Shown: in pieces, positions 1 to 64,000 of the stretch | Position numbering within the stretch: position 1 is the stretch's first letter | Layout of the letters: the number at the start of each line of letters is the position of its first letter | Made by a program: the position numbers and the translations under genes | The notes under the pieces: generated by a model | Database searches by the model: none | Seen by the model: the letters and a program-made list of their open reading frames with translations, nothing else | What the model was told of the DNA's origin: nothing | Source of the DNA: Sinohyriopsis cumingii | Lineage: Eukaryota > Mollusca > Bivalvia > Unionida > Unionidae | DNA: 64,000 nucleotides | Assembly: GCA_028554795.2 (NCBI GenBank) | Contig: CM068842.1 | Coordinates: 52,135,574 to 52,199,573, forward strand | Reading direction: 5' to 3'

Positions 1-455
1 TAATACAATTTGAAAGTGCTAGACGTTAAAGCACGAATGATTAAATCGTATCCGTTACAGTTTATATAGTTCTCTACTTGACCCCAACTCACAATTAGCA
101 TTTCTAACAAAGAAGCATTAGCTAATATAAAATAACCTTCCAGAATGATCCGGATGTTTATAAATCAAAACCATTACCTGGATTACACTTAGAAAAGTCC
201 AAACCTTAGACCCAAATAAACATATTTAATTATATTAATAATAATACTGATTTAAAACCCATGCATATAGATAATAATTTAGCTGTGTAGTATTTGTTTA
301 CCGTGAATAAAATAAAAAAAGTCAATTTGGGTCAAGCAGAAAAGAACTAATTTTGAACAAGGTCAAGTCCAACATACAATGTTTTATTACAATAGCATGT
401 AATGAAATAAAATAAAATTAAACTAACAAACAAACAATTAACTTAAATATTCAGA
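1..455 (+). repeat. Repeat D copy 1, cut by the window edge
   Basis: This stretch aligns, with many small differences, to about 25,480-25,925 and to the reverse complement of about 44,757-45,240. Shared landmarks are a block reading 'taaagcacgaatga' near the left, 'aataatttagct' in the middle and 'catgtaatgaaataa' followed by 'aacaaacaa' at the right end. It is one end of an unclassified dispersed repeat of about 0.95 kb. No coding potential is visible. The left part lies outside the window. Confidence 0.75.
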
Positions 456-1339
456 ACATATACAAAACCTGGAGTATTCATTTTTATTGCAATTTCGTAT
501 GGACTTTGATACAAAATGATTCCTTTTTAAATTTAGATTCAGCCTGCAGCGGTCATGCAGCATCCAAACGCTGTGGTTATTACAAATCACAAATTACTTC
601 GAAATTGTCGTCGTCATCGTCGTTGTCGTCGCTAACAAGTGATTCATACTTTTGAATTTTACAGACAAAACAAAATTAGCACTGCAAAAATAATTTCTGT
701 AATCAGTCAAAATACATTTGTCCTTCTTCAATAAAAACACTTAATGAAAAATATGGGGTAACTTTTCTCTATCAATGTGGCGTTCAGCTCGTAATTCCAT
801 AGCTCATGTAACTTAAATAAATACCCGAAGGATATACCTGTACAGATTTTCGTTCCAACAACTACTGGCAAACTATGCAATGGAAATGTATATAATTTTA
901 GGGATATTGTTTTCTTCATCTGGACAATTTCTATTATATAACTTCAACATATTTTTAATCATATAATTTTCAAATGATCGCCAAATGTTAATGTATAATA
1001 ATCTGGGATATAAACTACGCCTTCAACCATTCCACTTCTAACAATTCTTTTGCTTCTGATATTTCTGAAACTTTTCATTGTGTATACACCGACTTTCTCT
1101 TAGTTTCTTTCCTGACTTAGTTATGTCCATCTCTCGTTACATCCAGTAAACCAGCTAATTATTCTTTAGTCCATTTGTCCACCTCTTCGTCCGTCCATCA
1201 AGAAATAACCCCATTCTTCCATTCGCACAGCAATCGTTCCATACATGCTAGTGTATGTACCCCTTCCTTCCATATTAAGTGAGATTAAAGACATTTATGA
1301 ATATCCTATTCCATCTACCTATAATGTATCGACTTTGCC
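456..1339. other. Unassigned AT-rich sequence
   Basis: Only short, uninformative reading frames are seen. There is a short (CGT/CGTCAT)-like trinucleotide patch near 606-632. I recognise no gene or named repeat. Confidence 0.5.
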
Positions 1340-1600
1340 TCGGCCGAGACTTACCAAAGACTTACAAAAATGGTGCTTACAGCTGCCTCGCTTGGGGTTC
1401 AGCAGTAAGAGGTTAGTGTCAGGACTAGTCGGGCTGGTGTCATGATAATGTGACTGGGTGAGACATCATGCTACATGTCTGCGGCATGATGCCCCAGTGC
1501 TAGACATCACTATAAACTGTCACACTGCTGACATCGTAGCGATATGACTGAAAAATTGTTAAAGCTATGTTAAAAATCTAAATCACACACACACACACAA
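1340..1600 (+). mobile_element. SINE family B, 5'-truncated copy
   Basis: The body matches the SINEs at 20,111-20,422 and 43,576-43,897 in the opposite orientation. It includes the shared blocks 'ctgcggcatgatgcccc', 'cactataaactgtcacact' and 'gacatcgtagcgatatgac', and ends in an (AC)n tail at about 1,587-1,600. The tRNA-like head with its A and B boxes is missing, and homology starts just downstream of it. It is a dead retroposed copy. Confidence 0.8.
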
Positions 1601-3400
1601 ATACAAGGATATATGTTTACCTCCAGTTATATTGATCTTAAGCTATAACCAAAAATGATATAGAAATAGCATCTATTTAATATATTGCTTAAAACAATAC
1701 AAGACTTGATTCAGGTAGGCCATAAACCCAACTACTGACCAAGGTCGTACACACAATATAAATATACATAACTTAATATAATGGACAAAGACAATACAGA
1801 TAATATAAACGCAACCATAGATATATTTTCATGCAAACGTGCTTCCTTTGGGTGATTTATATTCTGATCTCTCCTTTTATATAATCTTTGCATTTATGTT
1901 CTCCTCTCTATTTCACGAGCTATTACTTTGGCATTTTCCTTTCCTGTAAGAAAAGCAATGATACAAAAAGCATTTGAGTGTGGAACATTTCAAGCGCAAT
2001 GCAGACAAGTTCCTCGTGTTTCTATAGGTGCATGGTATCAATGTAACTTCTGTTACAGATGATAATGCCCAGCAATCTGCTTTATTTTGCTGGGGGCAGA
2101 TAGTGACAAGTCTTCGTTTTATCCCAGCAAAATTGCTGTAAATAAAGATAAAAGCCTAATTAGGCGTTCTTGTCTCGAAAAGAGCTTGTACTCAGCAGCC
2201 AAAAGATACTTTACAGATAGTGGAAAAGGTTGAGTGTTACTATGCAGCTGCCAAGATGGTGTTTCGGGAAATCTTGTTTACTCTAAGCGCAGCGCTATTA
2301 ATTATTACAAGACAAAATGGTGTTTCGGGAACTCTTGTTTACTCTAAGTTCGAAGACATGGTATAAATCAATGTTTGTGCTCTAACATATAGGTTCCAGC
2401 ATGAAACAAGCACTTACAAATTGGTTCATTACTTAAAACAACTTAAAGGTTACAACTCGACACACCACATTGACCTTACCAGTGGTGAGATGCCTACTTT
2501 AAACAAAGTATACAACATGGGGAAATACTATATGATGTTTAGCTGTTAGAAAACACAAGGTTGATATAAAATGATGTTATTAAGCTGTGCCGTTGGATTA
2601 AACTCCTTACGGGATAAAGAAAAAGCTGCATTTTATATAAACAAGTTGCACTGACATTACATGTGTCCTAAAGGGAAAGCTGACGATATATACAAGTTTA
2701 TAATTCTAGACACAATGAACATTTGTCTCTGTAATTGCAAAATGTACAGTGGTACAAGTCCGTTTGCCAAATCTATCACGACTGATATTTATTCAAGGCA
2801 ATTTGATTCGCATCAGTCTACTGAAGAAAAGCAACTGGCATATTCATATTGATCATGAGAATGACCAAGGTCTGACCTTCGATATTGCAATCAATAATGT
2901 GACTGAAATATAGTTTATTTTGTAGGGAGAGTTGTACGGTTCCAGGTCTGAGGTGCCATGACATTCATCAGTTTAAGCAGTAGCTATCCTGCAAAAAGAT
3001 TAAAAAGGAGGGCATAGCTACAACATTAACAGAACTGCTTGTTGACAATAAAAGTTACTTTTTTTATATTCTTACATATTCGGGATAGCTGATCAGTGGT
3101 GGTCTGATGTGTACGCTTGTGTGAATATAGGTACACATGCGTCGGAAGTACATGCGACATTTGAGTAACGGTTTCTGTATATTTCATTAAGCTCTCTGAT
3201 TTGTAATTCGTAAATACTTTCCTCAGATTTGTTAATGTAACTATAGCGACCACACATGGATATCTATATATAAATATTTGTTGTGCACAACCGCCGCTGT
3301 CTGTAACGTAACGCTAATCAAAACATATGAACAGCCACATTGAAAATATATTGGTTTTTATTCACTACTCTTTGATATAAACTAAACAAAAGATCTAATG

Positions 3401-3402
<2 letters not shown>
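1601..3402. other. Unassigned sequence with a small direct duplication
   Basis: No gene is recognised. A 35-bp segment at 2,251-2,285 is repeated at 2,314-2,348 with two mismatches (core 'atggtgtttcggga'), separated by 28 bp. Short frames at 2,661-2,852 and 3,026-3,253 show no family features. Confidence 0.45.
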
Positions 3403-3462
<60 letters not shown>

Positions 3463-3523
3463 GTGTGTGTGTGTGTGTCTGTGTGTGTGTGTGTGTGTGT
3501 CTGTGTGTGTGTGTGTGTGTGTC
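3403..3523. repeat. Compound microsatellite (AT)n-(GT)n
   Basis: About 58 bp of alternating AT are followed by (GT)n interrupted by 'ct' steps. The 81-codon minus-strand frame crossing it (3,395-3,640) is an artefact of the repeat. Confidence 0.95.
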
Positions 3524-4552
3524 ATGTCTTTCACATTTGATGCATGACTCTAGATTGCAAAGAAGTATAAAAAGGTTTTCACAAGTCTTAATTTCAGTAA
3601 TGAACCTGTTGTCGCATTTGGGGTAATTTCTATTGGACAATTCATTCGGCTGGGTTATGTTGAGACGTGGGAATGTATTGTGAAATATGCCACGGGGTCA
3701 GGTATATTGCGACGTAGATCGAGTAGGAAAATGTTGCGACGTAGAACTCTATGGTGTACAAAGTGATATAGACGTGGACGATTAAATCTTTCCTATCTCC
3801 TATTTTCTTGCTTTAAAATCAGCCAGGCAGGTATTTTTAATGTTGTATTTAGATTTAATTTGAGAGGAAACATTTGTTTAAAGCATTTATTGGAATTGCA
3901 ATCTGTTCCTTGTCTTTTATACTAAATAAACCTGTCGGGATTATTATGAATTCATTCAAAGGAGTTTTTGACTATGGCATTGTCATACATCAAGACTGTT
4001 GGCACTTCAGCATATTCAAGAATAAATGTAATCAGCACATTTGAGACCTGGAATTCATCAGAAACAATATTCTTTGGCACGTGTGGTAGAACATTTTGGG
4101 CTTATTTTGGATTTAATTCTCAATACTATAAGTTACTCATAATTTTTTTTTATGACTTAGAGAAGTAAATTTCTATAAAGATTTTTCAAACCTTTTGGGG
4201 TTTTGCTTCTTTCTCTAACTTAGTTTAGGACCATAGAATCCAAACAATTTATATGATTGTAGGTACATCAACAATGAAGATCTAATGTATGATAATGTAC
4301 AATATACAAAAAATAGTGAAAATAATATAAGCTCTCCACAAGAGAACATTGCGTAACAGGAGACACGAGTTTGTTTTCAGACATTATTTACCCTACCATG
4401 CTTTATGCAAACTTTTCGATGTTGAAAAATTAAATCAAATACAGAAATGTTTGTGTTAAAGAAACAAATACTTATCATTTGCCACCTCAATTCTTCCAGT
4501 CTTCGGATACAAATCAGGTTAAAATCTACTGAATGGTAATGTATGCAAATGC

Positions 4553-4556
<4 letters not shown>
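3524..4556. other. Unassigned sequence
   Basis: AT-rich DNA with no supported gene, RNA or named repeat. The 66-codon frame at 3,968-4,168 has no recognisable features. Confidence 0.4.

Positions 4557-4609
<53 letters not shown>
4557..4609. repeat. (AT)n microsatellite
   Basis: About 53 bp of alternating AT. Confidence 0.95.
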
Positions 4610-4613
<4 letters not shown>

Positions 4614-4679
4614 AGGATTCTACACTCCTACACGCATCAGTAGATACCTTTGATTTTTTTTAAAATACATAATCCATAA

Positions 4680-4865
4680 TCCATCCTTCCAATATTTACT
4701 ACAAACTTCGAGTCACTCTGCAATGCATACAAATTTATAAAACTCTCAGTCCTTCGACCATTCAAAAATAAATCCTCAGGCACGATTTATCATACATTAT
4801 CCATTTTCAACCCTTTTTGGATACATTGTCGGAACAAACATCTCATGTGTGAAAATTCCTATAAT
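4680..4865 (+). repeat. Repeat E copy 1
   Basis: It is alignable with about 5,765-5,945 in the same orientation. Shared blocks include 'catacattatccattttca' here against 'catacatcatccattttca' there, followed by matching 'tttttgg' and 'aacaaacat/aataaacat' stretches. This is a diverged two-copy repeat of unknown type. The flanking interval 4,866-5,099 has no recognised feature. Confidence 0.5.
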
Positions 4866-5099
4866 TGCCGGACTCTCCACTATAGATAGACACAACCCAT
4901 TAGCAGCTTCTCGGTCAATCGCAGTTCAAAAGTATGCCGATATCTGCAATTCGGACCATCTCGGACTTACTAAATAAGTATTGCCCGATAGCGAATGCGT
5001 CGATTCTTTTATTTAATTCTTAGCTTCCCGGTGAATCCTACGGTCAATCCAACGTGAGAAGTCAAATCAGGCTGCAGATACTCTTTTACAAGCTTTGGG

Positions 5100-5560
5100 A
5101 CTATATGGTCTTCAGCTAAGTTACAGAAAAGATTGAATACTCGCAAGTTTTGTACAATTCAACAAATAATTTATTTCTCTAAAATACAAAGTGAACATTT
5201 AAAAAACACTTAAGAGTATTGTGAATTAAATCTCAAATTGTCCTCCAAGTTCTATCACAAATCCAGAAGTATAGAGTGATCAAAATTAATTCCAATTTTT
5301 AATGCGCTGATGTACCAATAACCCGAAATAGTTTTGATGTGCCGAAAGTCTTTATCACAGTGATACAACGTAATGAAATGAATTCACAATAATTCCAAAA
5401 TAGTGGTTAAGTGTTATTACTTAAAATATCCATCCCATCCAATGCTGTCTCCTGACCTTGACCAGCAGTCTACTGTATGAAAATGCATGCAATTGATGTA
5501 TTCTCAGCAATTAATGAATGTCAACTTAGCAGAAGACACACTTTAAATATATAATTTCAT
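5100..5560 (+). repeat. Repeat D copy 2, diverged and partial
   Basis: Homology to repeat D is clearest at 5,110-5,195. The order 'agctaagttacagaaaag', then 'caacaaataatt', then 'aaaatacaaagtgaaca' matches the left end of the D copy that carries the 22.67-25.08 kb transposon. It also matches the reverse complement of about 45,580-45,710. Importantly, this copy runs uninterrupted through the point where that transposon is inserted in copy 4, so it serves as an empty site. Similarity fades toward 5,560. Confidence 0.6.
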
Positions 5561-5764
5561 GCCGTATATATTCACTTATAAGTTGAGTTCAACTGTTAAT
5601 TGCATGATCCCGTTATCGCATAATACCCGGCCAATCCGGATGTACGCAGTCTGTTAAGACTAATCAGTAGAACAACAAACGTAGGCCCTGATTTACACGC
5701 GCTATGATAGATAAGGGTATATGTTATAATCGAGTATATACAGTACATATTCTCTCATTCCGGT

Positions 5765-5945
5765 CTTACATGCAAACTTTGAACCACATTATAAGGCATG
5801 AAAAGGCCTAAAATTTTCGATCGTTGTTCCTTTCAAAAATTTAATCTTACCAGTCGACGCATTTTTCATACATCATCCATTTTCACTATTTTTGGTTATA
5901 AACCTTGAAATAAACATTTAATGTTCCAAATGTCCTTGAATGAAT
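5765..5945 (+). repeat. Repeat E copy 2
   Basis: Diverged partner of 4,680-4,865. It is followed by a stretch (5,938-5,990) resembling part of repeat D near 5,380-5,430. No coding potential is seen. Confidence 0.45.
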
Positions 5946-6538
5946 ACACAATAATTAAAATTAGTGGTTCAGTCCAGAATGAATGAGCACTTTGTAATTC
6001 CAATGAATATTTTAAATAAATATATTAAAATCATGGTCACTTATGTGGGAAGTAAGAGAGGAAACTTGGCAACATATACCACTTTAAATCTAAGACAATG
6101 AGGATATAAAATAAAAGATATGTTGCCGTTCGTTCATTAAAGTCCAGCTCAGAGGTCACGGTCAAAGTCAAAGTCACATTTTTAGTGTATAAAATAAATT
6201 TCTGAAGTATTAGTGCTGGTGTAAGTAAATCAAGCTTCCCAGAATATATAACTGTACAACAAAGTTACTCCAGAAACGTAAGAACAACATATATATTCTG
6301 TTTAAATTCACCTGTCCGTGACTTATCATAATGTAGTTTTTCCAGTCGATGTGTAGGCTTTGAGTTTCAATACAATAACTTAAATTATATTCCAAATACC
6401 TTTATGAAATTTCAAAGAGAATAAAAAGTATGTTGAAATAGAAATTAAAGTACAAGGTCAGTATGAACTGATCTGATTTCAACTTCATACCTCAAGTTCA
6501 ACTGAATACTCTTTCACCTGCCCTTACTCATATCAACC
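5946..6538. other. Unassigned sequence
   Basis: No gene recognised. A 61-codon minus frame at 6,210-6,395 has no recognisable features. Confidence 0.4.
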
Positions 6539-6680
6539 GCGTAATGGTATCAAGAGGTTTAATGATTTCACGGTGTAATGGTATCAAGTGGTTTAACGAT
6601 TTCAAGGTGTAATGGTATCAAGAGGTTTAACGATTTCAAGGTGTAATGGTATCAAGAGGTTTAACGATTTCAAGGTGTAA
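6539..6680. repeat. Minisatellite, 34-bp unit, about 4 copies
   Basis: Four near-identical units with core 'aatggtatcaagaggtttaa' follow each other at 34-bp spacing. The first unit is the most diverged. Confidence 0.9.
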
Positions 6681-7500
6681 AGTTAAAATATTTGGTCATT
6701 ATGATCACAAATGCAGGAAACAGCGTTTAACTGATTTCTTGAGCGTCGATGCTAGCACTTTTAGTATAATTTACAAGATGGATGCACGTTGAGTACAAAC
6801 GTTTGGCAGGGCAATGCCACCTTGACCTGATGAAGTTCTTTTGACAATGATACATAATATCTTCAAACAGTTTACAAAGTATTCATACTGGACCTTACAA
6901 CATATCTGCTAAATCTGAAACAGGAATGTCAAATACTAGCACCACCAGTCGGAAGAAAATATAAATCCATCTCCTATTTTCTATAATTCATTGCCTCAAC
7001 ATTTAATACCGTCAACAAAGAATAAATAAACACATGTAAATAATTCAAGAAGGATATATTTTCTTTAATACGAAATCGGTGTTACCAAACGATATTATAG
7101 TTCAGATTTGTTTAAAATTTCGTAATATATCCAATTTGCTTGTCATGTGGTAAACGAATATTGCATCATCTTAGTAATACTCCTTGTGAAACTTTTAAAT
7201 AACTTTAATATACTTTTACTGTCACCACATTTTAATTCAGCCATCACTTCATAGTCTATATAGAGAATGAGTCATATACAAATCATTAGCTTTAACCTTT
7301 GCGTCTTCTCTAAATAAATTTTGAAAGATCAAACGACTGCTTCCTCATAACGTTCGTTATTTGCACTAAAGTTGCACGGCCCTTCACAGTATATGCCTGC
7401 CTTTCTATAAGAGTAGCGTGAGGTGCGCTATACGCTATATAACACACTATGCGAGATTCCATCCCAGTATTAGGAGTCTAAAGCAAAGACAATATTTTTG
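6681..7500. other. Unassigned sequence
   Basis: AT-rich DNA with no supported gene or named repeat. Confidence 0.4.
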
Positions 7501-7522
7501 CAATATCTTATTGCGAACAAAA

Positions 7523-7672
7523 GTCACTAGGGTGTAAAATATTTAGATTCGCAACATCACCTTGCCACCACACATGTCACAAGTGTCTAAATTAGAATGG
7601 CAACATCGTCTTGCTACAAACAAAAGTCACAAGAGTCTAGATTGGAATGACATCATTATCTTGCCGCCAAAC
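7523..7672. repeat. Short tandem array, about 50-bp unit, 3 diverged copies
   Basis: Repeated order 'gtcacaag.gtcta', 'gaatg.ca.catc', 'cttgc..c'. A poly-G run of 13 follows at about 7,711-7,723. Confidence 0.7.
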
Positions 7673-7724
7673 AATAACCATAGTTTTTTCGCAAGAAATT
7701 ATATATAATCTGGGGGGGGGGGGG

Positions 7725-10470
7725 GTAAGAGAGAGCTAATTCATCATCTACAAATGGTTCGCGTAAGCGAATATGCATGAAATATAGTTGCCCTAACATA
7801 CATTACTTGTCACTTTCACTTTGCGATAATATTCATTCCTTTAGACAACCCCATGATCGCTAGATAATGATGGGTGCAAACTTTTGCAAATAAAGACGAC
7901 TATATTACAATAAATGTTTTCATTGAAAACGACGAAATATATTTTAACAATCCAAATTATTTCGTAACAGAGTAACTTTGTATTGCTGGTTATTGCAATA
8001 TTTCTGAAGAATTCTAAAAAAAATATATTCACTAAAAGAAGTGAAAGAATGACCAATGACCAATGACCGTTTTAAATCCATGGTGATTAGTACAATCTGA
8101 AATGAAAATAATCAAAGATGGAATAATGAAGAAACCGTTTATGTCAAAAGTTTGGCACACAGCCCAAAACTATCAGATGACCCGAGTAAGCGTACATAAC
8201 CAATTACAAATCAAAATGACTAGGATTTAAGTGGTGGGAGATTTATAATGACGTTCATCAAATATGATAAAATCTGTGGGAGTTTTAAACCATTTTATTT
8301 ATATATTCTTATTCACCAAATGAGCAACGCCAAAAATGACTGTTTTGGCTATTATTTGTGTTTGGTAGAGAGTTTATCAGCTAACAATGTTTTCCACAGT
8401 CTGTGTTTTGTACAATGTTAATGGACATTACAAGCAATTAATTACAGAGGGGTGGAATTAACACGTTGAATCAAAGCAGCAAAGATGAAATGGAACAATT
8501 ATAGATTTTCACGGTATACATGTTTTATATGCAAATGTAAACACTGTAAATCAAGTATATAATCAGCAGAGAAATATCTCTTAGAGGTGCTAGTGATTTC
8601 TTACCTATAAAGAAGGTTTTACCGAAACAGGTAAAGAAAATGTTGCACTTAGTAAAACAGTCAACAATGAGTTAAACTTCAACAATAACTTCATTATCAT
8701 TTTGACAGATGAAGTAGCAAACAAACAATCAAGCCTCTGATAAATAATTTGATAATCAAATACATTATACTATGGATGATAAGAATTTGAAAGTTATCGA
8801 AAGGCGAGATGAATAATAAGTGAATAAGCTGAGAAAATCTCAGGGCTACAGAATTACAGTGACAAAAGGCATTAATGCACCGCAATCGTTTACACAGCTT
8901 AAAACCTAATGTAATGTTAACGCGTTGCTAAATGTAAAGACAACAGATGATCACCTTAAGTCCGACTATAATTACAACGAACTGAAGAAAGGAAAAATTG
9001 TCAGGTAAATGTTTTGGGTCGTGATAAAAGAAATCTCTTAAAATCTTCGACGCGTTATAATCTCATCTTGAACAGTTTTAGTGCTATTTGAATATTGAAA
9101 TCCAAGACAGCGACAGAAAATAATTATACGGAATTATACGGAAATTACCGACATCAGAAACAAACTAGATTTGAATAAAAGCACGGTTATGTTTACAAGT
9201 TACAATTTATCTGCCACAGATTTGAGTGATAAGATCAAAATAATAAAAGTTGTTACATTAAAAGAATTTAACAAAAACGTATGCTGAGGTTGAACAGTGT
9301 AAAGCAGAAACAAAAGCACGTGTTGATAAAGAAGTTGTGAATAACATCGGTGCGGTTCAAGATAGCATTGGCGAAACAGAAAAACGATGACACGTTTTAA
9401 AAAAAAAGATTGAATTGACTTGAAGCATTTGCTTACCACAGCTGCAGACACATTTAAAAACTGAAGTAGATCAAATATTCTTAGCAAGTCGTAAAATGGT
9501 TTTTCAGTTAAGTAAAAAAATATAATTGCTTTGTTTGACAGAATTAGAACATTCAAAGAGGATTTATTTTTTGTACTACATATAATGCATTTGTTAAATG
9601 CAAAAAGAAGTTTGATTTAGAAAAACACATAGTCTGGACATGTACATGATTTGACGACATTCAAATTCTACCCAGCCACGATAATCCAGATACCATAACA
9701 ACATGTTTAAATAATATGAGTATTTACAAAGTAATAACGCCATCTTGTTCTAAAACTCATTATGAATAGCACACAATGGTTTCTTGGAAACTTTGAAGTC
9801 TGAAACTACACCTCAAATATTGGTTCTGTATGAGATTCACAGCAATATCTCATTCAAATAATAAAAAAGGCATTTATTGTCCATTTGTACAAAGAAAATT
9901 AATCGATGTTTTTCAATTTTGTTAGTATTAGCGGTATTTTTGACACTTTATTGGCGATATCGTGACGAGGAAAGTGGATCTAAGTGAGTCTCAAGACCAA
10001 CCCGGTCTGGCATCGAACATCATTTTTTTAAAACCTTTTTGCCAGATTAGAGATTAACAATAAACGTATTTATGAGTAACTAATCCGTAAAAGTCTAATC
10101 TGCACAGTGCCATTGGATAGCAGACACATTATCTCGAAGGGAACAATACTTTTTTCAAGACTAAATATAACCTTAAAGTGTCATTTCATCTTATTAGAAA
10201 TCAAATATTGTTGTCTGCAAGATAAGAAATGGTACCAGTATCAAACTGTGTCATTCATAAGTACCAAAAAAAATTGCAACAAAAGCAGTTAGTTTTGGAG
10301 GAGAAACTACTTAACGGTCTAGCGTATAGTGTAAGTAATATTTGTGTTCAATTTATTTAATCCAGCTAGAACTGATGTAGGGAGAATTATAAACAGGAAA
10401 TATATAGTAGTAGGTTTTGTCTTTTTATAGCATATAAATACACAAGATTCTAAGTACCGTTTAATATGAA
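7725..10470. other. Unassigned sequence with one coding-like scrap
   Basis: No confident gene. At about 9,277-9,390 the plus strand carries an open stretch rich in Glu, Lys and Ala (starting TYAEVEQCKAETKARVDKE) that ends at a TGA. A further open stretch in another frame follows at about 9,430-9,510. The composition suggests a coiled-coil protein remnant, but I cannot name a family. The 118-codon frame on the opposite strand (9,200-9,556) is probably its shadow. Confidence 0.3.
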
Positions 10471-10478
10471 GATTAAAT

Positions 10479-10738
10479 TATATGGTGGTGGTGGTTGTTG
10501 TTGTTGTTATGGGGTTTAGTGCCATTTTTCAGTACAAGATAGGCTATACATGGCGGCCAGTATAAATGGTGGAGGAAGAACCCGGGAAAACCCCGGAAAG
10601 AACCACCGACCCACGGGAAGCATCTGGCAAGCTCTCTAACGCACCCACATTTGCCGAGCCCGAGACTCGAATCCACGCAGACAGAGCTGAGATGGCAGCG
10701 ATTTATAACTGTGAGCGCTTTTGAACACTTGGCCACTC
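10479..10738 (-). mobile_element. SINE family A, near full-length
   Basis: Read on the minus strand it begins with a tRNA-Leu/Ser-like head (A-box region 'gtggccaagtgttc', B-box region 'gattcgagtct'). A conserved body follows ('gggtcggtggttctttccgg', 'ttcttcctccacca', 'ggccgccatgtatagccta'), then the end 'ctaaacccc' and a (AAC)n tail. The same sequence is seen at 42,475-42,720. An 8-bp direct repeat GATTAAAT abuts both ends (10,471-10,478 and 10,739-10,746) and fits a target-site duplication. It is a Pol III-type retroposon moved in trans by a LINE. It resembles the widespread metazoan/bivalve tRNA-SINE superfamily, but I cannot fix the family name. Confidence 0.88.
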
Positions 10739-10746
10739 GATTAAAT

Positions 10747-11934
10747 GAAATAATAACAACCTCAAGTGCAGTGGTAAACAATATGGATAGAATACCTTTA
10801 ATATAAATCATAAACATCATTCTGCCATCATCTTTTCCAGTTAAATTGCTACTTTATTATGGGTACCATGCAGAGTTTTGATTTAACTGATTTATGTTAT
10901 AACAAACCGATTTATGTTATAACAATAACAAACATGATTAAACAAGGTATAGCCAATGAAAAAAGTTTGTGGCGTGTAGCAAACATTTCGAATACAACGC
11001 TACGGACGTATCCATATCCATATGTTCTTACTGGTAATTTTTCAAGGATTTTCAAGCGATGCAACAGTCAAGAGTCTGCTAAATATTTCTCTGATGAATA
11101 ATAGAAGCATACATAAATTAACAGTATTAAAAATTTTACACTGACACTTTATACGGCTAGATTTGAGAAGTACATACCCTAATAAACGACACTGTAGCGG
11201 TCTTAAGTTACGCAACCTCAAAGAAGGCATCCTCTTTTAAATAAACAACAGAACATTATATGTACAGTATGTGTATTGTATCATTAATGTCAATTTTTCA
11301 TTATAAGGAACGTATACATTTTTCTTTAAAAGAAAACTAGGCTTGCTGAGTTTCCTTTAAATGACAAATTCATACAGCTAGCGACATGCCAAAAAACAGC
11401 ATACATATTATGCATATGTTTTATTTATATCACATACAAATACACTTGCTAGCATTTCCAGCCGAGTTCAGAGTTACTACAGGCAACTGTGTATTGACGG
11501 AATTAGTGAACTCGTCGAATCTCTGCCCACTGTGTCCAGCACAAAATGTAGTTCTTTACTTCTTGCGGCTATTCACAATACTTCTTGCAAATTGATAATT
11601 TGCTCCTTTTTTATTACTATTTTCATTCGTAATGATTCAATAAATATATGACACGCTTTTGATTTAAACGTGAAATATGGTGTAAACGAAGTAGTAAAGC
11701 ATTACAGACACATCATAGATAATTTAATGAACACTGAATACGCAGCCATTCACGTACCGAAGAGTGACTGTAAACGAGTGAGGATTATCAATTATGCGAA
11801 ACGACGAACACCAAGAAAAGGCAATTCAACATGTAAATGGATTTACGACTGATCTAGGTCATTCGTGTGCTTTAATGAAAATTACTCCCGACCATAAGAT
11901 TCTTTTAATCCATTATTATGGTCGAACAATCGAG
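10747..11934. other. Unassigned sequence
   Basis: Several 60-80 codon frames occur (10,859-11,101; 11,386-11,595; 11,670-11,852), none with recognisable domain features. I see no gene. Confidence 0.4.
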
Positions 11935-12100
11935 AGAGAGAAGGGGGGTGGGGGTGGGCGGGTATAAGACTTACTATAATATTTTATTTATTATCAATTC
12001 TTATGTTTCTCAGTTGGTCAATTAGTCTGATGCCTGACCAACCAAAACAGACAAAGAGGGGAAGGGGGACTGACCTGCCATTTTAATATTCAAATTTTAA
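11935..12100 (+). repeat. Direct repeat F copy 1
   Basis: About 160 bp aligns to 12,405-12,565 in the same orientation. Both start with a purine/G-rich run and share 'ataatattttatttattatca', 'ctcagttggtc' and 'gaccaaccaaaacag', then end with a G-rich run before 'cattt'. Type unknown. Confidence 0.8.
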
Positions 12101-12404
12101 AAAAAAATTATAATTTTATTATAGGTTTCCAAAAAGACAAAGAAAAGAAAAAAACATTAACAAGAATACAGTGTGTGCCTCCTAAATAAGAAATGTGCTG
12201 TAAATCGCCGCCGGCTATTGCAACTTTGTATCAGTGGTACTGCGAACACTGCAGATAAATCTGTAGAACATATACACATATCATTACGATGACCATGCTT
12301 CTTGTAGGTTACATGGTGTAAGTTCAATTTCAATGATTTCATCGAGCCCATGTCCTTTACTTTCTCACTCCGTAGATTTGCATGTATTTTTTATCTTTAT
12401 GCAT

Positions 12405-12565
12405 ATGTGGGGGGGGGAGAGGTTTTGATGAGACTTGCCATAATATTTTATTTATTATCAGTTCCCATGATTCTCAGTTGGTCGATTAGTCTGCTGTATG
12501 ACCAACCAAAACAGAAAAAGAGAGGGAGGGGGACCAACCTTCCGCATTTCAATATTTAAAAATAA
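12405..12565 (+). repeat. Direct repeat F copy 2
   Basis: Second copy of the 11,935-12,100 repeat, about 470 bp downstream. The 69-codon frame at 12,350-12,559 lies in the repeat and looks non-coding. Confidence 0.8.
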
Positions 12566-12587
12566 ACCTGTGTTTTATAATTGCATT

Positions 12588-12588
12588 A

Positions 12589-12645
<57 letters not shown>
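12588..12645. repeat. Compound microsatellite (GT)n-(GA)n
   Basis: About 25 bp of GT followed by about 33 bp of GA. Confidence 0.95.
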
Positions 12646-12648
<3 letters not shown>

Positions 12649-13983
12649 TCATCTTGTGAGAAAATTTACTGATGCTTCATTTATACATATCTTCTTATAG
12701 TTAATTCACAGTTAAGAACACCCAGGACAATGTACATACGTATTATGTAAGATTACGACTAATAGACACACTTAGGGACGGAAAGAAACTTCCTGTTTGT
12801 TGCATAACCATTACGCAACAACCCGTCCGCGGTAAATTCAAAAGAAATTATATAACCATGACAACGAGGTAGAGACTCGGATCTTTGTTTTGCAATCCGC
12901 CAGTGATGTCGCGACCGACTTGATAGCAATATCGGCTCTGGGAAATGGAAGCCAGAGAGTGTCAAGTAAGTGATAAACTAATCAAGATAGTTTTCAAAGA
13001 GACCAGAATAAAACATATTCAAATCTAGGGCAAAGTCTAAACAAGAAATCGTTTATGTTCGTACTAAATCCATTTTCAATCAGTACATGTGGGAATCTCG
13101 CCAGGGGCGGATCATAGAGGAGTTGAGAGTTATTAGACTGTACTCCAAGTAGCCGAAGTTTTGAGCTCGTGGAAGGGCGGAAAGGTAATTCTAGTTGGAA
13201 TTCTAGGATTTGGTTTGTAAACAAAGACTTCTTGAGGGAGCTTTCTGGGTGGTTGTTCAACGCCCATGGAACGGAAACGAGTGAAGAGACGTGGAGAGCA
13301 CATGGTAAGCGTTTATAGTTACGTCAGCACCGGATGTATCAGAGGAACGGATCCGAAGTACCAGGAGAACACGTTGTCAAGAGAAACAAGAGGCAGACAG
13401 TGGTTGACACATGAGTAACAGACAACAATGAGAGGAAAGACTAACTTAAGACCTTTAATTTCATGTGATGGAATAATAACTGGCAATGTGAATAGGTCAT
13501 TAATTGTATTTGTTCGAGAGAAATCGCGATTGATAAATTTGTCGATGAAATTTTTTAATATATTTTGCTATGTTTTATTAAAATGTTATAGTTTGTACAC
13601 TGAGTTATTTATACAACTAGACCGTAGGCATTGCTGACTGGGGGCTCAGCTATTTAAATTTTAATTGTCCACCTTTCTCCGGTATTAGAAATAATACTGT
13701 CGGAGGCAAGTGACAGAGAAATTAAAGGTAAAATAGGAAGCATTTCGATGAAGCTGTGTACCATTTAAAAAACGGGGGTTATTATTATTTTTCCTCGTTA
13801 TTTTCTAACATCGTTAATGGTTAACCAGTGTCATTTCATCGCTGATTTATAGTATTGAAGCAAATGTTTACATATGCATATCAATGCGCCATAGGCGGAT
13901 CACAGTTTGATATACTAACAGTATTGGTACATCAAGTTGCTAGCTAGCTCCCTAAATAGCTAGATAGCTACATAGTTATCTAG
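12646..13983. other. Unassigned, locally more GC-rich stretch
   Basis: 12,760-13,430 is visibly less AT-rich than its surroundings. It contains minus frames of 68 and 88 codons (12,759-12,965; 12,994-13,260). Two GTAAG-type donor-like sites occur on the plus strand (near 12,962 and 13,304). This could be an untranslated exon or an old repeat, but nothing in it identifies a gene. Confidence 0.3.
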
Positions 13984-14270
13984 ATAGTATCAGAACTTAA
14001 TTGCATCCTTTGGATTTTCACTTGTATCATAGAACGTGACCTCATTCTTTTCATGGTCACTGATATCATAGAACTTGATGTCATCCTTTGGATAGTCACT
14101 GGTATGATGCAACATGACGTCATCGTTTGGAGTGTCACTAGTACCATAGAATATGATGCCATCGTTGGGATGGCCACCCGTGTCATGCGACTAGTATCAC
14201 TTAATTTCATCCTATGGATAATTACTGGTTTCATTAAATGTCATCCTTTGAATGGTCCGTGGTATCTGTA
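13984..14270. repeat. 39-bp minisatellite, left block (about 7 diverged units)
   Basis: Units of the type 'atcatagaacttgatgtcat' + 'cctttggatagtcactggt' recur at about 39 bp. Because 39 is a multiple of three, both strands stay open (84-codon minus and 72-codon plus frames), giving 13-residue repeats. These frames are not evidence of a gene. The array resumes at 14,960. Confidence 0.85.
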
Positions 14271-14271
14271 G

Positions 14272-14950
14272 TGTATATTTAATTTGAATTGTTTGTTAGA
14301 TTTTAAATTTCATTTTATGCAATACTTAATTGAATTTTGGACCTGACTTTGTGGAAAATTAAATCATTTCTACCTGACCTGAATCATTTTTTTTTATTTT
14401 GTAAACATGTTTATCTCAATCCGAGTCCAAAACATTGCAAGTGCACCATGAAATTCTGGGTGTACCTGCTGTTCACTACATTTTATAGTATATTTTTAGG
14501 AACAGACATTCCAATTATAACTAAGAATTTATCTTGTAAACAAAAAAATTTCAGAAGGTTATTTTCCATTAGGTAATACCTTTTCTTAGAAAATGATAAT
14601 AATGACCCGAGGTCAAGGAGATGACCATGTAATATCGGTTTTCTATCAATTATTTACTCGTCCGTTAAGATTATAACGGAATCAGTTATCTTATTGTTGT
14701 GTCCAGTATTTCATTTGGGTTGGAACTTAATTATTCAATTTCAATTATTTGTCTCTGGAAATACAAAGTGATCAAGAAAACAATCTTTGAAATAGAGTTG
14801 CATTTATTTTAGAACAACACTAACGATTGTTTTGAACTTATTCATCTGGACTTGCTATCCAAATTCTAGGATTATTTGGGATTTATTTCCCAAAACCGTA
14901 AGTTATGTTTACATTTTTCACTTTCTATTTTTGGGAAGTCAGCTATTTGT
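14272..14950 (-). repeat. Repeat D copy 3, inserted in the 39-bp array
   Basis: In plus orientation this segment follows the same order of landmarks as 44,757-45,610: 'tatatttaatttg', 'tttgttag', 'ggacctgacttt', 'ctacctgacctga', 'aaggttattttcc', 'gacccgaggtcaag', 'ctggaaa', 'gtaagtt', 'tttttcactttct'. It carries internal deletions relative to copy 5. It is flanked on both sides by units of the same 39-bp minisatellite, so it most likely inserted into a pre-existing array. Confidence 0.7.
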
Positions 14951-14959
14951 CATAATAAA

Positions 14960-15140
14960 CCATAGAACTTGATGTCATTCTTGGATGGTCACTAGCATCA
15001 AAACCTTAAACCTGATATCATCCTTTTCATGGTCAGTCCTATAATAGAACTTGGGTGTCCCCCTTGGATAGTCACTGGTAGCAGAGAAATTGGTGTTATC
15101 TTTAGATGGAAACAAGTATCATAGAACTTGATGTCTGTAA
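14960..15140. repeat. 39-bp minisatellite, right block (about 4 diverged units)
   Basis: Units such as 'catagaacttgatgtcat' and 'ggatagtcactggta' continue the array that stops at about 14,270. They are more diverged than the left block. Confidence 0.75.
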
Positions 15141-15214
15141 CAGGATTGTAACCGAATGAATTTTTGGACCGGGTGAAAACAATACAATGTGAGTGAATGG
15201 AAGTTTATGAAATG

Positions 15215-15216
<2 letters not shown>

Positions 15217-15300
<84 letters not shown>
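15217..15300. repeat. (AT)n microsatellite, about 84 bp
   Basis: Pure alternating AT. The Tyr-Ile repeat frames of 65 and 74 codons across it are artefacts. Confidence 0.95.
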
Positions 15301-15303
<3 letters not shown>

Positions 15304-15670
15304 ACAACACACACAAGTTGACTCAAAAACCCACATACTAAATATTATATAAGACTACCATGCTGAACATACTATGAAAAGAAAAAAGATTCACATATGA
15401 AAAAAATATGATTATGGTTCATGTTACTATACGATACGAAGAAATGAGCATGGTTCATATAATCATATGATACGGAAAAAATGAATAAGAATGGTTTACA
15501 CAACAATATGATACCAAAACAATCAGCCTGGTTCAAATGGTTCACATATCCCTATGTCCTTGTAACCGTAAGACAGTGTAAACTGCCCTTATTCAGAGTT
15601 CGGAATTCATATCACTATTCTTTGTCCAATTTAGTTACATGACTACGCTGCCACACTGCAAATGATGCCG

Positions 15671-16015
15671 TCACCATTCTGGCTCTTCCCACAAGGGCTC
15701 GCTACAAGGAAAATTAGGTGTATCCGTCAATGAATTGAGGGCTGAGGGGGTCGAACCTGTAATAATATAACGCAAGGAAAGACACGAGTCCGCACCCATC
15801 GGTAGTCCCAACCCTACTACTTTATTTTCCTCTGCTAATTTCCAACTTAAGCCATCCGTAATCAAGAATAGTCCAATTTTTAAAACAGCTCGACACACGT
15901 AGTTCAGTTTGCGACATATTGCAGAAAATTCAACAATTGTTCGCCGATTTTGACGCTTGTATAAGTACTGGGACGGAAGTGCCGTTTGCATTCGGAGAAT
16001 CTTGGATTTCACCAC
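15671..16015 (-). CDS. Unidentified 114-codon reading frame
   Basis: This frame is open from an ATG at 16,015 to a stop at 15,671. It is somewhat longer and less biased than expected by chance in AT-rich DNA. The product has a basic N-terminal half (MVKSKILRMQTALPSQYLYK) and a Ser/Pro-rich C-terminal half ending in EEPEW. I see no signal peptide, membrane segment or known motif. No promoter, splice sites or neighbouring exon support it. It could be a chance frame, an exon fragment or part of an unrecognised repeat. Confidence 0.2.
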   Translation of the reverse strand: MVKSKILRMQTALPSQYLYKRQNRRTIVEFSAICRKLNYVCRAVLKIGLFLITDGLSWKLAEENKVVGLGLPMGADSCLSLRYIITGSTPSALNSLTDTPNFPCSEPLWEEPEW

Positions 16016-16402
16016 TGACCGAAAGTTAAGATCCGAACAACCTCTAGTCCAAATTTCAACGGTAAATACAAGCAGACGATAGCAAGGAAATAAATAGATA
16101 AATTAATTGTGCCATGGTAAGGTAAAAGAAGCATAGTAGCGTAAATAATTATAATTATCCAAAATGTTAAAATATATTCAATATTTTATATACGAGTGAG
16201 AATGTTCGGAATATAATTAATATTAGTAATGGGCCTATTATTCTTGTTTTGGTACATTTTACAATATGCTGTTTTACAGCAATAGTATCAATGTAACTAT
16301 AAACTGCCTTAAAAATAATAAACCCATCACTGCACAGAAAGAGGGAGAGAGAGGGATTATACTGACATGGTCCTATTGCTACTGTACGTCTTCAGTTACA
16401 TG
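16016..16402. other. Unassigned sequence flanking the LINE 3' end
   Basis: AT-rich DNA. It includes a short (GA) patch near 16,339-16,355. No gene. Confidence 0.4.
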
Positions 16403-16431
16403 CATCATCATCATCATCATCATCATCATCA
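16403..16431 (-). repeat. (GAT)n 3' tail of the RTE-like LINE
   Basis: About nine to ten trinucleotide units start only a few bases past the stop codon at 16,435-16,437. This is the diagnostic 3' terminus of the element. Confidence 0.85.
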
Positions 16432-16434
16432 GTC

Positions 16435-18243
16435 TCATGACCTAATGTGGTCGTTGAGGCACTGTGCTGCTGAACATCTGACCAGTTCCCTCCACTTGTC
16501 TCGATCATGTGCCAATGCCTGTGTCTCCGCAAAACTTTTCCTGGTCCATTCTGTGATGTTGTCAGTCCACTTTTTTCTCTGTCTACCTCTCCTTCTGCCA
16601 CCCTCGATGCTGCCCTGCGGGACTGTTGTGGATAGACTGTTGGCTCTAGTGACATGGCCATACCATTTCAGCTTTCTCTTTTTGACGGTGGTGAGGAGGT
16701 CCTCATATTGGCCTACTTCGCGCCTGATGGTGTTACGCACTTCTTCATTTGTGATGTGATCCATGTAAGAGATGCCAAGGATGGTTCTGTAGCATCTCAT
16801 TTCAAGTGACTGGATTCTTCGTTGTAATTCTGCTGTCAGGGTCCATGCCTCACATGAGTACGAAAAGACTGAGATGACTAGAGCTCGCAGTAGTCTGATT
16901 TTAGTTTTCAGACAGATATTCTTGTCTCTCCAGATGGGTCTTAGCTTTGACATAGCTGCCATTGTTTGTGCTGCTCTTGACAAAATTTCTGCTCTTGATC
17001 CCTCTTCAGTGATTATGGAACCAAGATATTTGAACTGGCTCACTGTTTCCAGTTCATGTCCTCTGACTTTAATCTTGGCTGAGATTTGTATGCCACTATT
17101 TGTCATCAGTTTTGTCTTCTCAGCGCTTATCTCCATGTCAAATCTGGAAGATGTTTCATCCAGGTTCTTCACTAAGGTGGCTAGCTCGTCTTCACTGCCT
17201 GCCAGCCCATCAATGTCGTCTGCAAAGCGGAGGTTGGTGATGTTACGCCCTCCAGTGCTGACTGTCCCACAGTGGTTTTCCAGGGCTTCCCTCATGATGC
17301 GCTCTAAGTAGATGTTGAAAAGCGTGGGTGACAGGAGACAGCTTTGACGCACTCCCACTGTTGTCTGGAACCAGTCCCCCACAGCACCTTGGGCAATTAC
17401 TGCACTGATAGCCTTGGCGTACAGTTGCTTGATGGTATTGGTTAACTTTTGACCCATGTTATACTTCTTCACTGTCGCCCACAATGCCTCATGCCACACT
17501 CTGTCAAAGGCCTTTTTGAAATCTATGAACACATGATAGATGTCTTGTTGGTGTTGCGAGTACTTTTCGCACAGAACCCTGAGATTGAATATTTGTTCTG
17601 TTATGCTTCTTCCACTCCGGAACCCGGCCTGTTCTTCAGCAATTATTTCTTCTGCTTGTGGTTTCAGTCTGTTCAAGATGATCTTCAACATTACCTTAGT
17701 AGCATGGCTGATCAAACTGATAGTTCTGTAATTTTGGCACAGCTGGAGATTGCCTTTTTTGGGAAGTGTTATAATCAGTGACTGGGTCCATTGTGTTGGC
17801 CATTCACCTGTCTGCCAGATCTTGTTGCAGATTTTTGTTAGTAGCTCTTTCACTGATTCTCCCCCATTCTTGATAAGTTCAGCTGGGATGTTGTCTACTC
17901 CAGCTGCCTTCCCATTCTTCAGTGCTCTTATTGCTGACTCCACCTCTTCTTTGAGAATGGGGAAGTCATCATCATTTGAGGAGTTTGGAACTTCAAGCAC
18001 CTCTGGTTCTCCTGTGGACTGATGGTTGTAGAGTTCTTTGCAATACTCAGTCCATCTTTCTGCAATGTCGCTCGCTTCTGTGAGGCATTTTCCATTTTTG
18101 TCTTGAATGGTACTGACTCTTGGTTGTTTCTGTCTGGTGAGGTCTTTCACAATTTGGAATGCATTTTTGCTGTTATTCTTTATCAGACTGTTCTCCATTT
18201 CTGTGCACTTTTGTCCAATCCAATTTTCTTTTGCTTTGCTCAA
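16435..18243 (-). CDS. RTE-like LINE reverse transcriptase (602 codons from first ATG)
   Basis: It encodes the reverse transcriptase that would copy the element's RNA at the nicked target. Visible motifs, in order: a GKAAGVDNIPAELIK block (residues about 111-125); the fingers motif AGFRSGRSITEQI (206-218); palm motif A VFIDFKKAFDRV with catalytic Asp241; motif B GVRQSCLLSPTLFN (297-310); and the catalytic FADD box (340-343, Asp342 and Asp343). A thumb/C-terminal region with a YLGS motif follows, then a basic GRRRGRQRKKW stretch near the end. Most relatives have Gly where this copy has Ser304 in GVRQSC, so activity may be reduced. The ATG at 18,243 is not a natural start. The frame continues upstream in another phase as the endonuclease, and the break is in the 7-base T tract at 18,245-18,251 (plus strand). 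Many smaller frames on the opposite strand are shadows. Confidence 0.92.
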   Translation of the reverse strand: MSKAKENWIGQKCTEMENSLIKNNSKNAFQIVKDLTRQKQPRVSTIQDKNGKCLTEASDIAERWTEYCKELYNHQSTGEPEVLEVPNSSNDDDFPILKEEVESAIRALKNGKAAGVDNIPAELIKNGGESVKELLTKICNKIWQTGEWPTQWTQSLIITLPKKGNLQLCQNYRTISLISHATKVMLKIILNRLKPQAEEIIAEEQAGFRSGRSITEQIFNLRVLCEKYSQHQQDIYHVFIDFKKAFDRVWHEALWATVKKYNMGQKLTNTIKQLYAKAISAVIAQGAVGDWFQTTVGVRQSCLLSPTLFNIYLERIMREALENHCGTVSTGGRNITNLRFADDIDGLAGSEDELATLVKNLDETSSRFDMEISAEKTKLMTNSGIQISAKIKVRGHELETVSQFKYLGSIITEEGSRAEILSRAAQTMAAMSKLRPIWRDKNICLKTKIRLLRALVISVFSYSCEAWTLTAELQRRIQSLEMRCYRTILGISYMDHITNEEVRNTIRREVGQYEDLLTTVKKRKLKWYGHVTRANSLSTTVPQGSIEGGRRRGRQRKKWTDNITEWTRKSFAETQALAHDRDKWRELVRCSAAQCLNDHIRS

Positions 18244-19555
18244 GTTTTTTTCTGATATTCTTGTTTATTTCTAGGTACTTCAATGCCCCTGTTGTGTGTC
18301 TGGTGTTTTTTAGTTCTCTTCGGGCATCACACAACTTCAGAATTTCTTCTGTAACCCAGGGTTTTTTCTTCGGGCGATGGAGGCCAATGATGTCCTTGGC
18401 AGCTGCTGTCATGACTGTGTTGAAGGTGTCTGTCATCTCATTGACATCACCATCCATCACAAGGAGTGGAGCAAATTTTGCTCCAATTGTGGCTTGGAAT
18501 GACTTGCAGATGTTAGGGTCCTTCAGTTGTTCAAGGTTGAATTTGAGCCTGATGTTCTTTGGCTTGTTAATTTTCTTCAACCTCACTCGGAAGTTCATAA
18601 TCATGAGGTCATGATCACTCCCAACATCAGCACCTGGGAATGTCCTTGTTTTTGCTCTATTGATGGCAGATCGATAACGATTTTGAACCAATATGTAGTC
18701 GATCTGGTTGTGAAGAGTTCCATTTGGTGAGTGCCATGTCCAGCATCGTGAAGCTTTATGTTGTCCCAGGGTGTTGGCTAGTTCCAAGTTGTTGTAGCTT
18801 GCGAACTCGAGCAGCCGTCTCCCTCTTTCACTGGTAAGCTCTTTGAAAGAAGGTCCACAATGTATTTCCCAGTCTTTTAAAGCATCTTTGCCAACTTTGG
18901 CATTCCAGTCTCCTTGGACAATAAGGATATCTTTCTTACTGACCATGTTTAGAATACCCTGTAGTTTGTTGTAAAACTCCTCTATTTCTTTATCATCATG
19001 ATCGGTAGTTGGAGCATAGACTTGGATAATTGTGATGTGAAAGGGAGATGCTTTCAGACGAATGGAAATGATTCTGCTAGATATGGGGCAGCATTCAAGC
19101 ACAGATCCCTTGATGGCTTTGTTTACAAGGAAGCCTACTCCATTTATGGACTTGTCACACTCTCCACTATAGTATAATATATGCCCGTCTTCGGTTCGGT
19201 GTTCTCCTAGGGATTTCCATCTAACTTCACAGAGTCCAATAATGTGCCATGTGTAGTGTTCCAGCTCATGTGTCAACTCTTGGAATCTTCCATTTTGCGC
19301 CAGAGTTCTAATGTTCCAGGTGGCGATGGCAATGTTGTCTCTCGCTCTGATTGTATGCATAGTACCAGTAGCACACTTGTCACTTCCGTCCTGGTGGACA
19401 ACGGCAGGCGCAGTCCTTTTTGACCCGGGCGACGACCGATCCGGTATTGTAAGCTCAGATTTGTCCAGCATTATCAGTGTGTCTTGGGCAAACGTCGTCT
19501 GGCGGAGCCCATCCCTCTCCAGACCAAGGAGTTGCCAGAAGGGGATGTAATACAT
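18173..19555 (-). CDS. RTE-like LINE endonuclease domain (460 codons)
   Basis: This is an exonuclease/endonuclease/phosphatase-fold domain that nicks genomic DNA to prime reverse transcription. Motifs seen: TWNIRTL (Asn81), LCEVRW (Glu110), QVYAPTTD (Tyr180), GDWNAKVG (Asp216, Asn218), QIDYILV (Asp286) and GSDHDLM (Asp314, His315). The full catalytic set is therefore present. The first about 70 residues are not recognisable and may be N-terminal extension. A downstream linker (about 330-440) leads to the reverse transcriptase. The last 21 or so residues are out of phase: the same DNA in the neighbouring frame encodes the start of the reverse transcriptase frame. The frameshift lies in the A7 tract (coding strand) at 18,251-18,245. 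This could be an inactivating indel, a sequencing error or, less likely, programmed slippage. Confidence 0.93.
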   Translation of the reverse strand: MYYIPFWQLLGLERDGLRQTTFAQDTLIMLDKSELTIPDRSSPGSKRTAPAVVHQDGSDKCATGTMHTIRARDNIAIATWNIRTLAQNGRFQELTHELEHYTWHIIGLCEVRWKSLGEHRTEDGHILYYSGECDKSINGVGFLVNKAIKGSVLECCPISSRIISIRLKASPFHITIIQVYAPTTDHDDKEIEEFYNKLQGILNMVSKKDILIVQGDWNAKVGKDALKDWEIHCGPSFKELTSERGRRLLEFASYNNLELANTLGQHKASRCWTWHSPNGTLHNQIDYILVQNRYRSAINRAKTRTFPGADVGSDHDLMIMNFRVRLKKINKPKNIRLKFNLEQLKDPNICKSFQATIGAKFAPLLVMDGDVNEMTDTFNTVMTAAAKDIIGLHRPKKKPWVTEEILKLCDARRELKNTRHTTGALKYLEINKNIRKKLEQSKRKLDWTKVHRNGEQSDKE

Positions 19556-19860
19556 CGTCCAGCTGCCTTAGGGTCTCCACTCCGGATTTTCTTTTAGGGT
19601 TTACTCCCTTAGCCTTTGGCTAACCAAAGCCGACCTGCAAGGCAGAAGGAGACTCGTGGATGTGCGGGTGCGTCCATTTCCCGAGCAGATAAAGCATCTG
19701 CCATTGCCCAACAGTTATATGCACAGGCACTTAATTCAGGGACGACTAATAGCACCCTCCCCACAAGTTTTCCTATTAATGACGTGCCTGCTGTCCAGTG
19801 TGGTGAGAAAAAGCACACATATTTAATGATATTATAATTATCCCACAAGCCTTTCAAGCT
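19556..19860 (-). other. Probable 5' region of the RTE-like LINE with an 82-codon frame
   Basis: This interval lies directly upstream of the endonuclease frame and is visibly less AT-rich than the flanking DNA, like the LINE itself. A minus-strand frame at 19,609-19,857 encodes 82 residues (start MKGLWDNYNIIK). Some RTE elements have a tiny ORF upstream of the main one. Whether this frame is that ORF or chance cannot be told. The exact 5' end is not defined; 19,860 is an estimate from the composition change. Confidence 0.45.
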
Positions 19861-20110
19861 ATTTTTTTCGTATGTATGTATGTATCAGAGAGGGTGAACA
19901 TACCAAGTTATCAGGCCGAAGTAAAACTTCCCACGAAAAATGAAAATGCAAGGTCAATAACGTCAAACCGAAGCTTCTAACAAACCGAGACTTCTCTAAC
20001 TGGAGTATCTTTGACGTTTTTGTTTTCGTGTTCGTTTACCCGTCGGACCCTCAGATTTTGTCATCACCCTTCCTGCTGCTGTATTTCATCCAAAACTTGT
20101 ATCGAGACCT
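19861..20110. other. Unassigned sequence
   Basis: It includes a short (TATG)n patch at 19,871-19,885. No gene. Confidence 0.4.
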
Positions 20111-20422
20111 GTGTGCGTGATTTAAATTTTTAACGTAGCTTTTACAGTTTTTCAGGCATATCGCTACGATGTCTAAAGTGTGACAGTTTATAGTGATGTG
20201 TTGCACTGGGGCATCATGCCGCAGACATGTAGCATGATGTCCCACCCAGTCACATTATCCTGAACCAGGCAGACCATTCCTAACACTAACCTCTTAATGC
20301 TGAGCGCCTAGCGAGGCAGCTCTTAGTACCATTCATTTTTTTTGTCTTTGGTATGATTCGGCCGGGGTTCGAACCCGCGACCTCCCGCATCCGAGGCGGA
20401 CTCTCTAACCACTAGGATATGC
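20111..20422 (-). mobile_element. SINE family B, full-length
   Basis: Read on the minus strand it starts with a tRNA-like head. The A-box region is 'tagtggttagagagtccg' and the B-box is 'ggttcgaaccc', with the anticodon arm degenerate. The body shared with 43,576-43,897 and 1,340-1,600 follows and ends at 'taaaaatttaaatcacgcac'. It is a tRNA-derived SINE. The head shows Pol III promoter boxes but is not a functional tRNA gene. I could not define a clean target duplication. The 64-codon frames here are artefacts. Confidence 0.87.
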
Positions 20423-22604
20423 TTTGGAGTTTCCAGGTCTAATTCTAATAAATAATAAGCATCTCCATCATAAGATATTTCGAGCAGATTTTCTTCTATC
20501 AATTTTATTATTTTCATTATTTACCCATCTAAAGGTATTTACAAGCATGTTAACGAACCATCCATATAAATTATAGGCTAATTGGTACATAATTAACAAC
20601 ATTTACCGTGATATATTATTTTGTCGAAGAAATATTCCTAAATATAGATTGTTGTTTGCTTTTGCGTGTCAATATGGTATTATACTAATTGCACAAGGAA
20701 TTCCATTATGAATCATAAGAATCATAACGTATCAAATTTTTTTAACTGAGTAAGGATATCATTAAACTCGCATCATGGCCAAAAGAGGGTGAACTATAAC
20801 TTGTGATTGGCAAAGCTTGAGGTTTCGTACAAACGTTCTTAAATTCTTCGAAGATATCACACAACATTAAAGTATCCTTTGTCGATTAACAGTAATGAGA
20901 TCGGAAAATATTGGAAGGTTTAAGTGTGTCATCACATCATACATGTACTTGTCTTGGATATATTTTATTCTTAAGTGATGATTGGACCTTTTCTTTTGAT
21001 GATATAGATGTTTCATCGAATCTATTGCACCTTGCAAAGTACTCGTGTACTTTCTCAGAAAATTAGGTTTTATTGCACCAACATGCTATATTGCTTCAGG
21101 TTGCCCCCATGAATCATGAGCTACAGCTGTCTAAAAATATAATAGTTCTTTTCACAATTATTTCCTTACCATCCTAATTTAACCTGTAAGCTACGAAAAC
21201 CTTTTGTCGTTATTTGGTATTATCTTAACATCTTTCATCAAGACTTTCCTTAAACAGGCATCTTTATAAATAGACGGCTATCATGACTAGAAAATGAATG
21301 AAGAGCGGAATGAATCGTCAATATTTGTATATTAAATTTAGTCCTTATGAGCAATGCCTTTGTAGTTATTTGGATTGATTGAAGTGAATATGATCAACAT
21401 GTTGACGTGTCTAACTTATTCAATCTCATTTACTCTGACAGATTTAACACATTTTCTAGCAGCTGTGTTATCGTCATTCTTTATCAACTTCATTCTCAAA
21501 TATTCCCAGTTGTCTCTATTTTCACAGGACGTTTGTCAAACAAATAACTGTATCTATGAAGTACCGGGTTACCAAATAGGCAGAGTAGGCATCGGCCTAG
21601 GGGCCCGACGACAGTGGATCAAAATAATATTGATAAAACGTATTACGAAATAATTTGCGGGGTGGGGGGCTCAAGATTTCGAATACCTAATTGCCCAAGG
21701 GCCTCCACAGGGTTTAATCCGGCACTGTATCTATGAGGTGTGTGCGTGGCAGTATCGGACTTGATAGCGTAAATGAAAGATGTGTCATATTTATTTTATA
21801 CGTTGACACAAACTTTTTATTTTTATTCCATGCAAATCTACTGACGTGATTTCTTTGAGTGCTTACTATTTATATATGTGCAGCATTAACTATACAGTCA
21901 CACAAAGCATCCATTTTGTACTTTAGTTCCTTTTCTGTCTAAATATGGTATGTAAAATAAATGTTGGAAGGCATTATCCATTTCACCTCAGTTCATTATG
22001 TTAATCAGTCTGGTTCTAAAATTAACTGCAGTCATTCTTCTTTCCATCCTTGGTGGGTCTATTTATTTATAAGACTGGTCGTTAAGTCTAGCAGGATCAA
22101 GACAGAATCAATGTTTTAATTTTGCGAATAGATAATCATTTTTTAAGTATAGTTCAGTGTAGATGAACATTCGTACAAGTCTTGATTGTTGCCAACATTG
22201 TCATGAATGAATCTCTTCGTCTTTAAATGATAATTCTGTTAAAAGATTGCTTATTCGTTAAACTTTTATTTTTGTATATGTGTGTGCGCGCGCGTGCGTG
22301 TGTTTGTATGTATGTATGTGTGTCAATGGAACCTGTAACTGTTGTCTGACTTTCTTAGAACTGGTATATATACCATCAAGTCTTCATCGCTGAAATATTT
22401 AAATAGCAATATTTTCAGTATATATTTCACTATCCGTTATTTACTTATAACACTGTGTCCGTGTACTTTGACGTAGCATGCAAATAAAATTCATGATTTC
22501 AAGTTGTACATTACATCGTTGCTTCTGTGACATGGTACGGAAAATCGAATTAATAATGAAATATTATCATGTTTTATTTAAAACCTTAAATGAGATGTGT
22601 TATG
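20423..22604. other. Unassigned AT-rich sequence
   Basis: No gene recognised. It contains a small candidate insertion at 21,560-21,723 and a (GT/GC)n plus (TATG)n patch at about 22,276-22,322. The 92-codon frame at 21,375-21,653 runs into that insertion and has no recognisable domain. Confidence 0.4.
21547..21736. mobile_element. Small candidate insertion flanked by a 13-bp direct repeat
   Basis: ACTGTATCTATGA occurs at 21,547-21,559 and again at 21,724-21,736, and similarity continues for three more bases (AGT/GGT). The about 164 bp between them begins near 'ccgggtta' and ends near 'taatccgg', which are imperfect inverted copies of each other. The interior is G/C-rich compared with its surroundings. 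This fits a small non-autonomous element with its target duplication, class unknown. Confidence 0.5.
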
Positions 22605-22673
22605 AGTATATGCTCTTAAAATAAGTAACATAAAAGAGTTAAAGGCGACAAGCTTTGCAAATTTCAACAAATA
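22605..22673 (+). repeat. Repeat D copy 4, left fragment before the nested transposon
   Basis: It aligns with the reverse complement of about 45,630-45,710 ('gacaagctttgcaaatttcaacaaata' here; kept order 'acaagctttgcaaa', 'aacaaata' there) and with 5,110-5,175. It stops exactly where the terminal inverted repeat of the 2.4 kb transposon begins, and the rest of D resumes at 25,076. Confidence 0.75.
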
Positions 22674-22787
22674 ACACTGGACAACAAATTTTTACAAAAG
22701 TCATGTTACTGAAATAAAATTAGTCAATTCTTATCAATTTTTATGTGCTGAACACGAATATGACAGTCAAATTGCAAAATTGGCTCT
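22674..22787. repeat. Left terminal inverted repeat of the 2.4 kb element
   Basis: About 114 bp. The outer end is ACACTGGACAACA and the inner end is TTGGCTCT. The best-conserved internal block is 'gtgctgaacacgaatat', paired with 'gtgccgaacacgaatat' in the right arm. Confidence 0.85.
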
Positions 22788-22891
22788 AGTTTTTTTGTAA
22801 TCTGCAAGAAATTAATGTTTACATAACGAAATGCATTCCAATAGTAAAAGGTCAACTGTAATAGCCTACCTATAAAAAATCAAGTCATTGA

Positions 22892-24580
22892 CTACATCTT
22901 AGATTTCTTCGCCTGTCTCTTGTACAGCTGTTCGGGAGCATCTCTGAGGAGTGTCCAGCAGTAGTCAGCCAGCATTGTAGTGGACCATTTTCCCTGGTAT
23001 CTTTGTTCCATTGTTGCGATATCTTGATGAAAACGTTCGCCGTGTTCATCACTAACAATACCACAGTTGCTAGGAAAGAAATCCAAATGGGAATGAAGGA
23101 AGTGAATCTTTAGAGACATATTGCAGCCAAGTTTCTTATACTTCATCAACATGTCTTCTACTAGTTCCTTATAGTTTTCTGCCCTAACATTTCCGAGGAA
23201 GTTTGTAGAAACTAGGCGAAAAGCATTCCATGCTTGTTTCGCGTCACCTTCCAGCAAGTTGTTGAACCGGTCATCTTTGAAAAGCTCTCGAATCTGAGGA
23301 CCCACAAAAACTCCCTCTTTAATCTTTGCTTCGCTGAGTCGAGGGAATTTTTCATGCAGGTATCGGAATGCTGGCAAAGTCCGGTCAATGGCTTTCACGA
23401 AGTTCTTCATCAAACCTAGTTTGATGTGAAGGGGTGGTAGCAAGATTTTCTGAGCCTCAACCAGAGCTGGGTGTTGGATATTCTTCTCTCCAATGGCTAC
23501 ATTCTGCCTGTGAGTCCATTCCTTCCTCATGTAGTGCATTTCCCTTGCTCGGCTATCCCACTCGCATAAGAAACACATGTATTTTGTATATCCTTGCTGC
23601 AGTCCCATTAAAAGGGCAACTACCTTCAAATCACCACAGAGGTGCCAGCTGTACTTGTTATACTCAATGGAATTCAGTAGCTGCCTTAAGTTATCGTATG
23701 TCTCTTTCATGTGGACAGCATACGCTACTGGAATAGATGGAAGAATGTTTCCATTGTGCAAAAGCACAGCCTTGAGACTCAGTTTCGAAGAGTCCACAAA
23801 TAGTCTCCATTCTTGTGGGTCATGAGTGATTTTTAAAGCATTCATGAGGCCCTCAATATCGGAACAGAATATCAGATTACTTTCCTTTCTGAAGAAAGGC
23901 TCCAATTGCTGGTGGCGCTTTCGATATGCAGTAATTGTGACATCTTCTTCTAGAAGATTCCATTGTTGGAGTCTTGATCCTAGCAATTCTGCCTTGTTCT
24001 TTGATAAGTCCAAATCACGAATCAGGTCATTTAGTTCTTCCTGTGTTATTCTGTGTGGGGTTGATGATGCACCACGGTGAAAATCTGGATCACTGCATGC
24101 TGATGGACCAGGAGAAGAACAGGTCGACTCACCTTTGTCTTCGTCAGATGAATCAAGAGAATATTCTGCTGGAGGTTCTGGAATAGGAAGTCCCTCACCA
24201 TGTGGAACTGGTCTCAATGCAGACGGAATGTTTGGGTAGACTATTCTCGACTTCTTTCGCTTCGTTATTCCGCCGGAAAGAGGAGGAACCAAGCAGAAGT
24301 AACAGTCATTTAGGTGGTTGCTTGGCTCTCTCCACACCATTGGGACTGCAAACGGCATTGATGACCTTTTGCAATTCAACCACTGTGAAAGCTGTGTTGT
24401 ACATGTAGCACAGCATATATGCGGAGCCCAAGGCTTGTCTTGGTCACCAACCTTGCATCCGAAGTAAAGATGATATGCCTTCTTCACTTGAGAATTGATA
24501 CTTTTCTTCTGGTTGGCAAATGTCACTTCCCCACAAATATAGCAAAAATTGTCCGCGGTATTAACACACTTTCGAGGCAT
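22892..24580 (-). CDS. Uncharacterised cysteine-rich protein, candidate transposase of the TIR element (562 codons)
   Basis: The frame is uninterrupted. The N-terminus has a zinc-finger-like Cys pattern: C13-x2-C16, C42, H54, C56, C57, C60, and a second CxxC at 93-96 (DCYFC). A low-complexity acidic/Ser stretch (about 138-170) links it to a larger C-terminal domain. There I see LFVDSSK (Asp263), CGDLKVV (Asp317), CFLCEWDSR (C336-x2-C339), PLHIKLGLMKNFVKA (His385) and SDEHGERFHQD (Glu512, Glu515). From memory, close relatives with the opening MPRKCVN...FCYxCGE...FGCKVGDQDK recur as multicopy uncharacterised proteins in many invertebrate genomes. The Asp-Asp-Glu order with an intervening CxxC resembles RNase H-fold transposases, but this is inference. 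The start at 24,580 is the first ATG and matches the family start. A TATA-like site lies about 115 bp upstream. Confidence 0.85.
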   Translation of the reverse strand: MPRKCVNTADNFCYICGEVTFANQKKSINSQVKKAYHLYFGCKVGDQDKPWAPHICCATCTTQLSQWLNCKRSSMPFAVPMVWREPSNHLNDCYFCLVPPLSGGITKRKKSRIVYPNIPSALRPVPHGEGLPIPEPPAEYSLDSSDEDKGESTCSSPGPSACSDPDFHRGASSTPHRITQEELNDLIRDLDLSKNKAELLGSRLQQWNLLEEDVTITAYRKRHQQLEPFFRKESNLIFCSDIEGLMNALKITHDPQEWRLFVDSSKLSLKAVLLHNGNILPSIPVAYAVHMKETYDNLRQLLNSIEYNKYSWHLCGDLKVVALLMGLQQGYTKYMCFLCEWDSRAREMHYMRKEWTHRQNVAIGEKNIQHPALVEAQKILLPPLHIKLGLMKNFVKAIDRTLPAFRYLHEKFPRLSEAKIKEGVFVGPQIRELFKDDRFNNLLEGDAKQAWNAFRLVSTNFLGNVRAENYKELVEDMLMKYKKLGCNMSLKIHFLHSHLDFFPSNCGIVSDEHGERFHQDIATMEQRYQGKWSTTMLADYCWTLLRDAPEQLYKRQAKKSKM

Positions 24581-24695
24581 TACTGTTCTTTATTGTACGT
24601 AAATGGATAAAATAATAAGTTTTATGTAACAGTAGCTTGAACTGTCTCGCACAACGTCTGAAATATTTTAAATGCTGAACCTATCTGATTGGGCT

Positions 24696-24814
24696 TTATA
24701 TAGTACACTGCTTACGTCAGCTTCAGCAGCCGCCTGGCATTAGTATAATAGGCCTACACATGTATAGTACACTGCTGACGTCAACTTACTTCAGCAGCCG
24801 CATGGCATTAGTAT
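24696..24814 (-). promoter_or_regulatory. Candidate promoter: TATA box plus two tandem CRE-bearing repeats
   Basis: On the minus strand 'ctatataaag' (about 24,704-24,695) is a good TATA-like site, about 115 bp upstream of the ATG at 24,580. Just upstream, a segment of about 50 bp is present twice in direct orientation (24,698-24,745 and 24,761-24,814). Each copy contains 'tagtacactgct', an ACGTCA motif and 'ttcagcagccgc.tggcatt'. The distal copy has a perfect palindromic CRE, TGACGTCA (24,776-24,783). The proximal copy has TTACGTCA (24,712-24,719). Function is inferred from motif and position only. Confidence 0.5.
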
Positions 24815-24817
24815 TGC

Positions 24818-24840
24818 ATTGCATCAGAAAATGATGCAAT
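24818..24840. repeat. Short perfect hairpin ATTGCATCA / TGATGCAAT
   Basis: Two 9-bp arms separated by 5 bp lie between the candidate promoter and the right terminal repeat. Confidence 0.8.
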
Positions 24841-24971
24841 CAACTGTGGATGATGTGAGCATGATGGTATTATGCAATGTTACATCATTATTCCGGATGT
24901 TGCTGCAGTCCTACTGGAGAAATTTACACAGTGAAACATAGAAAATGAGGTATATGAATATCTTCAAAACG

Positions 24972-25075
24972 AGAGCCAATACAAATTTTTCACGGTTATA
25001 TTCGTGTTCGGCACACCAAAATACTACAGATTAGGGCCTTTTCAAGTCAGTAATGATTTCACTGTTGACCAGTGT
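24972..25075. repeat. Right terminal inverted repeat of the 2.4 kb element
   Basis: About 104 bp. Its reverse complement begins ACACTGGTCAACA and ends TTGGCTCT, pairing with 22,674-22,787. It is shorter than the left arm by several small gaps. Confidence 0.85.
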
Positions 25076-25925
25076 TAATTAAGTTCCCATGAATACAAAG
25101 TGAAAATGATAGAAACGAACTTACGGTATAGCTAATTAAATCACAAAAAAAATCATAAAATGACAGACACAAGTCCTAATAATTTTAAATCCGGAATAAA
25201 ATTTAGTACAAGTCCAAATCAACTCCAAAGACGAAGGTGTTGATCTGCCTTTCATAGCTCGTAGACTAGTGATATGTCTACAGTCATTTGTTGAATCACA
25301 GTAATATAATTCCAGGTTGAATTAACTATGAATTCCAATGAATGTCGCTGTCCAATAATTTTATCAGAGCACTTTTATATATCCAGAAAAAAATAATCAC
25401 TCGAATTCAACAATTTGAAGAAATAAAATGTCTAGCCAAAACATGAAATACTGGTCAAAACATATAATACAGCCTGAAAGTGATAGATCTTAAAGCACGA
25501 ATGAAAAACCATCTCAGTTACAAGATCTCCACTTCACCTCATGTCATAAATATAATTTTCTAAAAACAAACTATTACCTAATGGAAAAGACCCTTCTAGA
25601 ACGATACTGATGTTTACAAAATAAAAACCTTAATCTGGACTATGTAAAAAATGAAACGAAGGAAATTCAAAAACCTAGGCCTAGACCCAGATAAACATAT
25701 TTACTTCGATTAATACTAATACTAATTTTAAACCCGTACACATAGAGAATAATTTAGCTATGTATTGGTTGTTTACAGAATAAAGTCATCTCAGTTCAAG
25801 TAGAAATGAACTCAGTTTTGGACAAAGCCAAGTCCATCATATAATATTACATTACAAATTCATGTAATGAAATAATTAAAACAAAATAACAAACAAGCAA
25901 TGCAAATCAAATATATAATAGCTGT
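25076..25925 (+). repeat. Repeat D copy 4, right fragment after the nested transposon
   Basis: It aligns over its whole length with the reverse complement of 44,757-45,610 and, in its right half, with 1-455. Landmarks are 'gaatacaaagtgaaaatg', 'cttacggtat', 'attacagtaatataattcc'-like blocks, 'taaagcacgaatga', 'tagaccca.ataaacatat', 'aataatttagcta' and 'catgtaatgaaataa'. The length with the left fragment is about 0.92 kb. No coding frame is present. Confidence 0.8.
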
Positions 25926-28469
25926 TTTGAATTTTTATGTTGGATAAGTCAGTTTTTAACTCGATTTAAATTTATAACATTTGTGGACCTTTATGAACTG
26001 TGTTCAATAATTTTCCTAATAAATATTTTTAGTTTATTTTTTGTTTGGGGGAAAAGCCGTCAATGAGATAAAAGGATACCACGCATAGACTGCAAATCAC
26101 AGGAATCCTTCGAAAGTCAATGAAAAAAGTACTAATTTTATTCTCGACAAATATATTTGTTAGAAATTGAAAAAGAACAACCTAAATAATGTTTATATAA
26201 AGGCTTCACCAAATGAAGCATTGTTTTACTTTGTAATCGTTTTACAGTGATAGAAGACCGAATATGGACATAGATGAAAAGGATCGTATGTAATAAATTA
26301 AAAGTAAACGAGAACGCAACTATTTCTGACTTGCTTGACACTATTTGTTCGGAAAAAAAATGCAAGTGCATCCGTTCATTGTAAAGGAAATAAAGTAAAT
26401 ATCGGCGTTCAATTACATCAAATGGTTGATGCATTTCTATTGTAATTAATTTCCATTACATGAATGCTATGTTTTTCAGAACGTCTCATATTTGATTGAA
26501 TGGCAGAAAGTAAACAAAAGAAATTCTGTACAAAAATGAAGTTTTCAATAAAGAAACATAAGTGACAGTTTATTGGATTTTATATTGTCCTTGTGGCCAG
26601 CAGCATTATATTAAACACAAGTCATATCATCCATCAGACAAATACAAATGAATTTTAAAAAATTTTAAGATTGATTAATTCGATACCATTATATATCACA
26701 AATTTACTTCAGTGCATTCGAATGTTAAATTATAAACGATGAAGAAGTTGCAAGCAATATTTATTATTTAGTTTAGGTGATTGTTGAAATGGGTATTTAT
26801 ATCCACGACGTTTTAATTGTACACGTTTCATGTGAAGTACTCCAGTTATATAGCTGAAAGCCTCAAGTCTCTTTCTCTTGAATTATTAAATTGGCCCTAA
26901 GTTGTGCAAGCCACACGTTCTTCTTAAAGGTATAAGAATTTCCATGTCAGAAGTCAAAGGGATTCGACGAATATCACAGTCTAATATCGAACCGACCCTA
27001 AAAGGATACTTCAGCATAATATTCCCCTTGGACAATTTATATATTAATTTATGGTGATATAAGTTTATCGAGTATGCTGATAATTTAACAGCAGCCAATA
27101 GCATGTTTTAATTTATATGTATGAAGGTCCTTAAGTATGACATCTCTGTTGATCAACTCTAGTCTTTAAATGATGTCGAATAGACACTGAAGAGTTATCT
27201 AATTAATGAGCTGTCACCTAAAAGAATCATTCCACCAGGTAGGATTCCAAAATAATGTATACATCAGTAAAAAAAATAATTTCATGAATTTAGCCAAATG
27301 ATCGCTCACTAAAAACATGAATAAACCGCGGAATATCTTGGGCGGGATCAAACGACGATGGTTCTACATCAACAATAGTGTATTTGTGTTTGAATTCATT
27401 TCTTATCCGCACGCAATATGTGAGAGACGCTTGAGACTATAATGTCGGATAAAGTACTTTATATGGCGTTGAAAGGTATTTTTGTTCTCAGTTATTAAAT
27501 TACGATGACTTATAGATATATTATTAATAATAGGTACTGCTAATAGCCAAGATGTCCCTTTCTTCTGCAATACGGTTGATGGGAACTCATTACTGCCCTT
27601 CCATATTTGTTTTGCTTTCTTTTGCTTTACATTATGTTCCTTTGATGTCCTTTTTATTCTTTCTTCCTTTCACTCTCCTTTGGATGGAAGGAGTGGTTAG
27701 TTGACTGCTGTCCTGAAGAAAAACAAATGTTTTAAAATACAACATATACATAAAATATGATCAGTATTTGTATTCTAGGGTTACTTTATTGAAGTAGAAA
27801 AATGTTCTTTAAATAACTTTTCTGTGAATAATATAAATAAAATTGTAAAACTGAGTATGCCATGGATACTTGTTTGATATGAAGCGACCAAGAGAGCAAT
27901 TGTAAATAATCGGTCTTCTTTCATGAAAACCAGTCAGAAAAAAAGTGTTTTCTTCGATGTTTCAAAGTACTTTTTGTTCAACAAATATTAATTTCCTCTG
28001 ACTCCGCGACCTAACGATACAGAGAGGAAGAAATATGTTATCGTTTGCCAGTTTCCTAGAAGTCAGAAACCTGCCAGAATTTGACATAATTGTTGCTACG
28101 AAAAAAATGACAGGCACACCGTATGTGATTTAGATTTGTGAAACATTTTTCGATAGCATATCTCAAACAAAAACAAAACTGTGTCATTGATTAAAATTGT
28201 CAAGGACATAATTTTAAAAATCATAATTAGTCACAATTATTTCCACATTCAAACACAGTATTAAAATCTATTCAGCGAAAAACCAATAATCAGACATTAC
28301 GAAAATAATGTCTTACAGTGGTATCCATTGAATATTCCTCATCAACAACGGTGAATCAATTTTTAGATGTATTTCATGTCAAAATGATCCGTCTACTAGA
28401 CACTGAGATGAAGTGCCAGATGAAAGTGACTTATTATATTATTATTATCGTAAATAGTTTCCAAACCAT
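25926..28469. other. Unassigned AT-rich sequence
   Basis: No gene, RNA or named repeat recognised. The 98-codon minus frame at 26,138-26,434 and the 72-codon one at 26,886-27,104 have no family features. Confidence 0.4.
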
Positions 28470-28616
28470 CTCTCACAAGGCTTGCCTGACAATATCCGTG
28501 GGTCGGAGGTTCTTCCCATGTTTTCCAAAGTTCTTCCACCCACCAGTTATTCCGGCCGCCATGTATAGCCTATCCTGTGCTTGGGAATGGCGTTAAACCC
28601 CAGAACACCAACAACT
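28470..28616 (+). mobile_element. SINE family A, 5'-truncated copy (3' half only)
   Basis: It starts at the point equivalent to 'gagaaagcttgcc' and keeps 'gtgggtcggaggttcttcc', 'ggccgccatgtatagccta', 'tggcgttaaacccc' and the (AAC)-like tail. The tRNA-like head is absent. An A/T trinucleotide patch precedes it at 28,433-28,450. Confidence 0.85.
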
Positions 28617-30213
28617 AAATATAACTATACTGAGCTCTAATACCGAATCAACACAAAAATTAATTTGGGATCTGTTGACGCTGTCTCTATTGACACAAAT
28701 ATCTTGGAACTACAACTGAATCAACTGTTTTAACTTATTTTTCTTTCTCATTCCTAAGTACTTTGTCATAGTAATTACAGTTGTGAAAAAGAAGAAAACA
28801 AACTCGTAAGAACTCCATTTTCAACTTAAATAGCTCTTCTCAAATGGACTTGTAGTTCTTTTTATGAGGGTTCAAAGTCAAGAGAACATTTAAGTTTAAT
28901 TGGCTAAATTGCTCTATTTTCACTACAAGTTTAATATTTTATTGGCAAAATGAATCGTTTGACTAAATCCTCCTTCCCGAGCCCGTCCAACTCATCAGCT
29001 GTCTCTTTCAGGTACAAGTCGAATAACGTCAACTCTGAAAGAGGCTCGGAGGTATCGTATTCTCAGCTTCAAGGTCAATCCTACGGATCATACATCGAAT
29101 GTGTGCCACTAGCTTCCATTTGGGACCACTTCGGCTATTTATGAAACAAGGTTTACGAATGCATCGAACAATTTTATCATTCGTAGAATTAACCAAGGTG
29201 GTCCAAATAGATCGGGATCCTTTATCTTAAAAAATATTTAGGCGAACAAAATGTATGAACGAAGGATCCTCTCAAGATAATTTATAAAGCTTTTAAACCA
29301 GACTTTAATTTTCAAATGCCGTGAATTTGTTTACCGATCACAACCACTTCAAACTTTGTGAATTCCACTCAAGCATCCTCTCAAAATAATCTAAAAAGCT
29401 TTGAAACCAGTTGAAAAATGGTTGTTCAAGACAGCGACGATTCTTTGATTGCTTGTTTCTTTGCTTGTAAAATCGATGCATAACTATAGCATGGCCAGCA
29501 TTAAATGTTCAAATAGATGAATCTGGCAACACTACTGAAATTGTCTGCGCAAATACACTTCAGCGATAAAGTCACCACAATTGCATTAAAAGTGAGGAAC
29601 GCAACAAACTATTTTTCAAACACGACATCTGTCTGTGAGGTTATATTGAACGACCATAGTTCCACATCAACAACATCAGATCAATTTTCAAATTCATTTG
29701 TGCAGCCATATTTGCTATCCAACATACATGGGGAAAATGTGTCACAAGACACAAGAATTTGACAAATACGAGTGAATTATTATCCAGCTATTGACGTGTT
29801 GTGATTAAACGTCGATATTTTGATGAATACTGTCTCAAAGTGTATTGGCTGGTTGGCCCGGCAGCTGCATTACCACCGATATCTTGAATCCAATCTGCAT
29901 TTTTCACTACCTTTTCATATCCGTTTTCAATCAAAACTCACGAAAGGGGTACATCAATATGTATTTGTTATGTTTATCAAACACTGGTGAATCGAGAAAT
30001 GCCATTTATTTCATCCTATTGCTAAGTCATTTAATTATATCTCCTGTGAATGCAAGCCAGACATATTGATTATCTAACTGACAAACCAGAATAATACATC
30101 TGGCCGATATTTATTTTGAATTACATGACAACTTTATTGAAAAAAACATTCATTGGTCCATCTCATACTGACATTTTCTTGATATTACAAAGGTGTAAAA
30201 GAACCTCCTGACA
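28617..30213. other. Unassigned AT-rich sequence
   Basis: No gene recognised. A short direct repeat ('cctctcaa.ataat.ta.aaagctt') occurs at about 29,268-29,293 and 29,377-29,401. Frames at 28,950-29,144 and 29,517-29,762 are Ser/Thr-rich and not identifiable. Confidence 0.4.
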
Positions 30214-30218
30214 TTATG

Positions 30219-30250
<32 letters not shown>

Positions 30251-30264
30251 TGTATGTATGTATG
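30214..30264. repeat. (TATG)n microsatellite at the 5' edge of a LINE fragment
   Basis: About 12 tetranucleotide units. LINE coding homology starts immediately after it. Confidence 0.95.
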
Positions 30265-31948
30265 CATGTCAGGATCATTCCCTCTCCTCAGAGCGGATGG
30301 GAACACGCTGATCACAGACAAAGAGAAGATCGTCAAAAGGTGGGCTGAGCACTTCTGCTGCGTCCTGAATCACCCAACATCCATCAATGATGAAGCCATT
30401 GACCATCTGCCCCAAGTGCCAGTCAGTGAATCAGTGGATGACCCACCAACCATGTTAGAGACCCAGAAAGCATTACGTTTGATCTCTAGTGGCAAAACTC
30501 CTGATCAGGCTTAATCACAGCAGAGATATACAACGAAGGCGGTATAGCTCTTACTTACAAGCTCCATCAGCTGTTTGATCTTTTCTCTACCTATGTATAC
30601 CTGACCAAGGCCTTCGACACTGTTAGTAGAGAGGGCCTGTGGAGGATCATGGCCAAGTACGGATTCCCAAGGAAAGATATCACCATGGTGCAGCACTTTC
30701 ACGACGGTATGGAAGCTAGAGTCCGGAACAATGATGAGATCAGATCCCTTTCCTGTCCCAAACGGAGTGAAGCAGGGCTGTGTACTGACGCCAACACTTT
30801 TCAGTCTCATGTTCTCAGCAATGTTCACTGAGCCTTCAGAGATGGTGACGTGGGAATCCGCATCAGATACCGAATTGATGGCAACCTTAGGAGGCTCTAA
30901 CAAAAACTAAGGTCACAACAGACATCATCAGAGACTTTCCATTTGCTGATGACTGCGCCCTCAAAGCTGGCTCTGAAGCTGACATGCAACGCAGCGTCAA
31001 CAAGTCCTCTGATGCTTGTACAAATTTCGGCCTTACGATCAACACAAAGAAGACTTGAATAATATATCAACCATCCCCAGGAAAAATATGCTGAGCCAAA
31101 AATCACAGTCAACGGCTACAAACTGAGCGCAGTGAACAGGTTCACCTATCTTGGCAGAACTCTGTCCCAGAACGTCGTAATCTGTGACGAAGTCAATGCC
31201 GGGATTGCAAAGGCCTGCACAGCCTTCGGCAGACTACACGCCGAGGTCTGGACCAAAAGACGCATTAGTCTGCAAGTTGAAGGTATACAGAGCGATATTA
31301 ATCCCTGTGTCATTATACGCCTGCGAAACCTGGACAGTGTACCAAGGCTATGTAGAGAAGTTGAACCACTTCCACGCAACCTGACTCAGAAGATTCATAA
31401 ACATCAAACGGCAAGGCAGGATCCCGGATAATGAGGTCTTTGCCCATGCAAGCCTTCCCAGTATCTACACCATCTTGATGCAATCACAGTTGCGATGGGC
31501 AGGCCATGTAGCTCGCATGCCAGACCACTGGCTTCTCAACAAAACAAAAATCTTTTATGGCGAGCGTGAACAAGATAAACGCAACAAAGGAGACCCGAGA
31601 AAACGATATAAGGAGGACACCCTGAAGACTCCATTGAAGAATTTTGCATTAGCTATGACACGTGGGAGCAAACTGCCCAGGACAGGGTCGTGTGGCGCTC
31701 TTCCATCACAAAAGGTGCTTAAGCTTGCGAGACCAAGAGGACAGCCACGGCAGAACAACTGAAGCAGGTCAGGAAATCCTGAGCCAGTGATTCCACGATC
31801 AGCGTTGCTACCATCCCATGTCCACAATGCCACAGAACGTTCAGGGCGCACATCGGCCTCAACGGCCACCAGCGCACCCACAGACCATTTGTTCCCTCTA
31901 AAACACTGGATGACTAAAGTGGTCCTCGTCGACTTGATGGATGAACTG
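30265..31948 (+). pseudogene. Decayed LINE (second family): reverse transcriptase to C-terminal zinc finger
   Basis: Recognisable pieces follow in order but in different frames. First is the pre-RT linker (30,266-30,514; LRADGNTLITDKEK, RWAEHF, SSGKTP). A large deletion removes the RT fingers. Then come palm motif A (30,600-30,660; LTKAFDTVSREGLWRIMAKY), a broken motif B region (about 30,770), and the catalytic box PFADDCAL (30,946-30,969). The YLGRTLS motif follows at 31,147-31,167, then the connection region (YACETWTVYQ, 31,316-31,345; QSQLRWAGHVARMPD, 31,478-31,522). The C-terminus carries a CPQC...H...H C2H2 finger (31,814-31,885). At least four frameshifts or stops break it. It is distinct from the RTE-like element at 16.4-19.9 kb. 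Small frames on either strand here are fragments or shadows. Confidence 0.9.
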
Positions 31949-32008
31949 TATGTATGTATGTATGTATGTATGTATGTATGTATGTATGTATGTATGCATG
32001 TATGTATG
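31949..32008. repeat. (TATG)n microsatellite at the 3' edge of the LINE fragment
   Basis: About 14 units with one TGCA interruption, in the same orientation as the array at 30,214-30,264. Confidence 0.95.
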
Positions 32009-32811
32009 ATAAATAAGTAATGACCAAAGGTTTTAATTTCCCAACATGTTGTACAAAGTAACAAGTTTGTAGCGATGAAAATATTTTAAAAGTTTCAAGG
32101 ATAAAAATTTTGAAGACTGTCAGGGTAGATTAAAGTTTTTCAAACACATATTTATGCAATGAAAAAGATACTTACATTAGGTGCAAGGCTGCGTGCCACG
32201 TGCTTTTCGGCTACATGTATGTTCTTCTAATCCTAATTAGCAAGGGTATTACTTGTATCTCTTAATAATTCTTCTACATTTTGATCAAAATGCCTTCAGG
32301 GACTGGTTGGATGTTGCTTTGTTTCATAGGACGTGTGAAGGTTGGTGGGTGTCTTGCTCTGTTATGTTTTTGTTTCGTTTCGGGTGGGTGGGTGGGTGGG
32401 TGGTGTTGCTCTTTTGGGGTTAGTTTGCCTTTGTTGTTTAATTTGTTGCAGCTGGCCCAAACCGGGGGTTTAATATAATGTCCCAAACCGGGAGGGGGTT
32501 TACTATATGGTTCATGCACTATAAAATGACTTACGTTGTAGTAACTCCCCTCTTGTGCCATGTATCAGTGTCACACGTTTACTTTCTTGTCACTCGTGAT
32601 ACAACGACTAAGTGTACCACCTAATTAAACTTTTACAGAGAGCTGTAAACTCAAAATACATATTATTCAACGCAGACTGTTTTAATCCTTGATGACACAG
32701 TACATATTACAACCTAACGAAGCTCTCACATCTGGTGGTAAGCATAAACTCTATATATGTTGCAGAATGTTTTGGTTTTCTCTCACAATGTATCAGAGGA
32801 AATAAAGTTGA
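32009..32811. other. Unassigned sequence
   Basis: It includes a T/G-rich tract with (GGTG)n at 32,381-32,405. Frames across it on both strands are low-complexity. No gene. Confidence 0.4.
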
Positions 32812-33345
32812 GGTAAGTTGAGAGTTCCAGTCCCTTCTGGGGACACTATATACTTGTAAGGTGAGAGCTTAAATCCCCTCTTAAGACGGTAGATAATTGT
32901 GAGCTGGGGGTTCCAATCCCCATTGGAGACGCTAGATAAATATAAGGTGGGACTGGGGGTTCTAATCCCATCTGGAGACGCTAGATAATTGTAAGCTGAG
33001 AGTTCCAATCCCCTCTGGAGACACTATATAATTGTAAGGTGAGAGTTTAAATCCCCTTTGGAGACGCTAGATGATTGTAAGCCGGGGATTCCAATCCTCT
33101 CTGGAGACGCTAGAAAATTGTAAGCTGTGGATTCCAATGCCCTCTGAAGACGTTAGATATTGTAAGCTGGGGGCTGGTGGTTCCACTCCCCCTCTGGAGA
33201 CACTAGATAATTGTAAGGGGGGGGTACCAATTTCCTATGGAGACACTTAATAGTTGTATGCAAAGAGTTCCAATCCCCTCTAGAGACGCTAGATAATTGT
33301 AAGCTGGTGGTTCCAATCTCCTCTGGAGACGCTAGATAATTGTAG
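32812..33345. repeat. Minisatellite, 43-bp unit, about 12-13 copies
   Basis: The unit pattern is 'ctagataattgtaagctg' + 'ggggttccaatcccctctgg' + 'agacg', with moderate divergence between copies. The ends of the array are the most diverged. The 71-codon minus frame at 32,793-33,008 lies within it and is not a gene. Confidence 0.92.
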
Positions 33346-33738
33346 GCTTACAGCGTAGAAGTGTCATAGTAGGCCCATTGGCTAAATGTGTAGCAGCCTT
33401 TATGTGGTTGAGCTGGATTCATAAGCATTAAAGCTGGATCGTCAAAACGAAATTGTAACAGCAATATTGATTCTTCACGACTTTCTACAGCAAACATGCA
33501 GACCAAATCGAGTAAGGACAATAGCTCTTTGGGTAGCTAAGGTTCTGTCAAATGTACTCAAAAGGTACTCCAGGGAGGGGAATGCCCTTAACTTATTATC
33601 TTGTTGCTATGCCAATAGTTTTGATACTTTCTTTATTTCTGTTGCTTCGATGGCCAAAATACAGCTTATTATGCATTTTTGCCTCATCTTGCAAACTTCG
33701 TCTCTTCCACGAGCTAATAATTCATTTTTGCCTCTTTG
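33346..33738. other. Unassigned sequence
   Basis: A 93-codon plus frame (33,467-33,748) has no recognisable family features. Confidence 0.35.
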
Positions 33739-34050
33739 TCAATTATAGCTGAAGTGTATGTTTGTGCGCTTTAAACTCATCCTCAACGATGGTGTTATCG
33801 CCTTAAATATGTGGTTCATATTTACACCGATTTTGTCAAAGGTACTAATTTTGATGTGTTCTTGAGCTTTCATGGTTCGTCGCCACCGGATAATACATTT
33901 CTCCGCCATAGAAACCAGCACACAGCCCAAAGTTATCGTCGCAAAAGCCACAGCGATTGGGGCATCAATCATTGTTGACAATATGGAAAACTCCGTCATG
34001 CGCCCATACACACAGATGTCAGCACCATTTATCGCGTTACCAGCATGCAT
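33739..34050 (-). pseudogene. Unidentified 103-codon frame with one membrane-like segment
   Basis: This minus-strand frame has a hydrophobic segment (APIAVAFATITLGCVLVSM, about residues 30-48) followed by a basic patch (IIRWRR), as in a single-pass membrane protein. The C-terminal part is mixed polar. It lies at the downstream end of a 1.8-kb zone on the same strand that contains other coding-like pieces. I do not recognise the family. It may be an exon, a pseudogene piece or part of an unknown element. Confidence 0.3.
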
Positions 34051-34237
34051 GTTTCCTGTACGACTCTGCCTACAGGAAACGTTTCAACCTTGTTGATTTA
34101 TTTTTCAGGCGAAAATAGTGTGGGCCTTGACGCTTTGTGTATAGGGACATTATTATTCCTCTACCAGGAGTGTGATATAGAAATGTAACTGATTACTTTG
34201 GGATGGATCGGAGTAGCTACAACGCGGACATGCACCT

Positions 34238-35039
34238 CTAACCACCTCTTTCTGGCGAGACAGAGACGATGTCAAAAAAGATGTCAGTTTCCTTAATATT
34301 ACTTGAACCATCAATCACATGACCTTGTTCCTTCCCACGCTCATCAAGAACTATATTCACCATTCTAATTGCCAGCGACCGTCCTGTCGCAGATATTTAT
34401 TTGTGGAAATGCTATAGGCACATTTTAGCAAGGAAATGGAAAATGGAACAACTATTCCTCCCTTTTTACATTCAAGCCGTATGTTTTGCCTTCAGGAAGG
34501 GCAGATGTCATCTTTGAAACCATCTTTGCAAATCCTGCGTTTTAAGTTTTTATTTTAGAAGTGGGGTCTGATTAGGAAAGGTCAGTCAATGAAATGTATG
34601 TTATTTCATCAGGAAGACCTAGGTCAGCTATCGGTAGATCAGCATCCTCCCGGCCAGTCATTTCAATGTCAAAGCCTCTTCAGCTATTAGCAGGTGAAGT
34701 AGCCGTGCGAGCTTATAAAGCAAAGTGCACGTGGAGTCCAATAGCACTGCTATTATGTTTCAATCCGGAAACAAACGGGTCCAATATCACCCAAGCACCA
34801 TAGACCAAAACCAACTGCTTATTGTCAAATTTCTCAAATGAAGAATTGCTTTTAGTGGCGGCGCTGCGGCGCCACTTAACGACACTCGTACAGGATTCAA
34901 AAACCTGGGCAGTGCCATATTCAAAATACTGAGGGAAATGATGACCGCGACATTTGAAGGGGATCCCAATTACTGTTCTTTTGCGTTTTCTATAGGCGGC
35001 ATACCAGCCAAGTCCACTGGATAAGCGTTTTCCTAGTAG
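34238..35039 (-). pseudogene. Cluster of coding-like fragments of an unidentified gene or element
   Basis: On the minus strand four open stretches with protein-like composition follow one another. At 35,039-34,713 there are 108 codons then a stop (including HHFPQYFEYGTAQVFESC and LVLVYGAWVILDPFVSGL). At 34,679-34,572 there are 35 codons (RGFDIEMTGREDADLPIADL) then a stop. At 34,541-34,452 there are 29 codons (NAGFAKMVSKMTSALPEGK). At 34,396-34,238 there are 52 codons (ATGRSLAIRMVNIVLDERGK ... FFDIVSVSPERGG) then a stop. None has a proper start. The zone is less AT-rich than its surroundings. A further piece lies at about 35,470-35,580. This looks like a decayed coding sequence, or less likely short exons, of a family I cannot name. 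Confidence 0.35.
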
Positions 35040-35099
35040 GACTTAGCAATGCATTTGAGAAGCCCTGGCCTTGTTTCGCTTGTGATTGTGACAATTCCC

Positions 35100-35124
35100 C
35101 CCCCCCCCTCTCTCTCTCTCTCTC
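35100..35124. repeat. C-run plus (TC)n
   Basis: Poly-C followed by about 16 bp of TC. The 64-codon minus frame across it (34,990-35,184) contains the resulting Arg-Glu repeat. Confidence 0.9.
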
Positions 35125-35640
35125 CGCTACCAGTTCTGCTGCTTGTGCGGTCGAGCCGTTCCCAGAGCTTCTACAGTGTTTCATGCTTCATGGCTGCTTG
35201 GATTAGGATGTCTGAATCAGTGTATCAAACTCATCGCGCGCTGCATACCCCACCCTGCCGTATGTGCTATGCAATATGTCTCTAGTGAACACTTGAATAT
35301 ATACCACGCAGCACATATTCCCTGCACAGAAATAACTTTTTGCGCCCTAATACATAAACATCTTGAGTAACTCATCCATCACCAAAGTCTAATGCGCCCT
35401 GACCTTTTTTCCTTGTTCTGCAGTTTGGCCCTTACCGTGCCCGACAAGCCACACTTCTGTTTGTGTCCCCTTTTCGCAAAACCTGCACGGGAATGGTAAG
35501 GCGTGCACTCTTCTCAGCCTTTTTCAGTGCACCTCGCAGTTTTTTTAGACAAACTGTCCCTCGCATCGCCGTTATTTAGCCGTAGCTATCTGCACATATG
35601 GTGGGCCCTCATCTTGTCAGTATATATAACCGTATGGGGG
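35125..35640. other. Unassigned, relatively GC-rich stretch
   Basis: It contains one coding-like minus-strand piece at about 35,470-35,580 (KLRGALKKAEKSARLTIPVQ, then VLRKGDTN) with no start and a stop soon after. It may belong to the fossil coding zone at 33.7-35.0 kb. Confidence 0.3.
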
Positions 35641-35641
35641 T

Positions 35642-35642
35642 G

Positions 35643-35693
<51 letters not shown>
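35642..35693. repeat. Compound microsatellite (GT)n-(GA)n
   Basis: About 24 bp of GT then about 27 bp of GA, the same arrangement as at 12,588-12,645. Confidence 0.95.
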
Positions 35694-35696
<3 letters not shown>

Positions 35697-35868
35697 GGCA
35701 GATAATTCTTCATCAGTTATAATTGAAGACCACATACTGAAACTGCATTTCTACCAATATCTCAGCAATTGTGCGAAATTAAATATATCTTAATTATGAT
35801 CCATGTGATTGACATCGTAGTTACGAGATGAGAAATCGATCTTATCCTGTCTGATTTTAATAATTCCT

Positions 35869-36248
35869 TATCTCAGATTGATTCAACATGGCAATTATAA
35901 TCCTCTCAGACTGAGAAAATATGGCAGGCATAATCCTCTCGGATTGATAGTGTGGTGCTCACAGTACTCCTCTCAGATTGATACAATGTGGCACTCACAG
36001 TTATCCTCTCAATGATACATTGTGGCACCCACATTCCTCCTCTCAGATTGTTACAATGTGGCACTCACAGTCTTCCTCTCAGATTGATACAGTGTGGCAC
36101 TCACAGTCCTCCTCTCAGATTGATACAGTGTGGCACTTACAGTCCTCCTCTCAGATATACAGTATGGCATTAAGTCTTCCTCTCAGATCGATAGTATGGC
36201 AATCACAGTCCTCCTATCAATTTGATACCACGTGGCATTCACATACCT
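35869..36248. repeat. Minisatellite, 36-bp unit, about 10 copies
   Basis: The unit is 'cagattgatacaatgtggca' + 'ctcacagtcctcctct', and several copies carry deletions of a few bases. The multiple-of-three length keeps frames of 61 and 92 codons open. These are artefacts. Confidence 0.92.
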
Positions 36249-37772
36249 GCAACTAGTATTATTATATGCTCATTTTTCCCCGTTAACTTTACATTGTCAG
36301 AATCGTGCAATATTACAGGATGTTGAACCCGCGCGCCAATACACATATAGCATTCACGTGCATAAAGGAACTACTTTCTATTGTAAACAAACAATGGCCG
36401 CAGATGTCAGCACTTTTGATTTGTAAACAAATCATGTACACTCGCGTAAGAAGCGCTTTACATTGTTCTTGTTTAAATTTTGTTTCTAAATAAACTAAAA
36501 CAGATGTTTCGTGGACTGCCACATACCAGCTGCTTTGGTACATTCCGCGTTGATACAATGTTTTGGATTTAGGCTAGCTACAGTATACAATAGACGGAAG
36601 AAAGGGTCATTACAAATAACATACAAGTGGCAACTCATATACTGTCTTCTTTAGCTGGTGATAAGAATGGCAAAAAAATATACTCACAGTTTTACATCCT
36701 GAATTTTCTCAAAATGTACTTTCATTGTTCTGCAAATCCGAATAACATGAGCCATGTCATAGGGTCTCAATCTTGATTACACATTTCGAAATTGTACTGT
36801 AATTTCGATGATAAGTGCAATTGCATCCTCCTTACTGCGCTCAGAATGAAATAAGCATTTAATTCCATAGCGTCTATTTGATTATTGCAATTGAAAGACT
36901 TCATATTTTTCCCACATTATGATTTCAAACATTCAATGACAGAAACAGAAACACATCTGCAGATGTCAGCACGCTTCTCCCTAGCTTCTTCAATCCCATG
37001 TATTTCATGTGGAATTGTCACATACAATCCAGTCCATAATCACGAAATTTCGTAGAATCGAAACAAATGCAAAAATCTATTCATTCCAGATCAAATGGAA
37101 ATGTTGTTGCAATGCACATTCATTCACATTATGGCTCAAAATTTCAATTTTCACTAGACACGCCATTTTCTTTCGAAAGTTATGTCGAGCGCGCGATTAA
37201 GTTCAAATTTATCTGGGCGGAGTTATGTGCGCAGTAATAATGCTATTGTTGTGTAATGATGAATATGCGTTTGTGTATTTAGTTTGGAATGCGGCATACA
37301 TTCGGTTACTTTGTTTCGTGAAGTATATTTTGTTAATATAATTAAGCATTAGGTAGAATTTTTTAAAAAATAGCATATAATAAAAAGTTGCTGCATTTTT
37401 ATGGGAAAATATGAACTCGTTTTATAGGATGGATATACTGCACTCACAAGGTCGTGCAGTATTTCCATTCGAAAGACTCTTTCGTATTTTCCCATACAAA
37501 TGCAGTAACCTATAATTACTGAACCTTTTCCCGTCTGTATCAACGACACTCAGTTGTTCATTCGGTAAAGAATTCGCTGTTAGTGTTCATCTTTTTGTAA
37601 ATCCGATGTCAATCACCGTAGTAACTTGTAGCAGAAGTTGTAAGCTTTCCAAATAAATTATTTTTTCATTGATTTTTGGGTCGCAATAGAAGGGGATCTT
37701 GGCAGAACTGACCATAATTCCATACGCTACAAGATGCATCCTACTTTGTCTCTAACAAAAAGTTATATCGCA
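36249..37772. other. Unassigned sequence
   Basis: No gene or named repeat recognised. Short frames (60-80 codons) on both strands overlap each other without family features. Confidence 0.4.
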
Positions 37773-38346
37773 CGTATAACGGAACTCGGCATGTATAACG
37801 GAATTCGGCAAATCGGATATATAACGGAATTCAGCCTGTATAACGGAATTCGGCAATTCGGCCTGTATAACGGAATTCGGCTTGTATAACGGAAATCGGC
37901 CGTATAACGGAATTTGGCATGTATAACGGAATTCAGCATACATATCGGAATTCGGCGTGTATAACGGAATTCGGCTTGTATAACGGAATTTGGCATGTAT
38001 AACTCAATTGGCAATTCGGCATGTACAACGAAATTCGGCTTGTATAACGGAATTCAGCATCGGCATGTATAACGTAATTCGGCAATTCGGCATCTATTAA
38101 CGGAATTCGGCAATTCGGCATATATAACGGAATTCGGCCTGTATATCGGAATTCGGCGTGTATAGCGGAATTCGGCTTGTATAACGGAATTTGGCATATA
38201 TAACTGAATTTGGCAATTCGGCATGTATACCGTAATTCGGCATGTATAACGTAATTCGGTATGTATAACTGAATTCGGTCTGTATACCGTAATTCGGCTT
38301 GTATAACGGAATTCGGTCTGTATAACGGAATTCGGCATGTATAACG
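37773..38346. repeat. Minisatellite, 19-bp unit, about 28-30 copies
   Basis: The unit is 'gtataacggaattcggcat' with a variable last one or two bases and occasional 8-10 bp 'ggcaattc' additions. Because 19 is not a multiple of three, each strand cycles through all frames every 57 bp. Several frames of 83-157 codons with a 19-residue repeat stay open by composition. I do not consider them genes. Confidence 0.95.
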
Positions 38347-39153
38347 GTATTGTTTCATGAAAAAGACACAAGATTTAATCCATTTATTCTCTGAATGTTG
38401 GAACATCTATTACATCAAGTAGTACGGATGCTTTGCTTCTATTAAGGCTAACCACGGTTTTTTACATTTTACCCTGGCAAATAATAGTAAATCTCTGTTC
38501 GGATTCTGTCTGGTATATAAATCATGAGTAATTTTATTGATAAAAGACAGCCGCATTCTTTCAGTGATTTCTTTGACTGTATCATATCTAGAATGCGTGC
38601 GTGTTTTAAGGCATAACTTAAAAACTCCCAACTTGCTCAGTTGGTGGAACATTAGACTCGTAATGCAAACCATCCCTGCTCGGCTGCCTGTGTATGTCCT
38701 GGGGAAATGTACTTAGCTCTAATTTCCTAATAATGATATAACCAATATTGTTTTAAAAGCGTTGTTAAAATAAACAAAAAATAAACTTTTCCATAAAAGG
38801 GTGAATAAAGTCATCACCTTTAATTCTCAGCAAGCTTGTGTCAAAGAATCTGGATCGTCTCTAACGAAATTGTGGTTCAGTAACATCACTTTACTACGTT
38901 GCGATCATTAGATAACTTCTGTGATGATGTAAGGTTCTGACGTAAAAACACAACAAAAATATCTTGAATTATCTTTCCATACTGAAATACGATAAACCTC
39001 AGTTCATCCGCCCGTGTACTTGAACATGACATAATTAAAACTGACCCAAGAAAAGAAGAGTTTGTAAGATCCCTGTATCTCATGTGCTATACAAACTTAC
39101 AATTAAGCGAAATAGTAATGGTAGGGAAAAATATACTATGTGTCTAATGTTAC

Positions 39154-39157
<4 letters not shown>
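38347..39157. other. Unassigned sequence
   Basis: No supported gene. An 87-codon minus frame (38,410-38,673) has no recognisable motif. Confidence 0.4.

Positions 39158-39224
<67 letters not shown>
39158..39224. repeat. (TA)n microsatellite
   Basis: About 67 bp of alternating TA. Confidence 0.95.
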
Positions 39225-39228
<4 letters not shown>

Positions 39229-39794
39229 TTATGCAGAATATTGTCTCCAACATTTATATATGGGTTCTTATTTGACACGAACAATGTAAACAGCATTCGA
39301 ATCCAGGTTCCGAATTGATAGCTGATGGCAATGATCAATGTCTTAAAATCGTTCTATTTGATCAAGTTGTGGAAGAAATACAGATTCTAACATATTGTGC
39401 ACATTTAATTGATTTGGGTACATTTTAAGCAATGAATTATATAAAAAAGGTGCTTTCCGCGATTCTGTGGTACACACAGACATGCAATAAATAGTATATA
39501 CCCTACCTTAAAGTACGTTTACTTATGAGAACATTAAAAAGAAGTTTATAATGTGTCTTTCAGCCTACAGCTACATCAAACTTACCTTAGAACTATTTAC
39601 AGTAACTGCCATTGTAACTTAATTTTTGATTTATTGCTCTATGCTACATTTACCAAATATATTCAGTACTTTTCTGATTAATGGACCAAAAAATCGTTAG
39701 TACCGTAATTGAGCCAATCGGATTTTGTTCTACCTTTACTCCACTTCAAACTCGACATAAAATGTAACAACAGGTTATATATGTGGTAAAGCGT
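39225..39794. other. Unassigned AT-rich sequence
   Basis: No gene or named repeat recognised between the TA microsatellite and the long-TIR element. Confidence 0.4.
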
Positions 39795-39803
39795 CTAGAA
39801 TGT

Positions 39804-40605
39804 CAGTCTGATTACTAACACATCCTCTAGCTTGATGCTCGACAAAAAAATGGTATGAATGGCATTCGTGTCATTAGCAGACTAATTTAGTGCATATAAA
39901 AACACACTTGTCTGTCTGCACTTGTAACGCGCTATTTTTTTTAAACTAGAGCTCTAAAAGTTTTTCTTCATTTTAGCGCACTAAAAATTAAAACTTACGC
40001 GTGTGTTTGATTTTCCAACGCTCTTGTTTCTTTTTTCTTTCTACATTTTAAAATTGAAATTCTTTTCATGATTTAAAACATAAACACCATAAGTCATAAT
40101 ATTAACTGACAATAATAACATGCAGCTATTGTGACAAATATTCATTTACCAGTAGGTTAAATATATTAAATTATAAATAGGTTTCAAATTAATACCTCCT
40201 ATTTGTATTCAATATCAGATCTTCCTCAATTCTGTCGGATTTGCTACTTCTGCAACAATAGTTTATTGTGTTCTGAATTCGTTGTGAAAACCCCTCTCTG
40301 TCATTCTTTTCCGCCATGTTTATAAATCAAACAGTCCCCATGCCATGTAATCTTTCCGAATAAACATTTCATTGGACAATTGTAACTGACAAACTATATT
40401 AAACGTACGCGTAACTTTTCATTTTTATCGGGTAAATGAAAAAAACAGCATGCTATTTGCTACTTTTAGAGCTCTAGTTAAAAAAACTAGCACCTTAAAA
40501 GTGCAGACATACACATGTTTTTAAGCACTAAAAAGGCTGTCAAGTACACGAATGGCTATTCATAACATGAGAGCCGAGTTAGGGGATATGACTTTAATCA
40601 CAGTG
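39804..40605. mobile_element. 802-bp long-TIR non-autonomous DNA element (Mutator-like pattern)
   Basis: Arms of about 205 bp (39,804-40,008 and 40,400-40,605) are inverted copies of each other. The ends read CAGTCTGATTA and, reverse-complemented, CACTGTGATTA. Further matches are 'tatgaat.gccattcgtgt', 'ttagtgc', 'tgtctgcactt', a perfect 16-bp block ACTAGAGCTCTAAAAG (39,945-39,960 against 40,463-40,478) and TTACGCGT. A perfect 9-bp direct repeat CTAGAATGT abuts both ends (39,795-39,803 and 40,606-40,614). Long arms with a 9-bp duplication are typical of Mutator-like elements. CAG..CTG-like ends also occur in hAT, which would use 8 bp. The 390-bp centre has no coding frame. Confidence 0.85.
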
Positions 40606-40741
40606 CTAGAATGTTAGATACATTTCTTGTTTTTAGAAGTATTATTCATTCAAAAAATTTATAAATATGTGCAGTGCAAGCCATTTAAAAGGAGTAGGAG
40701 AATTCGCATAGAATGTAGAATCTTTAGATAAACAAAATCTT

Positions 40742-40742
<1 letters not shown>

Positions 40743-40780
<38 letters not shown>
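40743..40780. repeat. (TC)n microsatellite
   Basis: About 38 bp of TC. Confidence 0.95.
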
Positions 40781-40782
<2 letters not shown>

Positions 40783-41386
40783 GTTATATATACGTAAACT
40801 CATCAAGATGGCCTTGCTCATCAATTTTCTCACCTACAAAATTAATTATAATATTTCGCCTTTGTTATCATAAAAAAGAAAAGCTTCTTTCAATGTTTTC
40901 AAGGGAATACCCGTGGTTTCCGTTACACCCTGAGTAGTCGGGTGGCACGAATACCCCTGATTCTATTATCTGCATGACTGACATTTACCTGACGAGGTTA
41001 TCTCCCTTACAATTTCATTTCATTAACCCACGGGTATGATACAAAACATACATGATAAGAGTGGGAGAAACATTATCACCAAAATATGTGAAATAATTTT
41101 ACAAATAACAAATTGGAGCTTAAACATGAAACTCGCGCATTCGGTTTTGTTCAGTTCTATGGCTGGTAAATTCAGTCGTTTAGAAAAAGAGATAAAGTCG
41201 GATATGTGCGAACACTTCCGAAATCGCTTGAGTATATGTTTCAAGAGATTCTAAAATGAATCAATGGGAGAAAATTGACAGTGCCACAGCTGCAATAACA
41301 CTTTTATCTACACAGTGGTTATATTACCTTTGGAACAAATTTGTTTTCACACATATGTCCTTATGCATGTTATTCAAACATATATT

Positions 41387-41389
<3 letters not shown>
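40781..41389. other. Unassigned sequence
   Basis: Frames at 41,023-41,244 and 41,036-41,254 are each other's shadows. No family is recognised. Confidence 0.35.

Positions 41390-41449
<60 letters not shown>
41390..41449. repeat. Compound microsatellite (TC)n-(AC)n
   Basis: About 37 bp of TC followed by about 22 bp of AC. Confidence 0.95.
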
Positions 41450-42389
41450 ATGAAAAGACTCTACATTGATGAAAACAAAACGTCGCTTTCAATTCTAACA
41501 ATGTTTGGAAATATTCGGGGTAGGTGGGTATCGATTGCAAACCCTATTGAAGTGGCTATCGAAATTTGGGTGAGCGAGGAAGACTGCTATAACACCTGGG
41601 CCACAGAATTCACATTTGAATACCAAAAATAACTAAAGAAACAAAATCGCATTTCATAAACTCACGATCATTTAAATGTGATGCTTAAAGATGTTACGCT
41701 CTGAAATCTATCGGATACGACCAGATCTATCATATTTCTACACTATACAATCCCAACAATGTTAAATCTAGCAATCCGCTCGCTAAATGAAAATAAAAAC
41801 ACAAATTCGTTAATTCTTTATGAAAACAGTAATTAATTTAACAAATCACACAAATTTATATTTAGAAGCTACATTTGTATACCATCCACAATTATTGCAA
41901 AATTTCGAAACTTCTATTTTATCAATGTAACTGTTAATATCATTGGCAAATGTTAACATGAATTAAAAATCAGTTTTATATTTTAAAAATGTTAACATTT
42001 TATAAAAGGTATATAAAATAAAAGATAAAGATGAAAAACTTTAAAATCCTAAAGCATAGTTGCATATTTTTTGTATAAACCTCATTCTCTCGAAAATTAC
42101 CCGATTTTCTCTGATGATACTTCTTCTTTAAGTACCGTAATTGCATTCTCGTACAAAGAAATCCCCCACTGGGTTTAAGTTGACACACTCAAGAAGAATT
42201 TTTCGCACTGGCAGAATAAAGCTTAACCTTAAGTGCTATATATTGTCGATGCACGAGTAACGATTACACATGTGAAGTTAGGAGTTCATTGAATAAATTC
42301 TCTTAGTTTAAATCTCACACATGGAAGCGTACATACAAAGAGAGAAACATACACATGTATGTACGTACGTTGGACATACCTACATGAAT

Positions 42390-42390
<1 letters not shown>
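41450..42390. other. Unassigned sequence
   Basis: The frame at 41,315-41,632 continues out of the microsatellite into a 60-residue stretch (start MKRLYIDENKTSLSILTMFG) with no known motif. It is probably chance. The rest is AT-rich with no feature. Confidence 0.35.
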
Positions 42391-42432
<42 letters not shown>

Positions 42433-42470
42433 TACATACATACATCATACATACATACATGCATACATAC
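42391..42470. repeat. Compound microsatellite (AC)n-(ATAC)n
   Basis: About 38 bp of AC followed by about 40 bp of ATAC with a single TC interruption. Confidence 0.95.
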
Positions 42471-42474
42471 TTGC

Positions 42475-42720
42475 GAGTGGCCGAGTGGTCTAAAGCGTTC
42501 TCGTTACGGATCACTGCCATCTCACCTCTGTCTGCGTGGGTTCGAGTCCAGGATTCAGCCAATGTGGGTATGTGAGAAAGCTTGCCAGTAGCTTCTCGTG
42601 GGTCGGTGGTTCTTTCCGGGGGTTTTCCCGGGTTCTTCCTCCACCATTATTACTGGCCGCCATGCATAGCCTATCGTGTGCTGAAAAATGGCGTTAAACC
42701 CTACGACAACAACAACACAA
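42475..42720 (+). mobile_element. SINE family A, full-length copy
   Basis: The head 'gagtggccgagtggtctaaa' (A box) and 'gggttcgagtcc' (B box) match a tRNA-Leu/Ser-type promoter. The shared body follows ('gtgggtcggtggttctttcc', 'ttcttcctccaccatt', 'ggccgccatgcatagccta', 'tggcgttaaaccctac') and ends in (AAC)n. A 14-bp direct repeat flanks it: GCATACATACTTGC at 42,461-42,474 and GCATATATACTTGC at 42,721-42,734 (one mismatch). This is the best-preserved A copy in the window and appears relatively young. Frames of 60-84 codons across it are artefacts. Confidence 0.93.
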
Positions 42721-42734
42721 GCATATATACTTGC

Positions 42735-43565
42735 AACGCTAAAATGTATTGGCCAAGTTAACATAATTTTTTTATTAAGCTAGATGGCAATTTTTACGCA
42801 CGTTTTCTTTTCATCCACGCATCATTTCAAAGATACCGGCAAACCACTAAAATGCATTAAAAGCTGACGGAATTCCAGCGGTTCTATGGATATTAGCCTA
42901 TGTGACGTTTTCAAACCAACGAATGTAACACTCGATATGAATTCCTTTCTGTAAAAATAAGAGAGCATATATTTTGGAACAAACTTTTTGCTACAATAAA
43001 TAATGGTTCTAGTTGCTCATTTTTGGATTAACAAGAATAAAATAACGAGTCGTCATGAACAAACTTTGTCACGCACATTTTCCCTTCATAGTACAATTTG
43101 AAAAGTTATCGCCCCTAAAACGAACACAAAAACGTGTGTGACTGTGTTGTTTTGTTTTTGTTTTATTTATTTATTTACTTGTTTTTACTTATTTACTTGT
43201 TTTTACTTATTTATTTGTGTGCATTTCTGACAGGTCGACTGCACAAACCACTGCTGGCCAACATTTAAACCTACGCGTGTGGTTTCAATCATGCATTTCT
43301 TCAAAAATTAATTTAACCTCTAAGCTGGTCAAGGTCATGACTCTTCTTCAACAGAAAATCTCACAATTTTTCTGTACCTACTTTGTTCTTCGGAACTCGA
43401 CTTTAACAGAGGATGAAAAGGTCAATTAGTACCTGACTAAAAGTGCCTTGAACTTTCAAGATTAAAAAAATATTGGAATGCTTCTCTTTTTAAACAGCTC
43501 TTGGGAAGTAACGTCTCCCTGGACAGTTTATCTGGTGAAATTTCATCCGACAATGACCTATTGCA
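42735..43565. other. Unassigned sequence
   Basis: It includes a (TTTA)n-like tract at 43,160-43,216. No gene recognised. Confidence 0.4.
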
Positions 43566-43575
43566 GAAAAATGAG

Positions 43576-43897
43576 TGTGTGCGAGTGATTTAGATTTTTA
43601 ACGTAGCTTTAACAATTTTTTCAGTCATATCGCTACGATGTCTGCAGTGTGACAGTTTATAGTGATGTCTAGCACTAGGGCATCATGCCGCAGATATGTA
43701 ACATGTGTCCCACCCAGTCACATTATCCTGACACCAGGCCTTCCAGTCCTAACACTAACCTCTTAATGCTGAACGCCAGGCTAGGCAGATGTTAGTACCA
43801 TTTTGTAAATCTTTGGTATGACTCGTCCGGGTTTCGAACCCGCGACCTCCCGCATCTGAGGCGGAAGCTCTAACCACTAGAACACCGGAGCGGTGTC
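43576..43897 (-). mobile_element. SINE family B, full-length copy
   Basis: On the minus strand the tRNA-like head contains 'tagtggttagagcttccg' (A box) and 'gggttcgaaaccc' (B box). The family body and a tail ending 'aaatcactcgcacacactca' follow. A perfect 10-bp direct repeat GAAAAATGAG lies at 43,566-43,575 and 43,898-43,907, marking target duplication and exact ends (322 bp). Confidence 0.93.
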
Positions 43898-43907
43898 GAA
43901 AAATGAG

Positions 43908-44756
43908 AATAGTTTTACACTGAAGATACAAATAAAAACAAACTAATGATTTCTGTAGAAAGCATACACGTCAGATTTTGACTGCGGCAATCAGGTTAAT
44001 TTCTAATGCAACTGGTGGTTTTTATACTGAACCAACACTGCCACCAGCACCTCTTTTTTACATTCATTTTTGACAGGAAAGAGCTATTTTGAATAATTTC
44101 CTGTGATAAAGCAGCTAAAAGAATCAGTATGTGCCTTATACATGAATCAGGTTCACTAGTACTATAACAAATTAGCATACTTTTCATCACCCCTCAACAA
44201 TCTAGACTTTTAGATATTTACCTCTGTAGCAGACACATGTAAATACGTAATCCAAGTCGGCTGCTCATTTGCAGTTACGCATTTGACAAGCCAACCCATT
44301 TCCAAGCCTCAAAGTAAATCTCAACCACATTACAGATTTAGTTTCTGTGTGAATTTATAAATGCTAGGCTTGTGATAATTAGGTTCAAACCTTCTACCTT
44401 AAACATTAGAGAGGTGTCAAAATACGAAACTATCCAGTGAGACCTTAGGACTCACATATCGTTCTTTAGTAATCAAGGCACACATCACTCTCTGTGGAAA
44501 TAAATATTATGCCGGCTGTGTCATTACCTTAGCTGATTTCATCGGTCACTAAACTATAAAATATGTCTTGCCTTGTTCTAATAAAATCGATTATAGTTTA
44601 TGTACAACTACCACTTACAGTCATGATCGGAGACAAATGATTTCATTTCTTTTCGAATTCATCTCTATCAGATCCATCGGATCCCCTTGTCTCCACAAAT
44701 GTTTGATCTGTTCTAGTGTTATTACTTACTATGACTTATTGGCTTAAAAATATTGA
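43908..44756. other. Unassigned sequence
   Basis: No gene or named repeat recognised. Confidence 0.4.
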
Positions 44757-45710
44757 GTTATGTATATTTAATTTGTTTGTTTGTTAGTTTTTACATTTTG
44801 TTTTATTTCATTACATGCTATTGTGATATAATATTGTATGCTGGACTTGACCTTGTCCAAAATTAAGTTCATTTCTGCTTGACCTGATTGACTTTTTAAA
44901 ATTTCATTTTATGTAAATAACTAACACATAGCTAAATTATTCTCTTTGTGTATGAGCTTAATATCAGGATCTTTATTAATAGAAGAAGTAAACATGTTTT
45001 TTTAGATCAGGGTTTTGGACTATCCTAGTGAATTTGACAGGTTATGGTTTTATTTTGTACACATCTGGATCATTATAAAAGGTTATTTTCTATCAGGTAA
45101 TGGGTTTTTATTTTGAAATTACTAATTGTGACCTGAGGTCAAGTAGAGAACTATATAACCTTTTGATTGTGAGGATCTGGTCATTCGTGCTTTAACATCA
45201 GCACTTTCAAGCTGTATAGTATATGTTTTGACCAGTAGTTTTGGGCTGGAATTTTTTTTTTTTGATCAAATTGTTGAATGAATTTAAGTGATTATTTTCT
45301 CTGGAAACGCTAAAGTGCCCCGATAAAATTCTTGGATAAAGACATTCGCTGGAATTTATACCGAATTCAAACCTGGAATTATATTACTGTGATTCAACGA
45401 AAGACTGCTGGTACATCAACCTTTTAATAGCATCCACAGACACGTCATCGACGTCAGTTTGGGGATTTTTTCTGGACTTTAACTGAGTTTTATTCAAGAA
45501 TTTAAATTGTTAGGACTTGTGCCTGTAATTCTTGGAATATTTTAGGATTTAATTTACAATACAGTAAGTTCTTTTTTTTTTCTTTTTCATTTGCACTTTG
45601 TATTCTAGGGAAAGAAATATATTTGTTAAATTTTGCAAAGCTTGTTGTATTTTTGTCTTTTCTGTCACTTGTTGTAAGCACTCGTAACAATTGTTTAAGT
45701 TAGCTAGGCA
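44757..45710 (-). repeat. Repeat D copy 5, longest uninterrupted copy
   Basis: The reverse complement aligns with copy 4 (22,605-22,673 plus 25,076-25,925) over its full length, and with 1-455 in part. It runs straight through the site where the 2.4 kb transposon sits in copy 4 (about 45,612-45,630 here). At about 950 bp it best defines the family. No coding frame, terminal repeats or tRNA-like boxes are evident, so its class is open. Confidence 0.8.
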
Positions 45711-45872
45711 TGTTCTACCCAAAGCTTGTTAATGAATATATTCCAGACTTTAGATCAGTCAAGAACCATGTGATCGGCCGACAAGAACAACCATAAGAGA
45801 TTGTAAGTCTCTCTCAAAAATCAGAGACCATCGGGAAGAAATCCAACACTATTCAATAGCTGGAATTGGGCA

Positions 45873-45913
<41 letters not shown>

Positions 45914-46628
45914 TATCTTTCTCTTAAGCGTTAAATTCCGTCTCCTCGTCAATTCCGTCTCCTTTTAATATAAAACAGTTCTCTACATTAGTGTTAACTC
46001 TCCGGTGTTCAGACAATGTACACCGATTCAAACAGGAAAGAAAAGTATGACTGTGGGATGATAGGGTTAATTATATTGGTGTTGATGGTTGGTTAGTTTT
46101 ATCTCTAACCTAAACAGATGCTTCCACGACCAATAGTACCATCTGAAATCTAAAATTGGTTGTTGATATTAAAGACTTGAAAACGATCAATCTTTGCCAC
46201 ATTGATAACCTTTTGAAGCCTCGGTATTACTGTTGACCTTATAGAGGCGGATATCTCTTACAGAGAAAATTGGCCACTTGAGTACCAGAGATATATGTAA
46301 ACAGACACCACTGTAAGGCAATAAATACGTTGCATGCTCTTATACCCTGTATTATATTAAAATTATGCATCCTATACATTTTTTATATATTCAAGGAATA
46401 TGACTACTGCAAAATTACGTTAGACATGTCAACAATGTCGGGGCTCCCGGCTGACAGCCATGGCCGTTCACAAAAATGCTTCTTGTCGTTTTGATTGGTA
46501 ATAATGAGCTGTTATGTACTATTGCCTTGCCAAAAACAACGTCGATTTATTTTTGAAATAACTTCGATTAAATATGATAAATATGTTACATAATCTCCCA
46601 TAATTCGAAAACAAATCTTCCATAATTA
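45711..46628. other. Unassigned sequence with (TC)n
   Basis: (TC)n microsatellite at 45,874-45,910. The rest has no recognisable gene. Confidence 0.4.
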
Positions 46629-46794
46629 GGGGCTCCGGTTGGCCGAGTGGTCTAACGTGCTCGTCTTTACAGATCACTTGTATCTCAAGTCTGTCCGCGT
46701 GGGTCTGAGTCTCTGCCCAGCCAATGTGGGTGTGTGAGAAAGCTCGCCAGTAGTTTCCCGTACGTCAGTGGTTCCTCGCGGGGTCTTTCTGGTT
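46629..46794 (+). mobile_element. SINE family A, 3'-truncated copy
   Basis: It starts with the tRNA-like head ('ggttggccgagtggtctaac', B-box region 'gggtctgagtc') and continues through 'cagccaatgtgggt.tgtgagaaagc' to a degraded 'ggttcctcgcggggtctttc', then stops. The 3' half is missing, which is unusual for a retroposed copy and suggests later deletion. Confidence 0.85.
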
Positions 46795-47941
46795 ATCAAT
46801 AGTTTTCTTCTTTTACCACTAAGTTGACATTTTTTCAAAGTTACTTAATTTTCTAGAAATACTTCTAATTAATAGTTCTCAAAAGATGTGACATTTCAAA
46901 CGTAGGAAATTTTGCTGAACGTTCAAAGATGCAATCCAGTTTTAAGCAAATTTCATTGACAGAAAATCAAGTAATATGTTAAGACGTATATATAGACTGA
47001 AAACGATTCCGCAATTTTATCCTTTAGCTATAAAACTCATTCATGGTGACACACGATGCCGCTACCGATCGCAATTTAATCCCATAATGCAGCGCGCTTA
47101 TAGGATTTGTTGACGTGCAAAATGTCATCATTTGGACGAATTTTAATCGTAATATAGTACATAGGATCTTTCTTTAACCTTACAATTCAATAAGTGAAAC
47201 ATTGCACTCTACGGGATTTAAAACTTTCCTCGCACTACAAATTCCTTTCAATGAGTCTTGCGCTAATACGATGTAGAGCCATCACAGAATGGAGAAAAAT
47301 AATATTTTTCAACAGGGTTTACATTAGTTTGGAATTAGCGTTTACGTTTCGCCTAGCAATAAGGTGTATTTCGATCGCCTGTCTATTATTTACTGGAGAT
47401 ATGAATGATTCTGAAATAAAATTGCACTTAACGGTTTTGAATAACGGTTTTTCAAATAAATCACATTAACGCCTCGTCACGGAAAACAACGCAGTATGAT
47501 ATCATTTCTCGGCGAAAGTGCCATAGCCCTCAACGCGATAGTAAATAGAACCAAGCTTAGACTTGAAAGTCATTTTTCAAACTTCGGCCATCCGAGAGAT
47601 TTTTAAATGTCACGTATTCTAAAGCAGTAAGATTAAATTCATCCACGTCTGTATAAGATTTCCTGTAGTGAAGCTCAGTAATCTTAATGAGCATTTAGTA
47701 GAAACGTTACATATAACGATCGTTTACATACATATGCGTACTTAATAAGTGATCGAGTTTCTCGTTAGTTCTTTTGTTGGTAAGAAAATAATATCAGTAA
47801 CGTTAAGACTTCGTTAGATACTTGACACTTCAGGATGAAAGTTACCACTGATTAATATATGATAAGAAAATTAGAAGAAAAGAGAAAACCAAAAAAGTTG
47901 TAACTTATGTTGCAAACCTATTACTTTGACTGAAGAAAAAA

Positions 47942-47945
<4 letters not shown>
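46795..47945. other. Unassigned sequence
   Basis: A 91-codon frame at 47,194-47,469 has no family motif. Nothing else recognised. Confidence 0.4.
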
Positions 47946-48563
<618 letters not shown>

Positions 48564-48607
48564 TATACATACATACATACATACATACACACACACGCAC
48601 TCACTCA

Positions 48608-48639
<32 letters not shown>

Positions 48640-48768
48640 CATACATACATACATACATACACATGCATGCATGCAGGCATGCAGGCAGGCAGGCAGACAG
48701 ACAAGCAGGCACGCAAAATGACAGTTGCGAAGACATGGGAGAGAGAGAGAGAAAGAGAGAGAGAGAGA
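48564..48768. repeat. Complex microsatellite block
   Basis: In order: (ATAC)n, (AC)n, (CACT)/(CACG)n, (AC)n, (ATAC)n, (ATGC)/(AGGC)n, and after a short gap (GA)n. Frames of 82-114 codons across it are artefacts. Confidence 0.95.
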
Positions 48769-49569
48769 TTCAACAAACAGGAAATGTGGATGTGCGACCT
48801 ACCAAGTGTGGTTTCATTATTATATGCCGTACGATCCCCTTTTTAGTGATTCGTTATAATGATATGAAGTAGCCAGATTTATCAACATTATCAGCTATAT
48901 GAGTTACTACTAACATAGTAAATGTAAGAGCCAGGGTCGGGCTCACAACTAAAGCGACTTAGAATGCATGACTCCCACTGCTTAAAGGACAGTAAAATCA
49001 GTCCTGCAAATAAATACCTCCGTCATCTCCCCCCAACCCTATCTTTCTGCCATATTTAAAGCAGGTACACGTATCTCTTTATAGCCGAAGTAAGGGGGTG
49101 GGGTCAATGATTTGGTTGAAAGTCCGATACCTGTTCTTTTATTTATCAATGGCATGCATATTTCGAGATAAATGTTTGTTGTATTTTAAACAGGTGTTCT
49201 TATGTTTATATAATGTATAGTTTTAATAATATTGTGTGAAGTAAACATTGATTAGATACAATTGTCCTGGATGGGTATCATGGTCAGTGACCCACACGTC
49301 ATTAAATACTGTATAATATAGCATTTGTGAAGCTTATTGCGCTGAAAGTTGACCAACTTGTTAAAATACTCAAATACCCGTGAATCACAATCATTTACGC
49401 AAATGAATGCTGTTTTTCTGTTAAAGCTCTGACTCAAAGAATAAGACTTATCAAGGATACATATACATTTCATTTGAGTTAGAACCAAGCAATCGCTTGG
49501 AAAGTGAGCAAGAAAGGAAACAACAGTAGTCTTTTTTGACAGTTTGTTTTTTAACCATTACTAAGCTAA
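48769..49569. other. Unassigned sequence
   Basis: No gene recognised. A 78-codon minus frame (49,252-49,488) lacks any motif. Confidence 0.4.
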
Positions 49570-50372
49570 CCACAGAGTCATTTAGAAATAAAATAATTCA
49601 AACACCTTTTAGTAGCCCACATAGTCATTTAGAAATAAAATAATTCAAACACCTTTTAGTAGCCCACAGAGTCATTTAGAAATAAAATAATTCAAACACC
49701 TTTTAGTAGCCCACAGAGTCATTTAGAAATAAAATAATTCAAACACCTTTTAGTAGCCCACAGTCATTTAGAGATAAAATAATTCAAACACATTTTAGTA
49801 GCCCACAGAGTCATTTAGAAATAAAATAATTCAAACACCTTTTAGTAGCCCACAGAGTCATTTAGAGATAAAGTAATTCAAACACCTTTTAGTAGCCCAC
49901 AGAGTCATTTAGAGATAAAATAATTCAAACACCTTTTAGTAGGCCACATAGTCATTTAGAGATAAAATAATTCAAACACCTTTTAGTAGCCCACAGAGTC
50001 ATTTAGAAATAAAATAATTCAAACACCTTTTAGTAGCCCACATAGTCATTTAGAGATAAAATAATTCAAACACCTTTTAGTAGCCCACAGTCATTTAGAA
50101 ATAAAATAATTCAAACACCTTTTAGTAGCCCACAGAGTCATTTAGAGATAAAATAATTCAAACACCTTTTAGTAGCCCACAGTCATTTAGAAATAAAATA
50201 ATTAAAACACCTTTTAGTAGCCCACAGAGTCATTTAGAGATAAAATAATTCAAATACCTTTTAGTAGCCCAGAGTCATTTAGAGATAAAATAATTCAAAC
50301 ACCTTTTAGTAGCCCACAGAGTCATTTAGAAATAAAATAATTCAAACACCTTTTAGTAGCCCACAGTCATGT
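49570..50372. repeat. 47-bp satellite array, class A block (about 17-18 copies)
   Basis: Units 'cacagagtcatttagaaata' + 'aaataattcaaacacctttt' + 'agtagcc' are almost identical to one another. The main variants are AAATA/GATA and a recurrent 4-bp deletion giving 'cacagtcattt'. High similarity implies recent expansion or homogenisation. Confidence 0.95.
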
Positions 50373-51852
50373 AGAGACAGAATAATACAAACACAATTTC
50401 GCAGTTCATATAGCCATTTAGTGGGAGAATCATTCAAATACCATTTAGTAATCCATACGTTATTTATAGACAGAATAATTCAAATACCATTTAGTAATCC
50501 ATATAGTTATTTATAGACAGAATACTTCAAATATCATATAGTAATCCATATTGTTATTGACAGAATAATTCAAATACCATTTGGTAGTCCATATATTTAT
50601 TTATAGACAGAATACTTCAAGCGCCATTTAGTAGTCCATACTGTTATTTATAGACAGAATACTTCAAATAAAATGTAGTAATCCATATTGTTATTTATAG
50701 ACAGAATACTTCAAATACCATTTAGTAGTCCATATAGTTATTTATAGACAGAATACTTCAAATACCATTTAGTAATCCATATAGTTATTTACAGACAGAT
50801 TACTTCAAATACCATTTAGTAGTCCATATAGTTATTTATAGACAGAATACTTCAAAAGCCATTTAGTAGTCCACATAGTTATTTATAGACAGAATACTTC
50901 AAATAAAATTTAGTAGTCCATATAGTTATTTATAGCCAGAATACTTTAAATACCAGTTAATAGTCCATATAGTTATTTATAGACAGAATACTTTAAATAC
51001 CATTTAGTAGTCCATATATTTATTTATAGACAGAATACTTCAAATAAAATTTAGTAATCCATATAGTTATTTATAGACAGAATACTTCAAATACCCTTCA
51101 GAAGTCCATATAGTTATTTATAGACAGAATACTTCAAAAGCCATTTAGTAGTCCATATAGTTATTTATAGACAGAATAATTCAAATACCATTTAGTAGTC
51201 TATACAGTTATTTATAGACAGAATAATTCAAATACCATTTAGTAGTCCATATAGTTATTTATAGCCAGAATACTTTAAATACCATTTAGTAGTCCATATA
51301 TTTATTTATAGACAGAATACTTTAAATACCATTTAGTAGTCCATATAGTTATTTATAGACAGAATACTTTAAATACCAGTTAATAGTCCATATAGTTATT
51401 TATAAACAGAATACTTTAAATACCATTTAGTAGTCCATATAGTTATTTATAGACAGAATACTTCAAATACCATTTAGTAATCCATATAGTTATTTACAGA
51501 CAGATTACTTCAAATACCATTTAGAAGTCCATATATTTATTAATAGACAGACTACTTTAAAAACCATTTAGTACTCCAAATAGTTATTTATAGGCAGAAT
51601 AATTCAAATACCATTTAGTAGTCCATATATTTATTTATAGACAGAATACTTCAAGTACCATTTTGTAGTCCATACAGTTATTTATAGACAGAATCATTCA
51701 AATACGATTTAGCAACCCATATAGTCATATACAGGCATAATAATTAAAACACCATTTAGTAGTCCACAAAATTATTTAGAGCTAGAATAATTCCAACGCG
51801 AGTTAGCAGTCAACAGAGTCATTTAGAGATAGAATAATTCAAAAACCATAAA
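50373..51852. repeat. 47-bp satellite array, class B block (about 30 copies), A-like units at the far end
   Basis: Same period and alignable with class A, but the typical unit is 'atagttatttatagacagaa' + 'tacttcaaataccatttagt' + 'agtccat'. Copies differ from each other by several bases. The last few units (about 51,700-51,852) drift back toward class A ('cagagtcatttagagataga'). Confidence 0.93.
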
Positions 51853-53264
51853 TACTGAAACTTACCGGAAAGAGATGTAATACCTGTATGCAAATATGCA
51901 CTACAACTTTGCTGTGAATTAGTCTCTAGTAACGGTGGTACGTTCAGGAGTTGAAAAACGTAGATGCAGTGCAAACACTGGTGAGCAAGGTTTTCAGTTA
52001 GTATGGAGAGACAATTCGATCAACAGATAAACCATTACTATGTAGCAGTTTTCAAATGTTCATCATTTTAGCAAATGTAAATAGGGCCGAGTGAAATATA
52101 AAGCTTGCCATGATCGTTCTCATCTTGGCAACGTTAAATCTCATTTTGACCGAACAATGTCAGTTGATAACATGATAACAAACTACTTTGATTTAATTAG
52201 CAATGGCAGCATATCCCACCAACGTACTGCATAACTGGTACTTGGGTCACCTTTTTCTTGCTGCAAATACACATAAAACTTAGAATTGCGAGACAAAAAT
52301 GTGGTACTGTCAGGTTCATTTCAGCATGTTATTAGCTTGCTAACAAAACATCTGCTTGATGCATAAGGGTGCACTGAATAGGATTTTTTTTTAAAAATAC
52401 AAATATAATAGACATTAAATCATGGACCAAAACTTTCACCTATAGATTCATCCTCCAGAAAGTGTATCCCGTCGCAAGATCATCGATATATCTTAATGAG
52501 AAAATAAATGTACTTAAACAAAGACGAAACCAACTGATACCGATATTTAAGGGGAAATACAAATTAAGCACACATTCCATTTTGCGCTCCAAGTACAAGA
52601 ACATATTAAAGGGTAGAATGATTTTGCTATATTTCTTTTCTTTGTTAGAATTATCCATAAGCAGCCCTTCGTTTTCTTTAGTCCTTAATGGACATTCAAG
52701 AAAAAAGAGCTGATGATTGAGAATCCCTAAAATGTCAACAAAAGATGAATGTATCTGAGGACTGAAAAACAAATACAATACACATGAAAAATCTTTCGGT
52801 GAGATGTGTTTACCTGATATTTCCATTAGAAGAGAATGAAATGCCCTTGATGACACTATATGAAAGCATCGATTATGTGCTGGTAATTGAATAGCTAGAG
52901 GTATTTAAAACTCAGTCATATTTCAAGTCCATACCGGATCATAAAGCGCGAGACAGGTTTGCAATAGTTTCTCGTCACGAAATACCGTGTCTTGAAATCT
53001 TAATTTACTGCTGATAAAGTTTTATATCATAATAATGCCTATATTTAAAAAAAGAAAAACTCTCCTGAGAAATAAGTATACCAGGAGAAAGTGAAGTTCT
53101 GTATTACACAATGAAATAGAAACGCTTGTGCTGTTTTGATCAAAATGTGACTCACATATCTAAGGAGGTCTTATTTGAATGATGTACAGTGGTTTTAAAT
53201 TCAAACTATCAATTGTGCCGCGTTCTATCAAGAGCTCTTCCGTCAAACACAAAGGCTCATATTA
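51853..53264. other. Unassigned sequence with a 138-codon frame
   Basis: The minus frame at 52,440-52,856 encodes 138 residues, hydrophobic and aromatic-rich, with an 83-codon plus frame (52,462-52,713) overlapping it. Neither shows a known motif and at most one could be real. Nothing else recognised. Confidence 0.3.
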
Positions 53265-53490
53265 TCTTACGACAAATATGTATTTATCAAACGTTTATAC
53301 AACAAATATGTATTTATCAAACGCTTATACAACAAATATGTATTTATCAAACGTTTATACAACAAATATGTATTTATCAAACGTTTATACAACAAATATG
53401 TATTTAGCAAACATTTATACAACAAATATGTATTTATCAAACGCTTATACAACAAATATGTATTTATCAAACGTTTATACAACTATTTAT
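53265..53490. repeat. Minisatellite, 30-bp unit, about 7.5 copies
   Basis: The unit is 'caaatatgtatttatcaaac' + 'gtttatacaa', nearly perfect. The length is a multiple of three, so a 130-codon plus frame (53,179-53,571) carries a ten-residue repeat (TTNMYLSNVY) and the opposite strand is open too (MYKRLINTYLL). I regard these as by-products of the array. Confidence 0.93.
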
Positions 53491-53584
53491 TTTATAAATT
53501 GTTTTATTAATCTCCGAACGTTTCTTGCATCAACAGAAGCGGACGACGTTCTCGCGTGCTTGAAGCGCTAATTGCAAGAGTATA

Positions 53585-53840
53585 TCGATCTAAAGGTGTT
53601 TCGCCTCTGAAGTCGTGTGCTTGATATAAGTTTGTGATCAAAAGGTGTTTCGAAGTTTTGCGTCCGAAGTCGTGTGCTTGATACAAGTTTGTGATCAAAA
53701 GGTGTTTCGAAGTTTTGCCTAAAAAGTTGTGTGCTAGATATAAGTTTGTGATATAAAGGTGTTTCGACGTTTTGCGTCCGATGTCGTGTGCTTGATATAA
53801 GTTTGTGATATGAAGGTGTTTCGAAGTTTTGCGTCTGTGT
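53585..53840. repeat. Minisatellite, 57-bp unit, about 4.5 copies
   Basis: The unit is 'aaggtgtttcgaagttttgc' + 'gtccgaagtcgtgtgcttga' + 'tataagtttgtgatcaa'. The multiple-of-three length keeps a 136-codon minus frame (53,568-53,978) open with a 19-residue repeat. It directly follows the 30-bp array. Confidence 0.9.
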
Positions 53841-54700
53841 GTTTGCTTTATGTTTGAGTTTGTTAATGCTTCCTGCTTTCTTCAAGCTTTTGTTTATGAT
53901 ATGCATCAAGGAATCTAGGCACCTAGAAGACACATAAACTGATATTGTATTACTGTTCTTATTTAGTAACTCCAACACTTCTTCAGTATATTGAAGTGTC
54001 TCCTATCTAATTACTATTACGAGTGATACGAAACAGAGGAAAGTAAGAACCAGATGGAAACAAATAATTGCAGTATTGAGAAAGTAAACACTTTTATTCA
54101 ATATATATTAATCTTTCTAAAATTTGATCCTAAGTTTGCGGTCATGCGATACATCGCACGATCATTGTGAAGTATTTACAGAATTTGTTTGGCTTTATTA
54201 CAAATGTCGGCTATGTTCGAATAATACATTACTCAGCACGAAAACTACAATAACGACATACATTCTTCTTATAGTTCTTTATTAGCTTTGTTGGTACGTG
54301 TTAGTTTATATTAATAGAAAACCTTAAATGCACCGGGTCAGATTAGATTGATTTGATATGATCTTCAATATACTCTTAAACCGAAACAATATTTCATTAA
54401 GGTCATCAATAGCCTTGTTATCAATAATCTTAGACGTATAACCGACTGTGAGTAGTGCTGGGTGTTGCCATTATGAAGTCATGCCTAGTATAATCACTTT
54501 TAATACGAGAAAAACTTCAAACAACATTTAACTTGTCTTACAATTAAAATAAATTAAAGCGATAGATGGATATGGCAGTCAAACATTATTAAAGCGTTAT
54601 CTTCACAATAGCGATAAGAAATAGTAAACAAAGATTGTATGTTAAATTTGAAAATTAAGCTCTTTTTAAATTTTAACAGAAAAGTAAAACAAGCCTCATG
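53841..54700. other. Unassigned AT-rich sequence
   Basis: No gene or named repeat recognised between the minisatellites and the retroelement remains. Confidence 0.4.
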
Positions 54701-54719
54701 ATATAATTCTTGTAGAAAC

Positions 54720-55010
54720 ATGAGTGTACTTGAGATAAAAATTCTTGTATGGTGTGAGTGTACTCGAGATATAACTCAAGAGATGTGCCATGACAAAACA
54801 AGACCGACAATCATGAGCTCCACGTACAATGGAAATATGGGGAAATTCAATAGCACACTTGAAGTTATTATGGCAATGTACTGTGAATCAAAACGGAACT
54901 GTTGGGATGAAATACTACCACATGTTATGATTGCATACAGCTCCTCCTAAATATGATGACTTTAGGATGAGAAGGTGTCATGCCAAGTTGGAATTGAGTA
55001 TCGCAACGAT
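54720..55010 (+). pseudogene. Ty3/Gypsy integrase core, C-terminal part, decayed
   Basis: The 76-codon frame contains the typical end of a retroelement integrase core. A degenerate ST(Y)NGNMGKFNSTLEVIMAM stretch corresponds to the usual region around the catalytic Glu helix (G..E.FN.TL), but Glu is replaced by Lys here. WDEILPHVMIAYSSS follows, then past a stop NMMTLG-like coding. It reads on the plus strand, opposite to the gag-pol remains at 56.8-60.2 kb. It is interrupted downstream by a mariner remnant and resumes near 56,180. It is non-functional. Confidence 0.8.
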
Positions 55011-55029
55011 ACCTGTAAATGTGAGTAGT

Positions 55030-55870
55030 GCGAGGGGTATTTAAGACGTTCTGAATATTAGTGCACTTGGACACAATTTCTCAATCTGATTATCCAAATA
55101 TTAAATGCCATTTGATATCCATGTGTTGATGTTTATACACTGGAAAACTGCACGTCCAGCCGCATGGCGGTTTTCAAATCGTCTGCACCTCAGCGAATCC
55201 TTGATAAAGGATTCGACCAAAATTCACATGGAGCTAAATCAGGGCTGTGTGGAGACTAGCAAATTTTGGGTGATGTGCTCCTTTAGAAAGTCAGATTTAT
55301 GCGTTGTCATGGATCAGATGGGTACTGATGCGCAGACGGTTGGTTCAGTGGAGTTCCACAAAGTTTGACAGCACTTTGAAGGCATACAAATGTGCAGCGA
55401 TGCTATCAGATCCCGGCACAGGTACCTGGAAGACCTGGCTTTTTGCATAAAAGATAACGTATACAAAACTCTTTTGACGGACCGACTACGTAAAGCGATT
55501 TTTTGGTTTTCTCCGATACACACTTGATTATTTTCTCTTGAGTCTGATTTACGAATGGTAAATCCATGTTTCATCACATCTGCCAATCTTATTCAAATGA
55601 CCTAGGTCGATTATTTTCAGATTTGGCGATTTCATTTCGAATCTGTTTTATGATCAGCCATCAACAAATGCGGGACCAATCTTGCACAGACCTTTCAGAG
55701 CTTCTAAATGAATCTGCAGTATATTAAAACCAGTTGACGAATAAAATGACCGTGATAACAGAAATATCTTCCAATGTGTATCGGGAACAACAGCCAATCT
55801 CCGTCCAACAATCGCAGACAGCGGTCTTCAGAACGTGGGCCATCTTCTATGGATTAAACCACCTTAGTAT
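55030..55870 (-). pseudogene. Decayed mariner-family transposase inserted in the Gypsy integrase
   Basis: On the minus strand, in shifting frames, I see KVCARLVPHLL (55,693-55,661), the end of the DNA-binding half. A DETW-like region with RENNQVCIGENQKIAL and VKRVLYT follows (55,560-55,440), and the catalytic-site string HDNA lies at 55,311-55,300. Next come KEHITQN (about 55,280) and a degenerate region before SL.RIR. This order matches mariner transposases (three Asp catalytic site). At least five frameshifts or stops are present. Transposon ends and TA duplications were not resolved. The frames at 55,105-55,368 (plus) and 55,314-55,586 (minus) are pieces or shadows of it. Confidence 0.8.
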
Positions 55871-56179
55871 TGTAGGATATGACCGAGAATTGCATCCGTA
55901 AAACTGATTCAAGTTGGCCTTGATATAAGTCGGAGAGTACCCAAATAGTGCCCATATTTTACAGTATGCTCAATGCACTGTATCCGAACTGAGATCCTTC
56001 TCCTAAATTTTTACGTCAGCATCATTTACCTATGATGATTCACACGCATATATTTGAAGGTGTCTGGCATGCTGCACGTGCAGCAGCGGCTCATTTTATA
56101 GAGAGCTGTTTTGAATATCAATCGGCTTTAAATTTAATCACAGGTTCAATGAAACATAAAAGTTATAATAAAAACATTT

Positions 56180-56463
56180 TTAAATACCCCCAGTATGTTA
56201 TTAACCTGAGGAAGAAATTTGAACTGGTTCGTGCTAGACAAAAAGGGATATATGCAGTCATGACAGGCCGTGTGGGTACACGAACCAGTCAGGAAAGTTG
56301 ATGTCGGAAAAAAAATTGCCTCTTCTTCCTTATTCTTAATTAAACGGATGTTGTAACTTACTGTGTGAAGAGATCAGTGAGACACATTGACTATTTGGCA
56401 CCTTATCATAGAAGAAACAAACCGCCATGGGCAAAGCAGTACCAACCAGTTAAATCTGATTGA
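56180..56463 (+). pseudogene. Ty3/Gypsy integrase C-terminal domain, decayed
   Basis: Pieces QYVINLRKKFELV and ARQKGIY (in the 56,032-56,301 frame), then after a frameshift HDRPCGYTNQ, and finally a frame at 56,374-56,463 reading VRHIDYLAPYHRRNKPPW. This last piece matches the usual tail of Gypsy integrases (a linker, a small barrel domain, and an (R/L)xPY...RPPW ending). It continues the plus-strand piece at 54,720-55,010. Confidence 0.75.
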
Positions 56464-56799
56464 TTCTGAGAATAGTTTATAACTCTACTAACCGTCAGGT
56501 GCACACGTGTTACCGTTATGTCGATCAAATTTATTTCTGATGGATTGTACAGATTATCGAAATGAGCTATTTAGCTCCGTCGGCGATATTATTTTTGTCA
56601 GGGGTGTTAGGTAGCTGGAAGGTGGAGCTCTAACGCTAGTTTTATGTGAAGTTAGGTAATCTGATCAATTAGTTGACTCTCTAGTAATGGTATATATGGA
56701 CGGACAGAATAATTAAAATGCCACCATTATCAGCTGTGATGATGGAAGCGGTGCGTCCACGTTTCCATGGTAATTAAACAGCTACAAGGACTTCGATTT
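56464..56799. other. Junction between the two opposed Gypsy segments
   Basis: No clear coding homology on either strand. If the integrase end was inverted, one inversion breakpoint should lie here. Confidence 0.4.
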
Positions 56800-57262
56800 T
56801 GTTCTGCTAGCATGATGTAATGTCTAAGCCAAAGTTGGGTATATTTTGAAAGTTCCAGTTATTCAGATCCAGATATATCGAGCAAGTACTTTACGAAAAA
56901 GAAGGCCTTCAAACTACAGGTTTTGTTAAAGGGCTATACCAACTTACATGTGAGACAGCTATTAGTTGATTAACTTACAGTTATGGTACATGTGATAATT
57001 ATGAATGCATGTTGTTATGCCATGAAAATACTTAAAGAGCTCTTGTATCTTGTTGTTGAGGACAATGAGCTAAAATCATATAAACCTCCATTTGCCCAAC
57101 TCGCGTTTGCGATACAGCATGCTCCGCTGGCTCCAGAGTGTTTTAAGGAATCCGCACAGCTTGAAATACATTCTCATATCGGTAGTCTGTTTCTTAAGAG
57201 CAGACATTATCAACCCGATATCGGGGTCCTGTTTCTGATGCCTAATTCCATCTGACACCCAT
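56800..57262 (-). pseudogene. Ty3/Gypsy region between RNase H and integrase, decayed
   Basis: The minus strand carries HQKQDPDIGLIMSALKKQ ... LKTLWSQRSMLYRK (57,252-57,100). This is the typical segment following the chromodomain-less RNase H, where residual coding resembles 'Q.DP.I ... LW....L.....LYR'. The integrase zinc-binding part that should come next is too decayed to read. The 90-codon plus frame at 56,983-57,255 is a shadow. Confidence 0.7.
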
Positions 57263-57429
57263 CCAAAAAGCCATAATGAATTGTTCTTTAAATGCTCTAG
57301 TTTGTTCTTTTGTTGGTCCCATTTAGCGACTCTGATGGCTTAAGCTTTGAGTCATAACAGTCACCTATTACTGCCTTCTGTTCTATTGGACTAATAGTTG
57401 TTTGGCACATAGTGTTATTTTCAGATGTT

Positions 57430-58720
57430 GTATTACCTTCTTCCTGTCTGGGTCTCTCGATAATTTGTCAGCATTTCTGTCTTTGTTCCCAGTCCCCTGC
57501 GTAACTCCAAATCATATCTATCTTGATCTTTCAACAGTTTTGCAATTTTTCTCAATCTGATTTTTAAGATTCGAATCCAGTGCACTTCTACATCGTCGGC
57601 GCGAATGATGCCTTTTTGACTGTACATGTAATAAATGAAGTTCCTAATGGCTATTACAGCTGGTAATAGAACCTCCTAAGTGATACAGTATAAGATTTTA
57701 CGCGTGCTGAAGGACTTACTCCTGTAGGCGAAAACTTTCGCCACACCATCCTGATCATGCAGCCATAGACAGACCACTGATATCTATATCGATTGAATGC
57801 TTTATCAAACCCACAGACCAGCTAAACTTATTTCCCTTTCGTATATCTCATGCAATGATTTTGTAATCCCTTGAAAAATCTCCTTTACTAATATGCAGTG
57901 CAAGGTACTTCTTTGCTGCATAATGGGGAACTGGGTTAACTGCAGTGACGGTGCTTCAAACTCAGAGTCAACATGTCCTAGGAAGATTTTGAAATCACAT
58001 ACATTTGGATGGCTTCAGCTTCAGGTTTGTTTCTCGCAGTCGAATAAATGAACATTTCACCCTTATGAGATCTTCATCAAAAGTCGACTCTGTGAGTATG
58101 ATTTCATCCATTTATATCAAGCATTATTCCCATTGCAAATTTCTCAGGACAGTCTCCATAAGATGTTAAAATGAGGATAGAATGTTTGCTAAACCAAGTA
58201 GCATTACTCCGAATTGATGAACACCTTGACTAATAGAGAACGCATTATATTCAGGGATAATGTCACCGTGTTACAACCCGGAGTTGATGTTCTCAACCAC
58301 CTTGAACCTAAAAGAGAATCCATACACTGATCGATTTTGTAAAGAATAAGCATCCTGAATACTTACGTCATTGAATCTCCATTGCCTACACAAATCTGGG
58401 TAGAGTTGACGTTCATAGCAACTAAGTTAAAACTCCAAGCACTGTTTGCGGGTTCATTGACTCAACGATTTGTCATAACCTTGATTTCAGTATTGTCTGT
58501 TTCGCTTTTCTACGTGGCGACTTGCCTAATATGATTTGCCTCTACTGTGCTAATGCTATGTTTTACAAGATCGTTTCGTCCAAGGTCATCAGGTGACTTC
58601 AAAAATACATCTTGGTGCTTGATCAGTAAAGATGCTTTCTCACCTTTTCTTCATCGTTGAGGCGGAGAGAGCTTCTTTCCTATAAATCAGATGTTATTGC
58701 AGTTGATTGATTGCCCATTA
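57430..58720 (-). pseudogene. Ty3/Gypsy reverse transcriptase and RNase H, decayed
   Basis: The RNase H part is clearest (about 57,760-57,430). It has KILYCIT.EVLLPAVIAIRN-like coding, then MYSQKGIIRADDVEVHWIRI, then after a frameshift NADKLSRDPDRKK, the usual HxNADxLSR end. Upstream (57,770-58,720, minus) scattered reverse-transcriptase-like pieces are broken by many stops. It is dead. Confidence 0.75.
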
Positions 58721-58751
58721 CCTTCCTCCATAGATACTGCATTGCTCCGGA

Positions 58752-59049
58752 TTACCCATGGGATTGAAGCATGATAACAGGACTTGCTTTTGTATTTGGA
58801 TGTAATATAAATAGTTCTGGGCCAAATTTGAATACGTGTACAAACTGATTTTCAGTCTCTGAATCTAGAATCCCTCTTGTGAGTACCATTTCCTTCTCCT
58901 GCCACAGTTCTGGAGGGATCTCGACAATTCCACCGTCTGACATTAGTACTCAATATGGTATCCATATTGGACTCAAAGTCTATTATTGTGTAACGGACTC
59001 CTTCACTTCGACACGGCAGACTATTTTGGCTTGTGCCACTTTGTATCAA
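58752..59049 (-). pseudogene. Ty3/Gypsy protease-RT linker, decayed
   Basis: The two overlapping frames (58,752-58,943 and 58,852-59,049) give GGIVEIPPELWQEKEMVLTR followed by GILDSETENQ and an 'F..ELFILHPNTKASPV' stretch. This is the pattern seen between protease and reverse transcriptase in Gypsy polyproteins (..VEP......G...AR.L.......V.V.N.......L...T..A..). Confidence 0.65.
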
Positions 59050-59486
59050 TGAATATCAACTAAATATATGCATATTAGGCTTTATAATCAATTCTACTGA
59101 CATAACAAATGAAACAGTCTTGTCCTAAAATGGGACTAGGGTATATGTTACAGACAAGGACAGTAATTTTATAAACTGATAAACCAAATGCCAGTGGCAT
59201 ATTGGAATACTCATGCATCCTGAATTAATTACCATTTATGCCAAGTAAGTTTAGGTACATTTGCTCCACTATCTGTTTTTTATCTTCCTCTATCATCAAC
59301 TATTTATCATAAGGAAGGATTTTAGAAATAGAACTTCTGTCTATTAGGAAATGTACTCGCGCTCCATAGATGTCACCTTCCTTAAAAGGACCATTGTCGC
59401 TTTTTCTGTTTTATTCCCAAATATGCCCCCTGTTTACGCAGTTTTCGTAAATGTATCTTGCATTTGTTTCTTCATCAGTTCATTCC
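59050..59486. other. Decayed Gypsy interior, not readable
   Basis: It lies between the linker and gag pieces, where the protease would be expected. No readable protease motif is visible. Confidence 0.35.
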
Positions 59487-60230
59487 TCATATACCAACAA
59501 CCGGCCTACAAAGGTGACGGCTTGACATTTTCCCATGGTTTTGACTGGTAATCCTTGTCTGGACTAGACAATACATATGTATGGGATAATTCCTAAAAAT
59601 GTGGTCAGGTATGCTGCATATGAAGCATGTCCAGTTTCCAGTATTCTTATTAGAAGATTGATTTTCACCTAGTCTGGCAGGTCTGGTATTTTCCATCCGT
59701 TCTAGTTGTTCGGTAAGCAATCTAAACGTTGACCTCTTGAAGTTAGCCGTTACTTTCTGTAAATACATTATTTAAATTCTTTTCAGGCTCATCCTATCTG
59801 AACACTACCCTGTCATTTAATTTGATAATTTGGCCACCCATAATGGCCTCATATCTCTTAATTATTTCAACTGCCTGTGCAACTGTTTCCTGTCTCTGCA
59901 TCTGTATAACATTTCAAGCGAATAAAACCGGATCAGAGCTAAAGCGTCATGAGCGCTTAAGTCACGGTTGACTAACACCCTCTGTGACATCTGCCTTAAA
60001 CCATCTGCCAGTGCTTCAATTGGCTCTCATGACAAGAGCTTACGGGATACCGGTTCTGAGAACCATCTGCTTTTCTGTCTTTTCCTGACAAATCTTTATC
60101 TCAGTTGTGGAACTGATAATTTGTGTCGATAACCAGTTCTAAAATGTTCTTGCTGGTCCTCCCAGGATTGAAACCAAAGCTAGAATGCCTGATTCTCTCA
60201 AACGTCAAAGCTCTGAGCAGATTTGAAAGC
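59487..60230 (-). pseudogene. Ty3/Gypsy gag, decayed, with a broken zinc knuckle
   Basis: On the minus strand the frame at 59,768-59,487 ends the gag. It contains LLTEQLERMENTRPARLG, a linker, then CFICSIPDHIFRNYP, a CCHC-type zinc knuckle in which the last Cys is replaced by Tyr. Upstream (59,800-60,060) the minus strand reads ADGLRQMSQRVLVNRDLSA followed by HDALALIRFYSLEML in one stretch, typical of gag helical regions. The gag 5' end and the LTR were not located. The 117-codon plus frame at 60,223-60,576 is not supported as a gene. Confidence 0.75.
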
Positions 60231-61890
60231 AGGGAATATATTCCTGTTAATCTTAAGTTCCATAATATGGTTCTGGATTAATATTAAAACCCCTAATTGT
60301 TCTTGTATTTCTAGATCCCCGGGCGGTAAATCTTGCCTCGTGCTCCATTATATCTCTATCATCTTCGTTAATACGGACTTAACTTCATTTCCTTCCCTAT
60401 ATATGTCTCCTTGGCTGATTTATATTTTTTTTGGTCTTCGTGTTCATTTTCAATTCCTTGATCTAGATTTGTGCCAATTAAGACAAAGAAAACTTTGGAA
60501 AAGGTGTCGACAAAGAGCAGCGAATGTAAATACGTGTAGCATTAACAGACGTCATAAAGAAATCGTCTGGAAATAATATTGACCTCAATGATTCAAATTT
60601 TATGTTTTGCATTATTCAGAATGAAATACTTACTCTCAGTCTATTAGAAAGCGCTTTTCATTTATATATGTCCTTTAACAGAAGGCTTGCTATGAGCAGA
60701 AACAAAACGCAATACTTCACAGTGCGTTTATATGTATATACTAGGACATCTTAATCGTACACTTTTCTCATGCTCGTTACTTGTCTCGTTTTTATATATA
60801 TTTTCTACAAATTACTTTAAATACAGTAGAGAGAGAGAGAGAGAGAGAGAGAAACTATCAGTGTCCGTCTCTGCTTCTTAGGGGTTGGGGGCGAGGGGGA
60901 AACTCGTTATAGATTCAGACAGATCATTCTCTTGCTTACTTGGACTTCCCATTTTATCTACTCAGAGCATGTCTGTGCGGGGATATTTGTGTACAATCTA
61001 TATAACGCGAAGTCATGATGAAATAAGCCCATTTGTGCGCCATGTGTCTGGAAACATGGATAAAACATGCTAATTTATTATAATTGTGTTATATTATATC
61101 CCAGTTAAGACTGAAGTATACATAATTCTATCACATATTGTAATGAATATGATTGTTATTCAATTTCGTGAGAACCATTTTTCTCATGATTAAAGATATT
61201 TAAGAGTTAACTGTTGTTTTATTTCTGTGTTTATCTTAGTATAAAATGTCAGTTGCCGAATAACACAGCAAATAACGCTGAAGTGCACTAGGGAACCTGT
61301 GTGATTCTGCAGCTGACAGTTTATCCCATGATAAACGCAGATATTAAATAATATCAAACTCTTTGAAGATTGCAATCCTGAACTAATTTAATTTTATATT
61401 CGATTCTGTTGTTCATTATCTTAAATTGATTTTTAGTTTAGCAAAAGTCCATAAATCCTTTCGCTCAATGTATTCCTGAATCAAAAATTAAGGAAACGTT
61501 GACAATCATTAAACAAGGTTAGCTTGGGAAAAAAGAAAAAGTATGAGCCGCCGTAGCGGACAAAAGCTGGTCCAATCAGAAATTTGATGTTGTACTTTTA
61601 ATGTCATATGTCCAGAATTATAATTTCATGTGTTGTATAAAAAATGCTTGTCCTTAAAGTTCCAGCTCTATGGATATGTTTCCGGACAATTCCTTATGTT
61701 ATTTCACTCACTGCAAGATATACAGTTGGATTGCGAAACTCGTCAGGAAGTTGCTTTTGTAGATATAATTCATCTTGACCAAGCCAGGAATATAAACGAA
61801 GGTCAAAATACTTTCATCGTCGAAATTCTGAAAGAATAAGTTCAAGATCAGTTGGACAAAAATGGTTCTCTCATTTATGAATCATAAAAG
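60231..61890. other. Unassigned sequence
   Basis: It includes (GA)n at 60,829-60,852. I looked for an LTR here and did not find a convincing one. A 69-codon frame at 61,630-61,839 has no motif. Confidence 0.4.
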
Positions 61891-62874
61891 ACATGACCTG
61901 TCAGTCCTCAGTTGAATAACTATACCATGACCTGTCAGTCCTCAGTTGAATAACTATACAATAACATGCCAGTCCTCAGTTGAACAACTATACCATGACC
62001 TGTCAGTCCTCAGTTGAATAACTATACCATGACCTGTCAGTCCTCAGTTGAATAACTATACCATGACCTGTCAGTCCTCAGTTGAATAACTATACCATGA
62101 CCTGTCAGTCCTCAGTTGAATAACTATACCATGACCTGTCAGTCCTCAGTTGAATAACTATACCATAACATGTCAGTCCTCAGCTGAATAACTATACCAT
62201 GACCTGTCAGTCCTCAGTTGAATAACTATACCATGACCTGTCAGTCCTCAGTTGAATAACTATACCATGACCTGTCAGTCCTCAGTTGAATAACTATACA
62301 ATAACACGTCAGTCCTCAGTTGAACAACTATACCATGACCTGTCAGTGCTCAGTTGAATAACTGTACCATGACCTGTCAGTCCTCATTTGAATAACTATA
62401 CCATGACCTGTCAGTCCTCAGTAGAATAACTATACCATGACCTGTCAGTCCTCAGCTGAATAACTATACCATGACCTGTCAGTCCTGACCAGTCAGTCCT
62501 CAGTTGAATAACTATACCATAACATGTCAGTCCTCAGTTGAATAACTATACCATGACCTGTCAGTGCTCAGTTGAATAACTGTACCATGACATGTCAGTC
62601 CTCATTTGAATAACTATACCATGACCTGTCAGTCCTCAGTAGAATAACTATACCATGACCTGTCAGTCCTCAGTTGAATAACTATACCATGACCTGTCAG
62701 TCCTGACCAGTCAGTCCTCAGTTGAATAACTATACCATAACATGTCAGTCCTCAGTTGAATAACTGTACCATGACCTGTCAGTCCTCATTTGAATAACTA
62801 TACCATGACCTGTCAGTCCTCAGTTGAATAACTATACCATGACCTGCCAGTCCTCAGCTGAATAGTTATACAAT
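61891..62874. repeat. Minisatellite, 34-bp unit, about 29 copies, with a 218-bp higher-order period
   Basis: The unit is 'ccatgacctgtcagtcctca' + 'gttgaataactata'. Variants such as 'ataacatg', 'gtgctcag', 'ctcatttg' and 'cagtagaat' recur in the same order in two blocks. A 14-bp extra segment (tgaccagtcagtcc) occurs near 62,484 and 62,702, exactly 218 bp apart (6 x 34 + 14). The variant 'gtgct' occurs at 62,346 and 62,564, also 218 bp apart. Confidence 0.95.
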
Positions 62875-63950
62875 GTTAGGTATTATTTTAATGCCTAAGA
62901 TCTGGTCCATATGATTACCACCTTGTTCAATAATCAGTTTGGAGAATCTCGCAAAAGTGTACGATCATGTATTATAAAACTGCGTGGATGGTAGAGTGAT
63001 GGAATGACGTCCATTACTTCTTGTCTCGGTTTGTTTTGTTGTGGGTAGATACGCTGTTTTGGCTCCCATGATAGACGGCAACAATATAATAGACAACAAC
63101 AACATCGATTCTACAAGTATTTTCATAATTTCGTTACCACGTCGAACGGAACGAAGGGTTAAATTTATTGTTTGTATACTGCGACATGGTCTAGTACAAA
63201 GTTGCGGAAACAAAGCCGCCCCATAACTCAGAGTCATAACTTTCAAAGTGGATTCTGCCATCGATACTTACGAGGAAGATGGAAGCACGTATCACTTTCA
63301 CCTTGATTTTGAACATCCGTATTGTCCCCCTGTCAGTAAATCGTATTTTGACAGTGTCAACATTCGTATAAAAATAGATCTTCGACAAAATATTCTATTT
63401 TGGATTGGCATAACTGCTTGAAGATGTTCTCGTATACACAAAACGCAAAAACTACTTTCTGAGCCTTAGCTACATCCGTTAACTGTAAGAATAACTACTT
63501 CCGTCTCTACCATTCTCGTCATTTTATTTAACTAAATCGTTTCATTTAAGTTATTCTATAGTTTTGCACTCCAAGTACTGTGAGATTTTATCAGGTACTC
63601 TATATTGCTTGATAAAGGCCAATGAACTGTTCCGTTAGAAACAGCACCAAGACTTCCTCGTAAACAAACGCAGAAATGTACTTCTTGAAGAAAATAAATA
63701 ATAAGGACCAACCTACGCATCAATCACTTGATTTATAGTTAGATCATTGCTTAACTTGACGCAAGACATTACGCACATATATACAAAGGTAATGTCTCCG
63801 TTTGAAAGGGATATATCGTGAAATAAAAGTATCAAAATATAATTATTTTTTACCTGTCTGTACAGTTTATTATATCTTCTCGCAGGTTGTTTGGGACAAA
63901 GTAACTGAACGAAAAATGTCAAGCTATCGAGTACACCAGCAAGTAGTTAC
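62875..63950. other. Unassigned sequence
   Basis: Overlapping frames at 62,965-63,261 (minus, 98 codons) and 63,041-63,226 (plus) show no recognisable motif. No gene is supported. Confidence 0.4.
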
Positions 63951-64000
63951 TTAATAATAATAATAATAATAATAATAGTAATAATAATAATAATAATAAT
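63951..64000. repeat. (AAT)n microsatellite reaching the window edge
   Basis: About 16 trinucleotide units with one AGT interruption. Confidence 0.95.

Follow-up and report, generated by a model that had tools for sequence, protein, structure and literature searches.

The 2400-bp element at positions 22675-25074 of the window (the whole 64,000-nucleotide stretch of Sinohyriopsis cumingii DNA analyzed here) was identified with high confidence as an autonomous Chapaev3 cut-and-paste transposon. It would thus belong to the CMC group (CACTA, Mirage, Chapaev), which is related to Transib and RAG1, and the 562-aa product of its gene is very probably the transposase. The Chapaev3 assignment was made by matching termini, target site, size, gene content and transposase motifs to published descriptions. 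The original prediction had proposed the transposase, or at least the cargo, of an undescribed group of DNA transposons; the motifs of the protein and its linked termini support the first part, and the second was abandoned since the element matches published Chapaev3.

The window copy starts with CACTGG and ends with CCAGTG, one base inside the coordinates first proposed on both sides. Each terminus is an imperfect inverted repeat, about 110-120 bp long and delimited by alignment of the ends (left, 22675-22793, plus strand; right, 24966-25074, minus strand). The local alignment score of the termini was 76, a value also reached in 1 of 2952 pairs of 220-bp segments drawn at random from this window, and re-alignment from the CACTGG ends gave 95 identical of 114 ungapped columns (83%), plus 42 gap columns; the imperfect inverted repeats that had been predicted are thus real. 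With zero mismatches, the 13-mer ACACTGGWCAACA was found in the window at positions 22674 (+) and 25063 (-) only. With up to 3 mismatches there were 34 window matches, a number reached by 68 of 100 shuffles, and the motif is therefore not enriched. The transposase gene was located by ORF listing and homologues as a single open frame of 562 codons (22892-24580, minus strand), with an ATG start and no interruption. It is the sole ORF of at least 150 aa in the element (the ORF list covered frames of at least 150 aa), which agrees with the description of an intact gene alone between inverted repeats. Within the element, self-comparison revealed a direct repeat that lies upstream of the ORF (24699-24814) and is composed of 24699-24746 and 24763-24814, 87% alike.

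Copies of the element were found by DNA or protein similarity at 36 distinct places (L001-L037 except L008, a second entry for the window copy), and both termini were present at 34 of them by exact 20-mer match. There were two exceptions. L016 breaks off at element base 2190 and so lacks the right end. L027 consists of transposon copies nested within each other, a sign that the element may use itself as an insertion target, too. The expected association of gene and termini was thereby borne out, as was the sharing of termini among copies. Flanks were read at 52 distinct places in which both ends were demanded by exact 20-mer. An exact 3-bp duplication was present at 48 of the 52, with the triplets TTA (21), TAA (18), TAT (2) and AAA, CTT, TGG, TTG, TCA, CAA and CTA (1 each), so that TWA accounted for 39 of the 52 two-ended places. 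None of the 48 duplicated places matched over 4 bp; the flanks of L009 agree over 6 bp as well, owing to a repeated TAA in its flank. The base before the duplication was A in 39 of 48 and the base after it was T in 40 of 48, and the preferred target is TWA between A and T (A/TWA/T), a strong preference and no strict rule. Irregular junctions were seen at 4 of 52 places (L001, L020, L033 and L040). L001 is the window copy itself, flanked by TAA on the left (22672-22674) and TTA on the right (25075-25077).

The original prediction had placed the start at ACACTGG with TA on both sides, a reading that held for the window copy only. An undescribed superfamily with TA duplications is accordingly very improbable: the window copy taken alone is readable as TA outside ACACTGG..CCAGTGT, and Pfam is without a model for the protein, but 6 of the first 7 copies recovered had exact 3-bp duplications outside CACTGG..CCAGTG and the TA reading fitted only the remaining one, the window copy. 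The flanks of the larger set ruled out TA duplication, and the motifs of the transposase are already known from an established clade. Tc1/mariner and other TA-duplicating groups were rejected on the same 3-bp duplications.

The window element sits within an interspersed host repeat, and repeat comparison located two related copies without an insertion (5060-5260, plus strand, an empty site, and 45550-45720, minus strand). Since both of these copies lack the element, the window element is an insertion. Pieces of the host repeat, about 71-80% alike, were found at window positions 1-450, 5099-5168, 14528-14622, 22604-22673, 25084-25915 and 44763-45678.

Other repeats were recorded in the window. 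A LINE-type retrotransposon (16435-19555, minus strand) has two overlapping long frames, one for an endonuclease (18173-19555, Exo_endo_phos) and one for a reverse transcriptase (16435-18243, RVT_1). Tandem arrays were present at 49592-51849 (47-bp unit, about 48 copies), at 61892-62875 (34-bp unit, showing higher-order periodicity at 102 and 218 bp) and at 37770-38351 (19-bp unit). On the minus strand of the 19-bp array, a repetitive frame of 157 aa remains without a stop (37933-38406), probably by chance.

The 562-aa protein belongs to a large family. As a query it gave 1999 homologues at E ≤ 1e-3 among 7990 scored, a family profile search gave 2148 of 7988 scored, and the relative P0100 as query gave 2385 of 6805 scored. 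Among the 120 homologues listed, the longest contig had a median length of 2420 bp and fell within 2000-2800 bp in 93 of 120 cases; such contigs of about 2.4 kb would fit repeat units of the size of the element, and could also reflect generally short contigs. Named hosts among the 120 were Ranitomeya variabilis, Pyrocoelia pectoralis and Mythimna loreyi. Few of the listed homologues were named proteins, and the labels were 'hypothetical' or 'uncharacterized'. No Pfam domain was recorded among the 120 listed proteins in each of the three family searches, and a Pfam scan of the window protein matched no model. When 15 members were scanned at E ≤ 10, no transposase model was matched and six families appeared once each; the best match, zf-AD (E 0.0017), was found in 1 of 15 members only and was discarded. 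A sequence search of the PDB gave no match for the protein and one chance-level match for the profile. Scanned viral and prokaryote contigs held no relative.

Conserved residues were read from an alignment from which P0010, P0041, P0056, P0059 and P0080 of the 120 listed homologues were omitted. D263, D317, C336, C339, H385, H493, H498, E512 and E515 were invariant in 116 of 116 aligned proteins. L384, which forms the LH motif with H385, was also invariant. Spacings were fixed between D317 and C336 (19), C336 and C339 (3), H493 and H498 (5), and H498 and E515 (17). The distance from D317 to E515 is 197-198 positions, a stretch that includes C(2)C as well as H(4)H. Codons 263-515 (23036-23794, minus strand; coordinates by arithmetic) presumably encode the catalytic core on the basis of these residues, and D263, D317 and E515 (or E512) would be the catalytic residues, with zinc bound by the cysteines and histidines. 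A second conserved region, codons 13-96 (24293-24544, minus strand; coordinates by arithmetic), is rich in cysteine and is a candidate for the Chapa zinc finger: C57, C60, H89, C93 and C96 were present in 116 of 116 proteins, C13 in 111 and C16 in 112 of 116. This N-terminal part would most likely recognize the ends of the element.

In the RAG1 core (PDB sequences), with catalytic and zinc-binding residues as generally assigned, the second D stands 19 residues before the first C of C(2)C, the same distance as in the protein here, and H(4)H and E-x2-E are present in both. Profile similarity between the two was not significant, however (hhalign with a RAG1 profile built from two sequences; probability 0.2%, E 0.26). 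Column shuffles were as good in 79 of 200 trials for the whole protein and in 50 of 200 for the core alone, and the reversed control scored 17.2 vs. 18.4. The best hhalign block falls exactly on the D..CxxC register, an agreement that may be regarded as a hint and not as proof of relationship. In a further difference from RAG1, the element is without a second ORF of at least 150 aa.

Other superfamilies were compared by their motifs and duplications. TWA duplications are typical of PIF/Harbinger. Canonical Harbinger elements make 3-bp duplications (PMC12730594, available part), as the element here does. An origin from PIF/Harbinger, or another superfamily with 3-bp duplications, is nevertheless extremely improbable, as the ends are CAC..GTG, the 15 scanned members lacked any Pfam transposase match at E ≤ 10, and the 197-198 positions between D317 and E515 enclose both of the motifs C(2)C and H(4)H. 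Among the known systems closest to the element are ESTA and the further CMCT lineages EnSpm/CACTA, Mirage, Transib, Plavaka and Lanisha. ESTA elements, reported from fungi, have TA duplications, whereas those here are of 3 bp. SmTRC1, an animal CACTA relative, carries Transposase_21 according to the available part of PMC1636069, and this model was unmatched in the 15 members. For hAT, P, MuDR, Kolobok and Dada, a C/DxxH motif between the second D and E is described in the accessible text of PMC10045372; here it occurred at any one offset in at most 6 of 116 proteins, and these superfamilies were rejected.

Agreement with Chapaev3 extended to both the element and the protein. In Chapaev transposons generally, the termini are CAC..GTG and the protein carries C(2)C, LH and H(4)H motifs, and Chapaev3 duplications are TWA between A and T in all cases examined, as given in the available part of PMC4079192. 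The same ends, described for Merrow, Garfield, Conan and other Chapaev3 families, were found here, the same duplication is preferred, and all three motifs are present in the family. In that source, Garfield is 2,289 bp with 556 aa and Merrow 2,451 bp with 78 + 484 aa, so that full-length elements span 2.3-2.5 kb and about 556-562 aa; the element here is 2400 bp with 562 aa. Its gene has a single exon, unlike those of Merrow and Garfield and like most other Chapaev3 genes, which are mostly single-exon in the same partial source. The Chapa zinc finger is described at the N-terminus of Chapaev3 proteins in the accessible part of PMC4411706, where the protein here has its cysteine-rich N-terminus, and Chapaev3 occurs in widely separated animals, as does this family.

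Differences were noted from the portion of PMC4079192 that was available. The published target is strict, whereas here 9 of 48 duplications were non-TWA, the preceding A was absent in 9 of 48 and the following T in 8 of 48. Junctions here were irregular at 4 of 52 places, vs. TWA for all Chapaev3 examined there. Table 1 of that source gives copy numbers of 1 to 281 per family, vs. about 4,900 exact matches per probe here. An unnamed sister lineage of Chapaev3 within the CMC/CMCT clade, sharing its ends, target site and motifs, would accommodate the non-TWA duplications. It is further favoured by C(2)C and H(3-4)H being motifs of the wider CMCT clade (PMC12730594, as far as its available part goes), and by the fact that the Chapaev3 match was made to descriptions and not to Repbase proteins. 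We consider such a lineage unlikely, as CAC..GTG ends, when taken together with a TWA duplication between A and T, a length of about 2.4 kb and one gene of about 560 aa, fit Chapaev3 as described in the accessible part of PMC4079192. Assignment to Chapaev3 was therefore retained. In the literature covered (titles and abstract openings, with Repbase and most subscription papers outside the search), the family was not described in this genome.

Copy number was estimated across a genome of 2.90 Gb in 1138 contigs, in which the window lies on contig C19. Exact 26-mer matches numbered 4894 for the left end, 4833 for the gene and 4979 for the right end, and reversed 26-mer controls gave 0 matches. 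Over the first 49.5 Mb of contig C1, 94 of 97 listed left ends had a partner right end; 75 pairs were exactly 2400 bp apart, 93 of 94 were within 2295-2402 bp, and one was at 1540 bp. Partners were lacking for 3 of the left ends listed for this stretch and for 6 of 100 listed right ends. Pairing by exact ends misses derivatives with altered ends. About 4,900 copies of 2400 bp correspond by arithmetic to about 11.7 Mb, or 0.4% of the genome, assuming that the C1 sample holds genome-wide.

Completeness and divergence were measured in a position-picked sample of 20 stretches drawn from 100 listed left ends, all on C1; because the probe was exact, young copies are over-represented. The left end was present in 19 of 20 stretches, with 18 copies of 2400 bp and one of 2399 bp. 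An exact 3-bp duplication was seen in 17 of 19, and TWA in 14 of 19. The ORF was intact in 17 of the 18 copies of 2400 bp (the 2399-bp copy being outside this count), and mean divergence among the 18 was 0.41%, in keeping with the suggestion that the window copy is recent. When one previously seen place was excluded, 72 of 80 variable sites in the remaining 17 copies were singletons. Coding changes in this sample were nonsynonymous in 45 of 62 cases, with a proportion of 0.79 expected under uniform mutation, and thus look neutral; the open frames are therefore a mark of youth rather than of selection on the copies. An earlier sample of 31 copies had a mean divergence of 0.19%, with 56 of 63 variable sites being singletons, and 30 synonymous and 13 nonsynonymous changes. 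The ratio of these changes was not used, because the copies came mostly from the protein search and were skewed to intact genes. In a protein search of the genome, 77 of 77 scored candidates (of 9591 at first look) were intact over all 562 codons; besides the window copy, those listed come from C1 and C2 and from the initial 49 Mb of C3, a distribution set by the limit of the listing.

Because the sampled copies are almost identical and mostly complete, the data point to a very recent burst of transposition. We lean slightly towards the stronger reading that the Chapaev3 transposon is mobile now and is invading the whole genome, with about 4,900 near-identical, mostly gene-bearing copies and few deletion derivatives.

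A mechanism may be proposed from these features. The transposase would bind the CACTGG-ended repeats, most likely via its cysteine-rich N-terminus, and pair both ends, and its DDE active site with zinc-binding motifs would then cut the element out. Joining of the excised element to a target, TWA by preference, would leave a stagger of 3 bp, and repair by the host would convert this stagger to the target duplication.

Naming a widespread, Pfam-less family as a probable Chapaev3 transposase would clear false host-gene annotations. The size and freshness of the burst make this a natural family suited to testing Chapaev3 transposition against that of Transib and RAG1. If an invasion is indeed under way, its copies would be far above the range per family in the available part of PMC4079192, and the element would offer a natural entry to the biochemistry of this RAG-like branch of transposases.
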